Assembly (NCBI RefSeq): GCF_020215645.1
Contig: NZ_CP084058.1
Span: forward strand, 3,472,001-3,536,000
Reading direction: 5' to 3'
DNA from: Nonomuraea gerenzanensis
GTDB taxonomy: Bacteria; Actinomycetota; Actinomycetes; Streptosporangiales; Streptosporangiaceae
DNA length: 64,000 nucleotides
The notes beneath the pieces are model-generated. The model was not told the origin of the DNA. It did not search any database and worked only from the letters and a program-made list of their open reading frames with translations. Below, one piece after another: positions 1 through 64,000 of this stretch (position 1 is its first letter; each line of letters starts with the position of its first letter). Position numbers and translations under genes: made by a program.

Positions 1-142
1 GCCCGTCGCGCAGCAGGACGAGGATCTGCCGCCGCACGGGATCGGCGACAGCGCCGGCCACCTGGTCCATGCGTGCCGCACCCGCCTCATCCACGCGAGC
101 CCCGCCCGCCGCCTGGTCCGCGCGTGCGGCCGCCTCGTCCAT
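1..142 (-). CDS. ArsR-family transcriptional regulator (N-terminus only)
   Basis: Only the first 47 or so codons lie in the window; the gene continues past the left edge. A GGAG motif sits just before the ATG that ends at 142. The readable end has the ArsR/SmtB opening VADPVRRQILVLLRDG, the first helices of a winged helix-turn-helix. Ahead of it is an alanine-rich stretch with repeated AR-x-D units, so a second in-frame ATG (MDQVAGAVADP) is an alternative start that fits the usual ArsR length better. A perfect inverted repeat lies immediately upstream, which points to autoregulation. Partner genes are outside the window. The ligand cannot be told. Confidence 0.7.
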   Translation of the reverse strand, partial: MDEAAARADQAAGGARVDEAGAARMDQVAGAVADPVRRQILVLLRDG

Positions 143-151
143 GTTCACTCC

Positions 152-179
152 GAAAGCGTAACCTGTGGGTTACGCTTTC
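152..179. promoter_or_regulatory. Perfect inverted-repeat operator upstream of the ArsR gene
   Basis: Two perfect 12-bp arms, GAAAGCGTAACC and GGTTACGCTTTC, are separated by TGTG. The repeat lies 10 bp upstream of the ArsR start and in the spacer to nadE, whose transcription runs toward it. It fits a dimeric winged-helix repressor site used for autoregulation. Confidence 0.6.
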
Positions 180-219
180 TCAAGACGGGTGTCGCGACGG
201 CCCGGCGGAAGAGAGAACC

Positions 220-1995
220 TCAGCCCGTGGTCTCCCGCCACCGGTTGGTGATGGGCAGGCGGCGGTCGCGCCCGAAGTTCTTGGGCGTGATCTTGGGGCC
301 GGGCGGATACTGCCGCCGCTTGTACTCCGCCAGGTCCACCAGCCGGATCACCCGCGTCACCAGCGCCGGATCGTGCCCCGCCGCGATCAGCTCCTGCGAG
401 CCCATGTCCTTCTCGACGTAGTCGTCCAGCAGCCGGTCCAGCACCTCGTACGGCGGCAGCGAGTCGGTGTCGCGCTGGTCGGGACGGAGCTCGGCGCTCG
501 GCTCCTTGGTGATCGAGTTCTCCGGGATCGGCTGGTCGGCCTGGAGCAGGAAGTCCGGGTCGGAGTGGGCGTTGCGCCACCGCGACAGCTCCCACACCAT
601 CGTCTTCGGCACGTCCTTGATCGGCGCGAAGCCGCCGGCCGAGTCGCCGTAGAGGGTGGAGTAGCCGGTGGCCAGCTCGCTCTTGTTCCCGGTGGTCAGC
701 ACCAGGTGGCCGTGCTCGTTCGACAGCCCCATGAGGATCATGCCGCGCACCCTGGCCTGGAGGTTCTCGGCGGCCAGGCCGGACAGCTCGATCTCCTTCT
801 CGAAGGCGTTGACGATGTCGGCGATCGGCACCACCTGGGCGTTGACGCCCTGCCTGCGCACGAGGTCCTCGGCGTCGGCCAGCGAGTGGTCGGAGGAGTA
901 GCGGGAGGGCATGAGCACCACGTTGACCCGGGAGGGGCCGATGGCGTCGGAGGCGATGGTGGCGGTCAGCGCGGAGTCGATGCCGCCCGACAGGCCCAGG
1001 ATGACCGACTGGAACCCGTTCTTGGCCACGTAGTCGCGCACTGCCAGCACCAGCGCCGAGTAGACCTCGGCGTGCAGGTCGAGCCGCTCGGGCACGGCGG
1101 CGGGCACGGCGGGATAGGGCGCGACGGGCTCGGCGGACAGCACCAGCCGCTCGACCGTGATCGTGGAGCCGTCGCCCGCGTCGTAGGGGTACGTGCCGGG
1201 CTCGGCGTCGGAGACCGGCAGCCCGTCGAGGTCCACGACCAGCAGCTCCTCCTTGAACTGCCCGGCCCGCGCCACCAGCTCGCCCGACTTGTCCACCACG
1301 ATGGAGTCGCCGTCGAAGACCAACTCGTCCTGCCCGCCGACCTGGTTGACGTAGAGGAGCCCGCACCCGGCCTCACGGGCCCGGCGCGCGCACAGCTCCA
1401 GCCGTACGTCGTCCTTCTCCTTCTCGTACGGCGAGGCGTTCGGCGCCACCAGCAGCCCGGCGCCGGCCTGCCCGACGACGGACACGGGGCCGCCCTCCTG
1501 CCAGAGGTCCTCGCACACGGCGATCGCCACGTCCACCCCGTGCAGCCGGAAGATCGGCAGCCGGTCGCCGCGCACGAAGTAGCGGTACTCGTCGAACACC
1601 CCGTAGTTCGGCAGGTGGTGCTTGGCCGTGCGGGTGACCACCTCCCCCTTGTACAGCAGCGCGGCGGCGTCGAGCGGGGCCCCCTTCGGCTGGCCGACGC
1701 GGGGCGCCAGGTCGGCGCGGTCCACGTAGCCGACGACCACGGGCAGGTGCCCCAGGCCCTCGCGCTCCAGCCTGCGCGCGACCTCCTCCAGCGTCCGGAT
1801 GCTGGCGTCCACGAAGGAGGTGCGCAGCACGAGGTCCTCCACCGGGTAGCCGGTGAGGAACATCTCCGTGAAGACCACGAGATGGGCCTCCCGCTCCGCC
1901 GCGTCGCGGGTCCACGCGATCAGCTTGTCGGCGTTGGCGCTCAGGTCGCCGACGGTCGGATTCGTCTGTGCCAGGGCAATGCGCAGTTGTGCCAC
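220..1995 (-). CDS. nadE: Glutamine-dependent NAD+ synthetase
   Basis: Last step of NAD biosynthesis: deamido-NAD + ATP + glutamine to NAD, in the cytosol. The 591-residue protein has the two expected domains. The N-terminal nitrilase-type amidase (about 1-290) carries E44 (VVFTEMFLTGYP), K125 (TAKHHLPNYG) and C161 (IAVCEDLWQEG), the Glu-Lys-Cys triad that releases ammonia from glutamine. The C-terminal synthetase domain has the ATP PP-loop SGGIDS at 336-341. Length is normal for the glutamine-dependent class. The start is GTG (MAQLRIALAQ), matching the family N-terminus. Transcription runs away from the two-component genes; the stretch 1996-2047 is the only spacer. Identification is secure. 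Confidence 0.96.
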   Translation of the reverse strand: MAQLRIALAQTNPTVGDLSANADKLIAWTRDAAEREAHLVVFTEMFLTGYPVEDLVLRTSFVDASIRTLEEVARRLEREGLGHLPVVVGYVDRADLAPRVGQPKGAPLDAAALLYKGEVVTRTAKHHLPNYGVFDEYRYFVRGDRLPIFRLHGVDVAIAVCEDLWQEGGPVSVVGQAGAGLLVAPNASPYEKEKDDVRLELCARRAREAGCGLLYVNQVGGQDELVFDGDSIVVDKSGELVARAGQFKEELLVVDLDGLPVSDAEPGTYPYDAGDGSTITVERLVLSAEPVAPYPAVPAAVPERLDLHAEVYSALVLAVRDYVAKNGFQSVILGLSGGIDSALTATIASDAIGPSRVNVVLMPSRYSSDHSLADAEDLVRRQGVNAQVVPIADIVNAFEKEIELSGLAAENLQARVRGMILMGLSNEHGHLVLTTGNKSELATGYSTLYGDSAGGFAPIKDVPKTMVWELSRWRNAHSDPDFLLQADQPIPENSITKEPSAELRPDQRDTDSLPPYEVLDRLLDDYVEKDMGSQELIAAGHDPALVTRVIRLVDLAEYKRRQYPPGPKITPKNFGRDRRLPITNRWRETTG

Positions 1996-2047
1996 GTATC
2001 AAGCCTAGTACGCCCCGATTTTTATCGTCAAAGCGACGAAAAGTAGG

Positions 2048-3487
2048 TCATTTCGCGCCGGGGGTGACCAGGCCGGACTCGTACGCGGCCATCACGAGCT
2101 GCGCCCGGTCGAACAGCCCGAGATGCTCCAGCAGCGACTTGACCACCAGGCCCACCTCCTCCTCCGGCAGCGCGAGCGTCTGCCCGATCTGCCGGTTGGT
2201 CAGCCCGCGGGCGACGAGCTTGAGCACGTCCAGCCGGTCGTCGGGGAGCCCGGCCAGCGCCGGGGGCGAGGCCGGGTCGGTGCGCCCGGTGAACGCCGAG
2301 ATCAGCCGCGTGGTCACGGCCGGGTCGATGAGCGCGTCACCGGCCGCCGCGGCCCTGATGGCGGCCAGGATCTGCTCGGGCGGCGACGTCTTCAGCACGA
2401 ACCCGCTCACCCCGGCGCGCAACGCCGCGTACAGGTTCTCGTCGCTGCCGAAGGTGGTCATCATCACCACCTTCGGCGGCCGTTCGCCTGCCAGGATCCG
2501 GCGGGCGGCGGCCAGGCCGTCCAGGCGCGGCATCTGGATGTCGAGCAGCACCACGTCGGGCCGCGTCTCGCGGACGGCCGAGATCGCCTCCTCGCCGTTG
2601 GCCGCCTCGCCCGCCTGCGCGAACCCGGCCTCGCTGTCCAGCATGGCCTTCAGCCCGGTACGCACCAGCGCCTGGTCGTCGGCCACCAGCACGCGCAGCA
2701 CCCCGCCGGCCGCCCCCGGCTCGGCCACGGGCTCGGCGGGCGGCTCCTCCAGGCGCTGGGCCAGCATGTCGGCCTCCAGCCGGCGCAGCCCGGCCGACAG
2801 GTCCAGCCCCAATTCGTCCCGCCACACGGCGCGCGCCCTGCGCAGCGCCGCCAGCGCGTCGCCCTGGCGCCCCATCCGGTAGAGCGCCACGGCGAGCAGC
2901 CGCCACGCCTCCTCCCGCAGCGGGTACGCCGACGCGTGCGCCTCCAGGTCCGCCACCAGCGACGTCGCCCGGCCCAGAGCCAGCCCGGCGTCGGCCCGCC
3001 GCTCGACGGCGATCAGCCGCAGCTCCTCCAGCCGCCCGGCCTCGGTCGCGGCCCAGCTCAGCTCCGCGAACTCCGCGAGTGCCGGCCCGCGCCACAGCCC
3101 GAGCGCGGTGTCCATGGCCGCCCACACCTGCGCGGGCGTGCCGTCGGACTTGACCAGCGTCTCGAAGTGCCAGGCGTCCACCTGCTCGGTCCGGGCGCGC
3201 AACGCGTACCCGGGCGGCGCGGACACCAGCACCCCTGCCTCCTCACGGGGTGCGCGGCCCGGCTCCAGGGCGCGGCGCAGCCGGGAGACGTAGCCCTGGA
3301 TGGTGGACAGGGCCTGCGCGGGCGGGTCACCCGGCCAGAGCTCGTCGATGAGGGTGTGCACGGGGACGGCGCGGCCACCGGCGACGAGCAGGCGCGCGAG
3401 CACCGCCCGCTGCCGCTGGCCGCCGAGGTCGAGGGGGGCGCCGTCGGCCCAGGCCTGGAACGGTCCTAGAGCGGTGAAGGTCAGCAT
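2048..3487 (-). CDS. SARP/BTAD regulator fused to a NarL-type response regulator
   Basis: The predicted 479-residue protein joins two regulators normally encoded separately. Residues 1-95 form an OmpR-like winged helix opening with MLTFTALGPF, and 95-245 a bacterial transcriptional activation (BTAD) domain, together a SARP. A proline/glutamate linker (248-262) leads to a receiver domain (264-380) with acidic pocket D270/D271, phosphoacceptor D316 (VVLLDIQMP) and K366 (FVLKTSP). A degenerate LuxR-type helix-turn-helix follows (415-470, GLTNRQIGQTLALPEEEV). The ATG ending at 3487 is chosen because it gives the standard SARP N-terminus; the frame is open about 25 codons further upstream. It lies 49 bp downstream of the histidine kinase gene and is presumably its cognate regulator. 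SARPs usually activate secondary-metabolite genes; the target here is unknown. Confidence 0.88.
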   Translation of the reverse strand: MLTFTALGPFQAWADGAPLDLGGQRQRAVLARLLVAGGRAVPVHTLIDELWPGDPPAQALSTIQGYVSRLRRALEPGRAPREEAGVLVSAPPGYALRARTEQVDAWHFETLVKSDGTPAQVWAAMDTALGLWRGPALAEFAELSWAATEAGRLEELRLIAVERRADAGLALGRATSLVADLEAHASAYPLREEAWRLLAVALYRMGRQGDALAALRRARAVWRDELGLDLSAGLRRLEADMLAQRLEEPPAEPVAEPGAAGGVLRVLVADDQALVRTGLKAMLDSEAGFAQAGEAANGEEAISAVRETRPDVVLLDIQMPRLDGLAAARRILAGERPPKVVMMTTFGSDENLYAALRAGVSGFVLKTSPPEQILAAIRAAAAGDALIDPAVTTRLISAFTGRTDPASPPALAGLPDDRLDVLKLVARGLTNRQIGQTLALPEEEVGLVVKSLLEHLGLFDRAQLVMAAYESGLVTPGAK

Positions 3488-3536
3488 GTCAGGCGTAACT
3501 GTAGAGGCAGAATGGGTCTGGGTATATGGGGAAATG

Positions 3537-5390
3537 TCAGAGAGGCAGCTCGGCGTCGACAACCGTGCCCCCTCCTGCGGCCTCCCGCACCACGCACATG
3601 CCGCCCAGCTCGGCGGCCCGCTCCCGCATCGAGCCCAGCCCGACGCCCGCCCGCGCGTCCGCCGGGATGCCGCGCCCGTCGTCGGTGACGGTGATCCGCA
3701 GCGTCTCGGCGCGCCGCAGCGCGATGGTGATCGTGGCCGCGCCCGAGTGCTTGCGGGCGTTGGTGAGCGCCTCCTGCACGATCCGGTACGCGGCCACCTC
3801 GACGGCCGCGGGCAGCCCGTCGAGACCCCCTGAGACCTCGACCGGCGTGCCCGCCAGCTCCGCCACGGCCCCCGCCAGGCCCAGCTCGTCGAGCGCGGGC
3901 GGGCGCAGGCCGTACACGAGCTGCCTGATGTCGCCGCTCACCGCGTCCATGCCGGCACGCAGCTCGGCCAGCAGCAGGTCGGCGCGCTCCGGCGAGCTGC
4001 GCACGGACAGGCGGGCGGCGTTGATCGACATGGCCATGCCGGTCAGCGACTGGCCGAGCCCGTCGTGCAGGTCGCGGCGCAGCCGCCGCCGCTCCTCCTC
4101 GCGCGCGGTCAGGATGCGCTCGCGCGAGCGCTGCAACGCCGCCGTCAGCCGCACGGCGTGCGCCGCGTCGGCGATGTACGGGGTCAGCATGGCGATCACC
4201 CGCTCGTCGTGCGCCGCCGGGAACCTGCGCCGGTCGGTCGGCCCGACCAGCAGCAGCCCGACCGGCTCCCCGTGCCACACCAGCGAGATCACCCGCGCGG
4301 GCGGGCCGGGGGCGCCCGAGATGGTGGTCGTGCCGTCCAGCTCGACCGCCACGCCCGTCACCGACAGGCCCTCGCGCAGCACGTCCAGGGTGGCCAGCAG
4401 CCCGTGCACGGGGTCGGTGTGCTGCAGCCGGTGCCGCAACCGCCCGGCCAGCGTGCCGGGCACGCCGGTGCTGCCGTACAGGAGCCGGTCCACGCCGCGC
4501 TGCATGCCGCGCCGCATCGGCTGGAAGGCCGCCCCGGCGAACACCGCCGCCGCGATCCCGGCCACCCGGTCCACCTCGGCGAGGAACAGGCTGCTCGCGG
4601 CGCTGACCGCCACGTACACGCCGGTGGTCACGATGATCAGCCCGGTGCCGATGAGCGCCCGGCTGATCAGCGTGTCGATGCCGAACAGCCGGTAACGCAG
4701 CACCGCCACCGCGATGGCCGCCGGGATCAGCGGGATGAACAGCGTCGCCAGCCACCAGAACGGGTCGCCCAGCATCCACGGCACCAGCAGCCCCGGCAGC
4801 GCCACCACCAGCCACAGGAGCTGGCGCCGCTCGGCCGCGTCGCCGCGCTTGAAGCGCACCACCAGGGAGACGAACGCCAGCGCCATGGCCGCCGACACCA
4901 GCCAGTGCGCCGGGTCCCTGAACGCCTTCTGCCCGCTCAGCGCGCCGGCCCAGTCGAGCGCCACGCCCGCCACGGCCGGCACGATCACCCAGCGCCACCG
5001 CCGCGACAGCAGCCTGCCCGCCGGGTAGAGCAGGGGCAGCAGCACGCCGAGCGTGAGCTGCAGCACGTGCCAGGTGAAGTTGATCACCGGCCAGCCGGCG
5101 GACGGATGCCCGAACAGCAGGTGGAAGGCGTTGGCCGACAGGATGTTGGCCGCGGCGCTCAGCCCGCCGACGCACAGCAGCCAGCCGATCACCAGCCGGG
5201 GCCTGCTGTGCACGAGGATCGCGCCGAAGACGGGGAACGCCGTGCCCGCCATGTCCTCAGGGGCGAACGGCAGCGGCGTCCAGGAGGGCTGCGGCAGCTG
5301 CGCCGTCACCCAGATGTCGGTGAGCTCGAACACCACGGCGAGCGTGGCCATGCCGATCGCCACGCCTCGCGCCAGCCCTGCGCGGCGCAT
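3537..5390 (-). CDS. Membrane sensor histidine kinase (HisKA_3/NarX type)
   Basis: A 617-residue sensor kinase. The first roughly 290 residues contain many hydrophobic helices (for example GVAIGMATLAVVFEL, VIGWLLCVGGLSAAANIL, LIIVTTGVYVAVSAA). A GAF-like cytoplasmic segment follows, then the HisKA_3 dimerisation helix with phosphoacceptor H442 in RDLHDGLGQSL. The C-terminal HATPase domain has the G-box DDGRGIPADARAGVGLGSM. The ATG at 5390 is chosen because GGAAGG precedes it; an in-frame GTG at 5408 is possible. It is the first gene of a two-gene operon with the SARP-response regulator. The signal sensed cannot be read from sequence. Confidence 0.9.
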   Translation of the reverse strand: MRRAGLARGVAIGMATLAVVFELTDIWVTAQLPQPSWTPLPFAPEDMAGTAFPVFGAILVHSRPRLVIGWLLCVGGLSAAANILSANAFHLLFGHPSAGWPVINFTWHVLQLTLGVLLPLLYPAGRLLSRRWRWVIVPAVAGVALDWAGALSGQKAFRDPAHWLVSAAMALAFVSLVVRFKRGDAAERRQLLWLVVALPGLLVPWMLGDPFWWLATLFIPLIPAAIAVAVLRYRLFGIDTLISRALIGTGLIIVTTGVYVAVSAASSLFLAEVDRVAGIAAAVFAGAAFQPMRRGMQRGVDRLLYGSTGVPGTLAGRLRHRLQHTDPVHGLLATLDVLREGLSVTGVAVELDGTTTISGAPGPPARVISLVWHGEPVGLLLVGPTDRRRFPAAHDERVIAMLTPYIADAAHAVRLTAALQRSRERILTAREEERRRLRRDLHDGLGQSLTGMAMSINAARLSVRSSPERADLLLAELRAGMDAVSGDIRQLVYGLRPPALDELGLAGAVAELAGTPVEVSGGLDGLPAAVEVAAYRIVQEALTNARKHSGAATITIALRRAETLRITVTDDGRGIPADARAGVGLGSMRERAAELGGMCVVREAAGGGTVVDAELPL

Positions 5391-5425
5391 CCCACCCGCC
5401 CTTCCCACCCATGATCGGGGTGAAA

Positions 5426-5455
5426 ATTATCGGTGGGCTGCCAACGTCCGATCAA
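5426..5455 (-). promoter_or_regulatory. Probable sigma70-type promoter of the two-component operon
   Basis: Reading on the minus strand, TTGATC is followed after 18 bp by GATAAT, a good -35/-10 pair, 36 bp upstream of the kinase start. The surrounding spacer 5391-5516 is the only AT-rich stretch between the kinase and the upstream MFS gene. This is inference from consensus match only. Confidence 0.45.
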
Positions 5456-5516
5456 AATTTTCTCAACGCGCTCCGCACCTGGTCAGCGCAACGATAGCGG
5501 GCTCGGGCCGCCGCGG

Positions 5517-6710
5517 TCAGCGGCGCCTGATCGCCGGGCCGAGCAGCAGCAGGCCGGCCGCCGACAACACGCCGACCCCGCCGATCGTGAACCACAGCGC
5601 CCGCGGGCCCAGCTCCAGCAGCGGCCCGCCGAGCAGCGGCGCCAGCACCGCCGCCAGCGACCACGCGAACCCGAACAGCCCCGAGTACCGCCCGCGCAGC
5701 TCGGCGGGCGCCAGCGTGGCCACGATGGCGCCGGGGATCCCGGCCGTGACGATCTCGCCGGCCGTCCAGATGGCGATCGTCACCGCCAGCCCCAGCATGC
5801 TGGTCACGTACGCGGTCAGCGCGAAGCCCGCCGCCATCACGGCCAGCCCCAGCGCCAGCGTGCGCGCCGGGTCCCTGCGCCCCAGCCAGCCCGACACCAG
5901 CGGCTGCACGACGACGATGAGGATCCCGTTCAGCGCCATGGCCACGCCGAACTCCTGCGGCGTCAGCTTCACCACGTCGGTCATCGCCACCGGCAGCATG
6001 GTCATCGTCTGCGAGTAGACCAGCGCGTTGCCCAGCGCGACCAGCGTGAACCCGACCATGACCCGGTCACGCAGCACCACCCCGAACCCGCCCGTCACCT
6101 GCTGGGCGGCCGGTGTGGTCTCGGGCACCGCCCGCCACACCAGCACGGCGAAGACCACGGCCGACAGCGCGTCGATCCAGAACAGCCAGAGGAAGCCCTG
6201 GCCTGCCAGCCAGCCGCCGGCCGTCATGCCGACCGAGTAGCCGAGGTTGATCGCCCAGAACAGCAGCCCGTACGCCCGGGGCCGCTCCTCGGCCGAGACC
6301 AGGTCGGCGACCAGCGCGTTCGACGCCGGCCGGTAGACGTCGATCACCAGGCCGAGCGCGAACATCGAGGCCACGATCGCGGGCAGCGAGCTGCTGTAGC
6401 CCAGCGCCAGCATGCACGCGGCGGTGGCCAGCATGCCGCCCGACAGCGTCGCGCGGCGCCCGATCCGGTCCGCCAGCACGCCCGCCACGAGCTGCGACAG
6501 CAGCGACCCCACCCCGAACACGCCCATCACCAGGCCCGCCGCCGTGACGGACAGGCCGCGGCTCTGGGTCAGGTAGACGCCGGTGAAGGGCATCACCATG
6601 GTGCCCAGGCGGTTCACCAGCGTGCCGCCCCACAAGGCCCAGAACGGGCGGGGCAGCCCGCCGATCTGCGACCGGAGGAAGGAGGGTTTCTCGACTGTTG
6701 CGCTCGACAC
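5517..6710 (-). CDS. MFS transporter
   Basis: A 397-residue major facilitator protein with about twelve hydrophobic helices. The N-terminus (FWALWGGTLVNRLGTMVMPF) and the loop between helices 2 and 3 (GVLADRIGRRATLSGG) carry the MFS motif A pattern typical of drug or metabolite exporters. The GTG start is preceded by GAGG. It is transcribed divergently from the ArsR-type regulator at 6770, with only 59 bp between the starts and an inverted repeat in that gap, so repression of this exporter by that regulator is likely. Substrate unknown. Confidence 0.85.
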   Translation of the reverse strand: MSSATVEKPSFLRSQIGGLPRPFWALWGGTLVNRLGTMVMPFTGVYLTQSRGLSVTAAGLVMGVFGVGSLLSQLVAGVLADRIGRRATLSGGMLATAACMLALGYSSSLPAIVASMFALGLVIDVYRPASNALVADLVSAEERPRAYGLLFWAINLGYSVGMTAGGWLAGQGFLWLFWIDALSAVVFAVLVWRAVPETTPAAQQVTGGFGVVLRDRVMVGFTLVALGNALVYSQTMTMLPVAMTDVVKLTPQEFGVAMALNGILIVVVQPLVSGWLGRRDPARTLALGLAVMAAGFALTAYVTSMLGLAVTIAIWTAGEIVTAGIPGAIVATLAPAELRGRYSGLFGFAWSLAAVLAPLLGGPLLELGPRALWFTIGGVGVLSAAGLLLLGPAIRRR

Positions 6711-6750
6711 GCCTCAAAGAGTGAGATTTCCGGTTATGTCGTGCGAACGA

Positions 6751-6766
6751 TTTAGCGCACACTAAA
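6751..6766. promoter_or_regulatory. Inverted repeat in divergent MFS/ArsR promoter
   Basis: TTTAG and CTAAA arms are separated by six bases in the 59-bp gap between the divergent MFS and regulator genes. The right arm ends three bases before the regulator's ATG, so a bound repressor would block both genes. Short arms keep confidence moderate. Confidence 0.4.
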
Positions 6767-6769
6767 AGC

Positions 6770-7744
6770 ATGTCCATCACCTGGGTGCTGAAGCCGGAGG
6801 ACGTGGCCCACATCCGGTTCGCCTTCTCCCCGATGTGGGAGCTCGTGGCCAGCCTGCGCACCCTCCAGCAGCCCGCCAGGCAGTCGATCCACCTGCCCTG
6901 GCTCAAGGCCGTGCGCCCCCGGCTGGCCGGGCTCGACCTGAGCGAGCTGTTCGCGCTGGTCCCGCCGACCGGCTACCTCGCCGACTTCATCACCCCGCCG
7001 CCCGACACGCCGATGCCCGACTTCGCCGCCGAGCTCGACCGGGTCAGGGGCACCGACCCGGCACGGGCCCGCGAGGAGGCGGCCAAGGTACGGGGTACGG
7101 ACCCGGCCGCGATCGAGCGGTTCACGGCCGACCCCGGCGCGGGCGTGCTGCGGGTCGCGGACGCGCTGGAGACGTACTGGGAGGCGTGTCTCGCCGAGTT
7201 CTGGCCCCGCGTGTACGCGCTGCTGGAGCGGGACGTCATGGGCCGCTCACGCCAGCTCGCCCAGGGCGGGGCCCGCCGGTTGTTCGCCGGGCTCGACCCG
7301 GCCGTGCGGTGGACGGGGGACACGCTGATCATCGACCGGCCCTGGTGCGAGGCGGGCGGGCTGCACGGCGACGGGCTGCTGCTCGTGCCCAGCGCGTTCT
7401 ACTGGCCGTCGGTGGCCGTGATGACGGCGCCGTACCAGTCGATGCTCGTCTACCCCGTGCAGGGCGTCGGCACGCTGTGGGAGCAGGGGCCGCCGCCCGC
7501 GCCCGGCGCGCTCGCCGCGCTGATCGGCAGGAGCAGGGCCGCCATCCTGCTCGCGCTGGCCGAGCCCGCCACCACCTCCGCGCTGGCCACCCGCATGGCG
7601 CTCACGCCGGGCGCGGTCAGCCAGCACCTCGGCGTGCTCAGCGGCGGCGGGCTGGCGGTGGGCATGCGGCTCGGCAAGCAGGTCGTCTACCGCCGCACCC
7701 TGGCCGGCGACATGCTCGCCGCCGGCCCCGGAGCTCATGCGTAA
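6770..7744 (+). CDS. ArsR-type regulator with large N-terminal domain (DUF5937-like)
   Basis: A 324-residue cytoplasmic regulator. Its long N-terminal domain starts MSITWVLKPEDVAHIRFAFSP, recalling the DUF5937 domain of actinobacterial ArsR-like proteins. The winged helix is at the C-terminus (about 245-315, LATRMALTPGAVSQHLGVLSGGGL followed by a VYRRT wing). It is divergent from an MFS exporter it probably controls. Its 3' end overlaps the end of the convergent terpene synthase gene by 10 bp. The start has no clear Shine-Dalgarno and an upstream inverted repeat close to the ATG, so a very short leader is possible. Confidence 0.8.
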   Translation: MSITWVLKPEDVAHIRFAFSPMWELVASLRTLQQPARQSIHLPWLKAVRPRLAGLDLSELFALVPPTGYLADFITPPPDTPMPDFAAELDRVRGTDPARAREEAAKVRGTDPAAIERFTADPGAGVLRVADALETYWEACLAEFWPRVYALLERDVMGRSRQLAQGGARRLFAGLDPAVRWTGDTLIIDRPWCEAGGLHGDGLLLVPSAFYWPSVAVMTAPYQSMLVYPVQGVGTLWEQGPPPAPGALAALIGRSRAAILLALAEPATTSALATRMALTPGAVSQHLGVLSGGGLAVGMRLGKQVVYRRTLAGDMLAAGPGAHA

Positions 7745-8793
7745 CGCTGCGACTCCAGCAGCCAGTCCAGGTGCGCGCGCGGCGCGGCCAGGTACGCGCA
7801 GGCCACCTTGCTGACGTCCCTGGCCGCCTTCGGCTCCAGCTCGCCCAGCGGCAGCCGCTTGGCCGCCTTGCGCATGTCCTGGCAGCGCCCGGTGATCCGG
7901 TCCAGCACCCAGGCCGTCGCCTCCCGGTCGCTCAGCCCGAGCTGCCGCATCGCCAGCACCACGAAGTTGTGCACGTCGCCGCGCTCCTTCGGGCGCGAGG
8001 CCACGTCGTTGCACCACGCGGTGACGTCGCTGCAGGCGTCCACGAGCTGCCGCCACGGGTCCGACTCGTGCACCCAGACCGGCACCTCGACCCGCAGGCA
8101 CGGCTCCACCAGGTCGTACAGGTACGGGCCGACCGTGCCCCTGCGCAGCGCCGGATACTCCTCCAGCGTCGGCATCCGCCCCGCCGCGCGGTTCTCCGCC
8201 TCGGCGCGGCAGGCGTCGTACTGGCGCTGCAGCCCCACCGCGAACCTGGCCCGCCACTGGTCGCTCATGCGCACGCTCGTCACCCGCCACAGGTCGGCGA
8301 AGGCCGCCTCCAGCGGGTGGCAGGAGGTGCCCTTGAGCATGCCGTGGAAGATCTCCAGCGGGCCCGAGCGCTCGTCCAGCTCGTCGTCCAGGTGGAACAG
8401 CCAGGTCAGCCACTGCGCGAACAGCGCCGCCGCCGCCGCGTCGAACTCGGCGAACGCGCGGCCGGCCATCCGGTGGAAGCCGACGCCCGGGTCGGCGCGC
8501 AGGCCGGTGCGCCTGGCCCAGTCGATGACCGCGGCCTCGATGGCGTACACGGCCGGATGCATCCTGCACGGCGCCGCCATCGCGGGCACCCGCTCAGTCA
8601 GCGGCAGCAGCGCGAGCGCGGCCGGGGCGCCCCGGCGCGGCCGTGGCAGCAGGGACGACAGCGCCGAGCGCAGGGCGGTGCGCGCGGTGGTGAGCGCGGT
8701 GCCGAACGCCGTGCCAAATACGGTGCTCGTGGCGGCGCCCTCGGTGTCCTTCACGGCGCCCTTCACTGGAGTGTTCCTCACGGTGCTGTTCAC
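7735..8793 (-). CDS. Class I terpene synthase
   Basis: Cyclises a prenyl diphosphate by Mg-assisted ionisation. Both metal-binding motifs are present when counted from the GTG at 8793: the aspartate-rich DDELD at 136-140 (TWLFHLDDELDE) and the NSE triad N262/S266/E270 in NDVASRPKERGD. A C-terminal arginine-tyrosine pair (ESQRYA) is also typical. The catalytic fold begins near residue 60; the preceding Ala/Thr/Arg-rich segment is unusual, and a start nearer residue 72 cannot be excluded. The GTG overlaps the stop of the EF-hand gene in a GTGA junction, so the two are translationally coupled. No prenyltransferase or P450 gene is adjacent. Product and chain length cannot be predicted. Confidence 0.88.
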   Translation of the reverse strand: MNSTVRNTPVKGAVKDTEGAATSTVFGTAFGTALTTARTALRSALSSLLPRPRRGAPAALALLPLTERVPAMAAPCRMHPAVYAIEAAVIDWARRTGLRADPGVGFHRMAGRAFAEFDAAAAALFAQWLTWLFHLDDELDERSGPLEIFHGMLKGTSCHPLEAAFADLWRVTSVRMSDQWRARFAVGLQRQYDACRAEAENRAAGRMPTLEEYPALRRGTVGPYLYDLVEPCLRVEVPVWVHESDPWRQLVDACSDVTAWCNDVASRPKERGDVHNFVVLAMRQLGLSDREATAWVLDRITGRCQDMRKAAKRLPLGELEPKAARDVSKVACAYLAAPRAHLDWLLESQRYA

Positions 8794-9335
8794 AGGGGCC
8801 CGAACAGCCAGTTGCCGGCGGCGTTGGGGTCGTCGCCGCGGTAGTAGTCGGCGGCGGCCAGCACCAGCTCCTCCACCGTGAGCGAGCCCCTGCCCGCCCG
8901 GTCCAGCCGGTCGAACGCCTCGTCCACGTCGTCGTAGGGCACCCCGAACGCGCACAACATCGTCCGGAAGTCGGCCGGCCCGATCTGACCGTCGTCGTCG
9001 CCGTCGCACAGCTCGGCCACCGCCACCGTGGCCGGCCTGAACACCTCGTCGTACCGGTCGCCCGTGACGAACGCCGCCGTCATCCCCCGCCGGAAGTCCG
9101 GCCGCGCGATGCCGGAGTCGCCGTCGCGCTCCAGCGTCTCCGACAGGGTGGACCAGATGCGGTCGAAGCTGTCCACGAGACTCGCCCCGGCGACCGAGGT
9201 GGGGGACTCCCCGAAGCCCACCAGGATACGGGCGCCCAGCCCCAGCAGGTCCTCGCGCTCGACGACGCCGTTGCCGCTCGCGTCGATGTGGTCGAACGCC
9301 CGATCGAGCTTGTGATTGAGCAGGTCGATAGCCAC
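8790..9335 (-). CDS. EF-hand calcium-binding protein (calerythrin-like)
   Basis: A 181-residue cytoplasmic protein with four EF-hand-like loops: DASGNGVVERED, DGDSGIARPDF, DGDDDGQIGPADF and the weaker DRAGRGSLTVEE. The order and spacing resemble bacterial calerythrin-type sarcoplasmic calcium-binding proteins. The GTG start at 9335 is chosen because GGAGG lies seven bases upstream; the frame is open to 9413 but without a ribosome site there. Its stop overlaps the terpene synthase start, so both proteins come from one transcript. A role as Ca2+ buffer or sensor is inferred from the family; a functional link to the synthase is my inference from the coupling. Confidence 0.86.
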   Translation of the reverse strand: MAIDLLNHKLDRAFDHIDASGNGVVEREDLLGLGARILVGFGESPTSVAGASLVDSFDRIWSTLSETLERDGDSGIARPDFRRGMTAAFVTGDRYDEVFRPATVAVAELCDGDDDGQIGPADFRTMLCAFGVPYDDVDEAFDRLDRAGRGSLTVEELVLAAADYYRGDDPNAAGNWLFGPL

Positions 9336-9491
9336 CAATGCCTCCCCCGAGACTGACTGCGTGATCACAGTAAGTCGGGGCGGGCCCTTTGTCAGCGAGG
9401 CTCGCACCGGCACCCCCCGTAACGTGTGCGAAACACGGACACGGCATGCTGGTGTGTACGCCTGTACTGTCCGTACGAACGAGGGGAAGCC

Positions 9492-10853
9492 GTGGACCGC
9501 CAGCAGGAGTTCGTGCTCCGCACGCTAGAGGAACGCGACATCCGGTTCATCCGGCTGTGGTTCACCGACGTGCTCGGCTTCCTCAAGTCCGTCGCGATCG
9601 CGCCCGCCGAGCTGGAGGGGGCCTTCGCCGAGGGCATCGGCTTCGACGGCTCGGCCATCGAGGGCTTCGCCCGCGTCTACGAGTCCGACATGCTCGCCAA
9701 GCCCGATCCGGCCACGTTCCAGATCCTCCCGTGGCGCAGCGAGACGCCGGGCGCGGCGCGCATCTTCTGCGACATCCTCATGCCCGACGGCACGCCGTCG
9801 CACGCCGACCCGCGCTGGGTGCTCAAGCGCACGCTGGCCAAGTGCGCCGACATGGGCTTCACCTTCTACACCCACCCGGAGATCGAGTTCTTCCTGCTGA
9901 AGAACCGTCCCGAGCCCGGCCAGCGGCCCGAGCCGATCGACTCCGGCGGCTACTTCGACCACACGCCCCACAGCTCCGGCCACGACTTCCGCCGTCAGGC
10001 GATCATGATGCTGGAGTCCATGGGCATCTCCGTCGAGTTCAGCCACCACGAGGGCGCGCCCGGCCAGCAGGAGATCGACCTGCGCTACGCCGACGCGCTC
10101 ACCACGGCCGACAACATCATGACCTTCCGCCTGGTCATGAAGGAGGTCGCGCTGGAGCAGGGCATCTGGGCCTCCTTCATGCCCAAGCCGTTCACCGAGC
10201 ACCCCGGCTCCGGCATGCACACGCACATGTCGCTGTTCGAGGGCGACCGCAACGCCTTCTACGAGGCCGGCTCCGACTACCGGCTGTCGAAGATCGGGCG
10301 CTCGTTCATCGCGGGCCTGCTGCGGCACGCCGCCGAGATCACCGCCATCACCAACCAGTGGGTCAACTCCTACAAGCGGCTCTGGGGCGGCGCCGAGGCC
10401 ATCGCGGGGCAGGGCGGCGAGGCCCCCTCCTACGTGTGCTGGGGCCACAACAACCGCTCGGCCCTGGTCCGGGTGCCGATGTACAAGCCGCACAAGGGCG
10501 GCTCGACGCGCATCGAGTTCCGCTCGCTCGACTCGGCCTGCAACCCCTACCTGGCCTTCGCGCTGATCCTGGCCGCCGGGCTGAAGGGCATCGAGGAGAG
10601 CTACGAGCTGCCGGCCGCCGCCGAGGACAACGTCTGGACCCTGACCAGCGCCGAGCGGCGCGCCCTCGGCATCCAGCCGCTGCCCGGCTCACTCAACGAC
10701 GCCATCGAGGTCATGGAGCGCAGCGAGCTGGTGGCCGAGACGCTGGGCGAGCACGTCTTCGACTTCTTCCTGCGCAACAAGCGCTCGGAGTGGCGCGAGT
10801 ACCGCCGCCACGTCACCGAGTTCGAGCTGGGCCGCTACCTGCCGGTCCTCTGA
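9492..10853 (+). CDS. glnA2: GlnA2-type glutamine synthetase paralogue
   Basis: A 453-residue type I glutamine synthetase fold protein. Its N-terminus (MDRQQEFVLRTLEERDIRF) and catalytic blocks (GFDGSAIEGFARV, PGSGMHTHMS, ITNQWVNSYKRL) match the actinobacterial GlnA2 group, which sits beside glnE in mycobacteria. The loop that holds the adenylylated tyrosine in GlnA1 (NLYDLPP) reads NVWTLTS here, so GlnE cannot regulate it at that site. Some GlnA2-group enzymes have been reported to glutamylate polyamines rather than make bulk glutamine; which activity applies here is open. GTG at 9492 follows GAGGGG. Its 3' end overlaps the convergent ATPase gene by 19 bp. Confidence 0.93.
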   Translation: MDRQQEFVLRTLEERDIRFIRLWFTDVLGFLKSVAIAPAELEGAFAEGIGFDGSAIEGFARVYESDMLAKPDPATFQILPWRSETPGAARIFCDILMPDGTPSHADPRWVLKRTLAKCADMGFTFYTHPEIEFFLLKNRPEPGQRPEPIDSGGYFDHTPHSSGHDFRRQAIMMLESMGISVEFSHHEGAPGQQEIDLRYADALTTADNIMTFRLVMKEVALEQGIWASFMPKPFTEHPGSGMHTHMSLFEGDRNAFYEAGSDYRLSKIGRSFIAGLLRHAAEITAITNQWVNSYKRLWGGAEAIAGQGGEAPSYVCWGHNNRSALVRVPMYKPHKGGSTRIEFRSLDSACNPYLAFALILAAGLKGIEESYELPAAAEDNVWTLTSAERRALGIQPLPGSLNDAIEVMERSELVAETLGEHVFDFFLRNKRSEWREYRRHVTEFELGRYLPVL

Positions 10854-11431
10854 CCACTGGCGGCGTCGAAGACGATCGCCTCCAGCAGCCCGGCCTCCGC
10901 CCGGTTCATGATGCGCGCCGCGATGGCCGGGGCAGGGTCGCCGCCCTTGACCCGGGTGAGCAGGCTGTCCCACCGGCGCTGGTGGCGGGCGAACGTCCGG
11001 GGCGCCACCACCCTGCCCCTGGCCCGCTGCCCCGCCAGAGCCTCGTCGGCGGGGGCGTCCAGCAGGAGCAGATGGAGGTCCGCGCCGTGCCTGCGCGCCA
11101 GCCAGGCGAAGCCGCGCAGCACGACGGGGGCGCAGCCCCGGTTGTGCGCGAGCACCGAGTGGCCCTGGGTCAGGGCCCGCCGGATGCGGGTCAGATGGGT
11201 GACGAACACCACGGCCCGGCGCACCGGGTAGGGCGCCCAGGTGAGCCTGCCGTTCCAGTGCCGCCTGGACTGCGAGGAGTCGATCACCACGACAGGGCCT
11301 GAGGCCAGCGGCAGGCTTTCGGCGCCGTCCATGCCGTACAGGCGGCGCAGCAGCGTGGTCTTGCCCGCCCCCGGCAGCCCCGTCAGGATGACCAGGGCTC
11401 CCGGCGGATACCGCAGCCTCGCTCCCTCCAC
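10835..11431 (-). CDS. P-loop AAA_33-type ATPase/kinase
   Basis: A roughly 198-residue protein with an N-terminal Walker A (GLPGAGKTT) in the setting LVILTGLPGAGKTTLLRRL. A hydrophobic strand ending VVVIDS follows, then the lid-like basic region ARGRVVAPRTFARHQRRW. This layout matches the AAA_33 zeta-toxin/nucleoside-kinase-like group of small kinases; no antitoxin gene is adjacent. The GTG at 11431 has GGAGG at good spacing; another GTG lies three codons upstream. Convergent with glnA2 with a 19-bp overlap. Substrate unknown. Confidence 0.7.
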   Translation of the reverse strand: MEGARLRYPPGALVILTGLPGAGKTTLLRRLYGMDGAESLPLASGPVVVIDSSQSRRHWNGRLTWAPYPVRRAVVFVTHLTRIRRALTQGHSVLAHNRGCAPVVLRGFAWLARRHGADLHLLLLDAPADEALAGQRARGRVVAPRTFARHQRRWDSLLTRVKGGDPAPAIAARIMNRAEAGLLEAIVFDAASGQRTGR

Positions 11432-11909
11432 AGGCAACACCCTCCCCGTCCGGCCCGCCGCCGTTCAACCCTGCCGCGCCAGCATAGGCGCGTGCTACCA
11501 GACTCATCGAGGCCGGGCCCGGATGCGAGCCCTCGTCCGTAATCGGTGGCGGGCGGTGCCCGTGGTGAGCCGGTCCGTGATCAGTGAGTATCGGCGGATT
11601 GGTCGCGGCAGGCGGGAAACATCGTTAAGGTACTGGCAACGCCTTGATCGGCCTCACTCCCGTAGCGGTTCTGAGTGAGGCCGATTTTCGTTGCTTCTGA
11701 CCCCCGAGTCACCTCCGTGTGAGGTGCGGCGCGTAGCGTCTCCTCACCCGGTGGAGGGAAGTTTCGGACCCCTTCAAGGCGTTATGGAGTCGTACCGAGC
11801 AGCCATCGGACCCCCGCATCCTAGGTAAACCGGGTGTCCAGTAAAATCGGCCTGCTCTTTATGATATTTCAGGACTTTCGCCTGGCGTGGCGATAGAGGA
11901 GGGTGTGGC
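11432..11909. other. Intergenic region with promoter and a strong hairpin
   Basis: This 478-bp stretch between two divergent genes has no convincing coding frame. It contains the structured element at 11636-11694 and, near its right end, the AT-rich TTTATGATATTTC, a plausible -10 region for the hotdog gene, whose ATG is preceded by AGGAGGG. The rest shows nothing recognisable. Confidence 0.5.
11636..11694 (+). ncRNA. Strong stem-loop: terminator or small structured RNA candidate
   Basis: ATCGGCCTCACTC (11647-11659) pairs perfectly over 13 bp with GAGTGAGGCCGAT (11673-11685) and is followed by TTTCG. An outer 6-bp pair, GCAACG (11636-11641) with CGTTGC (11689-11694), could extend it. No gene on the plus strand ends just before it: glnA2 stops about 780 bp upstream across an opposing gene. 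It is therefore either the end of a short untranslated transcript or a leader element of the downstream gene. Confidence 0.4.
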
Positions 11910-12623
11910 ATGACGACGGCTGCCCTGCAGACCGTGTTGACCGTTCCCGAGCGCTTCCGTGGCCCCGTGGGTGTCGCCAACGGCGGCTGGATCGCGGGCA
12001 CCATGGCGGAGGCGCTGAACGGTGGCCGATCAGCCGTCGAGGTCACCCTGCACGCCCCCACGCCGCTGGGGACCGAGCTGCGGCTGGAGCACGTGGCCAA
12101 CACGGTCTCCCTCTCGCACGGCGACAAGCTGCTGGTCGAGGCGATCCCCGTGGCCGAGGAGCTGGAGGGCCCCGGGTTCGTGCCGTTCAACGACGCGGCC
12201 CGCGCCGAGGCCGGGTTCGCCGGGCTGAAGGCGCACCCGTTCGCGGAGTGCTTCGCCTGCGGCCTGCGCGAGCCGGGTGACGGCCTGCGCATCTTCCCCG
12301 GCCCGGTGGAGGGCACCGACCTCGTGGCGGCCGGCTGGCGGGTGCCGTTCACCGTGACCGGCGAGGACGGCGTGCCCGCCTCGATCGTGGGCGCGGTGCT
12401 CGACTGCATCACCGGCTGGGCACACTTCGGCCCGGGTGAGAGCGCGCTGCTGGGCCGCCTGGCCGTGCAGATCCACCGCCCGGTGCTGCCGGGTGGCCGC
12501 TACTCGGTGGTGGCCCGCCCGACCGGCCGCGACGGCCGCAAGATGTTCGGCCAGAGCGCCATCTACGAGGCGGACGGCACGCTGGTCGCGGCGGCCCGCG
12601 CCACCTGGATCGCTCCACGCTGA
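11910..12623 (+). CDS. Hotdog-fold (thioesterase-like) protein
   Basis: A 237-residue cytoplasmic protein that looks like two hotdog repeats. The first starts near FRGPVGVANGGWIAGTMAEAL and contains the strand region VEVTLHAPTPLGTELRLEH. The second has the helix-like SIVGAVLDCITGWA and a closing sheet VQIHRPVLPGGRYSVVARPTG. Acyl-CoA or acyl-ACP thioesterase/dehydratase relatives share this layout; the substrate is not evident. AGGAGGG precedes the ATG. A cysteine cluster (ECFACGLREPGDGLRI) resembles the linker seen in actinobacterial hotdog proteins. It ends at a symmetric terminator facing the hydrolase gene. Confidence 0.7.
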   Translation: MTTAALQTVLTVPERFRGPVGVANGGWIAGTMAEALNGGRSAVEVTLHAPTPLGTELRLEHVANTVSLSHGDKLLVEAIPVAEELEGPGFVPFNDAARAEAGFAGLKAHPFAECFACGLREPGDGLRIFPGPVEGTDLVAAGWRVPFTVTGEDGVPASIVGAVLDCITGWAHFGPGESALLGRLAVQIHRPVLPGGRYSVVARPTGRDGRKMFGQSAIYEADGTLVAAARATWIAPR

Positions 12624-12637
12624 AGCCCGCACGACGA

Positions 12638-12663
12638 GGCCCCCGAGCACACGCTCGGGGGCC
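12638..12663. terminator. Symmetric terminator between convergent genes
   Basis: Perfect 11-bp arms GGCCCCCGAGC and GCTCGGGGGCC around the loop ACAC lie in the 50-bp gap between the convergent hotdog and hydrolase genes. No U-tract on either side, as is common in actinobacteria. Confidence 0.7.
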
Positions 12664-12673
12664 TTCGCCGTGC

Positions 12674-13528
12674 TCACAGCGGCGCCGTGAGCCGGTCCAC
12701 CACGGTGGCCACGCAGCGCTCGTCGAACAGGATCGTGTAGTGGTTGCAGTCGGGCACCACCTCGTCCCGCAGCCCCGGCAGCCGGTCCGCCCAGGGCCGC
12801 ACCAGCTCGTCGGGCAACATCCCCGTCGGCTGGTCGAGCAGCCCGCGCGGTGCCCTGAGCAGCAGCAGCGGCGCCGTGATCGCCTTCAGCGCCGCCGCGA
12901 GTGCCTCCTGCTCCAGGTGCAGCCACCGCCCGTCCGCCAGCACCGCCTCGCCCACCGCCCGCGACCGCAGCGCGCCCTCGGGGCCGGTCAGGTCGTAGCG
13001 CACGTACGCCTCCACGTCGGCGTTCCACCGGCCGGCGAAGGCCGGGTGGGCCTTGAAGAAGTCCACGTACGCCTCCGCCGAGGGGAACGTCCGGCGCAGC
13101 CGGGCCAGCGCCGGGCCCAGCACCGCCTCCAGGGCCGCGTCGGGGTCCGTGCCCTCGGGGATCGCGGGCAGCGGGATCCCGCCGTCCACCAGCACCACCC
13201 TGGCGAACTCGCGTCGCGCGCCCGCCAGCGCGGCCACGTACGCGCCCATGGAGTGACCTGTCAGCACCGCGTCAGGGCTCGCCCCCACGTGGTCGGCGAC
13301 GCGCAGCACGTCCTCGGCGTGCCTGGGCAGCCCGTACGGGCCGGGCAGGGCCGCGCTGTGCCCGCGCCCGCGCAGGTCCACGGCCACCAGCGACCAGCCG
13401 TCCGGCAGCCGCCGCCCCACGGCGGCCCAGGCCATCAGGGACGCCGTGATGCCGTGGGCCGCGATGATCGTGCGCGGGCCGGCGCCGAACGTGGCGATCC
13501 GCAGACCGCCGACCTCGTCAATCCTCAT
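12674..13528 (-). CDS. Alpha/beta hydrolase
   Basis: A 284-residue alpha/beta hydrolase. The nucleophile elbow is LTGHSMGAY (serine). The oxyanion region is IAAHGITASLMAW, the acid strand precedes VLVDGGIPLP or the later LLLLRAPRGLL, and the catalytic histidine is in VPDCNHYTILFD. The ATG at 13528 (MRIDEVGGLRI) gives the cleaner N-terminus; another in-frame ATG at 13549 would add seven residues. Only 21 bp separate this start from the divergent amidotransferase gene. Substrate unknown; the fold covers esterases, haloperoxidases and lactonases. Confidence 0.82.
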   Translation of the reverse strand: MRIDEVGGLRIATFGAGPRTIIAAHGITASLMAWAAVGRRLPDGWSLVAVDLRGRGHSAALPGPYGLPRHAEDVLRVADHVGASPDAVLTGHSMGAYVAALAGARREFARVVLVDGGIPLPAIPEGTDPDAALEAVLGPALARLRRTFPSAEAYVDFFKAHPAFAGRWNADVEAYVRYDLTGPEGALRSRAVGEAVLADGRWLHLEQEALAAALKAITAPLLLLRAPRGLLDQPTGMLPDELVRPWADRLPGLRDEVVPDCNHYTILFDERCVATVVDRLTAPL

Positions 13529-13549
13529 AAACACCACATAATTCCGCAT
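13529..13549. promoter_or_regulatory. Very short divergent promoter, probably leaderless starts
   Basis: Just 21 bp separate the two start codons. CATAAT at 13537-13542 lies 7 bp before the amidotransferase ATG, the spacing of a -10 box for a leaderless message. On the other strand AATTAT lies 9 bp before the hydrolase ATG. The two candidate -10 boxes overlap, and the ATG sits in a near-palindrome around CATATG. Confidence 0.4.
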
Positions 13550-14239
13550 ATGCGAATTACCGTCATCGAGCATGAGGCCGAGGCCGGGCTCGGCTACCTC
13601 GCGCAGTGGCTCGGGCTGGAGTACGAGATCGTGCGGCCGTACCTGGGGGAGGAGGTCCCCGAGCGGGCGCGGGACGGGCTGGTCGTGCTCGGCGGCGCGG
13701 CGGCCGCCTGGGAGGACGAGCGCAGCCCGTGGCAGCCCGCCACCCGCGACCTGCTGCGCAGGGCCGTCGACGAGGCGACGCCGACGCTGGCGATCTGCCT
13801 GGGCGCGCAACTGCTCACCCTGGCCTGCGGCGGCACCGTGGAGCGCGGCGCGAACGGCTTGGAGGTGGGCGCCCGCGAGGTGACCGCGCTGCCCGCCGCC
13901 GCCTCCGACCGCCTCCTGTCGGGCCTGACCACGGCGGTGGCCGTGCAGTACCACCAGGACGCCATGACGCGGCTGCCCGACGGGGCGGTGCCGCTGATGA
14001 CCGGCTCCCAGTACCCGAACCAGGCCTACCGGCTCGGCGAGGCGGCCTGGGCGGTGCAGTTCCACCCCGAGGCCACGCCGGAGATCTTCGTCTCGTGGAC
14101 GGCGGACTCCGGCCTGGAGGCGGCCGAGGAGCTCAACGCCGAGGTCAAGGCCGCCGAGAGCGCGCTCGTGGCGACCTGGCGCCCGGTGGCCCGGGCGTTC
14201 GCCGACGTGGTGCGAGAGACCTTTCGAGGCCGCCTGTGA
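13550..14239 (+). CDS. Class I glutamine amidotransferase-like protein
   Basis: A 229-residue GATase1 domain protein. The nucleophile is C83 in LAICLGAQLLTLACGG, and the His-Glu pair lies in AVQFHPEATPEIF, so the full catalytic triad is present. The LVVLGGAAAAWEDE loop matches the oxyanion region. Stand-alone proteins of this type include GuaA-like amidotransferase subunits and gamma-glutamyl-polyamine hydrolases; the location between glnA2 and glnE fits glutamine or glutamyl-amide metabolism, but that is inference. The final 95 bp overlap the convergent HXXEE gene. It appears leaderless. Confidence 0.8.
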   Translation: MRITVIEHEAEAGLGYLAQWLGLEYEIVRPYLGEEVPERARDGLVVLGGAAAAWEDERSPWQPATRDLLRRAVDEATPTLAICLGAQLLTLACGGTVERGANGLEVGAREVTALPAAASDRLLSGLTTAVAVQYHQDAMTRLPDGAVPLMTGSQYPNQAYRLGEAAWAVQFHPEATPEIFVSWTADSGLEAAEELNAEVKAAESALVATWRPVARAFADVVRETFRGRL

Positions 14240-14723
14240 GGGCGTGCGCGAGTGCGTGCACGCCCGCCAGCACCAGCGGGAACGCCGCCACGGCCGCCCC
14301 CGGCCCGCGCGCCGGCACCCCGGCCCGCCGCAGCCGCCGCCAGGCCCACACCGAGTACGGGATCACCACGAGGGGCGCGGTCATCACGCCCGGCGTGTAC
14401 CCGCGCACAAGCGCCGCCTGGGCCAGGTGCACCACCCCGTGCACCCCGAACCCGGCCAGCGCCGCCTGGAAGACCGGGCTGCGCCCGCCGGTGCGCGCCC
14501 CCAGGCCCGAGGCCACCGCCACCACCCCGCCCATCAGCCCGATGGCCACGCTCGCGTGCGCCTGCGACACCTCCAGCCGCCCCCACGGCACCTGCGGGAA
14601 GCGCTTCTCCAGCCGGGGCCGCGCCGCCCGCGTCCACCGCGCCATGGTGGCCAGCTCCTCCGCGTCGTGCACCGCCCAGGCGGCCAGCAACCCCCACGCC
14701 ACCCCTGCCGGGACCCGTCCCAT
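14145..14723 (-). CDS. HXXEE-domain membrane protein
   Basis: A 192-residue membrane protein of the HXXEE family. The defining motif HDAEE appears near residue 19 in WAVHDAEELATMARW, and later helices carry histidines (FGVHGVVHLAQAALV, LAGVHALAHAL) that may form a metal site. Several hydrophobic segments span the length. The C-terminus is Arg/Pro-rich and overlaps the amidotransferase gene by 95 bp on the opposite strand. The ATG follows AGGAGG at good spacing; a GTG lies directly before it. A perfect palindrome lies 23 bp upstream. The family's biochemical role is not established. Confidence 0.75.
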   Translation of the reverse strand: MGRVPAGVAWGLLAAWAVHDAEELATMARWTRAARPRLEKRFPQVPWGRLEVSQAHASVAIGLMGGVVAVASGLGARTGGRSPVFQAALAGFGVHGVVHLAQAALVRGYTPGVMTAPLVVIPYSVWAWRRLRRAGVPARGPGAAVAAFPLVLAGVHALAHALTGGLERSLAPRRRTPGPPGARSPRARSRRP

Positions 14724-14745
14724 CACACCCTCCTCCACGAAACGC

Positions 14746-14761
14746 AACGCAACGTTGCGTT
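14746..14761. promoter_or_regulatory. Perfect palindromic operator (TetR-like)
   Basis: AACGCAACGTTGCGTT is a 16-bp perfect palindrome 23 bp upstream of the HXXEE gene and 44 bp upstream of glnE. CGCAACGTTGCG-type sites are often bound by TetR-family repressors, which commonly accompany HXXEE genes; no TetR gene lies nearby here. Confidence 0.5.
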
Positions 14762-14804
14762 CGCATGCTACGGCGAAAGGCGCAAGAGCTGTCAAGATGG
14801 AGAG

Positions 14805-17732
14805 GTGCCCAGGATCGAGTCCACCGCCGCCAGGTTCGCCAAGCTCGGGTTCGCCGATGGAGCCAGGGCGGCGCAGCTCGTCCGCCAGTCGGAGGCCGAC
14901 CTGGACGACATCCTGGAGTCCCTGGTCGCCGTGGCCGACCCCGATCAGGCGCTGGTCTCGCTGACCCGGCTGATCGAGCGCGAGCCCGCCGTGCTCGACG
15001 CCCTGCGCGCCGACGAGGGCCTGCGGCACAGGCTGCTGGCCGTGCTCGGCGTCAGTGCCGCGCTCGGCGAGCACCTCGTCCGCCACCCCGGCCAGGTGGC
15101 CCGCCTGGCGGAGCCGGCGCTGGGCGAGGCCAGGGCCGAGCTGCTGCGGGCGGTCGGCGCCGAGCCCGCCGACAGCGAGCCGCGCGCGGCCGAGGGCGGC
15201 AACGACGCGCTGACGGCGCTGCGCGTGGCCTACCGGGGCCGCCTGGCGCACCTGGCCGCCCGCGACCTCACCGGGCAGGCCACGCTCGGCGAGGTCACCG
15301 CCGAGCTGTCCGGCCTGGCGGGCGCCGCGCTGGAGGCCGCGCTGGCCATCGCGCGCACCGAGGTCGAGGCCGACGAGGTGCGCTTCGCGGTCATCGGCAT
15401 GGGCAAGTGCGGCGCCAGAGAGCTGAACTACATCAGCGACGTCGATGTGATCTTCGTGGCGGAGCCGAGGGAGGGCGCCGACGAGGCCAAGGCGCTGCGT
15501 GCCGCCACCCGGCTGGCCCAGGCCATGATGCGGGCCTGCTCGACCACCACCCCCGAGGGCTCGCTGTGGGAGGTGGACGCCGGGCTGCGCCCCGAGGGCC
15601 GCTCGGGGCCGCTGGTCCGCACGCTCGCCAGCCACCTCGCCTACTACCGCCGCTGGGCCAAGACCTGGGAGTTCCAGGCGCTGCTCAAGGCCAGGCCCGT
15701 GGCGGGCGACCTGGAGCTGGGCGCCGCCTACGTCGAGGCCGTCAACGCGATGGTCTGGACGGCCGCCACCCGCGAGCACTTCGTCGAGGACGTGCAGGCC
15801 ATGCGCCGCCGGGTCGAGGCGCACGTGCGGGCCGAGGGCGAGCGGCAGCTCAAGCTCGGCCCCGGCGGGCTGCGCGACATCGAGTTCGCGGTGCAGCTGC
15901 TGCAGCTCGTGCACGGCAGGCTCGACCCGCTGCTGCGCCGCAGGGCCACGCTGCCCGCCCTGGCGGCGCTCTCGCGGGGCGGCTACGTGGCCCGCGACGA
16001 CTCGCGGGGGCTGGCGGAGGCGTACACGTTCCTGCGGCGGGTCGAGCACCTGCTGCAGCTGCACCGGCTGCGGCGCACCCACATCGTGCCCACCGACGAG
16101 GCCGACCTGCGCAGGCTGGGCCGGGCGCTGGGCATGCAGGCCGACCCGGTGGGGGAGTTCACGGCGCGATGGCGGCGGCACGCGATGGAGGCGCGGCGGC
16201 TGCACGAGAAGCTGTTCTACCGGCCGTTGCTGCAGGCGGTGGCGCGGCTGCCGGAGTCGGAGGCGCGGCTGTCCACCGCCGCGGCGGCGGCCCGGCTGGA
16301 GGCGCTCGGCTACGTCGATCCCCGCGGCGCGCTGCACCACATCGCCAACCTGTCCACCGGCGTGTCCAGGCGGGCCGCCATCCAGCGCACGCTGCTGCCG
16401 GTCATGCTCGGCTGGTTCGCCGACACGCCCGACCCCGACGCGGCCCTGCTCGGCTTCCGCCAGGTCAGCGACAAGCTGGGCAGCACGCCGTGGTACCTGC
16501 GGCTGCTGCGCGACGAGACCGCCGTGGCGGCCAGGATGGCCCGAGTGCTCGGCACCAGCCGCTACGCCACCGGCCTGCTCATGCACGCCCCCGACGCGGT
16601 CGCCATGCTGGGCTCCGACGACGAGCTGGCCGTGCGCCCGCCCGAGTCGCTGCTCGGCGAGGCGTCCGCCGCCGTCACCCGGCACGCGGGCGATGCCGAG
16701 ACCGCCGTCGCGGCGGTGCGGGCGCTGCGGCGCAAGGAGCTGTTCCGCACGGCCGTGGCCGACCTGTCCGGCCTGATCGACATCGAGACCGTCGGCACCG
16801 CGCTGTCGCGGCTCAACGACGTGACCCTGCAGGCCGCGCTCGACGCCGCGCTCAGCAGGGCCGCCGACGTCACCTCCTTCGCCGTCATCGCGATGGGCCG
16901 GCTGGGCGGCATGGAGTGCTCCTACGCCAGCGACGCCGACGTCATGTTCGTGCACTCGCCGCTGCCCGGGGTCGAGGAGAGGGTGGCCACCGACGCCGCC
17001 TTCGCCGTCGCCAACGAGCTGCGCAGGCTCCTGTCGCTGCCCGCCCCCGACCCGCCCCTGCTCATCGATCCCGACCTGCGTCCCGAAGGCAGACAGGGGC
17101 CGCTGGTGCGGACGCTGGCCTCGTACCGGGCCTACTACGCGCGGTGGTCGTCGCCGTGGGAGTCGCAGGCGCTGCTGCGCGCCCGCTTCTCGGCGGGGGA
17201 CGCCGAGCTGGGCGCCGCCTTCACCGCCATGATCGACGAGCTGCGCTATCCCGGGGACGGCCTGCCCGACGACTCCGTGAGAGAGATCCGGCGGCTCAAG
17301 GCCCGCATGGAGGCCGAGCGCCTGCCGCGCGGCGCCGACCCCGCCCTGCACACCAAGCTGGGCCCCGGCGGGCTCTCCGACGTGGAGTGGGTGGCCCAGC
17401 TCCTGCAGCTCCGGTACGCCGGCTCGCTGCCGTCGCTGCGCACCACCCGCACCCTGGAGGCGCTGCGGGCGGCCGTGGCGGAGGGGCTGCTGGCCCCGGC
17501 CGACGAGGCGGTGCTGGCCGAGGCGTGGCGGTTCGCCTCCCGGGTGCGCGACGCGATCATGCTGGTGAAGGGGCGGCCGGGCGACAGCGTGCCGCGCGAC
17601 GCGGGGGAGCGCAGGATGCTCGCCCAGACGCTGGGGTATCCGCCCGACGGGTCGGAGGACTTCCTCGACGACTACCGCCGGGTCACGCGGCGGGCGCGCA
17701 AGGTGGTGGACCGGGTGTTCTACGGCGCTTGA
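14805..17732 (+). CDS. glnE: Bifunctional glutamine synthetase adenylyltransferase/deadenylase
   Basis: Controls GlnA1 by adding and removing AMP on a tyrosine in response to nitrogen state. The 975-residue protein has two nucleotidyltransferase halves. The N-terminal (deadenylating) half has the conserved VIGMGKCGARELNYISDVDVIF, and the C-terminal (adenylylating) half AMGRLGGMECSYASDADVMF, each with the metal-binding DxD. Each half carries the LGPGGL block (LGPGGLRDIEF and LGPGGLSDVEW) and the DAGLRPEGRSGPL/DPDLRPEGRQGPL signature. GTG at 14805 matches the family length. Its neighbour glnA2 about 4 kb upstream lacks the target tyrosine, so the substrate GlnA1 must be elsewhere. Identification is secure. 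Confidence 0.96.
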   Translation: MPRIESTAARFAKLGFADGARAAQLVRQSEADLDDILESLVAVADPDQALVSLTRLIEREPAVLDALRADEGLRHRLLAVLGVSAALGEHLVRHPGQVARLAEPALGEARAELLRAVGAEPADSEPRAAEGGNDALTALRVAYRGRLAHLAARDLTGQATLGEVTAELSGLAGAALEAALAIARTEVEADEVRFAVIGMGKCGARELNYISDVDVIFVAEPREGADEAKALRAATRLAQAMMRACSTTTPEGSLWEVDAGLRPEGRSGPLVRTLASHLAYYRRWAKTWEFQALLKARPVAGDLELGAAYVEAVNAMVWTAATREHFVEDVQAMRRRVEAHVRAEGERQLKLGPGGLRDIEFAVQLLQLVHGRLDPLLRRRATLPALAALSRGGYVARDDSRGLAEAYTFLRRVEHLLQLHRLRRTHIVPTDEADLRRLGRALGMQADPVGEFTARWRRHAMEARRLHEKLFYRPLLQAVARLPESEARLSTAAAAARLEALGYVDPRGALHHIANLSTGVSRRAAIQRTLLPVMLGWFADTPDPDAALLGFRQVSDKLGSTPWYLRLLRDETAVAARMARVLGTSRYATGLLMHAPDAVAMLGSDDELAVRPPESLLGEASAAVTRHAGDAETAVAAVRALRRKELFRTAVADLSGLIDIETVGTALSRLNDVTLQAALDAALSRAADVTSFAVIAMGRLGGMECSYASDADVMFVHSPLPGVEERVATDAAFAVANELRRLLSLPAPDPPLLIDPDLRPEGRQGPLVRTLASYRAYYARWSSPWESQALLRARFSAGDAELGAAFTAMIDELRYPGDGLPDDSVREIRRLKARMEAERLPRGADPALHTKLGPGGLSDVEWVAQLLQLRYAGSLPSLRTTRTLEALRAAVAEGLLAPADEAVLAEAWRFASRVRDAIMLVKGRPGDSVPRDAGERRMLAQTLGYPPDGSEDFLDDYRRVTRRARKVVDRVFYGA

Positions 17733-17792
17733 TCACCGGGGTCCCCCGGCGGTCGATTGCGCCGCCACACGGCGTGGGTGTATGAATGCGCC

Positions 17793-18821
17793 GTGTTATC
17801 CGTTTACCTGGATCTCGCCCTCGGCCTGGTCGTGGCGTTCCTGCTGCTGTCGCTGCTGGTGAGCGGCCTCAACGAGGCGTTCGTGCGGGTGCTGTCCATC
17901 CGCAGCAAGTTCCTGTGGGCCTACCTCAGGGACACCCTCGACGGAGTCGGCGAGAAGTCGCCGTCGTGGCTGCCCGCCACCGTCCGCGAGGTCCTGCTGG
18001 CGCTGCCCTTCGGCCGCGACCCCCGGCCCAGGCACAGCGACCGGCCCGCGCCCGCGGAGGCCGGCGAGATGCCGGAGACGAAGACCGGCGAGTCGATGAT
18101 GAACCTGCTCTACGAGCGGGTACGCGAGATCGACCACGCCAAGCGGGGCAGGACCAGCATCGCCGACATCCCGCCCGAGCGGTTCGCGGTGGCCGTGATG
18201 GAGCTGGCAGCGGCGGAGAACGGGAACATCACCGAGTTCCTCAAGAAGCTGCAGCGCATCGACAGCCCGCTGCACGGCCATCTCAAGGGCCTGTGGGAGA
18301 GCGCGCAGGGCGACCTCGACCGGTTCAGGAAGGGGGTGGAGACCTGGTTCGACGGGGAGATGCAGCGGCTGTCCATGCTGTACAGGCGCTACGTCAAGTG
18401 GGTGGTGGCCGTGCTGGGCGTGGTCGTGACGCTGTTGTTCTCGATGGACGGGTTCGAGTACGCCAAGACGCTGCTGCGCGACAACGCCTTCCGCAGCTCG
18501 GTGACCGCCGTGGCGGAGGCGGGGCCGGACGCGTACGCGGAGCTGAGGCGGCAGTGCACCGGCGGCGCGCCGGTGCCGTGCGTGACCGAGCTGCTCAGCG
18601 AGCCCGCGCTGGTCAAGATGATGGGCCAGGCGATGGTCAGCGTGTCGATCCCGGCGCAGGGCGAGCCCAGCGTGCAGGGGAACTTCGGGGTGTGGTGGGA
18701 CCGGGTCACCACCCCGAGCCACTGGCCCGGCTACCTGCTGACGTACGTGGCGCTGCTGTTCGGGGCGCCGTTCTGGTGGGACGTGTTCCGGCGCATCACC
18801 GGGATCAGGTCGCGGCGCTGA
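17793..18821 (+). CDS. Membrane protein of unknown function
   Basis: A 342-residue protein with a hydrophobic N-terminal helix (YLDLALGLVVAFLLLSLLVSGLNEAFV), a helix in the middle (VKWVVAVLGVVVTLLFSM) and one near the C-terminus (WPGYLLTYVALLFGAPFWWDVF). Between the first two lies a charged cytoplasmic region with coiled-coil character. A segment with two cysteines (RRQCTGGAPVPCVTEL) follows the second. I do not recognise the function; similar uncharacterised proteins occur in diverse bacteria. The GTG at 17793 is chosen because it places the helix at the N-terminus. Its end overlaps the convergent MocR gene by 17 bp. Confidence 0.65.
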   Translation: MLSVYLDLALGLVVAFLLLSLLVSGLNEAFVRVLSIRSKFLWAYLRDTLDGVGEKSPSWLPATVREVLLALPFGRDPRPRHSDRPAPAEAGEMPETKTGESMMNLLYERVREIDHAKRGRTSIADIPPERFAVAVMELAAAENGNITEFLKKLQRIDSPLHGHLKGLWESAQGDLDRFRKGVETWFDGEMQRLSMLYRRYVKWVVAVLGVVVTLLFSMDGFEYAKTLLRDNAFRSSVTAVAEAGPDAYAELRRQCTGGAPVPCVTELLSEPALVKMMGQAMVSVSIPAQGEPSVQGNFGVWWDRVTTPSHWPGYLLTYVALLFGAPFWWDVFRRITGIRSRR

Positions 18822-20160
18822 GCCGCCGGCCACCGAGCGCGGCCAGGGCGATCACGTCGGCCAGGGCGGACAGCTCGGCCGGGTCGTCGGTGAGCCGCGC
18901 CGTGGCCAGCCGCAGATGGGGGGCGGCGGCGGGCTCGACCACGTAACGGCTGCCCGGCGCGACGGAGATGCCGTGCGCGGCCAGCGTGACCAGGGCGGCC
19001 GGCTCGTCACGCACCGGGACCCAGAGCACCAGGCCGTCGCCGCCGCCCGTGCGCACGCCGCGGGCCGCCAGCTCGGCGGCCAGGCGCGCCCGGCGCCGCG
19101 CGTACACGTCGCGGGCGTGCCCCACGCGCTCGCGCACGGCGGCGTCCCCGAGCAGGTGGGCCAGCGTGTCCTGGAGGATCCTGCTGGTCCAGCCGGTGCC
19201 GAAGCTGCGCAGCACGCGGACCCGCTCCACCGCGTCCGCCGCCCCGCCGACGACCGCGATGCGCAGGTCGGGGCCGTGCGACTTGGAGTACGACCGCACC
19301 AGCACCGTACGGTCGGGGAAGTGCGCGCCCATGCTGACCATCGGCGAGATCGACAGCTCGCCGATCCCGTCGTCCTCGACCACGAGCGTGCCGGTCGGCT
19401 CCAGCAGCGCCGTCAGCTCGGCCGAGCGCTCCGCGGTCACCGCGTGGCCGCACGGCGACTGGCCGCGCGGCTGGTAGACGAACGCCACCGGCCTGGCCCG
19501 CAGCGCCTTGGCCAGCGCTGCTGGGACGGGCCCCCGCTCGTCGCAGGCGACGGGCACGATCTCGACGCCGATCGTCTCCAGGATGTCCAGCAGCCGCGCC
19601 CCCGTCGGCTCCTCGATCGCGATCCTGTCGCCCGGCAGGGCCGTGGTCTGGCAGAGGAGCTGGACGCCCTCGTACCCGCCGCCGACCGCCAGCCAGCCCT
19701 CCGCGCGGAACGGCCAGCCGGGCTCGACGGCCGCACGCAGGCGGGGCGTGATCGTCTCGCGGGCGTAGTCGTTGAGCCCGTCCGCGCGGGCCGCCGCGAT
19801 CAGGGCCGCTTCCAGGGGAGGCAGCAGCGCCGCGTCGGGGGAGGCGATGGTCAGGTCGATGGCCAGGCGGTCGCCCCAGTGGCCGATGCGCTCGTACCGG
19901 ATCGGGCGGGGCACGTCGGGCGGGCCGAGCACGACGGTGCCGCGGCGCCGCTCGGTCCTGATCATGCCGTGCCCGCGCAGCTCGGACCACGCCTCGGCGA
20001 CCGTTCCCGAGCTGACGCCCAGCTCCCTGGCCAGGCCGCGGACCGTCGGCAGGCGCGTCTGCGGCGGGAGCGTGCCCTGCCTGATCAGGTCGGTCAGGGC
20101 GGCGGCGATCCCGCGAGCGCTCGGGTCGGCGATGCGCTGCGCCAGCCAGGAGCTGTCCAC
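18805..20160 (-). CDS. MocR-family GntR/aminotransferase-like regulator
   Basis: A 451-residue transcription factor with an N-terminal GntR winged helix (TRLPTVRGLARELGVSSGTVAEAWSEL, about residues 35-75). A class I aminotransferase-like domain follows, with the PLP-binding lysine in VRSYSKSHGPDLR. MocR proteins sense amino compounds through PLP and often control transport or PLP-dependent metabolism. GTG at 20160 follows AGGGGGAC at ideal spacing. It is divergent from the binding-protein/nitrilase/ABC operon, with a perfect inverted repeat in the shared promoter, so it is the probable regulator of that operon. Confidence 0.9.
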   Translation of the reverse strand: MDSSWLAQRIADPSARGIAAALTDLIRQGTLPPQTRLPTVRGLARELGVSSGTVAEAWSELRGHGMIRTERRRGTVVLGPPDVPRPIRYERIGHWGDRLAIDLTIASPDAALLPPLEAALIAAARADGLNDYARETITPRLRAAVEPGWPFRAEGWLAVGGGYEGVQLLCQTTALPGDRIAIEEPTGARLLDILETIGVEIVPVACDERGPVPAALAKALRARPVAFVYQPRGQSPCGHAVTAERSAELTALLEPTGTLVVEDDGIGELSISPMVSMGAHFPDRTVLVRSYSKSHGPDLRIAVVGGAADAVERVRVLRSFGTGWTSRILQDTLAHLLGDAAVRERVGHARDVYARRRARLAAELAARGVRTGGGDGLVLWVPVRDEPAALVTLAAHGISVAPGSRYVVEPAAAPHLRLATARLTDDPAELSALADVIALAALGGRRLSAAT

Positions 20161-20175
20161 TTTGTCCCCCTGTAA

Positions 20176-20197
20176 ATCTTTGTTCAGCAACAAAGAT
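20176..20197. promoter_or_regulatory. MocR operator in divergent promoter
   Basis: Perfect 9-bp arms ATCTTTGTT and AACAAAGAT around CAGC lie 16 bp upstream of the MocR start and 77 bp before the operon's first ATG. The position and symmetry fit autoregulation and control of the operon. Confidence 0.6.
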
Positions 20198-20273
20198 CTT
20201 CTTGTGTGGCTACCGCACCTGAACATATGGTTTCTGGCAATTAACGGCAACAATCGCCCGTTTGAGGTGCTTT

Positions 20274-21209
20274 ATGGCGAAAATTCGTATTGCCGTGCGG
20301 GATTGGGACCATCTCGTGCCGGTCGTGACCGGGGTCGTCCGGCCCGAGGGGTTCGAGCTGGAGATCGAGTCCCGTGCCGTCACACCCGACGTGCTCAGCG
20401 AGCCCGGCCTCGACGGAGGCGAGACCTCCTTCAGCCGGTACGTGCTCGGCCGCGCCTCCGGCGACGACCGGCTGGTGGGCCTGCCCGTCTTCGTGATGCG
20501 CGGCTTCCGGCACCGCTGCGTGCTCGTCCGCCGCGACAGTGCCCTGACCTCCCTGGACGAGCTCAAGGGCGCCCGCATCGGGCTCACCGGCTGGCCCGAC
20601 TCCGGCAACACGTGGACCCGGGCGCTGCTGCGAGCCGCCGGAGTGGACCTCGCGGGCATCGAGTGGACCGTCGGCCCGCTGGTGGCCGGCGAGACCGGCA
20701 AGGACCGGGTCGGGCCCGTGCCCTTTCCCGACAACGTCACGCTGACCGGAGACGGCCTGGCCGAAGGGCTCGCCGGCGGCCGGTACGACGCGATCATGAC
20801 GCCGTTCATGCCTGAGGAGTTCTTCACCGCCGGCAGCCGCTTCCGCCACCTGCTGCCCGACCACCGCGCCGCCGAGCAGGACTACTACGAGCAGACCGGA
20901 TTCGTGCCCGGCATCCACCTGATCACCCTCAAGCGCGACACCGTGGAGCGGCACCCGTGGCTGCCCGGTGCCGTGCGGGAGCTGTTCGAGCGCTCCAAGC
21001 GCCACTGGCTCGCGCGGCGGCGGCTGCTCGCCGACACCACGCCGTGGCTGCTCGCCGACCTCACTGCGACGGCCCGCACGTTCGGCCGGGACTGGATGCC
21101 GTACGGCACCGCCATCAACGCCCCCATGGTCGCCGCCTTCTGCGAGGAGCTGCACGCCCAGGGGATCTCGAACCGCCGCATCGACGCCAAGGAGGTCTTC
21201 ACCGCATGA
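20274..21209 (+). CDS. Pht5/4,5-dihydroxyphthalate decarboxylase-like periplasmic-binding-fold protein
   Basis: A 311-residue protein of the periplasmic-binding-protein II fold that resembles the group annotated as 4,5-dihydroxyphthalate decarboxylase. It starts MAKIRIAVRDWDHLVPVVTG and has the typical SFSRYVLGRASGD and the two-lobe pattern LDELKGARIGLTGWPDSGNTW. There is no signal peptide, so it works in the cytosol, unlike ordinary solute-binding proteins. AGGTG precedes the ATG. Its stop overlaps the nitrilase start (ATGA). Whether it decarboxylates an aromatic acid is not shown; the phthalate-type label is only family based. Confidence 0.72.
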   Translation: MAKIRIAVRDWDHLVPVVTGVVRPEGFELEIESRAVTPDVLSEPGLDGGETSFSRYVLGRASGDDRLVGLPVFVMRGFRHRCVLVRRDSALTSLDELKGARIGLTGWPDSGNTWTRALLRAAGVDLAGIEWTVGPLVAGETGKDRVGPVPFPDNVTLTGDGLAEGLAGGRYDAIMTPFMPEEFFTAGSRFRHLLPDHRAAEQDYYEQTGFVPGIHLITLKRDTVERHPWLPGAVRELFERSKRHWLARRRLLADTTPWLLADLTATARTFGRDWMPYGTAINAPMVAAFCEELHAQGISNRRIDAKEVFTA

Positions 21210-22006
21210 GGATCGCCGTCGGCCAGTTCGCCTCAGCCGAGGACTGGACCGTCAACCTCAAGACCTGCCAGGAGCTCATCGACCGGGCCGCGGAAGGGCA
21301 GGCGGACCTGCTGGTCCTGCCCGAAGGGGCGCTCGCGCTCTTCGTGGACGAGCCCGTCCGCATCCGCGAGGCCGCGCAGCCGCTCGACGGACCGTTCGTC
21401 AGCGGGCTCGCCGAGCGCACCCGCGGGTCCGCCACCACCGTCGTCGCCGGCGTGCACGTGCCCGCCCCCGACGGCCGCGTGTCGAACGTGCTGGTCGCCG
21501 CCAGGGACGGCGAGATCGTCGCCACGTACGTGAAGCTGCACCTGTACGACGCGTTCGGCCGCCGCGAGTCCGACAACGTTGTCCCCGGCGCGAACGCGCC
21601 CGTCGTCCTCGACTGCGCCGGCTGGAAGGTCGGTCTGATGACCTGCTACGACGTGCGCTTCCCCGAGATGGCCCGGCTCCTGGCCGACCAGGGCGCCCAG
21701 GTGCTCGCGCTGCCCGCCGCCTGGGTGCGCGGCCCGGCCAAGGAGTGGCACTGGGAGGTCATGGTCACCGCCCGCGCGCTGGAGAACACCTGCTACGTGG
21801 CCGCCTCCGGCGAGTGCGGCCGGCGCAACATCGGGGCCAGCATGGTCGTCGACCCGCTCGGCATCACCCGGGCCCGGCTCGGCGACGCGCCAGGGCTGCT
21901 GTGGGCCGACGCCTCCGCCGACGAGCTGGCCGCCGCCCGCCGCACGCTGCCCGTCCTCGAGAACCGGCGCTTCGCCGTGGACCCACGATTGGAGCCGCAT
22001 GCCTGA
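21206..22006 (+). CDS. Carbon-nitrogen hydrolase (nitrilase superfamily)
   Basis: Hydrolyses a C-N bond in a small amide or nitrile. The Glu-Lys-Cys triad is E40 (LLVLPEGALAL), K110 (ATYVKLHLYDAF) and C147 (GLMTCYDVRFPE). The layout and the 266-residue length resemble omega-amidases and deaminated-glutathione amidases more than true nitrilases. The start overlaps the previous stop by ATGA and the end overlaps the next start inside a 39-bp tandem repeat. Within this operon it probably processes the compound imported by the downstream ABC transporter, which is inference. Confidence 0.86.
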   Translation: MRIAVGQFASAEDWTVNLKTCQELIDRAAEGQADLLVLPEGALALFVDEPVRIREAAQPLDGPFVSGLAERTRGSATTVVAGVHVPAPDGRVSNVLVAARDGEIVATYVKLHLYDAFGRRESDNVVPGANAPVVLDCAGWKVGLMTCYDVRFPEMARLLADQGAQVLALPAAWVRGPAKEWHWEVMVTARALENTCYVAASGECGRRNIGASMVVDPLGITRARLGDAPGLLWADASADELAAARRTLPVLENRRFAVDPRLEPHA

Positions 22007-22133
22007 GCACGCCAGCTCACCGGCCACCCGGAGCCGCATGCCTGAGCACGCCAGCTCACCGGCCACCCGGAGCCGCACGCCTGAGCACGCCGACTCACCC
22101 GCCACCCGGAGCCGCACGCCTGAGCGCGCCACC
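21991..22133 (+). repeat. 39-bp tandem repeat across a stop/start junction
   Basis: Units start at 21991, 22030, 22069 and 22108; the first two are identical, the third differs at a few bases, the fourth is partial. Each unit begins GGAGCCGCA and the first two contain ATGCCTGA, joining a stop frame with a start. Thirty-nine is divisible by three, so the repeat stays in frame and gives the solute-binding protein a repeated [13 protein letters not shown] leader. Confidence 0.9.
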
Positions 22134-23057
22134 GCCTCGCTTTCCGCCACCGCCCTGCTCTCCGCCGCCGCCGCTCTGCTGCTCGCCGGTTGCGGCGCCA
22201 ACCCGCCGGAGGCCGAGGGCGTGCTGGAGCCCACAGGCCAGGCTTCGGCCGCCGCCCAGACCAAGGACCAGGCCCTGTACGACCGCCTGCCCGACAAGGT
22301 CAAGCAGGCGGGCAAGCTGATCTCGGTCAACAACGGCTCCTTCCCCCCGTACGAGATCGCCGGCCCCGACGGCAGGTCGCTGACCGGTGCCGCCGCCGAC
22401 CTGTCCGACGCGCTCGGCCAGGTGCTCGGCGTCAGGATCGAGCACGTCACGGTGGACGGCCTGCCCAGCTCGCTGACCGGCATCGCCTCCGGCCGCTACG
22501 ACTTCGCCATCGGCCCCGTGGGCGACTTCCCCGACCGGCAGAAGAACAACGACTTCGTGGACTGGGTCAAGGAGTACGTGGTCTTCGCGGTGCCGAAGGG
22601 CAACCCGGACAAGATCGGCTCGGTGGCCGACACGTGCGGGCTGAAGATCTCGGTCATGGCCGGCGGCTCCGCCGAGGCGGTGATCAAGGGCCAGTCCGCG
22701 GCCTGCGTCAAGGAGGGCAAGCAGCAGATCACCGTGCAGTCGTACAAGGACCAGCCCACCTCCGTGCTGGCGGTCAGCTCGGGCCGCGCGGACGCGTTCT
22801 TCTCCTCCCAGGCGCCGCTCACCTACTTCGTCGACCAGGCCGGCGGCAAGCTGGAGCTGGCCGGCAAGGGGCAGCCCAACGGGTTCGACGACCTCTACCA
22901 GGGGGCCGTCGTGGCCAAGGACTCGCCGCTGCGCGACGTGCTCAAGGACGGCATCCAGCGGCTCATGGACAACGGCACCTACGACCGGATCATGACCAGG
23001 TGGAAGACCTCCGACAACAAGCTGGACCAGGCCGGCGTCAACCTGGCGAAATCATGA
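21999..23057 (+). CDS. Amino-acid-type ABC transporter solute-binding lipoprotein
   Basis: Extracellular binding protein of the polar amino acid family. After a repeated N-terminal segment comes a lipoprotein signal peptide ending [12 protein letters not shown], whose cysteine is lipidated. The SBP_bac_3 domain follows ([53 protein letters not shown]). The ATG at 21999 overlaps the nitrilase stop; the second repeat unit supplies another in-frame ATG at 22038 that gives a shorter and more usual leader, so the true start is uncertain. It is followed directly by its permease and ATPase genes. The ligand is probably an amino acid or related amine. Confidence 0.88.
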
Positions 23058-23962
23058 GCGAACCCTCCGAGATCGACGTCGCCGGTGCCGCGCGCACCCG
23101 CCACCCCCTGCGCTGGGTCGCCTCGGCCGTGCTGCTCGTGCTGGCCGCCCAGCTCGTCAGCCTCCTCGTGACCAACCCCAACTTCCAGTGGGACGTGGTC
23201 GGCAGCTACGTCAACGCCCAGCTCATCGGCCAGGGCATCGCCACCACGCTGCTGCTCACCGTGATCGCCATGGCCGTCGGCGTCGTGCTGGGCGTGCTGC
23301 TGGCCATCGGCCGGCTGTCGGAGAACCCCGTGGCCAGAGGCGCCTGCGGGCTCTACGTGTGGTTCTTCCGCGGCACGCCCGTGCTGGTGCAGCTCGTGCT
23401 CTGGTACAACCTGTCGTACCTGCTGCCGGAGATCTCCTTCGGCGTCCCGTTCGGCCCGGAGTTCGTCACCGCCGACACCAACCAGCTCATCACGCCGCTG
23501 CTGGCCGCCATCCTGGGGCTCGGGCTGAACGAGGGCGCGTACATGGCGGAGATCATCCGCGGCGGCCTCATGTCCGTGGACCCCGGCCAGACCGAGGCCG
23601 CCTCCGCGCTGGGCATGAGCGACGCCCGCACGTTCCGCCGCATCGTGCTGCCGCAGGCCATGCGCTTCATCATCCCGCCCACGGGCAGCCAAGTGATCAG
23701 CATGCTGAAGGCCACGTCCCTGGTGAGCGTCATCGCGCTGGCCGACCTGCTCTACACGGTGCAGTCCATCTACAACCGCACGTTCCAGACCATCCCGCTG
23801 CTGATCGTCGCGTGCGTCTGGTACCTGGTGATCACCTCGATCCTGTACGTCGGCCAGTCGTTCATCGAGCGCCACTACGCCCGCGGCGCCACCAGGAACG
23901 CGCCGCAGAGCTTCTGGGCCTTCGCGGCCTTCCGCCGTCGCACGGAGGTGACCTCCTCATGA
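23054..23962 (+). CDS. Amino-acid ABC transporter permease
   Basis: A 302-residue integral membrane permease of the His/Glu/Gln/Arg/opine type. The family pattern [21 protein letters not shown] opens the transmembrane domain. The EAA loop that docks the ATPase reads [24 protein letters not shown] single permease gene implies a homodimer. The start overlaps the binding-protein stop (ATGA), and the stop overlaps the ATPase start in the same way, so translation of all three is coupled. Confidence 0.92.
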
Positions 23963-24723
23963 CCGTCCCCATGGTCCGCGCCCGCGCCGTACGCAAGCAC
24001 TTCGGCCACCTGGAGGTGCTCAAGGGCATCGACCTCGACGTGCGGCCGCAGGAGGTGGTGGTCGTGCTCGGCCCGTCGGGCTCGGGCAAGTCCACGTTCC
24101 TGCGCTGCGTGAACCACCTGGAGACCATCGACGGCGGCTCCATCCACGTGGACGGCGAGCTGATCGGGTTCGAGGCGTCCGGCGGGAAGGTGCGGCACCT
24201 GCGCAAGAGCCGGATCACCCGCCAGCGCAGGGAGATCGGCATGGTCTTCCAGCAGTTCAACCTCTTCCCGCACATGACCGTGCTGCAGAACGTCATCGAG
24301 GCGCCCATCGGCGTCCGCGGTGAGCCGCGCGAGCAGGCCAGGGAACGCGGGCACGCCCTGCTGCGCCGCGTCGGCCTGGAGGACAAGGCGGGCAGCTACC
24401 CCCGGCAGCTCTCCGGCGGGCAGCAGCAGCGCGTCGCGATCGCCAGGGCGCTGGCCATGCGGCCCAAGCTCATGCTGTTCGACGAGCCGACCAGCGCGCT
24501 CGACCCCGAACTGGTCGGCGAGGTGCTGGCGACCATGAAGGGCCTGGCCGAGGACGGGCTCACCATGATCGTGGTGACCCACGAGATCGGGTTCGCCCGG
24601 GAGGTGGCCGACCGCGTCGTGTTCATGGACGGGGGCGTCGTCGTCGAGTCCGGCACGCCCGCCGACGTGCTCGACAACCCCAGCAGCCCGCGGACCCGGG
24701 CCTTCCTCAGCCGCGTACTCTAG
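23959..24723 (+). CDS. Amino-acid ABC transporter ATP-binding protein
   Basis: A 254-residue ABC ATPase driving the adjacent permease. Walker A is GPSGSGKST, the Q-loop [14 protein letters not shown], the signature LSGGQQQR and Walker [15 protein letters not shown], with the H-loop in [10 protein letters not shown]. These match the GlnQ/HisP group. An extra segment after the Q-loop-proximal strand ([16 protein letters not shown]) is common in this family. The ATG overlaps the permease stop by four bases. Confidence 0.94.
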
Positions 24724-24728
24724 GCCGG

Positions 24729-25256
24729 ATGGAGACCGAACGGCTCATCATGCGCAGATGGCGCGAGGCGGACAGAGAGCCCTTCGCCGCCATGAACGCC
24801 GACCCCGAGGTCATGGAGCACTTCCCGGCGCCGCTCACCCGCGCGCAGAGCGACGAGCTGGTGGACAAGATCGAGGCGCAGTTCGACCGGCTGGGCTACT
24901 CGCTGTGGGCGCTGGAGGTGCGGGAGAGCGGGGAGTTCATCGGCTTCACCGGGCTCGCGCTGCAGACGTTCGAGGCGCCCTTCCTGCCCGCGGTGGAGAT
25001 CGGCTGGCGGCTGGCGCGACCGGCCTGGGGGCACGGGTACGCGATCGAGGCCGCCAGGCGGGCCGCCCGGTACGCCTTCGAGCAGGCCGGGCTCGACGGC
25101 ATCATCTCGATGACCGCCGTGTCGAACGTGCGCTCCCAGGCCGTGATGCGGCGGCTCGGCATGACCAGGGACCCGGCCGAGGACTTCGACCATCCACGGG
25201 TGCCGGAGGACAGCCCGCTCCGGCGCCACGTCCTCTACCGGCTCAGACGCTCGTGA
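24729..25256 (+). CDS. GNAT-family N-acetyltransferase (RimJ/RimL-like)
   Basis: A 175-residue acetyltransferase. It begins METERLIMRRWREADREPFAAMN, the RimJ/RimL opening, and has the acetyl-CoA motif region EIGWRLARPAWGHGYAIEAARRAARYAF (motif A) and VSNVRSQAVMRRLGM near the C-terminus. It starts five bases after the ABC ATPase gene, so it belongs to the same transcript and may acetylate the transported compound or a related amine. That link is inferred from position only. Confidence 0.86.
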   Translation: METERLIMRRWREADREPFAAMNADPEVMEHFPAPLTRAQSDELVDKIEAQFDRLGYSLWALEVRESGEFIGFTGLALQTFEAPFLPAVEIGWRLARPAWGHGYAIEAARRAARYAFEQAGLDGIISMTAVSNVRSQAVMRRLGMTRDPAEDFDHPRVPEDSPLRRHVLYRLRRS

Positions 25257-25291
25257 GCCGGCTCACGCGCTCCCGTAAGCCGGCTCACGCG
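25252..25291. repeat. Palindrome and 14-bp direct repeat between convergent genes
   Basis: CGTGAGCCGGCTCACG (25252-25267) is a perfect palindrome spanning the stop of the acetyltransferase gene. AGCCGGCTCACGCG occurs at 25256-25269 and again at 25278-25291. Likely a terminator made by a short duplication. Confidence 0.5.
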
Positions 25292-26127
25292 GCGCTCAGC
25301 GCGTACAGGACGTCGCGCAGGGACGGCTCGCGCTCGCGCATCCACACCAGCCGCAGCGCGAGCGCCGGCGCCTGGAGGTCCAGCTCCACCAGCGCCCCCG
25401 ACTCCACGTCCGCCCCCAGGGCGAAGTCCGGCAGCAGCGCCGCCCCGAGCCCCTGCCTGGACCACTCGCGGGCGGTGGCGATGCTGGTCAGCTCCCTGCG
25501 CGGCACCCCCGTGCCGAACACCTGATCGGCCGCCAGCCGGATCGAGCAGCCGGGCGGGCTGACGAGCAGGGGCGCCCGATCGCCGTCCGGCGCCGCGACC
25601 AGCGACAGCCGGACCTCGCCCAGATCGAGGTGATCCATCCCGGCGGGCCGGTCGAACCCCAGCCCGCCCACCCGGTCGCCCAGATCCAGCAGCAGCGCCG
25701 CGTCCAGCCGGCCGCCCGCCACCGCCTCCAGCAGCGGCTGCCTGGTCAGCGACTCGACGCTCACGTCCAGGTCGGGGCGGCGCGCCTCCAGACGGCGGAT
25801 CACGGCGGGCAGCTTGGCGGCGGCCAGCATCTCCAGCGCGCCGATCCGCACCCTGCGGCGCGCGCCCGTCACAGCCCGCCGCACCTCCTCGGCGTGGTCG
25901 AGCAGCGCCTGCGCCCTGGCCAGCAGCACGCCGCCCGGCTCGGTCAGGCGCATGCCGCGCGGGGTGCGTTCGAAGAGCGCGACGCCGAGGCCCGCCTCCA
26001 GCCGGCGCACCTGCTCCGACACCGAGGCGGGGGCCAGCCCCAGCCTGTCGGCCGCCGCCGTGACGGAGCCGGACGCGGCCACCGCCACGAACCCCCTCAA
26101 CTGCCGCAACTCCACGCCTGCCAGCAT
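25285..26127 (-). CDS. LysR-family transcriptional regulator
   Basis: A 280-residue LysR regulator. The N-terminal helix-turn-helix is LRQLRGFVAVAASGSVTAAADRLGLAPASVSEQVRRLE, and the C-terminal two-lobed effector domain follows (RVRIGALEMLAAAKLPAVIRRL onwards). The ATG at 26127 is used; a GTG four codons later is equally plausible. It is divergent from the MFS exporter at 26200, with 72 bp between, which is the usual LysR-target layout. The effector is probably the exporter's substrate, which is unknown. Confidence 0.9.
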   Translation of the reverse strand: MLAGVELRQLRGFVAVAASGSVTAAADRLGLAPASVSEQVRRLEAGLGVALFERTPRGMRLTEPGGVLLARAQALLDHAEEVRRAVTGARRRVRIGALEMLAAAKLPAVIRRLEARRPDLDVSVESLTRQPLLEAVAGGRLDAALLLDLGDRVGGLGFDRPAGMDHLDLGEVRLSLVAAPDGDRAPLLVSPPGCSIRLAADQVFGTGVPRRELTSIATAREWSRQGLGAALLPDFALGADVESGALVELDLQAPALALRLVWMREREPSLRDVLYALSAA

Positions 26128-26199
26128 ACGGCTTTCCCGAACGCTCCCCCAGGCCCCGCCTGTTGAGCCACCGGGCCGCGTTTCAGCAGGCTGAGGGCC

Positions 26200-27450
26200 A
26201 TGTTCGGTTTCTCCCTCGCCTACTTCCTGGTGATACTCGACACCACGGTCCTGACGATCGCGCTGCCCGACCTGCACGCCTCGCTCGGCGGTTCGCTGGC
26301 CGGCCAGCAGTGGGCGGTGAACGCGTACACGGTCGCCTTCGCCGCCTGCCTGCTCGCCGGGGGAGCGGTCGCCGACAGGTACGGCGCGGCCCGCGTCTTC
26401 AAGCTCGGCGTGGCGGCCTTCGGCGCGGTCTCGCTGCTCAGCGCCGCAGCCCCGGACCTGGGCGTGCTGATCGGCCTGCGGGCGCTGCTCGGCGTGGCCG
26501 CCGCGCTGTGCACGGGCGGCTCGCTCGGCCTGCTCGCCGAGCTGTTCCGTGAGCCCGCCGCCCGGGCCCGCGCGACCGGCCTGTGGGCCGCCATCACCGG
26601 CAGCGCGCTCGCGGCCGGCCCGCTGCTCGGCGGGGTCCTGGTGGACCTGTACGGCTGGCGCGCCGTCTTCCTGCTCAACCCGCCCATCGCCGTGATCAGC
26701 CTGCTGGCCGTGCGCAAGGTCGCCTCGCCGCGCGGCAGCCGCGCCATCGACTGGTGGGTGCAGGTCCTGGCCTGCGCCTTCCTCGGCCTGGTCGCCGAGG
26801 CCCTGATCGACTCCGCGCCGGTGGCGGGACTGCTCTCCCTGGCCGTCCTGGCGGCCCTGGTGCTCGCCGAGCGGCGCAGCCACGCGCCCGCCCTGCCCGG
26901 CGGCCTGCTCGCCGCCACCTGGCCGGAGCTGCTCGCGGGCACGGTGGCCAACTTCGCCTTCTCCGGCGCCCTGTTCGTGCTGACGCTGTTCCTTCAGGAC
27001 ACCCGCCACCTGAGCCCGCTGGCCGCCGGGCTGGCGTTCCTGCCGCTCACGCTGCCCATGACGGTGAACCCGCTGCTCACCGGCCGCCTGGTGGCCCGCT
27101 ACGGCCCGCGCCCGCCCATCCTCGGCGGCCTGGCCCTCGTCGCGGCGGGGCTGGCCGGCACCGCGCTCACCGACGCGCTGACGCCCTGGCTCGTGGTGCT
27201 GGGCTTCGGCCTGTCGTTCGTGCTGCCCGCCCTGATGGCCGGGATGGTCAACAGCGCCCCGCCCGGCACGGCCGGCACCGCGGGCGGCGTGCTCAACGCC
27301 TTCCGCCAGGTGGGCGCCACGCTCGGGGTGGCGGTCATGGGCGTCATCGGGCGTCCCCTGCTGGCGGCGGCCGTCCTGGCGGCACTGACCTGCGCGGGCT
27401 ACGCCCTGGCCGCGCGTCGCGCCCGCTCCCGGGTGATCGGAGTATCGTGA
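26200..27450 (+). CDS. MFS exporter (DHA2/EmrB-like)
   Basis: A 416-residue membrane transporter. Motif C-like DTTVLTIALPDL in helix 1, motif A GAVADRYGAARVFKLG after helix 2, and more than twelve hydrophobic helices match the drug:H+ antiporter type with about fourteen helices. Divergent from a LysR gene that probably induces it. The ATG is preceded by GAGGG. Typical substrates of the family are hydrophobic toxins or metabolites; none can be named. Confidence 0.87.
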   Translation: MFGFSLAYFLVILDTTVLTIALPDLHASLGGSLAGQQWAVNAYTVAFAACLLAGGAVADRYGAARVFKLGVAAFGAVSLLSAAAPDLGVLIGLRALLGVAAALCTGGSLGLLAELFREPAARARATGLWAAITGSALAAGPLLGGVLVDLYGWRAVFLLNPPIAVISLLAVRKVASPRGSRAIDWWVQVLACAFLGLVAEALIDSAPVAGLLSLAVLAALVLAERRSHAPALPGGLLAATWPELLAGTVANFAFSGALFVLTLFLQDTRHLSPLAAGLAFLPLTLPMTVNPLLTGRLVARYGPRPPILGGLALVAAGLAGTALTDALTPWLVVLGFGLSFVLPALMAGMVNSAPPGTAGTAGGVLNAFRQVGATLGVAVMGVIGRPLLAAAVLAALTCAGYALAARRARSRVIGVS

Positions 27451-27481
27451 GAGCCTCAGCCAGGGCGGCGACGACGATGGG

Positions 27482-28189
27482 GTGCACGTGTTCTTCCAGC
27501 ATTCGAGCGACATCTGGCGCGACTTCCCCGAGCTCGTCCCGGCCGCCCTCTACGCCGAGGGCATCACCCCCACAGCCGTCCCCGACGCGCGCATCGCCGC
27601 CCACGCCGAGCGGGCCGCCGCCAGGCTCGCCACCTCCTCCGAGGGCGAGCTGCCGGAGATCCAGGCGTGGCGCCGCACCTTCACCCGGATGGGCCTCAAG
27701 CCGACCCAGTACAGGTGCGCCTCGGAGGCCCTGCTGCGCCGCTTCAGGAAAGAGGGCTCGCTGCCGCGCCTGCACCCCCTGATCGACCTGTGCAACGCGG
27801 TCTCCCTCGCCTACGCCGTGCCCATCGCCGTCTTCGACGTCTCCCGCATCAGCTCGTACGTCGAGGTGCGGCACGCCTCGGGCGACGAGACGTACCTGAC
27901 CTTCGGCGGCGACACCGAGCAGCCGCCCGCCGGCGAGGTGATCTTCGCCGACGCGGCGGGCAGGGCGCACGCCCGCCGCTGGACCAACCGCCAGAGCGGC
28001 CACTCGGCCGTCCGCGACACCACGTCGAACGTGCTGATCGTCGCCGAGGCCCTGCACGACACGGCGGCCGGAGACGTGGAGTCGCTCCTGGCCACGCTCA
28101 CCGACGAGCTCAACACCCTGTGGCCGGTCACCCCCAAGTCGGCGATCCTGACGCCTGCCGCGCCGCGCTTCGAGTTCCCCGGCCAGTGA
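27482..28189 (+). CDS. Stand-alone B3/4-domain protein (tRNA synthetase editing-like)
   Basis: A 235-residue cytoplasmic protein with the B3/4 domain of the phenylalanyl-tRNA synthetase beta chain, where it hydrolyses misacylated tRNA. The characteristic middle region is PLIDLCNAVSLAYAVPIAVFDVSRI and the later VLIVAEALHDT. There is no synthetase domain. Free-standing members are common in actinobacteria and are suspected trans-editing or amino acid-binding proteins. GTG at 27482 is used; a second GTG two codons later is possible. It lies 31 bp after the MFS gene and may share its transcript. Its end faces the secreted-protein gene 13 bp away. Confidence 0.8.
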   Translation: MHVFFQHSSDIWRDFPELVPAALYAEGITPTAVPDARIAAHAERAAARLATSSEGELPEIQAWRRTFTRMGLKPTQYRCASEALLRRFRKEGSLPRLHPLIDLCNAVSLAYAVPIAVFDVSRISSYVEVRHASGDETYLTFGGDTEQPPAGEVIFADAAGRAHARRWTNRQSGHSAVRDTTSNVLIVAEALHDTAAGDVESLLATLTDELNTLWPVTPKSAILTPAAPRFEFPGQ

Positions 28190-28202
28190 GCCGCCCCGCC
28201 CG

Positions 28203-29198
28203 TCAGACGAACGCGCTCTTGTAGAAGATGCTGGCCAGCCGCGGCCCCGGCTCGGAGGCCAGGCCCAGGCACAGCCGCGGCGCCCCGGAGACGAGCTGGA
28301 TGCCCATGCCCTCCGGCTCACGGAAGTCCAGCGACTTGCCCGCCACGCTCCTGGCCCGCTGCACCTGCTCCCCGGTCCGCAGGTCCAGGCAGGTGAGGTA
28401 CGTGTTGCCGGGAGGCGGGCTGATGTCGTAGGAGTCGCCGGTGAGGAGATAGACGAAGTCCCCGTAGGCCGCGTAGCCCTGGAACGTCCCCAGGCCGCCG
28501 GGCTGGGCGATGTCGTACACCTGCTGCGGCGCGCCCGCCTTGACCGAGGCCAGCGTGAAGGCGGCCAGGCGGAACGAGCCGCCGGCCCGGTAGCGCATCA
28601 CCAGCCGGTCGGTCGACGGGTCGATCGTGCACGTGGTGTTGGTCGCGCCGGCGATCGGCGCGTACGTGGTGAGCGCCGCCGACGACGTGGTCAGCGTCTG
28701 CCCGTCGGCGAACCTGAAGCGGCACAGCCTGGTGCCCCGGGAGCTGCCCTCGGAGTTGGGCACCCCGTCGGTCTCCGTCCACAGGTAGGCGGCCGAGCCG
28801 GACGGCTCCACGCCGATCTGCACGCCGTGGCCGAAGCCCATGAGGTACATGTGGCCGAGGATCGTGCCCGACAGGTCGAGCTTGGTCAGGCAGAGGTGGC
28901 CGGCCGCGTCGGAGCCCGCGCCGTTCTTGAGCTGGACGGTGTAGAGGTGACCGTGGGCGCTGTCGATGGCGAACGACTGCATGACGGTCTCGTCGTACAG
29001 GGCCTTGCGCCAGATCAGCGACGTGGACGGGGCGGTCAGCTCGAAGCGGCCCTCCGCGGCGGAAGCGGCCCGCGCGGGCGCGAGCGTGGTGGCGGCGGCG
29101 GATGCGGTCTGTGGGGGCGCGAGCGTCGTGGCGGCGGCGACCGCGGCGCCCGCCTTGAGCAGTCCTCTGCGGGTGACCGGGAACGGGGGGATCGTCAT
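28203..29198 (-). CDS. Secreted Tat-exported beta-propeller-like protein (TagC-like annotation group)
   Basis: A 331-residue exported protein. The N-terminus has the twin-arginine motif VTRRGLLKAGAAVAAATT, then an Ala/Thr-rich linker in which a short AATTLAP unit is repeated. The rest forms repeated beta strands (FAIDSAHGHLYTVQL, HGVQIGVEPSGSAAYLWTE, REPEGMGIQL), a pattern of actinobacterial proteins annotated as teichoic acid biosynthesis protein C. No enzymatic motif is visible, so a role in binding cell-wall or extracellular polymer is only a guess. Confidence 0.7.
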   Translation of the reverse strand: MTIPPFPVTRRGLLKAGAAVAAATTLAPPQTASAAATTLAPARAASAAEGRFELTAPSTSLIWRKALYDETVMQSFAIDSAHGHLYTVQLKNGAGSDAAGHLCLTKLDLSGTILGHMYLMGFGHGVQIGVEPSGSAAYLWTETDGVPNSEGSSRGTRLCRFRFADGQTLTTSSAALTTYAPIAGATNTTCTIDPSTDRLVMRYRAGGSFRLAAFTLASVKAGAPQQVYDIAQPGGLGTFQGYAAYGDFVYLLTGDSYDISPPPGNTYLTCLDLRTGEQVQRARSVAGKSLDFREPEGMGIQLVSGAPRLCLGLASEPGPRLASIFYKSAFV

Positions 29199-29298
29199 GC
29201 GGCATCCGTTCGGCTCGGGGGTCGATGCATGATCACCCTAACGGCGGACACGCCGGCGGCCCTGCCACCCGGGGAGCGGATGGGAGGGCCGCCGGCGG

Positions 29299-29814
29299 TC
29301 AGCTCTCGCAGTTGACCTCGGTCTCGGCCGTGCACGAGTCGACCCCGGTGCCGCCCTGGGCGCTGTCCACGCCGGCGTTGCCGGACAGGAAGTCGTTGCC
29401 GGGGCCGCCGTCGAGGAAGTCCCTGTCGGAGCCGCCGGAGAGCCGGTCGACCCCGTCGTTGCCGATCAGGGTCGTGTCGATGGTGGTGGAGCTGACGCGC
29501 ACGACGTCGTCACCGGACCCCATCCTGGCCTGGACCGACAGCTGCGTGGCCGGGCACGACACGACGGCCCCCAACTGGACGCAGGGGGCGCCGCCCGAGG
29601 TGACCGAGTGCAGCACGGAGCTGATCCGCACGCTGTTCCCGGACTGGACGACGTCGATGCTGTCGTTGCCGGTCGTGCCCTGGATGATCACGATGCCGCC
29701 GACCACCCTGGCCGTGGCACCGGCCGCCTGGGCGGGTGCCGCCAGGGCGGCCGTGGCGCCGAGGGCGGCGGTGGTCAGCGCGAGAGCGGCGAAGTACCGA
29801 CGGGCACGGAACAT
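29299..29814 (-). CDS. Secreted RTX-type calcium-binding protein
   Basis: A 171-residue exported protein with a Sec signal peptide ending APAQAAG. A beta-rich middle follows (IIQGTTGNDSIDVVQSG), then degenerate RTX nonapeptides: GNDGVDRLSGG, SDRDFLDGGPGNDFLSG and NAGVDSAQGG. These form a calcium-stabilised beta roll outside the cell. Two cysteines (CTAETEVNC) at the end probably form a disulfide. There is no protease or lipase domain. Function beyond Ca2+ binding is unknown. Confidence 0.85.
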   Translation of the reverse strand: MFRARRYFAALALTTAALGATAALAAPAQAAGATARVVGGIVIIQGTTGNDSIDVVQSGNSVRISSVLHSVTSGGAPCVQLGAVVSCPATQLSVQARMGSGDDVVRVSSTTIDTTLIGNDGVDRLSGGSDRDFLDGGPGNDFLSGNAGVDSAQGGTGVDSCTAETEVNCES

Positions 29815-29934
29815 GGGTATCTCCCGAGTTTGTTCACGGAATTTCGTACGCCCGTGAAGTGAAGCAGGAGGGTCCGCGCTGCTCCGTGTCCTAATCCACG
29901 CAACAGCTGTGCCCTGCGGTACATCCCGGGACGG

Positions 29935-31758
29935 TTAGTCGCCGGCCTCGTACGGGATGATCTCGGACAGGGCGGAGGCCCCGCCCATGCCGTAGTCCAC
30001 CCGCAGCCGCACGTACCTGGCCGTGACGCCGTCCATGCCGACGTCGTTCGGCTCCGTCAGGCGCGGCCACTCGACCCGCTTGACGTCGGTGAACGTCGTG
30101 CCGTCGGTGCTGACCTGCACCACGCCCTCGAGGATGGTGCCGTTCATGTTGGAGCGCAGCTTGGGCTGGAACCGCACCGCGGACAAGGTCCTGACCCTGC
30201 CCAGGTCGACCGTGATGTAGTGGGGCTGCGGCGCGACCTCCGGGTAGTAGGAGTGGTAGTCGGTCAGCGGGTTGCCGTCCACGGCGTTGCCCGGGTCGCC
30301 GATGCCCGGCTTGAACGTGGTCGCGGTCGCGCTGAGCTCGGCCGGCGGCACGCGGACACCGGCAGGGGTCGTGCGCCAGACCTCCTGCGCGCTCGCCGGC
30401 TCCTCGTTGACCGGGGGCCGGTCGGGGCCCGTCCCCCTGCCGCGGATCAGCACGTCGGTGATGACGGAGCCGTGGTCGGAGTAGAACGGGAAGGGCTGGT
30501 CGAGCCGGCTGTCCTGGTGCCGGGGCAGGCGCCGCACGTCCGTGCGGGAGCCGAGGACGCGCACGTCCCTGCCGCGCGCCCAGACGTAGTCGATGCGGCC
30601 GGGCGTGGCGGTGAAGCCGCTCAGCGGGCTGAAGGTGCGGCCCGGGTAGCGCCCGGCGTCGGGGTTGGCGTGGCGGAAGGTGTCGATGAAGCCCGCGTCG
30701 GTGTACAGCTTGGTGTACGGCCACGGCAGCGTCAGCCCTCCGTGCCCGCGCGCGTTCGCGAACTGCTCGGTCCAGTCCAGGTACGGCAGGGCGTTGAGGT
30801 CGCCGCCCATGAGCACCGGGGCGTCGTCGTCGCCGATGAACGACGGGATGGCCTTGTCCAGGATGGCCTTGCCCATGGCCATGCGGCGCTGGTGGTCGTT
30901 CTGCAGGATCTGCTCGTCGGTCTTCGTCCGGGGGAAGCCGTGCAGGTTCTCGATGGCCGCGGTGTGGGTGTCGCCGGGGCTCCAGCCGTCGTGCCAGGTC
31001 CACATGCTGAAGGCGTGCACGTGGCCGCCGTTCGGCAGGCCCAGCCGGGCGCCGCCCAGGTTGAAGGAGGAGATGTCGGCGTCGGCGTAGCGCGGGTAGA
31101 CCTTCTCGATCTTGAGCTTGGTGTAGAGCCACAGGTTGTCGCCGTTGGCGCTGTAGTCCTCCGGCGTGGTCAGCCGCACGGCGGAGAAGCGGTCGCCCTC
31201 CGGCCGTCCGGCGTTGAGCCCGTCGAGGATCTTCTGGCCGGATCCGTACGCCTCGACCACGAAGAAGACGTCGGGATCGACCTCGTCGATGTACTCGATC
31301 ATCTGCGTCAGGTTCTCACCCGTCGTCTCCTGGCGGTTGATCGTGCCGCCGACGAACAGGTTCCACGCCATCAGCCGCAGCGGCGTGCCGACGAACTGCT
31401 CGGGCATGGTGCTGGCCTTGACGTCCACCGTCACGGCCTGCTCCGGCAGCACGAAGGGCCGGCTGCGCACCTGGCTCTCGCGGCTGTAGACGGTGTCACG
31501 GGCCCAGACCCGGTCACCGCTCCTGACCGTGGTGCTGAACTCCGCCACCTGGCCCGGGCGCGGCTTGGCGGTCGTCACGACCGTGCAGGTGCTGCCGGGA
31601 CGGTCGCCGTCGCAGTCGAGCCGGTAGGTGGCGGGGATCGGCATGGCGGGCCGGAAGGCGATCCGCCGCGCCCCGGGCTCGTCGGCGGCGGCGGGCGCCG
31701 GGGCGAGTAACGCGGTGAGGGCCAGCGCGGCGGCCATGGCAGGGATGGATCTGTTCAT
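29935..31758 (-). CDS. Secreted endonuclease/exonuclease/phosphatase with C-terminal F5/8C domain (copy 1)
   Basis: A 607-residue secreted enzyme. A Sec signal peptide (ending APAAADE) and a beta-rich N-terminal domain precede the EEP fold. Catalytic motifs are LRLMAWNLFVGG (Asn), VFFVVEAYGSG (metal Glu), GGDLNALPY (Asp/Asn), RIDYVWARG and FYSDHGSVITDV (Asp-His). The last 140 or so residues form a discoidin/F5/8 type C carbohydrate-binding domain (NAVDGNPLTDYHSYYPE, YITVDLGRVRTLSAVRFQPK). EEP relatives cleave DNA, phospholipids or phosphorylated sugars; the fused domain suggests a surface-bound substrate. Third gene in line after ROK and copy 2, 30 bp after copy 2. Confidence 0.85.
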   Translation of the reverse strand: MNRSIPAMAAALALTALLAPAPAAADEPGARRIAFRPAMPIPATYRLDCDGDRPGSTCTVVTTAKPRPGQVAEFSTTVRSGDRVWARDTVYSRESQVRSRPFVLPEQAVTVDVKASTMPEQFVGTPLRLMAWNLFVGGTINRQETTGENLTQMIEYIDEVDPDVFFVVEAYGSGQKILDGLNAGRPEGDRFSAVRLTTPEDYSANGDNLWLYTKLKIEKVYPRYADADISSFNLGGARLGLPNGGHVHAFSMWTWHDGWSPGDTHTAAIENLHGFPRTKTDEQILQNDHQRRMAMGKAILDKAIPSFIGDDDAPVLMGGDLNALPYLDWTEQFANARGHGGLTLPWPYTKLYTDAGFIDTFRHANPDAGRYPGRTFSPLSGFTATPGRIDYVWARGRDVRVLGSRTDVRRLPRHQDSRLDQPFPFYSDHGSVITDVLIRGRGTGPDRPPVNEEPASAQEVWRTTPAGVRVPPAELSATATTFKPGIGDPGNAVDGNPLTDYHSYYPEVAPQPHYITVDLGRVRTLSAVRFQPKLRSNMNGTILEGVVQVSTDGTTFTDVKRVEWPRLTEPNDVGMDGVTARYVRLRVDYGMGGASALSEIIPYEAGD

Positions 31759-31788
31759 GAGCTGTCCTTCGCTCGAGGGAGGGGAGGG

Positions 31789-33588
31789 CTAGGAGGTGAG
31801 CTCGTACGGGATGATCTCCGCGAGGGCGGAGGCCCCGCCCATGCCGTGGTCCACCCGCAGCCGCACGTACCTGGCCGTGACGCCGTCCATGCCGACGTCG
31901 TTCGGCGCCGTCATGCGCGGCCACTCGACCTGCTTGACGTCCCTGAACGTGGTGCCGTCGTCGCCGACCTGCACCATCCCCTTCAGGACGGTGCCGTTCA
32001 TGTCGTAGCGGAGCTTGGGCTGGAACCGGACCGCTGACAGCGTCCGCACGCGCCCGAGGTCGACCGTGATGTAGTGCGGCTGCGGTGCGATCTCGGGGTA
32101 GTCGGAGTGGTAGTCGGTCGTGAGGTCGCCGTCGACCGCCCTGGACGGGTCGCCGGCGCCGGGCTTGAAGGTGGTCGCCGTCGCGCTGAGCTCGGCAGGG
32201 GGGACCCGGGTGCCGGCCGGGGTGGCGGGCCAGACGCCGGGGGTGTTCTCGGGCTCGTCGGCGACGACCTGCCGGTCAGGCCCCGTGCCCGCGCCGCGGA
32301 TCAGCACGTCGGTGACGACCGCGCTGTGGTCGGAGTAGAAGGGGTAGGTCCGGTCGAGGGTGCTGCCCTGGTGCGCGGGCAGGCGGCGGTCGTCGATGCG
32401 GGAGCCGAGCACACGGACGTCCTTGCCGCGGGTGAAGATGTAGTCGATGCGCGCGGGTGCGGAGCGGTAGCCGCTCAGCGGGCTCCAGGTGCGGCCGGGG
32501 TGACGGCCGGCGTCGGGGTTGGCGTAGCGGAAGGTGTCGACGAAGCCTGCGGCGGTGAACAGGCTGGTCATCGGCCACGGCAGCACCATGCCGGCGTGCC
32601 CGCGGGCGTTCTTGAACTGCTCGGTCCAGTCCAGGTGCGGCCAGGCGTTGAGGTCGCCGCCCATGAGCACGGGCGCGTCGTCGTCGCCGATGAAGGACGG
32701 CAGCGCCTTGTCGAGGATGGCCTTGCCCATGGCGACGCGGCGGTAGTGGTCGTCCTGGAGGAGCTGCTCGTCGGTCTTGGTCCTGGGCAGGCCGTAGAGG
32801 TTCTGCACGGCGGCCTCGTGGCCGTCCCAGTTGGCGGACAGGTCGTGCCAGGTCCACATGCTGAAGGCGTGCACATGCCGGCCGTCGGGCAGGCCCAGCC
32901 GGGCGCCGCCGAGGTTGAAGGAGGTGATGTCGGCGTCGGCGTAGCGGGGGTAGACCTGCTCGATGTCGAGCTTGGTGTAGAGCCACAGGTTGTCGCCGTT
33001 GACGCTGTAGTCCTCCGGCCGGGTGAGCTGCGCGCCGGAGAACCGCTCGCCGGTGGGCCGCCCGGCGTTCAGCCCGTCGAGGATCTTCTGGCCGGAGCCG
33101 TACCCTTCGACCACGAACAGGACGTCGGGATCGACCTCGTCGATGTACTCGATCAGCTGCTTGAGGTTCTCGCCTGTCTTCTCCTGGCCGTTGATCGTGC
33201 CGCCGACGAAGAGGTTCCACGCCATCAGCCGGAGCGGGGTCCCCACGCGCTTGTCCCGGAGCTTCGTGACGGAGACGTCGGCCGTCACCTTCTCCGCGGG
33301 CAGCACGAACGGACGGCTGCGCGCCCGCCCGTCGCGGCTGTGGACGGTGTCCCTCGCCCAGACGTGCTCGCCGCTCCTGGCCGTCATGACGAACTCCGTC
33401 ACGTGCCGAGGGCCTGGCGGCCTGCTGGTCGCCACCATGGTGCAGGTGCTGCCGGGCTGGTTGCCGTCACATTCCAGGCGGACCTGGCCGGGACCGGCTG
33501 ACTCGGTGGCCGCGAGGACCGCGGGGGCCGGGGTGAGCAGCATGGCGAGGGAGAGGGCGACGGCGAGGCGAGGGACGAATAAGCGCAT
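31789..33588 (-). CDS. Secreted endonuclease/exonuclease/phosphatase with F5/8C domain (copy 2)
   Basis: A 599-residue tandem paralogue of the next gene downstream, colinear over its whole length. It has a signal peptide (ending VLAATESAG) and the same catalytic motifs: LRLMAWNLFVGG, VLFVVEGYGSG, GGDLNAWPH, RIDYIFTRG and FYSDHSAVVTDV. The F5/8C domain follows (RAVDGDLTTDYHSDYPE, YITVDLGRVRTLSAVRFQPK). The strongest differences are in the N-terminal domain and loops, so the copies may differ in substrate rather than be a recent duplicate. It starts 48 bp after the ROK gene and is probably cotranscribed with it. Confidence 0.85.
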   Translation of the reverse strand: MRLFVPRLAVALSLAMLLTPAPAVLAATESAGPGQVRLECDGNQPGSTCTMVATSRPPGPRHVTEFVMTARSGEHVWARDTVHSRDGRARSRPFVLPAEKVTADVSVTKLRDKRVGTPLRLMAWNLFVGGTINGQEKTGENLKQLIEYIDEVDPDVLFVVEGYGSGQKILDGLNAGRPTGERFSGAQLTRPEDYSVNGDNLWLYTKLDIEQVYPRYADADITSFNLGGARLGLPDGRHVHAFSMWTWHDLSANWDGHEAAVQNLYGLPRTKTDEQLLQDDHYRRVAMGKAILDKALPSFIGDDDAPVLMGGDLNAWPHLDWTEQFKNARGHAGMVLPWPMTSLFTAAGFVDTFRYANPDAGRHPGRTWSPLSGYRSAPARIDYIFTRGKDVRVLGSRIDDRRLPAHQGSTLDRTYPFYSDHSAVVTDVLIRGAGTGPDRQVVADEPENTPGVWPATPAGTRVPPAELSATATTFKPGAGDPSRAVDGDLTTDYHSDYPEIAPQPHYITVDLGRVRTLSAVRFQPKLRYDMNGTVLKGMVQVGDDGTTFRDVKQVEWPRMTAPNDVGMDGVTARYVRLRVDHGMGGASALAEIIPYELTS

Positions 33589-33636
33589 GCGCGTGTCCTT
33601 TGGGTGGTCGTGCGGTGTTCTGGAAAGCCGGATCGG

Positions 33637-34803
33637 TCAGGCGAGCCGCTGGGGCGCGGCCGGGCGCGAGATCGAGCCGTCGGGTGAGAAGAAGTGCTCG
33701 TCCACGTGGTCCAGGGCCAGGCAGGCGGCGCCGAGCGCGACGCATTCCTCGCCGAGCGTGGAGGGCCGGATGTCGGGGACGCGCAGGCAGTGAGGTTCGA
33801 GGGCGCGGCGCAGGGCGGGCAGCAGGACGTCGGCCGAGCGGGAGAAGCCGCCGCCGAGCACGACCAGCTCCGGGTCCAGCGTCAGGACCATGGCCGCGGT
33901 GCCGAGCGCGAGGTGGTGGGCGTAGGTGTCGACGGCCGCGAGGGCGCCGGGGTCACCGGCGCGGGCGGCCGTGAAGACGCGCCCGGCGGCGTCCTCGGGC
34001 GTGCTGCCCTCGGCGGCGGGCGCGTCCTCCAAGTGGGAGGCCATGGTGCGCCAGCCGGTCATCTCCATGAGCCCGACCTCGCCGGTGGCGCCGCTGAAGC
34101 CGTGGTGCAGGCGGCCGTTGAGGATGAGCGCGGCGCCGGGCCGCCGGCCGGCGTGCAGGTAGACCAGGTCGTGGACGCCCGCCGCGACGCCCAGCCGCTG
34201 CTCGGCGAGCGCGGCGAGCTTGCTGTCGTTCTCGACGGTGGTCGGGCAGGACAAGCGCTGCCCGAGGTGGCCGGCCAGGTCGACCCCCTCCCAGTCGGGC
34301 AGCGCCTTGACGCGGGTGACCATGCCTTCCCTGTTGACCACGCCGATGCTGCCGACGGCGACGCCCCACAGGTCGCAGTCGTCCAGGCCGGCGGCGACGA
34401 GCGCGGCGTCCACGGCCCGCCACATGGCTCGCAGCCGATCGCGCTGGGTGGTGTCCGCGTCCACGGCGACCCTGCCGCTGGACAGGGTCCGGCCGGCGAG
34501 GTCGGTGACGACGGCGAGGACCTTGTGGACCCCGATGTCGATGCCGAGCACGCGGCCGGCGTCGGCGCGGAAGCGGTACCGCTTGGCGGGGCGGCCCATG
34601 CCGCCGGAGGCGGGCTCGACCTCGGCGATCCAGCCGCGTTCGCGCAGGTCGGCGATGACGTCGATGACGGAGTTGCGCGACAGCCCGGTCAGCGTGGCCA
34701 GCTCGGTGAGGGTCAGCGGGCCCGGCGCCTCGCGCAGGGCCCGGATGCTGTTCAGCGAGTTGAGCTGACGCAGCCGCTGAAGGTCCCCACCGCTGACCTG
34801 CAC
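33637..34803 (-). CDS. ROK-family transcriptional regulator
   Basis: A 388-residue sugar-sensing repressor. The N-terminal winged helix is LTELATLTGLSRNSVIDVIADLRERG; the ROK domain follows with the ATPase-like opening LGIDIGVHKVLAVVTDLAGR. The sugar-binding ExGH signature is replaced by SGATGEVGLMEM with DDCDLWGVAVGSIGVV nearby. The usual ROK zinc-binding CxCGxxGC is absent, so metal binding is doubtful. GTG at 34803 follows GGAGGAG. Divergent from the Gfo/GH20/ABC operon and first gene ahead of two secreted enzyme genes, so it probably controls both directions through the operator at 34848-34874. Confidence 0.87.
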   Translation of the reverse strand: MQVSGGDLQRLRQLNSLNSIRALREAPGPLTLTELATLTGLSRNSVIDVIADLRERGWIAEVEPASGGMGRPAKRYRFRADAGRVLGIDIGVHKVLAVVTDLAGRTLSSGRVAVDADTTQRDRLRAMWRAVDAALVAAGLDDCDLWGVAVGSIGVVNREGMVTRVKALPDWEGVDLAGHLGQRLSCPTTVENDSKLAALAEQRLGVAAGVHDLVYLHAGRRPGAALILNGRLHHGFSGATGEVGLMEMTGWRTMASHLEDAPAAEGSTPEDAAGRVFTAARAGDPGALAAVDTYAHHLALGTAAMVLTLDPELVVLGGGFSRSADVLLPALRRALEPHCLRVPDIRPSTLGEECVALGAACLALDHVDEHFFSPDGSISRPAAPQRLA

Positions 34804-34847
34804 GGGCTCTCCTCCTTTTTCGGCGGTGTCCGGATTATGTGAGCGGA

Positions 34848-34874
34848 GGATGATCCTCGCCACCAGGATCATCC
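34848..34874. promoter_or_regulatory. ROK operator between divergent glycan genes
   Basis: Perfect 10-bp arms GGATGATCCT and AGGATCATCC around CGCCACC lie 45 bp upstream of the ROK start and 77 bp before the oxidoreductase ATG. The only strong symmetric site in the shared promoter. Confidence 0.65.
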
Positions 34875-34950
34875 GCCACGGAGGGGCTTGACTGCAAGAC
34901 CGAAGTCGTGACTATCTATGGACTCCGCATTAATTCGGGGAGTCCGGTAC

Positions 34951-36195
34951 ATGAGCGTGACCTTAGCCATCGTCGGGGCAGGAGCCCGCGGCCAGATCTA
35001 CGCCAGGGCGGCCGTCGCCGACGGCAGGGCCCGGATCGTCGCCGTGGCCGATCCCGACCCGGCCAGGCGGGACGCCCTGGCCGACGAGCACGGCCTGCCG
35101 GAGGAGGCCCGCTTCCCGGGCTGGGCCGAGCTGGCCGCCGCGCCGAAGCGGGCCGACGCCGTGGTCATCGCCACGCAGGACCGCCTGCACGCCGGGCCGG
35201 CCGTGGCCTTCGCCGAGCTGGGTTACGCCATTCTCCTGGAGAAGCCCATGGCGCCCACCGAGCGGGAGGCCCGCGGGATCGTCGAGGCCGTCGAGCGCAC
35301 CGGCGTCGTCTTCGCCGTCTGCCACGTGCTGCGCTACACCGCCTACACCAGGGCTTTCAAGGAGCTCGTCGGCGGTGGCCGGCTGGGCACGGTCTCCAGC
35401 GTCCAGCACCTGGAGCCGGTCGGGTGGTGGCACATGGCCCACTCCTTCGTCCGGGGCTCCTGGCGCAGCGAGGCCGAGTCGGGGCCGATGCTGCTGACCA
35501 AGTCGTGCCACGACCTCGACTGGCTGCTGCACCTCGTCCAGGACGAGCCCGTCAGCGTGGCCTCCTTCGGCTCGCTGACCCACTTCCGGCAGGAGAACCG
35601 GCCGCAGGGCGCGGGCGGGCGCTGCGTCACCTGCGCCGTCGAGCCCGCCTGCCCCTACTCCGCCAAGCGGCTCTACCTCGGCTGCCTCGGCGACCCGGAC
35701 CGGGAGTTCTGGCCACTGGGGCCCGTCACCTCCGACGCCACGCCGGCCGGCGTCACCCACGCCCTGGAGACCGGCCCGTACGGCCGCTGCGTCTACGACT
35801 GCGACAACGACGTGGTGGACCAGCAGGTCGTCATGCTGGAGTTCGCGCGCGGCGCCACCGTGTCGTTCACGATGACCGCCTTCACCCCGCTGGAACACCG
35901 CAGGACCAGGGTCTTCGGCACGCACGGCTACGCCGAGGGCGACGGCAGGACCATCAGGGTCGTCGACTTCACGACCGGCGCCGAGGAGATCGTCGACACC
36001 GGGACGACGGCGGGCGCCTCGCTGGCCGACGGCCACGGGGGCGGCGACCTGGGCCTCGTGGGGGCCTTCATCGACGCCGTGGAGGCCGGTGACCAGGCGC
36101 CGCTCGGGGCCGGCGCGGCCGACGCGCTCGCCGGGCACCTCGTCGTCTGGGCTGCCGAGCGGGCCCGCGAGCGCCGGACGGTGGAGGCCCTGTGA
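34951..36195 (+). CDS. Gfo/Idh/MocA-family oxidoreductase
   Basis: A 414-residue NAD(P)-dependent sugar dehydrogenase-like enzyme. The Rossmann motif is LAIVGAGARGQIYARAA near the N-terminus, and the EKP motif (LLEKPMAPTERE) and C-terminal Gfo domain follow. A cysteine cluster (GRCVTCAVEPACPYSAKRLY) is seen in one Gfo/Idh subgroup and probably binds zinc. The ATG at 34951 is preceded by GGGGAG. Its stop overlaps the GH20 start (GTGA). It probably oxidises or reduces the sugar released by the hexosaminidase; substrate not determinable. Confidence 0.88.
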   Translation: MSVTLAIVGAGARGQIYARAAVADGRARIVAVADPDPARRDALADEHGLPEEARFPGWAELAAAPKRADAVVIATQDRLHAGPAVAFAELGYAILLEKPMAPTEREARGIVEAVERTGVVFAVCHVLRYTAYTRAFKELVGGGRLGTVSSVQHLEPVGWWHMAHSFVRGSWRSEAESGPMLLTKSCHDLDWLLHLVQDEPVSVASFGSLTHFRQENRPQGAGGRCVTCAVEPACPYSAKRLYLGCLGDPDREFWPLGPVTSDATPAGVTHALETGPYGRCVYDCDNDVVDQQVVMLEFARGATVSFTMTAFTPLEHRRTRVFGTHGYAEGDGRTIRVVDFTTGAEEIVDTGTTAGASLADGHGGGDLGLVGAFIDAVEAGDQAPLGAGAADALAGHLVVWAAERARERRTVEAL

Positions 36196-37796
36196 CCACC
36201 ATCCCGGCGCCCCGCCGCCTCGTCCCGGCGGACGGGCGCTTCGTCCTCACGGCCGCGACCCGGCTGACCGCCGAGCCGCGGCTGGACAGGGCCGCGGCCT
36301 GGCTGCGCGCGGTCCTCGGCCCGGCCACCGGCCTGCCGCTGCCCGAGGGCCCCGGCGGGATCGAGATCCGGCTCGGCGAAGGGCTCGGGCCGGAGGAGTA
36401 CCGGCTCACGGTCACGGCCGCGTCGGTGCTGATCGAGGCCGCCGCCCCGGCCGGCGCGTTCTACGGGGCCCAGACGTTGCGCCAGCTCCTCGATCCGGCC
36501 GCGTTCCGCGCCGGCCGCACGGGGGAGCGGGCCTGGAGCGTCCCCGCCGTCAGGATCGCCGACGCGCCCCGGTACGCCTGGCGCGGCTGCCTCATCGACG
36601 TGGCCCGCCACTTCCTGACCAAGAACGACCTGCTGCGCTACGTGGACCTGCTCGCCGCGCACAAGCTGAACGTCCTGCACCTGCACCTGACCGACGACCA
36701 GGGCTGGCGGCTGCAGATCAGGAAGTACCCGAGGCTGACCGAGGTCGGTGCGTGGCGGCGCGAGTCGCCCCGGGGCCACGTCCGGCACGGCCTGTCCGAC
36801 GGCCGCCCGCACGGCGGCTTCTACAGCCAGGACGACATCAGGGAGATCGTCTCCTACGCGGCGGACCGGTTCGTCACGGTCGTCCCGGAGATCGACCTGC
36901 CCGGCCACACCCAGGCCGCCATCGCCGCCTACCCGGAGCTGGGCAACCTCGGCACGCCGCTGGACGTACGGACGGAATGGGGAGTCGGCGAGAACGTGAT
37001 CAACGTCTCCGACGAGACCATCGCCTTCTTCCTCAACGTCCTCGACGAGGTGCTGGAGCTCTTCCCCGGCGAGTACGTCTGCGTCGGCGGCGACGAGGTG
37101 CCCAAGACCCAGTGGAACGACAGCCTGCCCGCCAAGGAGCGCATGCGGGAGCTCGGCCTGCGCGACGCCGAGGAACTGCAGAGCTGGCTCATGCGCCACT
37201 TCACCGACTACCTGCTCGCCAGGGGCCGCAAGCCGCTCGGCTGGGACGAACTGCTGGAGGGCGGCCTGCCTCCGGGGGTCACCGTGGCGGCGTGGCGCGG
37301 CGACAGGTGCGCGACGCTGGCCGCGCGGGCCGGCCACGACGTGGTCGTCTCGCCGTTCGCCGAGACCTACCTGGACTTCCGGCAGGCCGGCGGCGAGCAG
37401 GAGCCCGTGCCGATCGGCAGCGTGACCTCGCTGCGCGCGGTGCACGCCTTCGACCCCGTCCCGGCCGGTCTCAGCCAGGAGGAGCGGACCAGGATCCTGG
37501 GCGCCCAGGCGGCACTGTGGACCGAGCACATCGACTCGCCCCGGCTCCTCGACTACATGGCCTTTCCCCGCCTGGCCGCCTTCGCCGAGGCGGTCTGGAG
37601 CGGCGGAGGCGACTTCGAGGACTTCCTCGCCCGGCTCGCCACCCACGAGAAGCGGCTCGACGCCCTCGGGGTGGAGTACCGCCCGGCCGGCGGCCCGCGC
37701 CCGTGGCAGCAACGCCCCGACGCCCCCGGCCATCCCGTCAGCAGAGCCGCGATCGACGACAAACTCGCCGCCTGGACCGCCAACCTGCGGCCCTGA
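36192..37796 (+). CDS. GH20 beta-N-acetylhexosaminidase
   Basis: A 534-residue glycoside hydrolase of family 20. A GH20b-like N-terminal alpha/beta domain (about 1-125) is followed by the TIM barrel with RGCLIDVARHFL, LHLHLTDDQGWRLQI and the catalytic D301-E302 in VCVGGDEVPKTQW. It removes terminal GlcNAc or GalNAc from chitobiose or glycans by substrate-assisted catalysis. There is no signal peptide, so it acts on imported oligosaccharides in the cytosol, in line with the ABC importer just downstream. The GTG start overlaps the upstream stop by four bases. Confidence 0.92.
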   Translation: MTTIPAPRRLVPADGRFVLTAATRLTAEPRLDRAAAWLRAVLGPATGLPLPEGPGGIEIRLGEGLGPEEYRLTVTAASVLIEAAAPAGAFYGAQTLRQLLDPAAFRAGRTGERAWSVPAVRIADAPRYAWRGCLIDVARHFLTKNDLLRYVDLLAAHKLNVLHLHLTDDQGWRLQIRKYPRLTEVGAWRRESPRGHVRHGLSDGRPHGGFYSQDDIREIVSYAADRFVTVVPEIDLPGHTQAAIAAYPELGNLGTPLDVRTEWGVGENVINVSDETIAFFLNVLDEVLELFPGEYVCVGGDEVPKTQWNDSLPAKERMRELGLRDAEELQSWLMRHFTDYLLARGRKPLGWDELLEGGLPPGVTVAAWRGDRCATLAARAGHDVVVSPFAETYLDFRQAGGEQEPVPIGSVTSLRAVHAFDPVPAGLSQEERTRILGAQAALWTEHIDSPRLLDYMAFPRLAAFAEAVWSGGGDFEDFLARLATHEKRLDALGVEYRPAGGPRPWQQRPDAPGHPVSRAAIDDKLAAWTANLRP

Positions 37797-37816
37797 GACA
37801 CCCCCTGGAGGACCCC

Positions 37817-39061
37817 TTGCGTTTCCGCCTGCCCCTGGCCGGGCTGCTCGGCCTCACCGTGCTGGCCGCCGGCTGCGGCTCGTCCGGTGAGACCGCCGCC
37901 GATGGCAAGGTCACCATCAGCTACGCCATCTGGGACAAGAACGACCAGCCCAGCTCCGAGAAGATCATCGCCGCCTTCCAGCAGGCGAACCCGAACGTCA
38001 CGGTGAAGCTGGAGGTCACCCCCTGGGAGCAGTACTGGACCAAGCTCCAGACCGCCGCCTCCGGCGGCGTCACGCCCGACGTCTTCTGGATGAACAGCCT
38101 CAACGTCCGCATGTACGCCAAGGGCGGCATCATCGCCCCCGTCGAGGAGCCCAAGGCCGCCGGGCTGCCGGGCGCGGTCGTCGACGGCTACCGCTACGAC
38201 GGCAAGCTGTACGCCCTGCCGCACCACGTGAGCATCCCGGCCCTCTGGTACAACAAGCAGCTCTTCAAGGAGGCCGGCGTGGAGCCGCCGACCGCCGACT
38301 GGACCTGGGACGACGTCAAGGCCGCCGCCGAGAAGCTGACCGACCCGGGCAAGCAGCAGTTCGGCATCCTGGCGCCGATGCTCAACCAGGTCGGCTACTA
38401 CAACACGATGCTCCAGGCCGGCGGCCAGGTGATCTCGCCCGACGGCAAGCGGAGCGGCTTCGGCGACCCCGCCTCCGTGCAGGGCCTGGAGTTCTGGACC
38501 GGCCTGATCGAGGAGAAGACCGCGCCCGCCGCGGAGGTGTACGGCGACACCGACCCCATCCAGCTCTTCCAGTCCGGCAAGTACGGCATGTTCTACGGCG
38601 GCATCTGGTTCGCCTCCACCTACTGGGCCGACCCCGCCTTCCGCGAGCGGATCGACGTCGCGCCGCTGCCCAAGGGGCCCGCGCGGGAGGCCGTCATCCT
38701 GCTCGGCCTGGCCAACGCCGTCTCGGCCAAGACCGAGCACCCGAAGGAGGCGGCGGCGTTCGCCGAGTTCATCGCGTCCGAGCAGGCCCAGAAGATCATC
38801 AGCGACAGCGCCGGCGGCGCCCTCTCGCTGCGCCCCGGCACCCAGGACGGCTGGTTCAAGGCGTTTCCCTCCTTCCACCTGAAGGAGACCTACGACGCCT
38901 CCATGCCGCACGGCGTGCCGTACCCGGTGTCGCTGAACACCGCGCAGTGGCAGGAGGCGGAGACCCGGCTGCTCGCCGACGCCTGGGCGGGCAAGCGGCC
39001 GGTGGCCGACGCCGCCAAGGAGATCGCCGTGCAGATGAACGAGATCCTCGCCAAGGAGTAA
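37817..39061 (+). CDS. Sugar ABC transporter solute-binding lipoprotein
   Basis: A 414-residue extracellular sugar-binding protein of the SBP_bac_1 family. The TTG start is chosen because GGAGG precedes it; the product begins with a lipoprotein signal ending LTVLAAGCGSSGE. The body contains ISYAIWDKNDQPSSEKIIAAF and the SBP_bac_1 signature area ALPHHVSIPALWYNKQLFKEAG. It probably delivers an oligosaccharide of N-acetylhexosamine to the two permeases that follow; this is inferred from the GH20 neighbour. Twenty bases separate it from the GH20 stop. Confidence 0.9.
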   Translation: MRFRLPLAGLLGLTVLAAGCGSSGETAADGKVTISYAIWDKNDQPSSEKIIAAFQQANPNVTVKLEVTPWEQYWTKLQTAASGGVTPDVFWMNSLNVRMYAKGGIIAPVEEPKAAGLPGAVVDGYRYDGKLYALPHHVSIPALWYNKQLFKEAGVEPPTADWTWDDVKAAAEKLTDPGKQQFGILAPMLNQVGYYNTMLQAGGQVISPDGKRSGFGDPASVQGLEFWTGLIEEKTAPAAEVYGDTDPIQLFQSGKYGMFYGGIWFASTYWADPAFRERIDVAPLPKGPAREAVILLGLANAVSAKTEHPKEAAAFAEFIASEQAQKIISDSAGGALSLRPGTQDGWFKAFPSFHLKETYDASMPHGVPYPVSLNTAQWQEAETRLLADAWAGKRPVADAAKEIAVQMNEILAKE

Positions 39062-39064
39062 CGG

Positions 39065-39943
39065 ATGCTCTCCAAGCGCGAGTGGGCGTGGGGCTACCTC
39101 CTCATCGCCCCGATGGCGCTGGGCCTGGCCGTCTTCTACCTGTGGCCCATTCTCCAGACCCTGTACCTCAGCTTCACCGAGTCGGGCGTCTTCGGCGGGT
39201 ACACCTGGGTGGGGACGGCCAACTACGCCGGCCTGCTCGGCGACGAGGACATGGCGGGCGCACTCGGCAACACCCTGCTCTACGCCGTGCTCGTGCTGGC
39301 GGGCGTGCCGCTGTCCATCGTCGTGGCGGCCCTGCTCAACGTGCCGGGGCTGCGCGGGCTGAGCGTCTACCGGACGCTGTACTTCCTGCCGGTCGTCACC
39401 ATGCCCGCCGCCGTGGGCCTGACGTGGAGATACCTGTTCAACGGGGACTTCGGGGCGATCAACCACCTGCTGGGACTGGTGGGGATCGACGGGCCGTACT
39501 GGATGGGCGACCCGGACGTGGCCATCTACGCGATCGCGATCGTCGGCGTCTGGAGCTCGATCGGCTACAACGCCGTGCTGTTCCTGGCGGGGCTGCAGGG
39601 CATCCCGCGGCACTACTACGAGGCGGCCTCGATCGACGGCGCCGGACGGCTGCGGCAGTTCTTCCGCATCACGCTCCCGCTGCTCACGCCGACGACGTTC
39701 TTCGTCGTCGTGATCACGATGATCAACGCGTTGCAGGTCTTCGACCTGGTCTACCTCATGATCGATACGACGAGCCCCGCGCTGAGGGGCAGCCGCACGA
39801 TCGTCTACCTCTTCTTCGAGAAGGCGTTCGTGCACAACCAGCGAGGGCTGGCCGCGGCGATCGCCGTGCTGCTGCTGGGGCTGATCCTCGTGCTGACCGC
39901 GATCCAGTTCAGGCTGCAGAAGAAGTGGGTGCACTATGAGTAG
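39065..39943 (+). CDS. Sugar ABC transporter permease (MalF-type)
   Basis: A 292-residue permease with six hydrophobic helices (first AWGYLLIAPMALGLAVFYL). The EAA loop for ATPase docking reads YYEAASIDGAGRLRQFFRITLPLL. The ATG lies three bases after the binding-protein stop, and its end overlaps the second permease by eight bases. Pairs with that permease to form the membrane channel. Confidence 0.92.
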   Translation: MLSKREWAWGYLLIAPMALGLAVFYLWPILQTLYLSFTESGVFGGYTWVGTANYAGLLGDEDMAGALGNTLLYAVLVLAGVPLSIVVAALLNVPGLRGLSVYRTLYFLPVVTMPAAVGLTWRYLFNGDFGAINHLLGLVGIDGPYWMGDPDVAIYAIAIVGVWSSIGYNAVLFLAGLQGIPRHYYEAASIDGAGRLRQFFRITLPLLTPTTFFVVVITMINALQVFDLVYLMIDTTSPALRGSRTIVYLFFEKAFVHNQRGLAAAIAVLLLGLILVLTAIQFRLQKKWVHYE

Positions 39944-40751
39944 GCCCAGGACGTGGCCCGCCCACGTGGTGCTGGCCGGCGGCGCGCTGGTGATGATCGC
40001 GCCCTTCGCCTGGCAGGTCGTGGTGTCGTTGCAGACCCTGCCCGAGTCGCTGAGCGTGCCGCCGAAGTTCACGCCCTCCTGGCAGTGGTCGAACTTCCCC
40101 GAGATCTTCCGTACGGTTCCGCTGGGCAGGCAGTTCCTCAACACGGTCGTGGTCACCGCGGCCGTCACCGCCGGGCAGCTCCTGCTGTGCTCGCTGGCCG
40201 CCTTCGCCTTCGCCCGGCTGCGCTTCCCCGGCAGGGGCGCCGTCTTCATGCTCTTCCTGGCCGTGCTCATGGTGCCCGGCGAGCTCTTCCTGATCCCGCG
40301 CTACGAGATCATGGTGGGTCTCGGCTGGCTCAACACGCTGCAGGCGCTCATCGCGCCGGGCGTCTTCGGGGCGTTCGGCACGTTCCTGCTCCGGCAGTTC
40401 TTCCTGACCCTGCCCAGGGAGCTGGACGAGGCCGCGCAGCTCGAAGGGGCCAACCCGCTGCAGATCTACTGGCACATCATGCTGCCGCTGGTCCGGCCCG
40501 GGTTGCTCGCCCTGGGGATGCTGACCGTGATGTGGTCGTGGAGCAGTCTGCTGTGGCCGCTGGTCGTCAACACCGACCCCGAGATGATGACCCTCTCGGC
40601 GGGGCTGGCCTCGCTGCGCGGGCAGTTCCAGACCAACTTCCCGATGTTGTTCGCCGGCTCGGTCGTGGCCACGCTGCCGGTGATCGTACTTTTCGTGATC
40701 ATGCAGAAGCAGCTCATCGCCGGCATCGCGTTCACCGGCTCCAAGGGCTGA
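39936..40751 (+). CDS. Sugar ABC transporter permease (MalG-type)
   Basis: A 271-residue permease, the partner of the previous gene. Six helices are visible, and the EAA loop is ELDEAAQLEGANPLQIYWHIMLPLVRPG. It is the last gene of the operon and is followed by a strong terminator at 40756. No ABC ATPase gene is in the operon; as in other actinobacterial sugar importers, a shared MsmK-type ATPase encoded elsewhere is presumably used. Confidence 0.92.
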   Translation: MSRPRTWPAHVVLAGGALVMIAPFAWQVVVSLQTLPESLSVPPKFTPSWQWSNFPEIFRTVPLGRQFLNTVVVTAAVTAGQLLLCSLAAFAFARLRFPGRGAVFMLFLAVLMVPGELFLIPRYEIMVGLGWLNTLQALIAPGVFGAFGTFLLRQFFLTLPRELDEAAQLEGANPLQIYWHIMLPLVRPGLLALGMLTVMWSWSSLLWPLVVNTDPEMMTLSAGLASLRGQFQTNFPMLFAGSVVATLPVIVLFVIMQKQLIAGIAFTGSKG

Positions 40752-40755
40752 ACAT

Positions 40756-40796
40756 GGGACGGCCCGGCATCGCGGTGTCGGATGCCGGGCCGTCCC
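40756..40796 (+). terminator. Strong hairpin terminator at end of sugar operon
   Basis: Perfect 16-bp arms GGGACGGCCCGGCATC and GATGCCGGGCCGTCCC around a 9-base loop, five bases after the last permease stop. It marks the last chromosomal operon before the mobile element. Confidence 0.8.
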
Positions 40797-40953
40797 GGAA
40801 GGCGTGAGAGACCTACACGTCGTAGAACTGACATATGAACGTAGTTGACCAGGTAATCCCTTGATCATCCAGCGCCCTGTTCGGTCACTGTTCGGTCACC
40901 CGTCTACCGTGCCACGACGAGGCCCCTCCCGCCCCGCCGACGACGCGGTGAGC
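40797..40953. other. Left end of mobile element, probable attachment region
   Basis: The gap between the host terminator and the integrase gene, which points into it, is where the left attachment site should lie. It has the near-repeated CGTAGAACTGAC and CGTAGTTGACC (40821-40855 region) and an 11-bp perfect tandem repeat at 40877. I see no tRNA here, so the site is not the usual tRNA 3' end as far as can be read. Confidence 0.45.
40877..40898. repeat. 11-bp perfect tandem direct repeat near integrase
   Basis: CTGTTCGGTCA occurs twice back to back, about 55 bp past the integrase stop. The arrangement resembles arm-type binding sites of tyrosine integrases. Confidence 0.55.
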
Positions 40954-42261
40954 CTACAGCGCCGCCCGCCCCACCGCCTTCTGACGCCCGGACCAGGTGA
41001 AAAGTACACGCCTGAAGCCCTTGCCGTGCGACTGATCGACCCCGCCGAACGCCGTGTCGATGGCTCTCCGCGTCCTGTCCTCGCTGCCCGCCATCAAATG
41101 CGTGTACGTGCGCAACGTGTAGCCCGGGTCCTGATGCCCGAGGTACTCGGCCAGCGCCTTGATGGACTCGCCCGCGTGGAGCAACACGCTCGCGTAGTGG
41201 TGCCGGAGCGCGTGCATGCCGTGCTTGCGATACTCCTGGTTGCGCCGGCCCGGGATCGGGGCGGGCCGATCCTTGGGAATCACGCCAACCCGGACAAGGG
41301 CAGGCTTCCAGACGTACTCGTTGATGTAGTTGCGGTTCAGCGCCTTGGACTCCCTGCTGGTGACGATCAGCCGCAGAGTCCTCGGCCGCCCGTCCAGCTC
41401 CTCCCACGGCAGAGTGACCTCCCGCGCCGGAAACTTGGCCAGGTACTCCTCCAAGGCGCGAGCCACTGACTGGGGGAGTGGGATCGTCCGCTCGCGGTCG
41501 TGCTTGGGCAGGCCGAACAGCAGCTTGGCGCTGAGCATCTTGACCTGCTGCCGCACGTGAATGACCCTCGCCTCGAAATCCACGTCATCCACGGCGATAC
41601 CGAAGATCTCGCCCTGCCGAAGCCCGCACCCAGCGCCCAGAAGCGCCATGATGGCGTACCGCTCGGGCAACGCCTCGATCACTGCAAGGACGCGGTCCGT
41701 AGACCACGGCTCGATCTTCCGTTTCGGCAGCTTGGGCTTCTGCACGGTCTTCGCCGCGCATGGGTTCTTGGCGATCAGCTCATCGTCCACCGCACTTTCA
41801 AAGAGCTGGTCGAGGAAGGCGAGTACCCGTCCGGCCGTACTTGGCGCCAGCTTCTTCTCAAGCTGATTGACCCAGGTGCGGATCTCGCTCGGCCGGATTG
41901 CGCCGATCTCTCGGTTGCCGAACTTCGGCTTGATGTGCTTGTCCCAGTAGATGCGCCGAATCTGGCGTGTGGACGGGTCGGCCGACTGCGAGTTCAGCCA
42001 GTTCTCGGCGAAGACGACCAGACGGGTCTTGGCTCCATTCGGGTCGAGGTAGCGCCCTCGCGCCTTGTCGGCCTCCATGAGTGAGCCGTGGCGCTCGGCC
42101 TCGACCTTCTTGGCGAACGCCTTGGTCTGCTCTCGACCTTCGGGGTTGGTCCAAGCAGCTAACCAGCGCTTTCCCTTGCCGTGGCGCTTGGTCGGTTCTC
42201 GGTGGATGCTGCCGTCCGGCAGCGTGGTGGTCTTGAACCACAGGTCCCTGACGTGAGCCAT
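40954..42261 (-). CDS. int: Tyrosine site-specific recombinase (integrase)
   Basis: Integrates and excises the element. The 435-residue protein has an AP2-like N-terminal arm-binding region (KRWLAAWTNPEGREQTKAF), a SAM-like core-binding domain (about 80-165) and the catalytic domain. Catalytic residues R215 (GCGLRQGEI), H350 and R353 (HALRHHYAS), H376 (LGHQD) and Y386 (LRTYTHL) are all present, so it should be active. Gene order with the 3' end toward the left border is standard for AICEs and prophages. No excisionase gene is obvious next to it. Confidence 0.95.
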   Translation of the reverse strand: MAHVRDLWFKTTTLPDGSIHREPTKRHGKGKRWLAAWTNPEGREQTKAFAKKVEAERHGSLMEADKARGRYLDPNGAKTRLVVFAENWLNSQSADPSTRQIRRIYWDKHIKPKFGNREIGAIRPSEIRTWVNQLEKKLAPSTAGRVLAFLDQLFESAVDDELIAKNPCAAKTVQKPKLPKRKIEPWSTDRVLAVIEALPERYAIMALLGAGCGLRQGEIFGIAVDDVDFEARVIHVRQQVKMLSAKLLFGLPKHDRERTIPLPQSVARALEEYLAKFPAREVTLPWEELDGRPRTLRLIVTSRESKALNRNYINEYVWKPALVRVGVIPKDRPAPIPGRRNQEYRKHGMHALRHHYASVLLHAGESIKALAEYLGHQDPGYTLRTYTHLMAGSEDRTRRAIDTAFGGVDQSHGKGFRRVLFTWSGRQKAVGRAAL

Positions 42262-42435
42262 CGTGCTTCTCCTAAGGGGTTGAGGCCGGCGCGCGGCGGG
42301 CCGCTCCGGGCTGGCGATATCGCCTGGTCGCGAGCCTCTAAGCCCACGCGAACCGCCGTCTGCGGGGTCGTCCGATCGCGCTTGGTGATCTTCGCTCGCA
42401 CGTCTCGTTTAGACGCATGCAGCGCGCTATGGTGT

Positions 42436-42451
42436 GTCTGACACGTCAGAC
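42436..42451. promoter_or_regulatory. Operator-like inverted repeat, copy 1 of a recurring motif
   Basis: GTCTGACACGTCAGAC has 7-bp arms around AC. Related CGTCTGACGC boxes recur at 44230-44325 and 61156-61200, each time upstream of element genes, which suggests a common regulator. Confidence 0.5.
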
Positions 42452-42550
42452 GCGTCGAGTTGTATTGTTTGTATCACACGAGACCACCGGAACACGGCGA
42501 GAGCCCCCGGGACCGCCACCCCCTCAGGAGCCGCCCCAGACCAGACCACG

Positions 42551-42583
42551 AAAAAGGCGCCCCCCGCCTAAGCGGAGAGCGCC
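42551..42583 (-). terminator. Intrinsic terminator on the minus strand
   Basis: On the minus strand a GC-rich hairpin (GGCGC...CCGC paired with GCGG...GCGCC) ends in TTTTT. It would stop leftward transcription before the integrase gene and insulate it. Confidence 0.6.
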
Positions 42584-42790
42584 TCACATCACCAACGACA
42601 CCGCACCCCTGACCGGCTCCAAGGTTGGTCGCCCAGGCGAGCCGATCGGGTTGGTGCCCCTAGATGCTTGGAGCAGAAGATATCACCTCGCCAAGCGTTC
42701 CCCTCGGCGCGCCCGCATCACCGGCGCCCGCCACGGCCGAACGCCTCACAACCCTCGCTCATCCCATCCCGCGCGGCGGTCCTGTCGGCC

Positions 42791-43867
42791 GTGCCCGAGG
42801 GCATGCGCCGCGCCTCCTCCCAGCAGGCGTTCATCCGCGCCGTCAAGCAACACCCTGACGCGCTCGCGCTGAAGTGCCACGCCTACCGCAACCTCACGGA
42901 GGTTGTGGCGAAGCTCGCCGACTGGGCGGACTGGACCACCCTGACCACCCGTCCCACCGAGCAGCGCATCGCTGATGACCTCGACCTGGCGCTGTCCACC
43001 GTGAAGCGCTGGATCCGGTGGCTGCGTGAGCGCGGCTTCCTCGGCGTCGTCGAGAAGGGCACGACGAACCGCTACCGCAGGGGCAACCAGTGCGGGCTCA
43101 CTGATGACGGCTTGGGAAACCGGGCGGCTGTCTGGGTGCTCTGCACGCCCGCCCCTGAGCTGGACGAGGGCGACATGTGCACCGACAAAACGACAACTGA
43201 ACCCCCTTCCTTGACTCTCCCTAAGAGAGTCAAGGAAGGTCCTACGCACGCGCGCGAGGAAAGATCAACTCCGCGCCGCCGAAACCGAATCTCGACGACG
43301 ACCGAGGCCACCGCCACGCCGGGGACTCGCAAGCACGCGCTCCAGACCGCCCAGAAGATCCACGACGAGAGCACCACGATGCGGCGGCTGTCGCCGTGGT
43401 ACATCCGGCACCTGACCAGGGTCTTCGTCGCTGCTGGGTGGACCGCTGGCGACGTGCTGCACGCCCTCGACCACCAGCCGGACGGCGCGGCCTGGACCTA
43501 CACCTGGACCAGTCGCGACCAGATCCGCAACGTCCCCGGCTGGGTGCGGTTCCGGCTGTCGGCGTGGCTGGACGAGCACGGCCGGCCCCTGCCCGGCAAG
43601 TCGCAGCGGCTCGCGGCCGCTGCCGCCCAGCTCCGCGCCGAGCAGGCGGTCATGCGGGAGCGGCTGCAGGCGATGCACGCTGGTCGCGTCGGCGGGCCGG
43701 TCGAGCAGCCGACGAGGTTGAGCAGGGCGGAAGCTCTCGCGCGCCCGCCCGTGGCCGGGCCGGGTGGCTCGACAAGTCCGGGGGAGACCTACCGGGCGGC
43801 GCGGGCCGCCTTGGACGCGAAGCGGCTGCAGCGCGAGACCGAGCGTCTTCGGTGGCTGGCGTCATGA
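42791..43867 (+). CDS. Winged-helix DNA-binding protein, candidate replication initiator
   Basis: About 358 residues. An HTH_36-like winged helix lies near the N-terminus (TEQRIADDLDLALSTVKRWIRWLRERGFLGVVEKG). A basic, low-complexity linker and a C-terminal region rich in Ala/Arg helices follow (SQRLAAAAAQLRAEQAVMRERLQAM, RAALDAKRLQRETERLRWLAS). Similar proteins sit early in actinomycete plasmids and AICEs and may act as replication initiators or regulators; no catalytic Rep motif is visible. The start is uncertain: GTG at 42791 or ATG at 42803, with the frame open to 42668. The next gene starts inside its stop (ATGA). Confidence 0.6.
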   Translation: MPEGMRRASSQQAFIRAVKQHPDALALKCHAYRNLTEVVAKLADWADWTTLTTRPTEQRIADDLDLALSTVKRWIRWLRERGFLGVVEKGTTNRYRRGNQCGLTDDGLGNRAAVWVLCTPAPELDEGDMCTDKTTTEPPSLTLPKRVKEGPTHAREERSTPRRRNRISTTTEATATPGTRKHALQTAQKIHDESTTMRRLSPWYIRHLTRVFVAAGWTAGDVLHALDHQPDGAAWTYTWTSRDQIRNVPGWVRFRLSAWLDEHGRPLPGKSQRLAAAAAQLRAEQAVMRERLQAMHAGRVGGPVEQPTRLSRAEALARPPVAGPGGSTSPGETYRAARAALDAKRLQRETERLRWLAS

Positions 43868-44175
43868 GTGACGAGTACGCCAAGCGGGCGCAGCAGGCGC
43901 GGGAGTTGCTGGCGTGGTCGTCGCCGGCTGCTGCTCGGGCGATGCGTGCCCGGGAGCGGGAGGCGGCGCGGCCACGTCGGACGGTGGAAGAGGGGCGGTG
44001 GGCCTGGATCGACTGGCGGGTGCGGCAGTCGATCGAGGAGCAGCCCCGGCTCGTCGAGACCTCGCCATCGGCGCCTGAGGTTGAAGTCGAGGATGAGCAG
44101 GCGGAGCGGCGCCGGGTGTCGCTGGCGCGGGCGCGGATGCGAGCCCGAGCGTACCGACAAAACGACAAATCCTGA
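43864..44175 (+). CDS. Small basic helical protein, unknown
   Basis: A 103-residue protein (MSDEYAKRAQQARELLAW...) of mostly Arg, Ala and Glu in long helices, without a recognised domain. Its ATG overlaps the stop of the preceding winged-helix gene (ATGA), so it is translated with it and may be its partner. Function unknown. Confidence 0.6.
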   Translation: MSDEYAKRAQQARELLAWSSPAAARAMRAREREAARPRRTVEEGRWAWIDWRVRQSIEEQPRLVETSPSAPEVEVEDEQAERRRVSLARARMRARAYRQNDKS

Positions 44176-44229
44176 TCTACGCAGTAAAGCCGGACGCTCA
44201 GGGCAGCGACTGGTCAGAATCAGCGCTGT

Positions 44230-44325
44230 ACGCGTGTCAGATCAACGCAGACGCGCGCATAGAGCGTGTCTGGTACATCTGACGCGTTATGCGCGTGCAA
44301 CCTCTTAGAACGCGTCTGACGCGTT
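44230..44325. promoter_or_regulatory. Operator cluster, copies of the CGTCTGACGC box
   Basis: Several related sites: ACGCGTGTCAGAT at 44230, CGTGTCTGGTACATCTGACG around 44265, and the 17-bp palindrome AACGCGTctgACGCGTT at 44309-44325. The spacing of tens of base pairs suggests cooperative binding of a repressor. Confidence 0.5.
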
Positions 44326-44431
44326 AACCAAATCGTTACATCGAGAGGAGTCGTTGGACCCCCACATGTATAGGTATCCCCCCTGCATGTGTTAACGTCG
44401 AAGACGTAACACCACGAAACACCGCACCTGA

Positions 44432-44562
44432 CCAGCCGAAACGCCGAAGAGGGCGCCGCACTTCGGCCCCGCCCGGCTGGACAGATCCGACACCATGTGC
44501 TGATAGCGGCACCGCAATCAACGAACAGGCTCCGGCCCCGCAACCGCCACGGTCGCGGGGCC
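44432..44562 (+). other. Nested hairpins in the leader before the long operon
   Basis: CCAGCCG (44432-44438) pairs with CGGCTGG (44474-44480) and encloses GCCGAAG paired with CTTCGGC. Further on GGCCCCGC (44534-44541) pairs with GCGGGGCC (44555-44562), 24 bp before the next ATG. Such structure may act as an attenuator or as part of an origin; I cannot tell which. Confidence 0.4.
44502..44528. promoter_or_regulatory. Recurring GCGG..CCGCAAT motif, copy 1
   Basis: ATAGCGGCACCGCAATCAAC followed by GAACAGG. The same layout occurs at 50015-50047 before another operon, and a symmetric version at 46088-46105 inside a gene. Confidence 0.45.
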
Positions 44563-44586
44563 GCGGCATGTCACAAGGGAAACGAC

Positions 44587-45645
44587 ATGACCACGATGAT
44601 CACCCGAACGCACGCCGAACTGCTCATCACAGTCAAGGCAATCCGCTACGCGGGCGGAACCACCAGCCAGATGCTCGCGACCATCGCCCGGATGCTGACC
44701 AACCCGGCCGCCCCCGAGCAGTACGAGGACAACCTGCACACCGTCACCGCGACGGCTGCCCACCACTTCGCCTACGAAAAGGACACCGGCCCCACGTCGT
44801 ACCCGGAGGACGCCACGTACGACGACCTCACCCCCGAAGGACAGATGGTCGTCATCCGGCACGTCATCTTCGACCTCGGCGAGCGCGACCAGCCGGCCGA
44901 GACGGCTGCCACCACGGCCCAGACGATCGCCGCGACCACTCGCTACCTGGCCATCGCGATCGACGAGTCCGACACCTTCGCGCTCGGCCTCGACGGCGCT
45001 CCCCTCCCCGCGCACCACATGGTGGCCATCGCCGAAGCCGAGGAGGACACCGAAGACGGCGAGACGACGCTGTTCCCCCTGCCGAAGATCGTCGCGATCC
45101 TCGACTCCGGCGTCCCCCTCGACAACGACGCCCCCGCGCTGGACGGCCTGCTCGACCGTCACGGCTGGAAGCTGATCGGCGAGAGCGACGGTTACCCCGA
45201 CAACGACGAGCACGAGGTCACCCCGACCAACCCGACGACGACGCCACCCGCCATCGAGTACCACGACGGCCGCCCGATGCCGTACTACGTCGCCGGCCGG
45301 AAGAAGCTCGACGAGCGCGGCTCGCTGGTGGACGCGCTCCTCGTGACCACGTTCACCGCCGCCCAGGCCACCGACCCCGGCAAGTGGGGCCTCGACCACA
45401 CCGGCGTCGAGCTGCTGCTGACCGGCGCTGTCCGCGCCGCCGTGGACGACCGGCTCGACTTCGAGCAGGTCGTCCGGAGCAACGCCGGGCTCGACTGCAA
45501 GCGACGCCTGCTCATGGCCGCGTGCGCGGCGATCGACACCGCGCTCGACGTGATCGGGGAGCGCGCCACCTGCCGCACCTGCGACGGCCCCGCCGTCTCC
45601 CGCGCCACGGACGGCGAGCCCGTCTGCGCCAACACCGGCCACTGA
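44587..45645 (+). CDS. Element protein of unknown function
   Basis: A 352-residue acidic protein starting MTTMITRTHAELLITVKAIRYAGG, with AAGGGA before the ATG. No recognised domain. The middle is rich in Asp/Glu and Thr/Pro (AEAEEDTEDGETTLFPLP, DNDEHEVTPTNPTTTPPAIEYHD). The end has a CxxC pair and more cysteine (RATCRTCDGPAVSRATDGEPVCANTGH), possibly a zinc site. First gene of a run of small element genes. Confidence 0.7.
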   Translation: MTTMITRTHAELLITVKAIRYAGGTTSQMLATIARMLTNPAAPEQYEDNLHTVTATAAHHFAYEKDTGPTSYPEDATYDDLTPEGQMVVIRHVIFDLGERDQPAETAATTAQTIAATTRYLAIAIDESDTFALGLDGAPLPAHHMVAIAEAEEDTEDGETTLFPLPKIVAILDSGVPLDNDAPALDGLLDRHGWKLIGESDGYPDNDEHEVTPTNPTTTPPAIEYHDGRPMPYYVAGRKKLDERGSLVDALLVTTFTAAQATDPGKWGLDHTGVELLLTGAVRAAVDDRLDFEQVVRSNAGLDCKRRLLMAACAAIDTALDVIGERATCRTCDGPAVSRATDGEPVCANTGH

Positions 45646-45668
45646 GCCAGGACGAAAGGACCAGGAAC

Positions 45669-45818
45669 ATGCTGCGTGACCTGATCGACCTGCCCGAGGG
45701 CTGGGAGTGGAGCATCTACGGCGACACCCCGGTCTGTCCGGACGGCTACGAGATCGAGGTGGACGGCACCTGCCCAGACGGGCACGTCTCGCCCCTCCTC
45801 GACATGGGCCTCATCTGA
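45669..45818 (+). CDS. Very small element protein (49 residues)
   Basis: MLRDLIDLPEGWEWSIYGDTPVCPDG... ends LLDMGLI. GGA-rich sequence precedes the ATG and it lies 23 bp after the previous stop. Two cysteines lie in parallel PVCPDGYEIEVDGTCPDGH repeats, suggesting a metal or disulfide pair. Unknown function. Confidence 0.55.
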   Translation: MLRDLIDLPEGWEWSIYGDTPVCPDGYEIEVDGTCPDGHVSPLLDMGLI

Positions 45819-45851
45819 CCTTCGCTCCCGCCACCCCGAATGGAGCCCACC

Positions 45852-46418
45852 ATGGACACCACAACCCGCGGCATCGCCGAAGACCTGCTGCTCCTCATGC
45901 GCCGCCTCAACCAGGCCGATGACCAGAAGCTCGCCCGCGACCCCGGACCGTACGGGCACGCCCAACGCGCGCTCATCGCGATCCTGGAGACCGCCGACTG
46001 GGGGCCCACCCACGCCAGCGAGGCCATCCAGCACGCCATGCAGGAAGGCTGCACGCTGTTCGATGCGATGATGGCCACCCGCGCAGGTGATTGCGGTGCC
46101 GCAATCAACAGCGCGAGCACGGTAAACGCGTCTATCGCCGAGATCAATGACGAGCTGGCGCAGCAGATCGCCGACGCGATCGGGGAGCACTTCCACGGCG
46201 ACCGCAACTACTGGCCGCAGGTCATGGACGCTGACTGGGACGACGGCGACGGCCGCGTCATCGTCTGGGAGCACGGCGTGGATGAGTGGACGTTCCTGGT
46301 CTCCCACGGCGGCCGGCCGGACTATTCGCCGATCGAGTACGAGCCGGTCCCGCTGCCCGCGGGTGTGTGGGTCGAGGCGGTCAACCACTGCGCCCTGCGT
46401 GTCATGCCCTGTGAGTAG
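45852..46418 (+). CDS. Element protein of unknown function
   Basis: A 188-residue acidic protein (MDTTTRGIAEDLLLLMRRLNQ). GGAG precedes the ATG at 45852. No domain recognised. The helix-rich first half (TADWGPTHASEAIQHAMQEG) and a beta-rich second half (DGRVIVWEHGVDEWTFLVSHGG) suggest two domains. The 18-bp inverted repeat GATTGCGG-tg-CCGCAATC of the recurring motif lies inside the gene at 46088. It is followed by a strong hairpin. Confidence 0.65.
   Translation: MDTTTRGIAEDLLLLMRRLNQADDQKLARDPGPYGHAQRALIAILETADWGPTHASEAIQHAMQEGCTLFDAMMATRAGDCGAAINSASTVNASIAEINDELAQQIADAIGEHFHGDRNYWPQVMDADWDDGDGRVIVWEHGVDEWTFLVSHGGRPDYSPIEYEPVPLPAGVWVEAVNHCALRVMPCE
46088..46105. promoter_or_regulatory. Recurring GCGG..CCGCAAT motif, symmetric intragenic copy
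   Basis: Perfect 8-bp arms GATTGCGG and CCGCAATC around TG lie in the middle of a coding sequence. This is the most symmetric copy of the motif found before two element operons. Confidence 0.45.
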
Positions 46419-46431
46419 GCCCGCGAATGCC

Positions 46432-46462
46432 GATGGCCGGGCCCGCCACAGGCCCGGCCATC
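46432..46462 (+). terminator. Hairpin terminator
   Basis: Perfect 12-bp arms GATGGCCGGGCC and GGCCCGGCCATC with a 7-base loop start 14 bases after the preceding stop. Confidence 0.75.
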
Positions 46463-46501
46463 CCAACACCACAAAAGCCCCGGACCCTCGTTGCCACACG
46501 A

Positions 46502-46536
46502 AGACCCAGTACGTTACAGCGTAACGCACTGGGTCT
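46502..46536. terminator. Second inverted repeat between convergent genes
   Basis: AGACCCAGT and ACTGGGTCT pair outside, CGTTAC and GTAACG inside, with one mismatch and an AGC loop. It sits between the plus-strand gene and the convergent pentapeptide gene, probably ending transcription on the minus strand. Confidence 0.55.
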
Positions 46537-46586
46537 GTCCTTACTGGGCTCAGGCCGCCAGCCATCGCTTGACTCCTGGGATCGTT

Positions 46587-47798
46587 CTACGTGTTGCCAT
46601 AGCCGTCGTATATCCCTAGCACCATATGAGTCAATCTGATAGTTTCCAGCGCTTCTTGACGCATATCTGGTTCATCGAACTGGGCGCCTTGCAAGTTGGC
46701 TCCATTGAGATTCACGTGATGCAGGTCTACTGCAACAAGTATTGCGCCACGCAGGTCAGTGTTGCCGAACAAGGCTCCGCGAAGATCGGCCCCGACAATG
46801 CTGTAACCCCATCGCCGCCCCCAGATCAACCTAGTGGAGAGTCGCTTAGGGTCCGCGTGCACGAACGAATGAATAAATCTGGGAAGTATGCTTCCCAGCC
46901 GTGCTTGGCGCAAATCGGCCGAGCCGAGCCGGGTGTCACGCAGATCGGCCCCAACCAGAGAGGCGTTGCGCAAATTTATTCCGGTAAGGTCTGCGCGACG
47001 CAAATTCGCGCCGAAGAGGCGAGCATTGCGAAGGTCTGCCCAACTAATATCAGAGTCTCGCAGGTCGGCACCCTCTAAAGCTGCACCGCGAAGGTCTGCA
47101 CCCTCAAGTTTGAATCGACGCATGTCCATCCCACTAAGCTGTGCGCCACGCAGATGCAGATCGCTCAGATCTACATGTCTGCGAAGCGCGTGCCCATTTG
47201 CAGGACGCGTTCCCTGACGGGGGCGACGTCCCAGAGCGGTCAATGCAGCCTGGACATCCTCCGAGGGGTGGAGAGGAAGATGGTTTCCATTCGACTGAGA
47301 CTGCCACGGCCATCGGAACCGCCTGCGCTGCGATGGTATCGACACATCGCTTTGCGCCGGGGGAGTGCGCGCACGGATAAACGCGGCTAGCACCTGAGTG
47401 ACATCGTCACGATGGCTGGGGGAGTCGCGTATGACCCGCTCAAGCGCGTAGATACCACCAATTCGTTCATATAACTCCGCAGAGCCAAGCCGCTCTAAGG
47501 CTTTACTGAAGCGGTCAGTGATTTGGCCGCGCCGGGACAAAAGATAGTTCACCCCGGTGAAGATGAGGCCGCCGAAGACGACGAGCGCACCAGCGATAGA
47601 AGTAACAAGGAGTCGGGCGCCTTGCTCGGCATTGAGGCGATCGCTGAGTGTGGCTTGTGGATTGTGAAAGATTTCCTCGTTTATCAGATGGCGTGGAGCC
47701 CACGCGATTGCCATCAGGTAAATGCCCAAGACCGTTGCCAATAGCGCCGTGAAGGCAGTCCATGACACCCATCTACTCCGCAAACGGCCACGCGTCAT
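46587..47798 (-). CDS. Membrane-anchored pentapeptide-repeat protein
   Basis: A 403-residue protein. Two helices at the N-terminus (WTAFTALLATVLGIYLMAIAW and LLVTSIAGALVVFGGLIFTGV) anchor it. A conserved cytoplasmic segment follows (GQITDRFSKALERLGSAELYERIGGIYALERVIRDSPSHRDDV), and the C-terminal half is A(D/N)LRxA-type pentapeptide repeats (GADLRGAALEGADLRDSDISWADLRNARLFGANL) forming a right-handed beta helix. GGAGG precedes the ATG at 47798. Base composition is visibly lower in GC than its neighbours, so it is probably a later addition to the element. Function unknown; some relatives protect DNA gyrase, but the membrane anchor argues otherwise. Confidence 0.85.
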   Translation of the reverse strand: MTRGRLRSRWVSWTAFTALLATVLGIYLMAIAWAPRHLINEEIFHNPQATLSDRLNAEQGARLLVTSIAGALVVFGGLIFTGVNYLLSRRGQITDRFSKALERLGSAELYERIGGIYALERVIRDSPSHRDDVTQVLAAFIRARTPPAQSDVSIPSQRRRFRWPWQSQSNGNHLPLHPSEDVQAALTALGRRPRQGTRPANGHALRRHVDLSDLHLRGAQLSGMDMRRFKLEGADLRGAALEGADLRDSDISWADLRNARLFGANLRRADLTGINLRNASLVGADLRDTRLGSADLRQARLGSILPRFIHSFVHADPKRLSTRLIWGRRWGYSIVGADLRGALFGNTDLRGAILVAVDLHHVNLNGANLQGAQFDEPDMRQEALETIRLTHMVLGIYDGYGNT

Positions 47799-47920
47799 CC
47801 GCCCGCCTCCTTGATAAGCCTCGGCTGAGCCGCCGACAGGCAATCAGGATGACTGCAGCAGAAAGCGAAGTGCAAGAGCTAGCACTCCTGAACCGGGCTG
47901 GAACAACTGAAAGGAACCTC

Positions 47921-48649
47921 ATGCCCCTCATGTACGTACCGGGCGTCGCCCGCGTCTTCTACGACAGCATCCAGAACAGCCGCCACGCCCAAGCCGACTA
48001 CGTGGCCGTGCTCGACGGCTCCTGGGCGCTGGCCGTCGCGGTGTGCGACGGCGCGGGCGACGACTCCGACGCGGCCGACGCCGCCCAGATCAGCGCGCAG
48101 ATCGCCGCGGCGGTCACCGGCTCCACCAATAGCGGTGTCCAGGGCCTGCACACGGCCCGGACCCACCTGCAGCAGCGCAACGAGGACGCCCCTCCCGGGC
48201 AGGAAGGCATCACCACGGCGGTCGTCGCCGCGATCACCCCCGGCTTCCTCGACATGGCGTGGGTCGGCGACTCACCCGCCTGGGCGGTGCGCCTGGACGG
48301 AAGGGTCATCCCGCTGACCGTCCCGTCCTGCCACCCCTGCGGGAAGCCGTGCAACGTCGAGGAGAAGCACGAGGGCGAAGGCACCTGGCCGCACCGGCTG
48401 CTCACCTACACCGACGACTACGCCCGCATCATCCTCGCGTCGGATGGCCTGACCGCGCACCTGCCGCTCGCAGGCCGGGCCGACCACATGAACGCGATGC
48501 TCGACGAACTGGCGCGTATGGCCGCGCCGGACCTGGCCGGCGAGTACGTTGCGGCGTCTCTGCTCGACCTGGCCAGACGAGGCCGCGGCGGCGACAACAC
48601 GACGATCGCCGTGATCGACCTTCTGGCGCACGAAGGCGAGCCCGCGTGA
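47921..48649 (+). CDS. PP2C-type protein phosphatase
   Basis: A 242-residue cytoplasmic serine/threonine phosphatase of the PPM/PP2C family. The metal-binding motifs are VAVCDGAGDDSDA (near residue 42), TTAVVAAITP, AWVGDSPAWAV, ILASDGLTAHL and GGDNTTIAVIDL. The ATG follows AAGGA. The first Asp and the GDN Asp supply the two metals. It lacks a membrane or kinase domain. Its stop overlaps the next gene's GTG. It heads a coupled series of small unknown genes, so regulation of those by dephosphorylation is possible but unproven; no kinase gene is visible in the window. Confidence 0.85.
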   Translation: MPLMYVPGVARVFYDSIQNSRHAQADYVAVLDGSWALAVAVCDGAGDDSDAADAAQISAQIAAAVTGSTNSGVQGLHTARTHLQQRNEDAPPGQEGITTAVVAAITPGFLDMAWVGDSPAWAVRLDGRVIPLTVPSCHPCGKPCNVEEKHEGEGTWPHRLLTYTDDYARIILASDGLTAHLPLAGRADHMNAMLDELARMAAPDLAGEYVAASLLDLARRGRGGDNTTIAVIDLLAHEGEPA

Positions 48650-49050
48650 CGAGCACCGTGATCGGGCTGCTGCTCGCTGCAAGACCAGCCTGGGTCACCC
48701 GCGTGCAGCTCCGGACGGCTGACGACGGCGACAGCTTCGACACCCGGCACCTGACGGCCGCGCTGACTCTTGGCGACGGCGACAACGACACCGAGATCTC
48801 CGAGGTCGAGGAGTACCCCGCCGCCCGCCTCATCGTCGGCCGGCTGTCGCACCCCGGCGACCGGCCCCGCAACGAGTTCGCAGCGGCGCTGCTCAGCCAC
48901 TACTTCCCGCCCGCCGCCAACCGGTGGTGGCTCAACATCCGCGGCGGCGTCATCATCACCGGCCTGTGCCAGTGCGGCGCCCCCGCAGACCTTCCCAACC
49001 CCGTCTACGACACGGCACGCGTCGTGTCCGCACTGAGAGGCACCCGATGA
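48646..49050 (+). CDS. Small element protein, unknown
   Basis: A 134-residue protein starting at a GTG that overlaps the phosphatase stop (GTGA). It is beta-rich (AARPAWVTRVQLRTADDGDSF, RWWLNIRGGVIITGLCQCGAPADLP) and has a CxC pair near the end. No family recognised. Its stop overlaps the next start. Confidence 0.6.
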   Translation: MTSTVIGLLLAARPAWVTRVQLRTADDGDSFDTRHLTAALTLGDGDNDTEISEVEEYPAARLIVGRLSHPGDRPRNEFAAALLSHYFPPAANRWWLNIRGGVIITGLCQCGAPADLPNPVYDTARVVSALRGTR

Positions 49051-49496
49051 GCAGGAGAACCAGGCCCGCCATCAACCCGAACACCAGCCACAGCGTCATC
49101 ACAACGAAGGCACGGGTCTGCGGGTGGGCCATCGAGCCCGGCGAGACCAGCGACGACGGCACGACGGAGCTGATCCTGACCCGCGACGACTGGAAGATCG
49201 TCGTGGCGTTCCAGGGGAGCACCGCCCTGGCGGCCGCCCTGCAGTACCCCGGCCGGTCGAAGCCCTCGGAGCTGATCGGAAGCGAGCAGTTGGCCCGCTT
49301 CCTGCGCGGCAACCGAGAGCAGATGGGGCGGTTCCGCATCGACCAGCGGGTCCTCGTCGGCGTCCAGGCCGGGACGGTGAAGGACATCAGGCCCGACGAC
49401 GAGACGAAGGTCCGGCTCATCGTCCGCTACGACGGCGGCGCTATGGGCGACCCGTTCACCACGCACGTCCGCGCCGAGGGCAAGGCGGCGGTGTGA
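49047..49496 (+). CDS. Small element protein with SH3-like C-terminus, unknown
   Basis: A 149-residue protein, ATGA-coupled to the upstream gene. Its C-terminal region (FRIDQRVLVGVQAGTVKDIRPDDETKVRLIVRYDGG) looks like a small SH3/KOW barrel often seen in nucleic acid-binding phage proteins. Otherwise unrecognised. Confidence 0.55.
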   Translation: MSRRTRPAINPNTSHSVITTKARVCGWAIEPGETSDDGTTELILTRDDWKIVVAFQGSTALAAALQYPGRSKPSELIGSEQLARFLRGNREQMGRFRIDQRVLVGVQAGTVKDIRPDDETKVRLIVRYDGGAMGDPFTTHVRAEGKAAV

Positions 49497-49663
49497 CCTC
49501 GCGCGCAACACCCGTCAAGGCCGCGGACGTCGTCAAGGGTCGGGACGGCTCGTACGTCGTGCTGCGCGTCCGCGAGAACGGCGGCCTCATCAAGGCTCGC
49601 CACTCGGCCACCAACACCATCTGGCACCTGGAGGTGAGGGATGGAGCCTGGGCCCGTATCTGA
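49493..49663 (+). CDS. 56-residue element protein, unknown
   Basis: VTSRATPVKAADVVKGRDGS..., GTG start overlapping the upstream stop. Beta-rich (YVVLRVRENGGLIKARH). Tight coupling is the main support for it being real. Confidence 0.5.
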   Translation: MTSRATPVKAADVVKGRDGSYVVLRVRENGGLIKARHSATNTIWHLEVRDGAWARI

Positions 49664-49973
49664 ACTGGCCATCCCGTCCCAGGCGGTCGAGCCCGACACG
49701 ATCGCACTCGAAGGCGTCCTGCTCAGCCCGGACGAGCCGAACGCCCTGGTGCGTGAGGGCGTGATGGTCTGCCCGTACCCCGACTGCGGTACGGCGGACC
49801 GCATCGTCGAGCTTGACGTCGCCACCCGCACCAACCAACTGCAGATCGTCGCGCCCGGCGAGATCACGGCGGGCACTGGCGACGGCACGTACGAGACCGA
49901 CGGCTACGAGTGCGAGGCGTGCTGCCGCCGGGTGAGCCTGCCGGACGGCTACGAAATCGTCTCCTGGGACTGA
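49641..49973 (+). CDS. Zinc-ribbon-like element protein, unknown
   Basis: A 110-residue acidic protein with four cysteines arranged as CPYPDC and CEACC (GVMVCPYPDCGTADRIVELD, YECEACCRRVSLPDG), a zinc-ribbon pattern. It overlaps the previous gene by 23 bp. Ends the coupled series begun by the phosphatase. Confidence 0.6.
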   Translation: MEPGPVSELAIPSQAVEPDTIALEGVLLSPDEPNALVREGVMVCPYPDCGTADRIVELDVATRTNQLQIVAPGEITAGTGDGTYETDGYECEACCRRVSLPDGYEIVSWD

Positions 49974-49982
49974 TCTATCCAC

Positions 49983-50010
49983 ACTGGCCCTGCCATATGG
50001 CAGGGCCAGT
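49983..50010. terminator. 28-bp perfect palindrome
   Basis: The arms ACTGGCCCTGCCAT and ATGGCAGGGCCAGT are contiguous and perfect, 9 bp after the zinc-ribbon stop. Probably terminator, though a perfect uninterrupted palindrome could also bind a protein. Confidence 0.6.
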
Positions 50011-50014
50011 AGGT

Positions 50015-50047
50015 CAATAGCGCTACCGCAATTAGTCAACTGAACAG
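50015..50047. promoter_or_regulatory. Recurring GCGG..CCGCAAT motif, copy at modification operon
   Basis: AATAGCGCTACCGCAATTAG followed by TCAACTGAACAGG, 14 bp before the next ATG. Shares its layout with 44502-44528. Confidence 0.45.
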
Positions 50048-50060
50048 GGAGAACGCCACC

Positions 50061-50711
50061 ATGGCGACCACGAAGAGGGGCCGACGCCGCCCCGTCACGC
50101 AGGCCATGAAGGACCGCAGCGCAGCCAGCCGCACCGCGGCGCGAGAAGCGCTGCACGCCTATGCCGTGCTGTGCCTCAACGACCCGGCCGAGCTGGAGCA
50201 GTTCCGGTCGATCGCCGCGAGCATCGGCTGGAAGCTCGACCCCGCCAGCGACGACCCCGGCTACTCGCTACAGAACGCGCTGCTCCTGGCCGCGCAGCGC
50301 CGACCGCTGACCCACTGCGGCGGCTTCGACTACTGGATCAGCCAGGGCCGGTGCGTGGCCGAGGGGGAGAAGTCGCTCGACACGTTCCGCCACATCGGCC
50401 GGAAGAAGACCGACGAGGAGAAGGCCAGGGAGAAGGAACTGGCCGACGACGGCTGGCAGTCCTCCAAGCGCGGGCCCCGCTACTACGTGAAGAAGGGCAC
50501 GTTCGACGTCGCCCAGACCGTGCCGCGCGAGCGGTGCCCGCACTGCGGCACGGCCCCGGCTGGCGAGGACGACCGCACCACGCAGTGCCCGCCGGACTGC
50601 GCCGTGTTCGTGCCCCGGCCCGTGTCCAAGCCGCCCCGCGTGATCGTCGTCGAGCTGCTGCAGGCCCAACTCCTCGACGGCGACGAGGCCGAGGGCGAGG
50701 CCGACCAGTGA
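50061..50711 (+). CDS. ArdC-N-like single-stranded DNA-binding protein
   Basis: A 216-residue protein. The region SLQNALLLAAQRRPLTHCGGFDYWISQGRCVAEGEKSL matches the ArdC N-terminal (DUF1738-type) pattern NxxLLxxQ...GFxxWxxxGRxVxxGEK. ArdC-type proteins protect incoming plasmid DNA from restriction by binding single strands. The end contains a CPHCG zinc pair and an acidic tail. The metallopeptidase domain of full ArdC is absent. Its stop overlaps the methyltransferase start. Confidence 0.65.
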   Translation: MATTKRGRRRPVTQAMKDRSAASRTAAREALHAYAVLCLNDPAELEQFRSIAASIGWKLDPASDDPGYSLQNALLLAAQRRPLTHCGGFDYWISQGRCVAEGEKSLDTFRHIGRKKTDEEKAREKELADDGWQSSKRGPRYYVKKGTFDVAQTVPRERCPHCGTAPAGEDDRTTQCPPDCAVFVPRPVSKPPRVIVVELLQAQLLDGDEAEGEADQ

Positions 50712-52312
50712 TCACGATCAGCCACACCCACGAGGAAGGCACCCTCGTGGACGGCACCGTCAAGGGCGACGGCGCCTGGGAGATCCTGCGCAAGCACGGC
50801 TTCCACTACTTCCGGTCCATCGGCATGATCGGGATCCGCCAGTCCCGGGACCAAGTGGCTAAGCGCTGGAAGATCAACGGCGCGGCTGACGCCCTGCGGG
50901 CGGCCGGGTTCGAGGTCACCGTCGAGATCGACGACACCCCGCGCGACCGCGCCCAGGTCCTCGCCGACCAAGCTGATCGGCTGGACGACCGGCGTGACGC
51001 GCTCGCGGCCAAGGCGCAGCGCCACGCCGGCAACGCGGCCTCGGCCGCCGACCGGGCCAACCAGCTCTCGGAGCGGTTCGCGGGCGGGCAACCGATCCTC
51101 ATCGGGCACCACTCCGAGCGCGGCGCTCGGCGCGACCAGAAGCGCATGGACTCCGCCATGCGCAAGAGCGTCGAGGAGGACCGGACCGCGCAGGAGGCCG
51201 CCCGCCGAGCCAACGCGGTCGGTCGCCAGGCTGCATACTCTGCTCGGCCGCGCGTCACCGCCCGCCGGATCCAGCGGCTGGAGGCGGACCTGCGGCGGGT
51301 ACAGCGCAACCTCGACGGCTACACGCGCAGGCACCTCCGGCACGACGGCACGCCCTACTACATCGACGAGCAGCCGCCCGCGAGCGGCGAGTACCGCGAA
51401 CAGCTCCTCGCGCAGAAGGACCACATCGAAAACCAGCTCGCCTACGACCGGCAGCAGCTCGCCGCCGCCACCGGGCAAGGTGAATTCGTCGAGTGGGGCA
51501 AGCACAACATCCACGTCGGCGACCGCGTATGGGCCTGGGGATACAACGGGCTCGCCCTCAAGACCAACCCCACCACGGTCAAGCTCGACTTCCGGGACCA
51601 CTGGAAGCCGAAGGTCAAGTACACAGACGTGGCCAAGGTCGAGTGCCCGCACGGCGACGAACCCACGGTCACCGTCCCCAACAAGCCCGCGCGCGCCCGG
51701 CCGGCGGCGCCGAAGGTGAACGTGCCGAAGCTCGACACGGACAAGCTCAAGGCCGCAGCGAACGTGGCCGACAGTGTGCGCGTCGGTCGGGACCGCGAGG
51801 CGTTCGTGTCACCGCCCGCCGTGGTGGACACCCTCATGGACCTGGCCGACATCTGGCCCGGCATGACGGTCCTGGAACCCTCGGCGGGCACCGGGAACAT
51901 CGCACTGGCGGCCGTCGAGCGGGGCGCTGTCGTGGACTGCGTCGAGATCGATTACAACCTGGCGACCGTCCTGACCAGCCGCGTCCCCGGCGCGAACGCC
52001 GCCTCTGTCCGTGACTTCCTGGACGTCGATCCGACCGAGCGCGACGGCTATGACCGGATCGTGATGAACCCGCCGTTCTCCGGCGGCAAGGACATCGCGC
52101 ACGTCACGCACGCGCTCGGCTTCCTCAAGCCCGGCGGGCGTCTCGTCGCGGTGATGGCTGCCGGGGTGCTGCACCAGAAGTTCAAGGCAGCCGAACGGTT
52201 CCGCGCCCTGGTCGAGGAGCGCGGCGGCTGGTTCGAGGAACTGCCCGAGGGGTCGTTCGCCCCTGTGACCGGCATCAACACGGTCGTCGTGGTCATCCCC
52301 GCCGAGCAGTAA
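50708..52312 (+). CDS. DUF3560 protein fused to an adenine-specific DNA methyltransferase
   Basis: A 534-residue two-part protein. Residues 1-160 or so match DUF3560 (FHYFRSIGMIGIRQSRDQVAKRW, GQPILIGHHSERGARRDQKRMD). A coiled-coil-rich middle (RRIQRLEADLRRVQRNLDG) follows. The C-terminal methyltransferase has SAM motif I LEPSAGTGNIALAAV (389-403) and catalytic N454-P-P-F457 (RIVMNPPFSGGKD), the gamma/beta-class N6-adenine pattern. It probably methylates element or host DNA. GTG start overlaps the ArdC-like stop. Such fusions occur in mobile elements; target sequence unknown. Confidence 0.82.
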   Translation: MITISHTHEEGTLVDGTVKGDGAWEILRKHGFHYFRSIGMIGIRQSRDQVAKRWKINGAADALRAAGFEVTVEIDDTPRDRAQVLADQADRLDDRRDALAAKAQRHAGNAASAADRANQLSERFAGGQPILIGHHSERGARRDQKRMDSAMRKSVEEDRTAQEAARRANAVGRQAAYSARPRVTARRIQRLEADLRRVQRNLDGYTRRHLRHDGTPYYIDEQPPASGEYREQLLAQKDHIENQLAYDRQQLAAATGQGEFVEWGKHNIHVGDRVWAWGYNGLALKTNPTTVKLDFRDHWKPKVKYTDVAKVECPHGDEPTVTVPNKPARARPAAPKVNVPKLDTDKLKAAANVADSVRVGRDREAFVSPPAVVDTLMDLADIWPGMTVLEPSAGTGNIALAAVERGAVVDCVEIDYNLATVLTSRVPGANAASVRDFLDVDPTERDGYDRIVMNPPFSGGKDIAHVTHALGFLKPGGRLVAVMAAGVLHQKFKAAERFRALVEERGGWFEELPEGSFAPVTGINTVVVVIPAEQ

Positions 52313-52356
52313 CCGCCACTTCAAGCCCCTGGCCTGGCCTGCCCTCGCCGGGCCTT

Positions 52357-52620
52357 CTACTCGCCCCCGTCTCCGCCGTCGCCAAATCCCCCGTCTCCGC
52401 TTCTCCCGCCCCTGTCGTACCCCGCGCCTCCGTCACGATCGGCACTCCCGCCTTGACCGGCACCTGCGTCCGGGAAGTCACGAAACACGTACGCGAGGAG
52501 TAGACAGATCAGGAAGATGCCGAGCGAGAGACCCCAAAGCCCGTCCGCGTCCCCTTTGACCGTCAAAAAGAGGACGAAACCTCCCATAAACGCCAAGATG
52601 AGTTGCGTGCTCGGGCGCAC
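52357..52620 (-). CDS. Small membrane protein with Gly/Asp tail
   Basis: An 87-residue protein on the opposite strand to its neighbours. Two hydrophobic helices (LILAFMGGFVLFLTV and LWGLSLGIFLICLLLAYVF) are followed by a Gly/Asp-rich tail. AAGGAGG lies ahead of the GTG start. Function unknown. Confidence 0.6.
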   Translation of the reverse strand: MRPSTQLILAFMGGFVLFLTVKGDADGLWGLSLGIFLICLLLAYVFRDFPDAGAGQGGSADRDGGAGYDRGGRSGDGGFGDGGDGGE

Positions 52621-52726
52621 GACGACCTCCTTGTTTTCCGAGAAACCTCACCTTTCTCTTTGAAAGCAATGAAGTCAATACACCCCATTTTTCGCGGCGC
52701 AGGACGGGGGCCTCTCCGGAGACCCC

Positions 52727-53899
52727 GTGAAGATCATCTTTTCGTACGGGCTCGGCCTGGACTCGACGGCGATCCTGCTGCGGTGGCTCACCGAGCCCGC
52801 GTCGCGCTGGTTCGACCTGCGGGACCTCGTGGTGGTGACGGCGCAGACGGGGGACGAGTGGGTGGAAACCGCCTACCTCGTAGAGCAGCACATCTATCCG
52901 CTGCTCGCCCGCCACGGCGTTCGCACCATCCAGGTCGCCCGCGCCGGCCGCCGCCAGGCGGATGGCATCGTAGTCCTCGACGACACCACCCACCCGATCC
53001 TCTGCCTGACCTCAGCGCCAGGCGCCTACCGGCTCAGCGAGGAACTGCTGTCGGTGGCGACCGTGCCCCAGTCCGGAGGGGTACGCAAATGCTCGCTGAA
53101 ATTCAAGGGCTGGGTCCTTGACCAGGTCATCGCCCAGATCGTCGGCGACGAGGAGTTCGTCCACGTCATCGGCTTCGAGGCAGGCGAGGCCAAGCGGATG
53201 ATGCGCGACATGCCGCTCGGCCCCGGCACGCGGATCCCGTCCTACCCGCTGATCGAGTGGGGCTGGTACCGCGACGACTGCGAGCAGTACGTCCTCGACC
53301 AGCTCGGCGTGAAATGGCCCAAGTCGGCATGCGTCCAGTGCCCCTACGCATTTTCGCTGGCAGAAGGCCGTGACCGGACCATCCCGCGCTACCTGGCCAA
53401 CCCCCATGAAGCGCTGCTCGGCCTCACGATGGAGCACCTGGCCGTCGCGGTGAACCCGCGCCAAGGGCTCCTCGCTGGCCAGCAGTTGTACGACCTCATC
53501 GCCTCGAACCCCGACAGCGGGCCGCTGCTGGACCTGTTCGAGCAGCACCTTGACCGCATGCCGTGGGCGATCTACGACGTGCGCCGCGCCATGGCGGCCA
53601 AGCCCGACGACGCGATGGCCCGCGGCCAGACCCACCGGTCGCTGGAACTCCTCGTCGAGGGCACCCGCGCCGACATGCTTGCCCACCTCGACCGGGCCGC
53701 GTACCTGCTCGGCCGCGAGGTCGAGACGGACGGCCGCCACCACCGGGTGTGGCTGCGGACCCGGAACCTCTACTACCCGTGCGTCGAGCACATCCTGACC
53801 GCCGCGCCCGCGCTGGCGCACGACAAGACCTATCGCTCCTTCGAGACGGCATGGCTGGCCGGGCTCAACGGGCCCGCCCAGCTCTCCCTCTCGTTCTAA
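52727..53899 (+). CDS. PAPS-reductase/DndC-like PP-loop protein
   Basis: A 390-residue ATP-pyrophosphatase-fold protein. The PP-loop is SYGLGLDST (6-14), close to the S-G-G-x-D-S pattern; a cysteine region RKCSLKFKG and the pair CVQCPYAFS follow, as in sulfurtransferases of the PAPS reductase/DndC family. Relatives insert sulfur into DNA (DndC/SspD), RNA or metabolites. None of DndB/D/E is nearby, and the first Gly-Gly of the PP-loop is changed, so the reaction cannot be assigned. GTG start after CCGGAG. It lies in the methyltransferase neighbourhood. Confidence 0.75.
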   Translation: MKIIFSYGLGLDSTAILLRWLTEPASRWFDLRDLVVVTAQTGDEWVETAYLVEQHIYPLLARHGVRTIQVARAGRRQADGIVVLDDTTHPILCLTSAPGAYRLSEELLSVATVPQSGGVRKCSLKFKGWVLDQVIAQIVGDEEFVHVIGFEAGEAKRMMRDMPLGPGTRIPSYPLIEWGWYRDDCEQYVLDQLGVKWPKSACVQCPYAFSLAEGRDRTIPRYLANPHEALLGLTMEHLAVAVNPRQGLLAGQQLYDLIASNPDSGPLLDLFEQHLDRMPWAIYDVRRAMAAKPDDAMARGQTHRSLELLVEGTRADMLAHLDRAAYLLGREVETDGRHHRVWLRTRNLYYPCVEHILTAAPALAHDKTYRSFETAWLAGLNGPAQLSLSF

Positions 53900-53931
53900 C
53901 CCCTCGCAATTCGCGAAAGGCAACACCACAG

Positions 53932-54207
53932 ATGAACCGCCACTCCGCAGTACCCCCTGCCCAAAATCACTCCGCAAAGGCGCTCGTCAAAGCGAACCGA
54001 GCCCTGCGGGCCGTGTCCGTGTTCTGGTCATTCCCCGGCCGCTACGAGGCGGTCGTCACGGCCACCGGCCGCATCATCTACCGCCAGGTCCCCGAGATGA
54101 TCCGCATGCCGCTCCTCATCGAGGGCGAGCTGGCCAAGGCTGTCGCGCAGACCCGCGCCGCGCGGGCCGCCGTCGAGGAGTCGTCCCGCAGGGAGTCCGG
54201 GTGCTGA
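53932..54207 (+). CDS. Small element protein, unknown
   Basis: A 91-residue protein (MNRHSAVPPAQNHSAKALVK...). AAAGG precedes the ATG. Mixed helix/strand with no known domain; overlaps the methyltransferase start by seven bases, so it is made with that enzyme and could be its accessory protein. Confidence 0.55.
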   Translation: MNRHSAVPPAQNHSAKALVKANRALRAVSVFWSFPGRYEAVVTATGRIIYRQVPEMIRMPLLIEGELAKAVAQTRAARAAVEESSRRESGC

Positions 54208-57200
54208 ACCGGCTCTTCCCCGACGACATCGACGTTGTCGAGATGTTCGCGGGCGGTGGCGGCTCCGGGACCGGGATCGCCGCCGTCCCCGGCACCAAGA
54301 TTAGGTTCGCCGCCAACCACGCTAAGCCCGCCAAGTGGACGTACGTCGAAAACCACCCCGACGTGGACTTCTGGCTCGGCGACGTCCAGCAGGCCGACGC
54401 CATCGAGAAGTTCCCGTACGCCAGCTTCTTCTGGGCCTCGCCGGCCTGCTTCGTCGCGGGCACACTCATCCTCACCCGTCGTGGCCTCGTTCCGATCGAG
54501 GACGTCCGCGAAGGCGACGAGGTGTTCACCCACCAGCGCCGCTGGCGTCTGGTGACCGGCACCATGAGCAAACTTGCTCCCACCGTCATCGTGTCCGGCA
54601 AGGGCTTCCACCAGGGCATCGAAACCACTGCCGAGCACCCCTTCTACACCCGGAAGCGAACCCGGACCTGGGACAACGACGCCCGCACCTACCGATACTC
54701 CGTCGCCGAAGAATCCGAATGGACCGAAGCGAAGGACCTCGGGCCGGGCATCTGCTGGGCGACCCCGACCGACTTCGGTGAAGCGCTGCCGGTGCCGGAG
54801 GTCGGCGGGCGCGGCATGAAGTTCACGCCGGAGTTCTGGTGGATGGTCGGCCGGTGGGTCGGAGACGGCTGGCTACGAGCTAAGCGATCAACCAAACTCG
54901 ACCCCAAGCCGCGCCGACGCTCCCAACCGGCTGGATCGCCGTGCGTGATGTGCGGCGGCAAGACACGACAGCACGGCAAGAGCACCACGGGCCGTGTCCG
55001 ACTGTTCTGCTCGGACACGTGCAGGCGAGCCAGTGTCCGCCGCAACCCTCATCACGGGCGGTACGACCTGGCCATCACCTGCGGCTACCACGAGGTGGAG
55101 GACCTGGCCCAGAGGCTTCACGGCCTCGACGAGCTGACCTGGAACCGAGGCCGAACCAAGACCGCCGCCCGGTTCGTCGCGTCACACCGGGGCCTGGTCG
55201 AGTGGATGGCCGAGCACTTCGGGCAGCACGCCCACGGCAAGACCATCCCCGCGTGGGCGATGACCATGCCGCGAGCGTGGCGTGAGGCGCTGCTCGACGG
55301 CTACCTGTCGGCGGACGGCACCAAGGACGCGAAGTACACCAGGGCGTCCACCGTGTCCAAGAAGCTGGCGATCGGCATCCGGATGCTGGCCAACTCCCTG
55401 GGGCACGTCGCCAACCTTGGCTACCAGTCCGCCCGCAAGCGGCAGCGCGTCATCGACAGGAGGGCCGTCAACGAGCGGCCGACGTGGACCGTGTCCTGGA
55501 TCACGGCCGGGCCGCAGCGCTTCCAGTACACCGAAGCCGAAGGCCACCGCTGGTCGAACACCCACCACCCGGCCCCCACCGGCCGCCTGGAACTGGTCTA
55601 CAACATCCACGTCGCCGACGACGAGTCCTACGTCGCGGACGGCATCACCGTCCACAACTGCCCCGCGTTCTCCACGGCCTCGGGCGAGACGAGGTATTTC
55701 GACAAGGAAAACCAGATGGCCTTGTGGGCCGACGACCTGGACAACCTGACCGAGCACCAGAAGACCCGCATTCGGTCCCGGGCGCTCATGGAGGAGGTCG
55801 TCACCTACCTGCGCCACTGCCAGGAGAAGCACGGCAAGCCCGTGCTCGGGTTTGGCGTCGAGAACGTCGTCCAGGCGAGGTTGTGGGCGCACTGGGACCG
55901 GTGGATTCGCGAGCTGCGGAAGCTCGGCTACATCATCCAGATCCACGCCGTCAACGCCGCGCACGTCCAGGGCCGCACCACGCTGCCGACCCCGCAGTCC
56001 CGCGACCGGATGCTCATCTCCGGCATCCACGAGTCCGTGGGCCGGACGCCGAACTACCGCAAGTGGTTCGACCCGTACGCGTTCTGCCCCCGCCACGGCG
56101 GATGGGTGCAGGCCGTCCGCGCGTGGAAGAAGCGCGGCACCGACATGGGCGTCTACGGCATCAAGAACGGCCAGTACGTGTGGGTGTGCCCCGAGGTCGC
56201 CTGCCAGGGACAGCTCATCGAACCGCCCCGTCTACCGGCCGCGTACACGATCGACTGGACCGACCTCGGCACCCCAATCGGGTCCAGGAAGAAGACCAAG
56301 AAGAAGCCCGAGGGCCTGGCCCCGAAGACGATCGCCCGCATCCGCGCCGGAGTCGAGGAACATTGGATCAAGCCGTTCATCACGCCCGCTGGCGGCACCT
56401 GGAACGACGGGCCCAGGGGAGTGGACGAGCCGATCCCCGCGCTCACCACGCGCGAAGCCAACGCGCTCGTCGTGCCATGCGAAGGCCGGGACGGGAAGGT
56501 AGCGCGGCCGGTCAACATGCCGAAGCGGACCAGCACCACCCGGAATGAGGACGGCATCGCTTTCCCCCCGGACGCGCAGCCAGGCGTGTTCCCCTCGTTC
56601 CTGTCGCTGATGCGCTCGGGTAGGCCGCGTAACACCGACCCGACCACGGACCCGCTGGCGACCCTTGTCTCGAACGGCTCCAACCACGGGCTGGCCACTG
56701 ACCCGGCCTTCAAGGACGACATGTTGCCGCTGGTGTTCCCGTTCCGGGGCGGTGGCGACGAGTTCAAGTCGAGGCCCGCGTTCGAGGACCCCGCGCACGC
56801 GGTCACGGCCGGCGGCTTCCACCACGGGCTCGGCGTCCCTCCCGGTTGGCAGCCGCCGCCAGCGCTGATCATGCGGAACAACGGCTCCAAGGGTGATGGG
56901 CGTGAGCACGTCACCCCAACGAGCGAACACATGCGCACGGTCACCACGACCGGGCACCAGTCGCTCGTCACCGCGCCGCCCGGCCTGCCCCTGCCCGAGA
57001 CGCTGCTCATGGCGTACTACGGCAACGGCCGCACGCAGAGCGTGCACGAGCCCATGGGGACGATCCCGACCCGCGACCGGTGGGCGCTGCTCACCCCGGA
57101 CGGCCAGATCGACGTGTCGTCCATCCTGTTCCGGATGCTTCGGATCCCGGAGCTCCAGCGGGCCCAGTCGTTCCCGGACCGCTACGTGTTCGTCGCCGAC

Positions 57201-57332
57201 TCCGCCCGCGACAAGGTCAAGTTGATCGGCAACGCGGTCCCACCGCCCATGGCCGAGATCCTGACATGCGCCCTGATCGAGGCGTTCCTGGGCATCGAGC
57301 TGTCCAGGTTCGATTACGACGTCGCAGCTTGA
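54201..57332 (+). CDS. C5-cytosine DNA methyltransferase interrupted by an intein
   Basis: A 1043-residue precursor that would splice to a 639-residue methyltransferase. The host parts have the SAM motif VVEMFAGGGGSGTGI (12-26), the split catalytic motif ASPA/CPAFS, ENV at 554-556 (GFGVENVVQ), QSRDRM and the closing GNAVPP (1010-1015). The intein (83-486) starts with Cys and ends His-Asn before the catalytic Cys487, see the separate entry. The enzyme methylates DNA cytosine and may protect the element. GTG start overlaps the small upstream gene. Unspliced, the enzyme has no contiguous active site and should be inactive. Confidence 0.92.
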   Translation: MLNRLFPDDIDVVEMFAGGGGSGTGIAAVPGTKIRFAANHAKPAKWTYVENHPDVDFWLGDVQQADAIEKFPYASFFWASPACFVAGTLILTRRGLVPIEDVREGDEVFTHQRRWRLVTGTMSKLAPTVIVSGKGFHQGIETTAEHPFYTRKRTRTWDNDARTYRYSVAEESEWTEAKDLGPGICWATPTDFGEALPVPEVGGRGMKFTPEFWWMVGRWVGDGWLRAKRSTKLDPKPRRRSQPAGSPCVMCGGKTRQHGKSTTGRVRLFCSDTCRRASVRRNPHHGRYDLAITCGYHEVEDLAQRLHGLDELTWNRGRTKTAARFVASHRGLVEWMAEHFGQHAHGKTIPAWAMTMPRAWREALLDGYLSADGTKDAKYTRASTVSKKLAIGIRMLANSLGHVANLGYQSARKRQRVIDRRAVNERPTWTVSWITAGPQRFQYTEAEGHRWSNTHHPAPTGRLELVYNIHVADDESYVADGITVHNCPAFSTASGETRYFDKENQMALWADDLDNLTEHQKTRIRSRALMEEVVTYLRHCQEKHGKPVLGFGVENVVQARLWAHWDRWIRELRKLGYIIQIHAVNAAHVQGRTTLPTPQSRDRMLISGIHESVGRTPNYRKWFDPYAFCPRHGGWVQAVRAWKKRGTDMGVYGIKNGQYVWVCPEVACQGQLIEPPRLPAAYTIDWTDLGTPIGSRKKTKKKPEGLAPKTIARIRAGVEEHWIKPFITPAGGTWNDGPRGVDEPIPALTTREANALVVPCEGRDGKVARPVNMPKRTSTTRNEDGIAFPPDAQPGVFPSFLSLMRSGRPRNTDPTTDPLATLVSNGSNHGLATDPAFKDDMLPLVFPFRGGGDEFKSRPAFEDPAHAVTAGGFHHGLGVPPGWQPPPALIMRNNGSKGDGREHVTPTSEHMRTVTTTGHQSLVTAPPGLPLPETLLMAYYGNGRTQSVHEPMGTIPTRDRWALLTPDGQIDVSSILFRMLRIPELQRAQSFPDRYVFVADSARDKVKLIGNAVPPPMAEILTCALIEAFLGIELSRFDYDVAA
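54447..55658 (+). other. Intein with LAGLIDADG homing endonuclease inside the methyltransferase
   Basis: 404 residues, C83 to N486. Block A is CFVAGTLILTRRGLVPIEDV, block B TTAEHPFYTRKR, and blocks F/G are YNIHVADDESYVADGITVHN, so Cys1, the TxxH, the penultimate His and terminal Asn needed for splicing are all present. Two LAGLIDADG-like helices flank the endonuclease (FWWMVGRWVGDGWLR near 212 and ALLDGYLSADGTKD near 364). A CVMC/CSDTC zinc-finger insertion lies at 248-274. The +1 residue Cys487 is the methyltransferase's catalytic cysteine, so splicing rebuilds the active site. Confidence 0.93.
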
Positions 57333-57352
57333 GCGGCTAACGCAATTCGGCT

Positions 57353-57369
57353 CTGCCCCGCGCGGGCAG
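57353..57369 (+). terminator. Short hairpin after the methyltransferase
   Basis: CTGCCC and GGGCAG around CGCGC, 20 bases after the stop. Weak but the only hairpin here; a GCTAACGCAATTCGG stretch ahead of it recalls the CCGCAAT motif. The rest of 57333-57517 shows nothing recognisable. Confidence 0.45.
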
Positions 57370-57517
57370 CCCCTTCGCCCGGAGATTGTCACGGTGCACG
57401 CGCCGCCGTACTCGGCGCTACCGAGCATTCGATCGGGTCCGAGAGCGCATCCACGCGGGCCAGCTCAGCGGGTTCATCGACCGATCCTCCGCGAATCACG
57501 TCCCGGAGGATTGGATG

Positions 57518-58057
57518 TCAACACTTGGGGATACCCGTAGGTGGCGCCTCTCCCGGTTTCTTCGGTAGGTCCGTGTAGAGGTCCGATATCCAGCTGCCGT
57601 TCGTAAGCCGATTCCACACCGGCCAGGGCTTGGAATATCGACTGGGGTCACCTTCTGGATCGGAAAGGGAATCTCCATTCCGTTCCTGGCATTCGACGTA
57701 AATCACGGCGCCTTCCGGCAAATGCTCGGGACTGCCTCTGGAGGAGTCGGTCCTTGGCTGTGTATGCGTATATAGACCTTTACCTTCGGTGTGTGAGACG
57801 GTTGTCGCCCGTGCCGTACCAGAGGATGAATGTTGGCCAGAGTCCTCGGGCGTTGGTTGGGCACTCTCTGCGTCGTTCCTTGCAGGAGGGGAGACTGATC
57901 TATCTTCCGCCCACCTCTGAACGAGGGGGGCTCCAAGCGACGCCCCTCCAGCGATGAGGGCGGCGATTAACGCTGCTCCCCCAGTGATGACGGCGGCGAT
58001 CAGTACCGCCCGGTTTGCGGGTGATTTCAATGTCTGTTTGTCGCTTTCTTCTGACAT
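57518..58057 (-). CDS. Membrane-anchored extracytoplasmic protein, unknown
   Basis: A 179-residue protein with one hydrophobic helix near the N-terminus (AVLIAAVITGGAALIAALIAGGASLGA). A Ser/Thr/Gln-rich linker and an extracellular domain follow (AVIYVECQERNGDSLSDPEGDPSRYSKPWPVWNRLTNGSWISDLYTD), which resembles a bacterial SH3-type domain. The ATG at 58057 is chosen; a GTG at 58066 is possible. Directly downstream of the DUF2690 gene, so both exported proteins are one transcript. GC content is lower than that of the core. Confidence 0.65.
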   Translation of the reverse strand: MSEESDKQTLKSPANRAVLIAAVITGGAALIAALIAGGASLGAPLVQRWAEDRSVSPPARNDAESAQPTPEDSGQHSSSGTARATTVSHTEGKGLYTHTQPRTDSSRGSPEHLPEGAVIYVECQERNGDSLSDPEGDPSRYSKPWPVWNRLTNGSWISDLYTDLPKKPGEAPPTGIPKC

Positions 58058-58066
58058 GAAAGTCAC

Positions 58067-58540
58067 TTAGATGCATGGTGCTGTACGCGAGTAACTAGGA
58101 CTACCGGCCTGTAAGGCGACGGCGCAGTTGACTTGCCTTCCGTCGATCATAGGCGTGTGCTTCCAGGCATACCGGTCGCCCGGACGGGTGCCGATCTTGC
58201 CGCTGGATGGGTACCACACCGAGCCCAGTGTGTAAGGGTCCGTGTCTTGGATGAAGACGTCTACAGGTTCGATGGATCCAGAATAGATCCGCACTACCGC
58301 CCAGTTGGCTGCACAGGACGGGGAGTAGTGTTCCTCGACTCGACCTCCGTTTGCGCCGAACTGGAAGTATTCGACGGATACTAGACGATCATCGGCCGCG
58401 CAGTGAGTCGTGTACGGGTCTTTCCATTCGCACGTGGCGCCGCGACAAGGCGTCGCTTGGGCTGAAGCTGGCACCTGCGACAGAGATGTGCCGACTAGCA
58501 CGACAAAGGAGAGGATGGACATCTTTGTCCGTTTGTGCAT
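58067..58540 (-). CDS. Secreted DUF2690-family protein
   Basis: A 157-residue exported protein. The ATG at 58540 follows GGGAGA; it is followed by a signal peptide (MSILSFVVLVGTSLSQVPASAQA). The mature part has the DUF2690 cysteine pattern (PCRGATCEWKDPYTTHC, EEHYSPSCAANWAVVRIYSG). These proteins are common in actinomycetes and their role is unknown. It is cotranscribed with the membrane-anchored gene. Third codon positions are less GC-biased than in the chromosomal part. Confidence 0.8.
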   Translation of the reverse strand: MHKRTKMSILSFVVLVGTSLSQVPASAQATPCRGATCEWKDPYTTHCAADDRLVSVEYFQFGANGGRVEEHYSPSCAANWAVVRIYSGSIEPVDVFIQDTDPYTLGSVWYPSSGKIGTRPGDRYAWKHTPMIDGRQVNCAVALQAGSPSYSRTAPCI

Positions 58541-58868
58541 TGTTTGTCTCCCGGTGATCGGTGCCCTGCATGCGCCAGAACTACAGGGTAGCCAGCGACA
58601 TAGGTCTATTGGGCGCAAATGGTGCACCAGTTATGCTTTGCCGCTCGCTCTTCGACTGCGACTGACCTCTGACGTATATGCGCATAGAGGCTTTCACCTG
58701 CAACATTTCGTCACAAGAATGGCCAATACAAGATCTGCAATGCATGTCTGTGTGACGCCTTTCACACAAGCATGCATCGTGCGGCCCTCTGCCTCGTTGA
58801 GCAAATGATCTATCGCAACCTGCTCACGCGTCCGGTGTGGACAAGCCGACTGCCATGGCTGCTCAGAG
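58541..58868. other. AT-richer intergenic region upstream of DUF2690 gene
   Basis: About 330 bp, with lower GC, no supported gene and a 36-bp interrupted inverted repeat at 58742. The promoter of the minus-strand pair must be in its left part (for example near the CTCTGACGTATATGCGCATAGAG stretch, which is partly symmetric). Confidence 0.45.
58742..58777. repeat. 36-bp interrupted inverted repeat
   Basis: Outer arms TGCATG/CATGCA and inner arms TGTGTGA/TCACACA, separated by two mismatched bases on each side, with a six-base centre. Too long and symmetric for chance; could bind a regulator or form a cruciform. Confidence 0.55.
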
Positions 58869-59203
58869 TTGCCTCAAGTCTGGAACTGGTGGGACTGCGA
58901 CGATTTCGACTGCCTGTTCGTCGGCGGATCGACCGTCTGGAAGCTGTCGCCGGCGGCGGCCGTGCTCGCGCGCGCCGCGTGCGCTGCCGGGCTGTGGGTC
59001 CACGTCGGCAGGGTCAACTCGTTCAAGCGGATACGGTACGCCGCGGCGGCCATGGACGCCGACTCGGCGGACGGAACGCTCCTCGCCAACGGGCCCGACA
59101 GCACCTGCCCTCCGTTCTGGGGTGGACGTGGCAACTGCTGCTTGAGGAAGCGCCGTCGCTGCTTGACGCGCGCGAGCTGGTGCACGAGCCGTATGACGGC
59201 TGA
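58869..59203 (+). pseudogene. Degraded hypothetical gene: truncated and frameshifted
   Basis: In frame from 58869 it reads DFDCLFVGGSTVWKLSPAAA, then GLWVHVGRVNSFKRIRYAAA and DSADGTLLANGPDS. After 'GPDS' the frame breaks near 59101 and the natural continuation is in another frame: LPSVLGWTWQLLLEEAP...VHEPYDG, ending at 59203. One missing base (AGC-A-ACCTG) would restore GPDSNLPSVLG. From memory, the pattern FVGGSTxWKLS/WVHxGRVNS/DSxDGTxLAxGPDxNLP is that of a phage and actinobacterial hypothetical family. The N-terminal part that I would expect is missing too. Confidence 0.65.
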
Positions 59204-59300
59204 TACGACCTCGCATCCGCGCGCGGCCACGGCAGCACCGCGCACCCCCGCCCCCGCTATCGAACCCGTACAACTCACCCTGATCTGAAAGGGGCTTCTG

Positions 59301-59576
59301 ATGCACGTCATGTGTTTCCACTGCCGCGAACCGCTCGACCAGTGCAGGCGCACCCTGCTGCAGGACGCCACCGACAAGGCCGTGGAGGAGATCGGCTTCG
59401 CCGCGCTCGTCGCCGAGTCCGACGAGGGCCAGGCCGTGCAGGTCGTCTCCGCGTGGGACGCCGCCCGCGCGATCAACAACCTGGTGGACCTCATCGTCGC
59501 CCAGAACTACGGCATCGACGTGGACGAGGCGTATGAGCGAGCCCGCGCGCTCATCGAGGAGACCGCCTGTGCCTAG
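59301..59576 (+). CDS. Small element protein, unknown
   Basis: A 91-residue protein (MHVMCFHCREPLDQCRRTL...). A CxxC pair plus a third cysteine opens it, then long acidic helices. AAAGGGG precedes the ATG. Unknown function; the next gene's GTG overlaps its end. Confidence 0.6.
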   Translation: MHVMCFHCREPLDQCRRTLLQDATDKAVEEIGFAALVAESDEGQAVQVVSAWDAARAINNLVDLIVAQNYGIDVDEAYERARALIEETACA

Positions 59577-59933
59577 CCGCAAGCCGGCCCGGACCCCGAA
59601 GCCGAAGATGTACCAGATGGCGACCGCGTGCAGCCCCGCCGCGCATACGGCATGGTCGGTCGAGTCGTGAAGGTGATCTACCGAAATAGGCCCGCCTTCT
59701 TCGGCTACCTCGTGGACTTCGGCGACCACCAGCGCGAGCTCGCTGGGACCGATGTCGTTGAGCCGCCTCGGCTGCTGCTGGAGGAGTACCGGAAGTGGCA
59801 GGACGACTACCTCGGCTGGGAGTACATCGCCCTCCTCGATCACACATCAGTCGATCGGCGTCGTCGCCTCGTGGAGAACGGAAAGGGCACACAGAAAGAG
59901 CGCCTTCTCCATACCTGCGGATCAGCTAACTAG
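59569..59933 (+). pseudogene. Frameshifted KOW/SH3-like gene
   Basis: A GTG at 59569 overlapping the previous stop opens VPSRKPARTPKPKMYQM, then the frame is lost at about 59619. Restoring one G (ATGG-G-CGACC) gives MYQMGDRVQPRRAYGMVGRVVKVIYR and continues YLVDFGDHQRELAGTDVVEPPRL to 59933. GDRVxP..GxxGxVxxV is the KOW/SH3-like pattern of nucleic acid-binding proteins. Either a real lesion or a sequencing error at a G run. Confidence 0.6.
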
Positions 59934-59960
59934 GGGAGCAGCTCCATGCCATCGCCGCAT

Positions 59961-60818
59961 TCAAGCTGTGCCTTCGATCGGTCGACCCTTCTCGGGCATC
60001 GCCTGCAGTGCTGTCAGTAGCTTGGCGGGGTCCGTCATGAGAGTCGGATTGCGTTCCATGTGAATTAGCTCTTGCATTGTGAGATCACGCACGATTACGA
60101 TGCTTCCCGACTTAAGTACGAGAAGTGACCCGACCATGATTACGGCTCGCTCCTGTCCTTCTAGCGACTGGATCAAGCCTGCTACGGCTGCCGCCTTTTT
60201 CTCGTCAACCTGTGCTTGTGGCAGTTGAAGACCTTGGAGTCTCGCTGCCTGGTGAACCTCCTGCACGATCTCCTTCGCGATATCTGATGTGGCGACGTTC
60301 TTGGCTCGGCCGAATACTTGCCGGAACCAGGAGCCTTTCATGGCAGGAGGCGAGTTCATCTCCTCCAGTCCAAATGTCGCCATCAGCTCGAACAGCGCCT
60401 GTTCGGTGGACTGGTAAGTAGTCTCGTCTCCGAGGTAGATGGAGATCGGTAGGAGCGCAGGGTCGGCAGCGTCGGCGAATATTGTATGATCATGTAGCGC
60501 TGCCCGATATATGGCACGCTGAGCATTGGCTAGTTTGCTGGCACGTACACGGCCAGGCCTCCTGGCCGTCTTTGCAAGCTCCGCGAGCTCGGCTAATTTG
60601 TCCTCCGGAATTGACATAAAGTCGGCGAACGCCAAGAGGTCTACTTGGGCTAAGTAAGTCTGAGCGGTCTCAATTCGAGACACCTTGTCGACGGACCACT
60701 TCAAAGCCATGGCGACATCGTTCTCGGTCATCTGCAGCTTCTCGCGAATGGCGCGTAGTTCGCGGCCAAGCTGGATCGAAAAGGCATTTGGTACCCTCGA
60801 CGGTCCGCCCCCAGTCAC
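59961..60818 (-). CDS. XRE-family regulator with C-terminal sensor-like domain
   Basis: A 285-residue protein. The N-terminal helix-turn-helix is LGRELRAIREKLQMTENDVAMALKWSVDKVSRIE. The C-terminal part (ANAQRAIYRAALHDHTIFADAADPALLPISIYLGDE and so on) has no domain I can name but is typical in length for a ligand- or peptide-sensing part. GTG follows AAGGAG. GC content is low for the window. Could be the element's repressor or a regulator of the exported proteins; it faces the right-hand operator boxes. Confidence 0.75.
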   Translation of the reverse strand: MTGGGPSRVPNAFSIQLGRELRAIREKLQMTENDVAMALKWSVDKVSRIETAQTYLAQVDLLAFADFMSIPEDKLAELAELAKTARRPGRVRASKLANAQRAIYRAALHDHTIFADAADPALLPISIYLGDETTYQSTEQALFELMATFGLEEMNSPPAMKGSWFRQVFGRAKNVATSDIAKEIVQEVHQAARLQGLQLPQAQVDEKKAAAVAGLIQSLEGQERAVIMVGSLLVLKSGSIVIVRDLTMQELIHMERNPTLMTDPAKLLTALQAMPEKGRPIEGTA

Positions 60819-61248
60819 CTGTCTCTCCTTGCTGCCGTTGGTTAAGTGTTTCAGATTAGATCTCTTGATTTGGTACTCTTCGCGGTCAATCTAGTGTGGC
60901 TCATCGGCCTAGCCAGAGCGGCAACTCAGGGGTAAGAGTCTCGTTCGTGGTCCCGCCTGCGTAGACCCGTGCCCGCGCTGGTCCTGTCGGGCCGTGCGTG
61001 CAGGTGAGAGCCGCGCCAGCCTGCGGGCAGCAGGTTGGCGCGTCATCGCGCAGAGACGGCCCCGGTCCGGTTGGGACCGTCCATCCCGCCCGCGACAGAT
61101 CACCGGCAGCGAAGGCATTCCCCGCACACAGTGGGAGGCAGTGTAGCCGCCGGAGTTGCGCGTCTGACGCAAATGATGTGTCATATGCGTCAGGCGCGTG
61201 CCATGCGGTGTCGTGCCGATCCAGTCGTCACTTTCGGGGGAGTACAGC
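60819..61248. other. Intergenic region between XRE and HU genes
   Basis: About 430 bp without a supported gene. The XRE promoter lies in the AT-rich left part. A hairpin is at 61012-61042 (CGCGCCAGCCTGC with GCAGGTTGGCGCG, one G-U pair), a smaller one (CGGTCC/GGACCG) lies about 30 bp further right, and operator boxes at 61156-61200. I looked for a tRNA around 60900-60975 and found none I could fold. Confidence 0.5.
61156..61200. promoter_or_regulatory. Operator boxes, right-hand copies of the CGTCTGACGC motif
   Basis: TTGCGCGTCTGACGCAA (61156-61172) is symmetric at its ends, and ATGCGTCAGGCGCG follows about 13 bp later. They lie about 50-90 bp upstream of the HU gene, as the left copies do for other element genes. 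Confidence 0.5.
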
Positions 61249-61526
61249 GTGAATAAGACAGACGTCATCGAGGAGTTCCGCCAGCGCACCGACGCGCGTC
61301 CCGCGTCGCCGCGGCGCGGAGCGTTGAGGCGTTCATCGACATCATCGTGGGCACCGTCGCCGCCGGTGGTGAGGTCCGCATCGGCGGGCTCGGCGTGTTC
61401 GACCGCAGCTACCACAAGGCCACGGCCCGCCGGAACCCGAACACCAGCGAGGTGGTCGAGGTGCCCGGCAAGTGGGTCATGCGGTTCCGGCCTGCCATCA
61501 AGGTCAAGGCCGCCGTCAACAAGTAG
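61249..61526 (+). pseudogene. HU-like nucleoid protein gene with a frameshift
   Basis: Starts GTG with GGGGGAG upstream: VNKTDVIEEFRQRTDA, the HU N-terminus. Near 61294-61299 (a GCGCG run) the frame changes; in the other frame it reads SRVAAARSVEAFIDIIVGTVAAGGEVRIGGLGVF and on to RRNPNTSEVVEVPGKWVMRFRPAIKVKAAVNK, stopping at 61526. Removing two bases gives a normal 91-residue HU. The DNA-binding arm RRNPNT is intact. As it stands only a truncated, altered protein can be made. May be sequencing error. Confidence 0.75.
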
Positions 61527-61594
61527 CACCAGCTCGTCGGTGGTCCGTTGCGGGGGCGTGGACCGCCGACGTTTCCATTTGTGAAGGACACCAC

Positions 61595-62179
61595 ATGCGA
61601 CGATCTGACATGGACGCAGCCCTCGATGAGCTGTACGCCAAGGTGCCGCAGCCCGGCTGTAAGGGATTGTGCGTCGATAGCTGCGGCCCGGTCGGGATGA
61701 ACCCGCGCGAGCACCAGCGGATCCGCGAACGGGGCGTGAACATCCCGCACTACCGGGACGCGCTCGCCCAGCTCGCCGAGACGGGCCATTACACCTGCCC
61801 AGCGTTGAAGGACGGGCAGTGCAGCGTCTACGACGTCCGGCCGATGTCCTGTCACCTGTGGGGCGCGGTCGAAACGATGCCTTGCCCGTACGGCTGCCGC
61901 CCGGAGGAGGGACTACTTCCGGACGGGGAAGGGCACGCGCTCCTCGCGCAGTCCCTTGACGTCGGCAAGCCGGACGCGCTCGACGCTGAGCAGTTGGGGC
62001 GTCTCAAGCAGCGGTTCGACGATCCGCAGTTCCGGCAGACCGTACGACAGTACGTGCAGGAGAACCGGCCTGCTGCGAACCCCGGACAGGCCATCGAGCA
62101 CTGGCGAAGCAAGGCCGCCGGGTACGGCCCCAGCGTGCCCGCTGGGCCGAAGAAGCGACCGCGCCGCCGGCGCAGATAG
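61595..62179 (+). CDS. YkgJ-type cysteine-cluster protein
   Basis: A 194-residue protein of the YkgJ family, which binds zinc or an iron-sulfur cluster. The cysteines are GCKGLCVDSC, YTCPALKDGQCSVYDVRPMSCHLWG and MPCPYGC. The C-terminus is strongly basic (GPKKRPRRRRR), suggesting nucleic-acid contact. ATG at 61595 (MRRSDMDAALDEL) with GAAGG upstream. Function of the family is not known. Confidence 0.8.
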   Translation: MRRSDMDAALDELYAKVPQPGCKGLCVDSCGPVGMNPREHQRIRERGVNIPHYRDALAQLAETGHYTCPALKDGQCSVYDVRPMSCHLWGAVETMPCPYGCRPEEGLLPDGEGHALLAQSLDVGKPDALDAEQLGRLKQRFDDPQFRQTVRQYVQENRPAANPGQAIEHWRSKAAGYGPSVPAGPKKRPRRRRR

Positions 62180-62189
62180 GGCGCGAGGC

Positions 62190-63191
62190 TCACGCGGTGG
62201 GATCGGAAGCGACCACCAGAACACCACGACGCCGGACGGCCGACCGGCCCCCGGGCAAGTTCACGGCCTTCTGCCCGTGCCAGTGCGTCACCAACCGGTC
62301 CAGGGCCCGCACATGAGTGGCCGACAGCACGCCGGACGGGGAGCCCGCGGCGATGGCCGCCCGGCGCAGTACCCGTCGTCTTACCGCGTCGGGAAGCTTC
62401 TCCAGCTCGGCCACGACCAGGGTCACCGACTCGCCAAGGTCGCCTCGTACAGAGTGTTGGTAAGCCGAGTCGGCCCACTCGTCGAGCGCGTCGGCGTCTT
62501 CCCGCGCGAGCGCGGCGGTTCGAGCCAGCGCCTCGATCACCCCCGGCCCCAGCTCTTGCTCCAGGAGTGGAAGGATCTTGTGGCGCACTCGGACGCGGGT
62601 GTAGCGCAGGTCGGCGTTGTGCGGGTCGTCCCACGGGGTGAGGTTCTGCGCCCGGCAGGCGGCCACGGTGGTAGCCCTGGGAAGATGCAGGAGGGGGCGC
62701 CGGTAGCGCCCCGTCGTGGCCGCCATGCCGGACAGGGACCGGGGTCCGCTGCCCCTGGCCAGCCCGAGAAGCACGGTTTCGGCCTGGTCGTCGAGGGTGT
62801 GTCCGAGCAGCACGGCCGATGCGCCATGCCGGTCGGCTGCCTCGCTGAGCGCGGCATACCGGACCTCTCGTGCTGCCGCCTCTGGGCCGCCCTCCCCGCC
62901 CACGGTGACGGTGAGGACTTCCGCGGGGGTGAGGCCGAGGTCCGTGCCCAGGGCCGCCACGGTTTCCGCCCTCTGGCGCGAGCCCTCTTGGAGTTGGTGA
63001 TCCACGGTCAGCAGGCCGGCGCGCAAGCGGAGGCGTGGGGCGACGAAGGCCAGTGCTGCAGCCAGGGCCAGCGAGTCGGCCCCGCCGCTGCAGGCGGTGA
63101 GAATGAGCGCGTCCTTCTGGACGTCGGTCAGGGCTTCGCGGACGGCTCGGCGGACGTCGGCTACGGCTGGATGCGGACCCACATGTGTCAT
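62190..63191 (-). CDS. tilS: tRNA(Ile)-lysidine synthase
   Basis: Converts C34 of tRNA-Ile(CAU) to lysidine so that it reads AUA as isoleucine. The 333-residue protein has the PP-loop SGGADS at 35-40 ([18 protein letters not shown]), the [19 protein letters not shown] motif and the RYRRPLL block, plus the TilS middle domain ([20 protein letters not shown]). Length is normal for actinobacteria. Chromosomal tilS normally lies beside hpt and ftsH; here it follows a small gene in the mobile element with 21 bp between, so it is likely a cargo copy. Confidence 0.9.
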
Positions 63192-63212
63192 TGTCGTGGA
63201 TCCGGGTGTCGA

Positions 63213-63746
63213 TCAGTGCGCCTGCGGCTGCTGGGCGTCGCTCTGCTCCAGGTCGAGCTCGTCCAGGTATGCCTCCATGGCGTCGTTGAGGACGGCCATG
63301 CCACCCATCTGCTCCTGGTGGCACGCGGCGACGAGCCGCGCTCGCGTGTTCCGCTTGAGCCGCACTACGGAGCCTGGCGCAACCGGACGGTCGCGGGGTG
63401 TGCCAGGCGGCGGCGGGTTGGGGTCACGGGGCACTTTGAGCTTGGCCTTGTCGATGGGCTCGGGGAACACGGCGGGGATGGGCGGCTGCAGCGCGTCGCA
63501 GTAGGTGTTGATCGCCAGTTCCCACGCTTCCTGCGGGCCCATGCCCATGTCGTCGAGGGCGGTGGTGAGGCGGTCGTCGATGTCGCTGTACAGGTAGATC
63601 GTGGTGGGGACGAGGTTTGTCCAGCGCACTGCGCGGAGGCGACGTGGCCCACCTCGGCGGGTCGATTGCGGTTCCGCTGGCGGCTGTTGTCCGGCTGCGG
63701 AGTCCTTGGATGGGTTGAGCTGAGGTGGCTTCGGGGCGCGCGTCAT
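63213..63746 (-). CDS. Element protein with possible ribbon-helix-helix region, unknown
   Basis: A 177-residue protein. A basic Pro/Arg-rich N-terminus (TRAPKPPQLNPSKDS) leads to LVPTTIYLYSDIDDRLTTALDDMG, and the later VVRLKRNTRARLVAACHQEQMGGMAVLNDAMEAYLDEL resembles the strand-helix-helix of RHH DNA-binding proteins used in partition or toxin-antitoxin control. AGGAAG precedes the ATG at 63746. Directly upstream of tilS and probably cotranscribed. Confidence 0.6.
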   Translation of the reverse strand: MTRAPKPPQLNPSKDSAAGQQPPAEPQSTRRGGPRRLRAVRWTNLVPTTIYLYSDIDDRLTTALDDMGMGPQEAWELAINTYCDALQPPIPAVFPEPIDKAKLKVPRDPNPPPPGTPRDRPVAPGSVVRLKRNTRARLVAACHQEQMGGMAVLNDAMEAYLDELDLEQSDAQQPQAH

Positions 63747-63815
63747 GCGGGGCTTCCTGTGTGGTGTGTGGCGTGGTTCAACGGTACGGCGTTTCTGCCG
63801 CCGTGTCGTCTTCAA

Positions 63816-63986
63816 CGTGCACCGTAGCGGTCCGATTACTGTATGTCATTATTGGTTTCCTGATTATCCTTATCGATCCCCCACATGTAATATCGAAGTG
63901 ATCGCAGAGCTTCACGATCAACCCCTTCGCCACCTGGTGGCATGCCGCTACCAGCACCAACACCACAACCCGGAGAGGCTCACCGC
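63816..63986. other. Right-edge regulatory region with shared CCCCCACATGTA box
   Basis: About 170 bp. It is AT-rich (for example TGTCATTATTGGTTTCC), has no supported gene, and carries CCCCCACATGTA at 63879-63890, identical to 44359-44370. Probable divergent promoter for the tilS pair and the gene beginning at 63987. Confidence 0.45.
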
Positions 63987-64000
63987 ATGGAAACCCGGCT
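63987..64000 (+). CDS. Start of a gene cut by the window edge
   Basis: GGAGAGG lies 10 bases before an ATG (ATGGAAACCCGG). Only four codons are in view, so the product cannot be named. Confidence 0.35.

Follow-up and report, generated by a model that had tools for sequence, protein, structure and literature searches.

A predicted LAGLIDADG homing intein directly before the catalytic cysteine of a prophage C5-cytosine methyltransferase in Nonomuraea gerenzanensis

The closest systems in the literature are the inteins of actinophage DNA methylases (available excerpts of PMC5050341, PMC9957025, and PMC11855218). As described in the excerpts of Kelley 2016 (PMC5050341) and Gosselin 2023 (PMC9957025), these elements (DNMT-1 and DNMT-2) resemble the intein reported here in residing in phage methylases, in their patchy distribution, and in their horizontal movement, but the methylases listed in the excerpt of Kelley are N6/N4 enzymes. 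A second parallel is intein 1 of Mycobacterium DnaB, which, according to the available part of PMC6195587, is likewise inserted in an active site and employs a splicing residue, the P-loop serine, that also works in the mature enzyme. No report of an intein in a C5-cytosine methyltransferase was found among the matches listed in our literature search, which covered sources other than subscription journals and InBase, and the excerpts of PMC8616854, PMC11437467, PMC3653736, and PMC8594841 describe no such intein.

The window analysed here, i.e. a 64,000-nucleotide stretch of the N. gerenzanensis genome, contains one continuous frame on its forward strand (54201..57332, 1,043 aa) that encodes a C5-cytosine DNA methyltransferase together with an intein. 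The frame begins with a GTG codon, upstream of which AGGGAG was read by eye. The N-extein (54201..54446, 82 aa) contains the SAM-binding motif I FAGGGGS (54246-54266) and no cysteine, and ends in FFWASPA. The intein (54447..55658, 404 aa) spans precursor residues 83-486 from Cys1 to a terminal His-Asn, and the C-extein (55659..57329, 557 aa, residues 487-1043) starts with CPAFSTASG, motif IV (CPAFS) lying directly after the intein. Further along the C-extein are an ENV motif (within 55854-55868), QSRDR (55995-56012), and GNAVPP (57228-57245), all on the forward strand, as well as the cysteine pairs CPRHG and CPEVAC. The exteins contain the C5-methyltransferase motifs I, IV (Pro-x-Cys), VI (ENV), VIII (QxRxR), and X (GNxVPP), in the usual numbering, and match PF00145 in Pfam (residues 1-82 plus 487-1043, E 1.7e-16). 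The intein stretch matches the Pfam model Hint_2 (E 1.3e-7), and the precursor matches the intein C-terminus model TIGR01443 (E 2.5e-6). The matches to LAGLIDADG_3 (E 0.0013) and to the NCBIfam dcm model are under their respective cut-offs, so that both names rest on further evidence. A split, trans-splicing intein was ruled out by the uninterrupted frame, and neither a further copy of the precursor gene nor another Hint_2 domain was found in the same genome. Judged from its sequence, the insert in the precursor is an intein, beyond chance.

To describe conservation, a set of 209 distinct proteins was obtained by merging the best 120 of 627 matches with the best 120 of the 305 database proteins with similarity to the intein stretch (E <=0.001). 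Among the matches listed, 134 of the 209 carry a related intein, a share that is no prevalence estimate because one search was seeded with the intein, and 130 were kept as having it at the same site, each with Cys+1. The alignment of these proteins and the window sequence has 210 rows, of which 135 bear an insert (>300 aa between the junctions). Four rows with other sites or several inteins (P0046, P0125, P0129, and P0203) were dropped from the comparisons and kept in the 135-row residue tallies; of the remaining 131, 128 were used for identities and trees (three short exteins out) and 129 for counting N-extein cysteines (two out). The intein family matches twice in P0125, three times in P0129, and twice in P0203.

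The following features of a class-1 intein are present in the window: Cys1, TxxH, the C-terminal His-Asn, Cys+1, the Hint fold, and insert-free homologues. Cys1 (54447-54449) is a cysteine in all 133 rows that reach this position (two of the 135 do not). In splicing block B (T-A-E-H, 54627..54638, residues 143-146), the first residue is T or S and His146 is H in 135/135 rows. The C-terminal junction (55653..55661; SPA/CPAFS in the exteins, the slash marking the insertion point) joins His485-Asn486 to Cys+1 (residue 487), which is also the catalytic cysteine. The final Asn is found in all 135 intein rows, the penultimate His in 119 (missing in 16), and a cysteine straight after the Asn in 134, the exception being P0129 with Gln after His-Asn; without the four rows mentioned above, this cysteine is found in 131/131, 129 of which read Cxx(x)S/T. 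Two LAGLIDADG-type motifs with one acidic residue each, as in LAGLIDADG homing endonucleases, were identified: WMVGRWVGDG (54840..54869, residues 214-223), in which Asp222 is D in 133 and E in 2 of the 135 rows, and LLDGYLSADG (55290..55319, residues 364-373), in which Asp372 is D throughout. A zinc-ribbon-like insertion (Cys248-x2-Cys251 ... Cys270-x3-Cys274, 54942..55022) is present in 28/135 rows and is thus a subgroup feature within the family; residues 248-292 also show a weak match, far under its cut-off, to an IS1249 transposase model. The predicted structure of the precursor (mean pLDDT 70.2, pTM 0.46) has I-DmoI structures among its Foldseek matches, and its junctions are a low-confidence part (pLDDT <50 at residues 80-84 and 488-528). 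An earlier note on this DNA had placed the intein between ASPA and CPAFS at coordinates that proved exact, and the splicing residues, the two LAGLIDADG-like helices, and the zinc-finger insertion that it named were all located as given above.

The residue after the intein was compared with known catalytic cysteines. In a PDB sequence search with a profile built from 26 intein-free relatives, the invariant Pro-x-Cys of the profile aligned with the PPC of M.HaeIII, and the M.HaeIII structure 3ubt, titled as the C71S mutant, has Ser at the aligned cysteine; the post-intein residue is thus the nucleophile of the methyltransferase. In the Dmt protein of a P1 isolate, in Lactobacillus phage Nyseid, and in EBPR siphovirus 2, the post-intein residue opens the match at position 71 of the PF00145 profile. 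The earlier note had proposed that the intein immediately precedes the catalytic cysteine and that one cysteine is both the splicing +1 residue and the methyltransferase nucleophile, and had named failure of Cys+1 to align with the catalytic cysteine of Dcm-type enzymes as the outcome that would count against it; the alignment with M.HaeIII bears the proposal out. Since one cysteine must serve as both nucleophiles, the unspliced enzyme should be inactive, as that note had also expected, and dependence of methyltransferase activity on splicing is well supported by the anatomy of the protein. The shared nucleophile also suggests why an insertion at the catalytic cysteine must stay splicing-competent.

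Intein-free alleles of the gene were found in the genus. Among 98 relatives searched, six contain a C-extein match from residue 487 to 1042 or 1043 at >=73% identity, so that, with the own genome included, the intein is carried by two of seven full-length close orthologues. The alleles of five genomes (G040, G024, G039, G036, and G042) are intein-free, with C-extein identities of 98, 98, 90, 88, and 73%, respectively, and that of G008 bears the intein, with 93% identity across the entire precursor; an intein-free 300-aa frame in G053 and fragments in G003, G005, and G009 were left out as partial. DNA alignments to the intein-free alleles (blastn) break at 54436-54449 and 55658-55659. Two viral contigs (81 and 95 kb) hold further copies at 88-91% identity, and their matches of ~1.9 kb are too short to include an intein. 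By segment, the DNA identity of the window C-extein is 95.9-97.0% to the intein-free locus L003 and 92.9-94.0% to the intein-free L004, compared with 92.3-95.3% to the intein-bearing N. antri sequence; G008 and N. antri (L002 and L112) yielded identical values. This pattern is compatible with the intein having been gained, lost, or exchanged by recombination among closely related prophages. In another genome of the genus (G050), a methyltransferase/intein-like stretch (L018) has two TGA stops within its N-terminal match.

If the insert did not splice, the methyltransferase gene would be dead, a reading that draws on the fact that splicing is deduced here from sequence and on a protein of Nonomuraea sp. 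NPDC049028 (P0004, 757 aa) that is shorter and has lost similarity in the C-extein (54% over 247 residues) with an intein 94% identical to that of the window; this relative may have retained the intein in a methyltransferase that is no longer intact. In the window, however, every splicing residue is intact, and the C-extein appears to be under purifying selection, with dN/dS values of 0.14 against N. antri and 0.08 against each of two intein-free alleles tested, making a dead gene extremely unlikely. In the same single-pair comparison with N. antri, dN/dS was 0.18 for the intein and 0.22 for its endonuclease part.

The insertion site is occupied in many other genes. With one genome per species scanned, 78 loci were obtained, and viral contigs contributed 59. 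The site was classified in the 65 reading frames found at E <=1e-60, with 83 weaker frames outside the classification: 61 (21 genomic and 40 viral) show Cxx(x)S/T after the intein, a count that includes L222, whose insert, by eye, lies before motif IV, and four represent other sites. A C-extein profile match was obtained for 52 of the 61 frames, and the host family of the other nine rests on the motif. The 21 genomic frames include ones from Nonomuraea, Streptomyces, Acrocarpospora, Acetatifactor and other Clostridia, Dokdonella, Accumulibacter, Gellertiella, Syntrophorhabdus, Flexilinea, and a Chthoniobacterales bacterium, several of these records being metagenome-assembled. Junction sequences span SPA or SPE followed by C to the classical GGPP/CQAFS. 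These data point to the catalytic cysteine of C5-methyltransferases as a widespread intein insertion site, and the finding is wider than one prophage: inteins occupy the same spot in methyltransferases from further bacteria and from phages, one P1 isolate included. Other positions were also observed: after ENV in L211, at ATAN/C in L224, and before motif IV in L222. In the viral contig L191, the intein-family match extends from the motif I cysteine (DWF/C) to motif IV (~800 aa), perhaps representing two inteins in one gene.

Intein and host protein have different histories. Over 128 rows, mean identity was 45.0% for the intein and 32.6% for the C-extein; among 8128 pairs, the intein was the more similar part by >=15 points in 3466 and the less similar by that margin in 14, and between P0041 and P0043 identity is 78.8% for the intein and 37.7% for the C-extein, gaps that may partly reflect faster evolution of the methyltransferase target domains. 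The intein and C-extein trees of the same 128 rows have 24 of 125 splits in common. Of the 43 intein splits with good support, 16 are contradicted by a C-extein split that is itself well supported. The C-extein topology was rejected for the intein data by the AU test (log-likelihood difference 3562; 1000 replicates, a number flagged as low). Because the intein tree conflicts with that of the host protein, the intein is, as far as sequence comparison can tell, a mobile homing element. A vertically inherited fossil that still splices with a dead endonuclease would be compatible with the presence of the intein in just two of seven full-length close orthologues, these two differing by ~8% in DNA; the retention of both acidic residues of the endonuclease, the dN/dS of ~0.22 in this part (one pair), and the strong family-wide tree conflict make it very unlikely.

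The reading we consider highly probable is that a class-1 LAGLIDADG homing intein is located at the catalytic cysteine of a prophage C5-methyltransferase that depends on splicing, and that homing is current. This account draws on sequence, structure prediction, empty alleles, conservation, and tree conflict, and from these we infer splicing, DNA cleavage, inactivity of the precursor, and the role of methylation. The intein would have invaded the methyltransferase gene of a Nonomuraea prophage at the very conserved codons around motif IV, and the precursor would be produced as a single chain. Until splicing, the methyltransferase would be inactive, its catalytic cysteine being linked to the intein and its motif IV loop interrupted. 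The intein would then excise itself via Cys1 and the catalytic cysteine of the enzyme as the +1 nucleophile, joining ASPA to CPAFS, and the spliced enzyme would methylate DNA, which probably shields the phage from restriction. At the insertion site, intein-free alleles would be cut by the endonuclease domain, so that the intein would be copied into them.

The genomic context is that of a presumed prophage. A tyrosine integrase gene taken to be that of the prophage lies at 40954..42261 on the reverse strand, and terminase, portal, head, tape-measure, and tail genes are found 94-119 kb from the window start, past the window end. Between integrase and structural genes are the methyltransferase gene and, on the same forward strand, genes for a PAPS-reductase-like protein (PHROG 424; 52727..53899) and for a protein with DUF3560 and a second methyltransferase domain (50171..52312), which matches long phage proteins in PHROGs and mads_2 in PADLOC. 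A TilS-like tRNA lysidine synthetase gene (62190-63191, reverse strand), also within the presumed prophage, is 79% identical to the second copy in the genome. DNA upstream of the methyltransferase gene aligns with the intein-free loci L003, L004, and L005. The PADLOC models matched in the ten neighbouring ORFs are methyltransferase, homing-endonuclease, mads_2, and one HTH; no restriction endonuclease model was found in these ORFs (for the precursor, among 25 of 33 families), so that the enzyme is probably an orphan phage methyltransferase. For phage methyltransferases of this kind, a role in anti-restriction is usually assumed.

The intein could alternatively have been domesticated as a conditional switch, in which oxidation, zinc, or another signal slows or blocks splicing and thereby gates prophage methylation. 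Any splicing block would be absolute, since the splicing and enzyme nucleophiles are one residue, and the noncatalytic Cys294 is present in 120/135 rows; this residue, however, lies between the two LAGLIDADG motifs. The window N-extein contains no cysteine, i.e. no redox-type regulatory cysteine was found beside the junction, the last ten N-extein residues include one in only 6/129 rows, and Cys185 is kept in 3/135 rows. This cysteine pattern argues only weakly against a switch because oxidant-controlled splicing has been described for the DnaB intein, whose partner Cys48 is itself called non-conserved in the available part of PMC6195587. Near-invariant endonuclease acids and patchy alleles would be anticipated for a parasitic element rather than for a switch that is maintained; selfish homing accounts for them, and for the tree conflict, with no need for a role in regulation. 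The redox- or condition-dependent splicing suggested in the earlier note received no positive support from these counts, and we regard a switch as unlikely. It is similarly improbable that splicing forms a timed or signal-dependent gate, with methylation of phage DNA delayed or restricted to certain conditions; if it did, one intein lineage would have converted the C5-methyltransferase nucleophile to a post-translational switch across many phages, including P1-like ones.

These data make it testable whether an intein placed at the nucleophile of its host enzyme is neutral or regulatory, and directly so in the P1 group, where alleles with and without the intein coexist. The P1 isolate OP279344.1 carries an intein in Dmt (GGTP/CFTAGH...VVHN/CQAFS), whereas reference P1 (AF234172) and P7 are without it in direct alignment; in NC_005856, equal in length to AF234172, the match covers 60% of the dmt gene. 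Among 5426 complete Escherichia coli genomes, the dmt gene was matched in 493, some partially, and the intein stretch in 152, all at >=99%, with 148 places on plasmids and four on chromosomes. In AF234172, Dmt is annotated as a bifunctional enzyme acting on adenine and perhaps on C5 of cytosine, the record OP279344.1 names the product just Dmt, and a literature search aimed at a Dmt intein gave no description among the matches listed. Silent changes in codons just before the insertion site distinguish the occupied dmt gene of OP279344.1 (L253) from the empty L259 and L260 and are perhaps a trace of co-conversion. This presence/absence pair, in a tractable laboratory system, is the best experimental handle found.

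Among known systems, the nearest solved folds of the predicted structure are the VMA inteins TliVMA (7qsu and 7qss) and PI-SceI, which likewise combine a splicing domain with a LAGLIDADG endonuclease but reside in VMA and share ~16% sequence identity with the window intein. The copy in mycobacteriophage Pacc40 is 27% identical to the window intein; its host protein, gp60, belongs to PF01555, with the insert at another kind of site, whereas the window enzyme belongs to PF00145. Identity with the known actinophage N6/N4 methylase intein (DNMT-1 type) was ruled out by host family and site. DnaB intein 1 differs from the window intein in being, according to the available part of PMC6195587, a mini-intein without an endonuclease and under redox control via Cys48-Cys118, a cysteine pair to which no counterpart was found in the window intein. 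The Dmt intein of OP279344.1 is a related intein at the same catalytic cysteine (HN/CQAFS) of a C5-methyltransferase domain, but it is 341 aa long and, by eye, has no CxxC zinc-ribbon pair in its translation, and Dmt, unlike the window enzyme, contains an additional D12 adenine methyltransferase domain.
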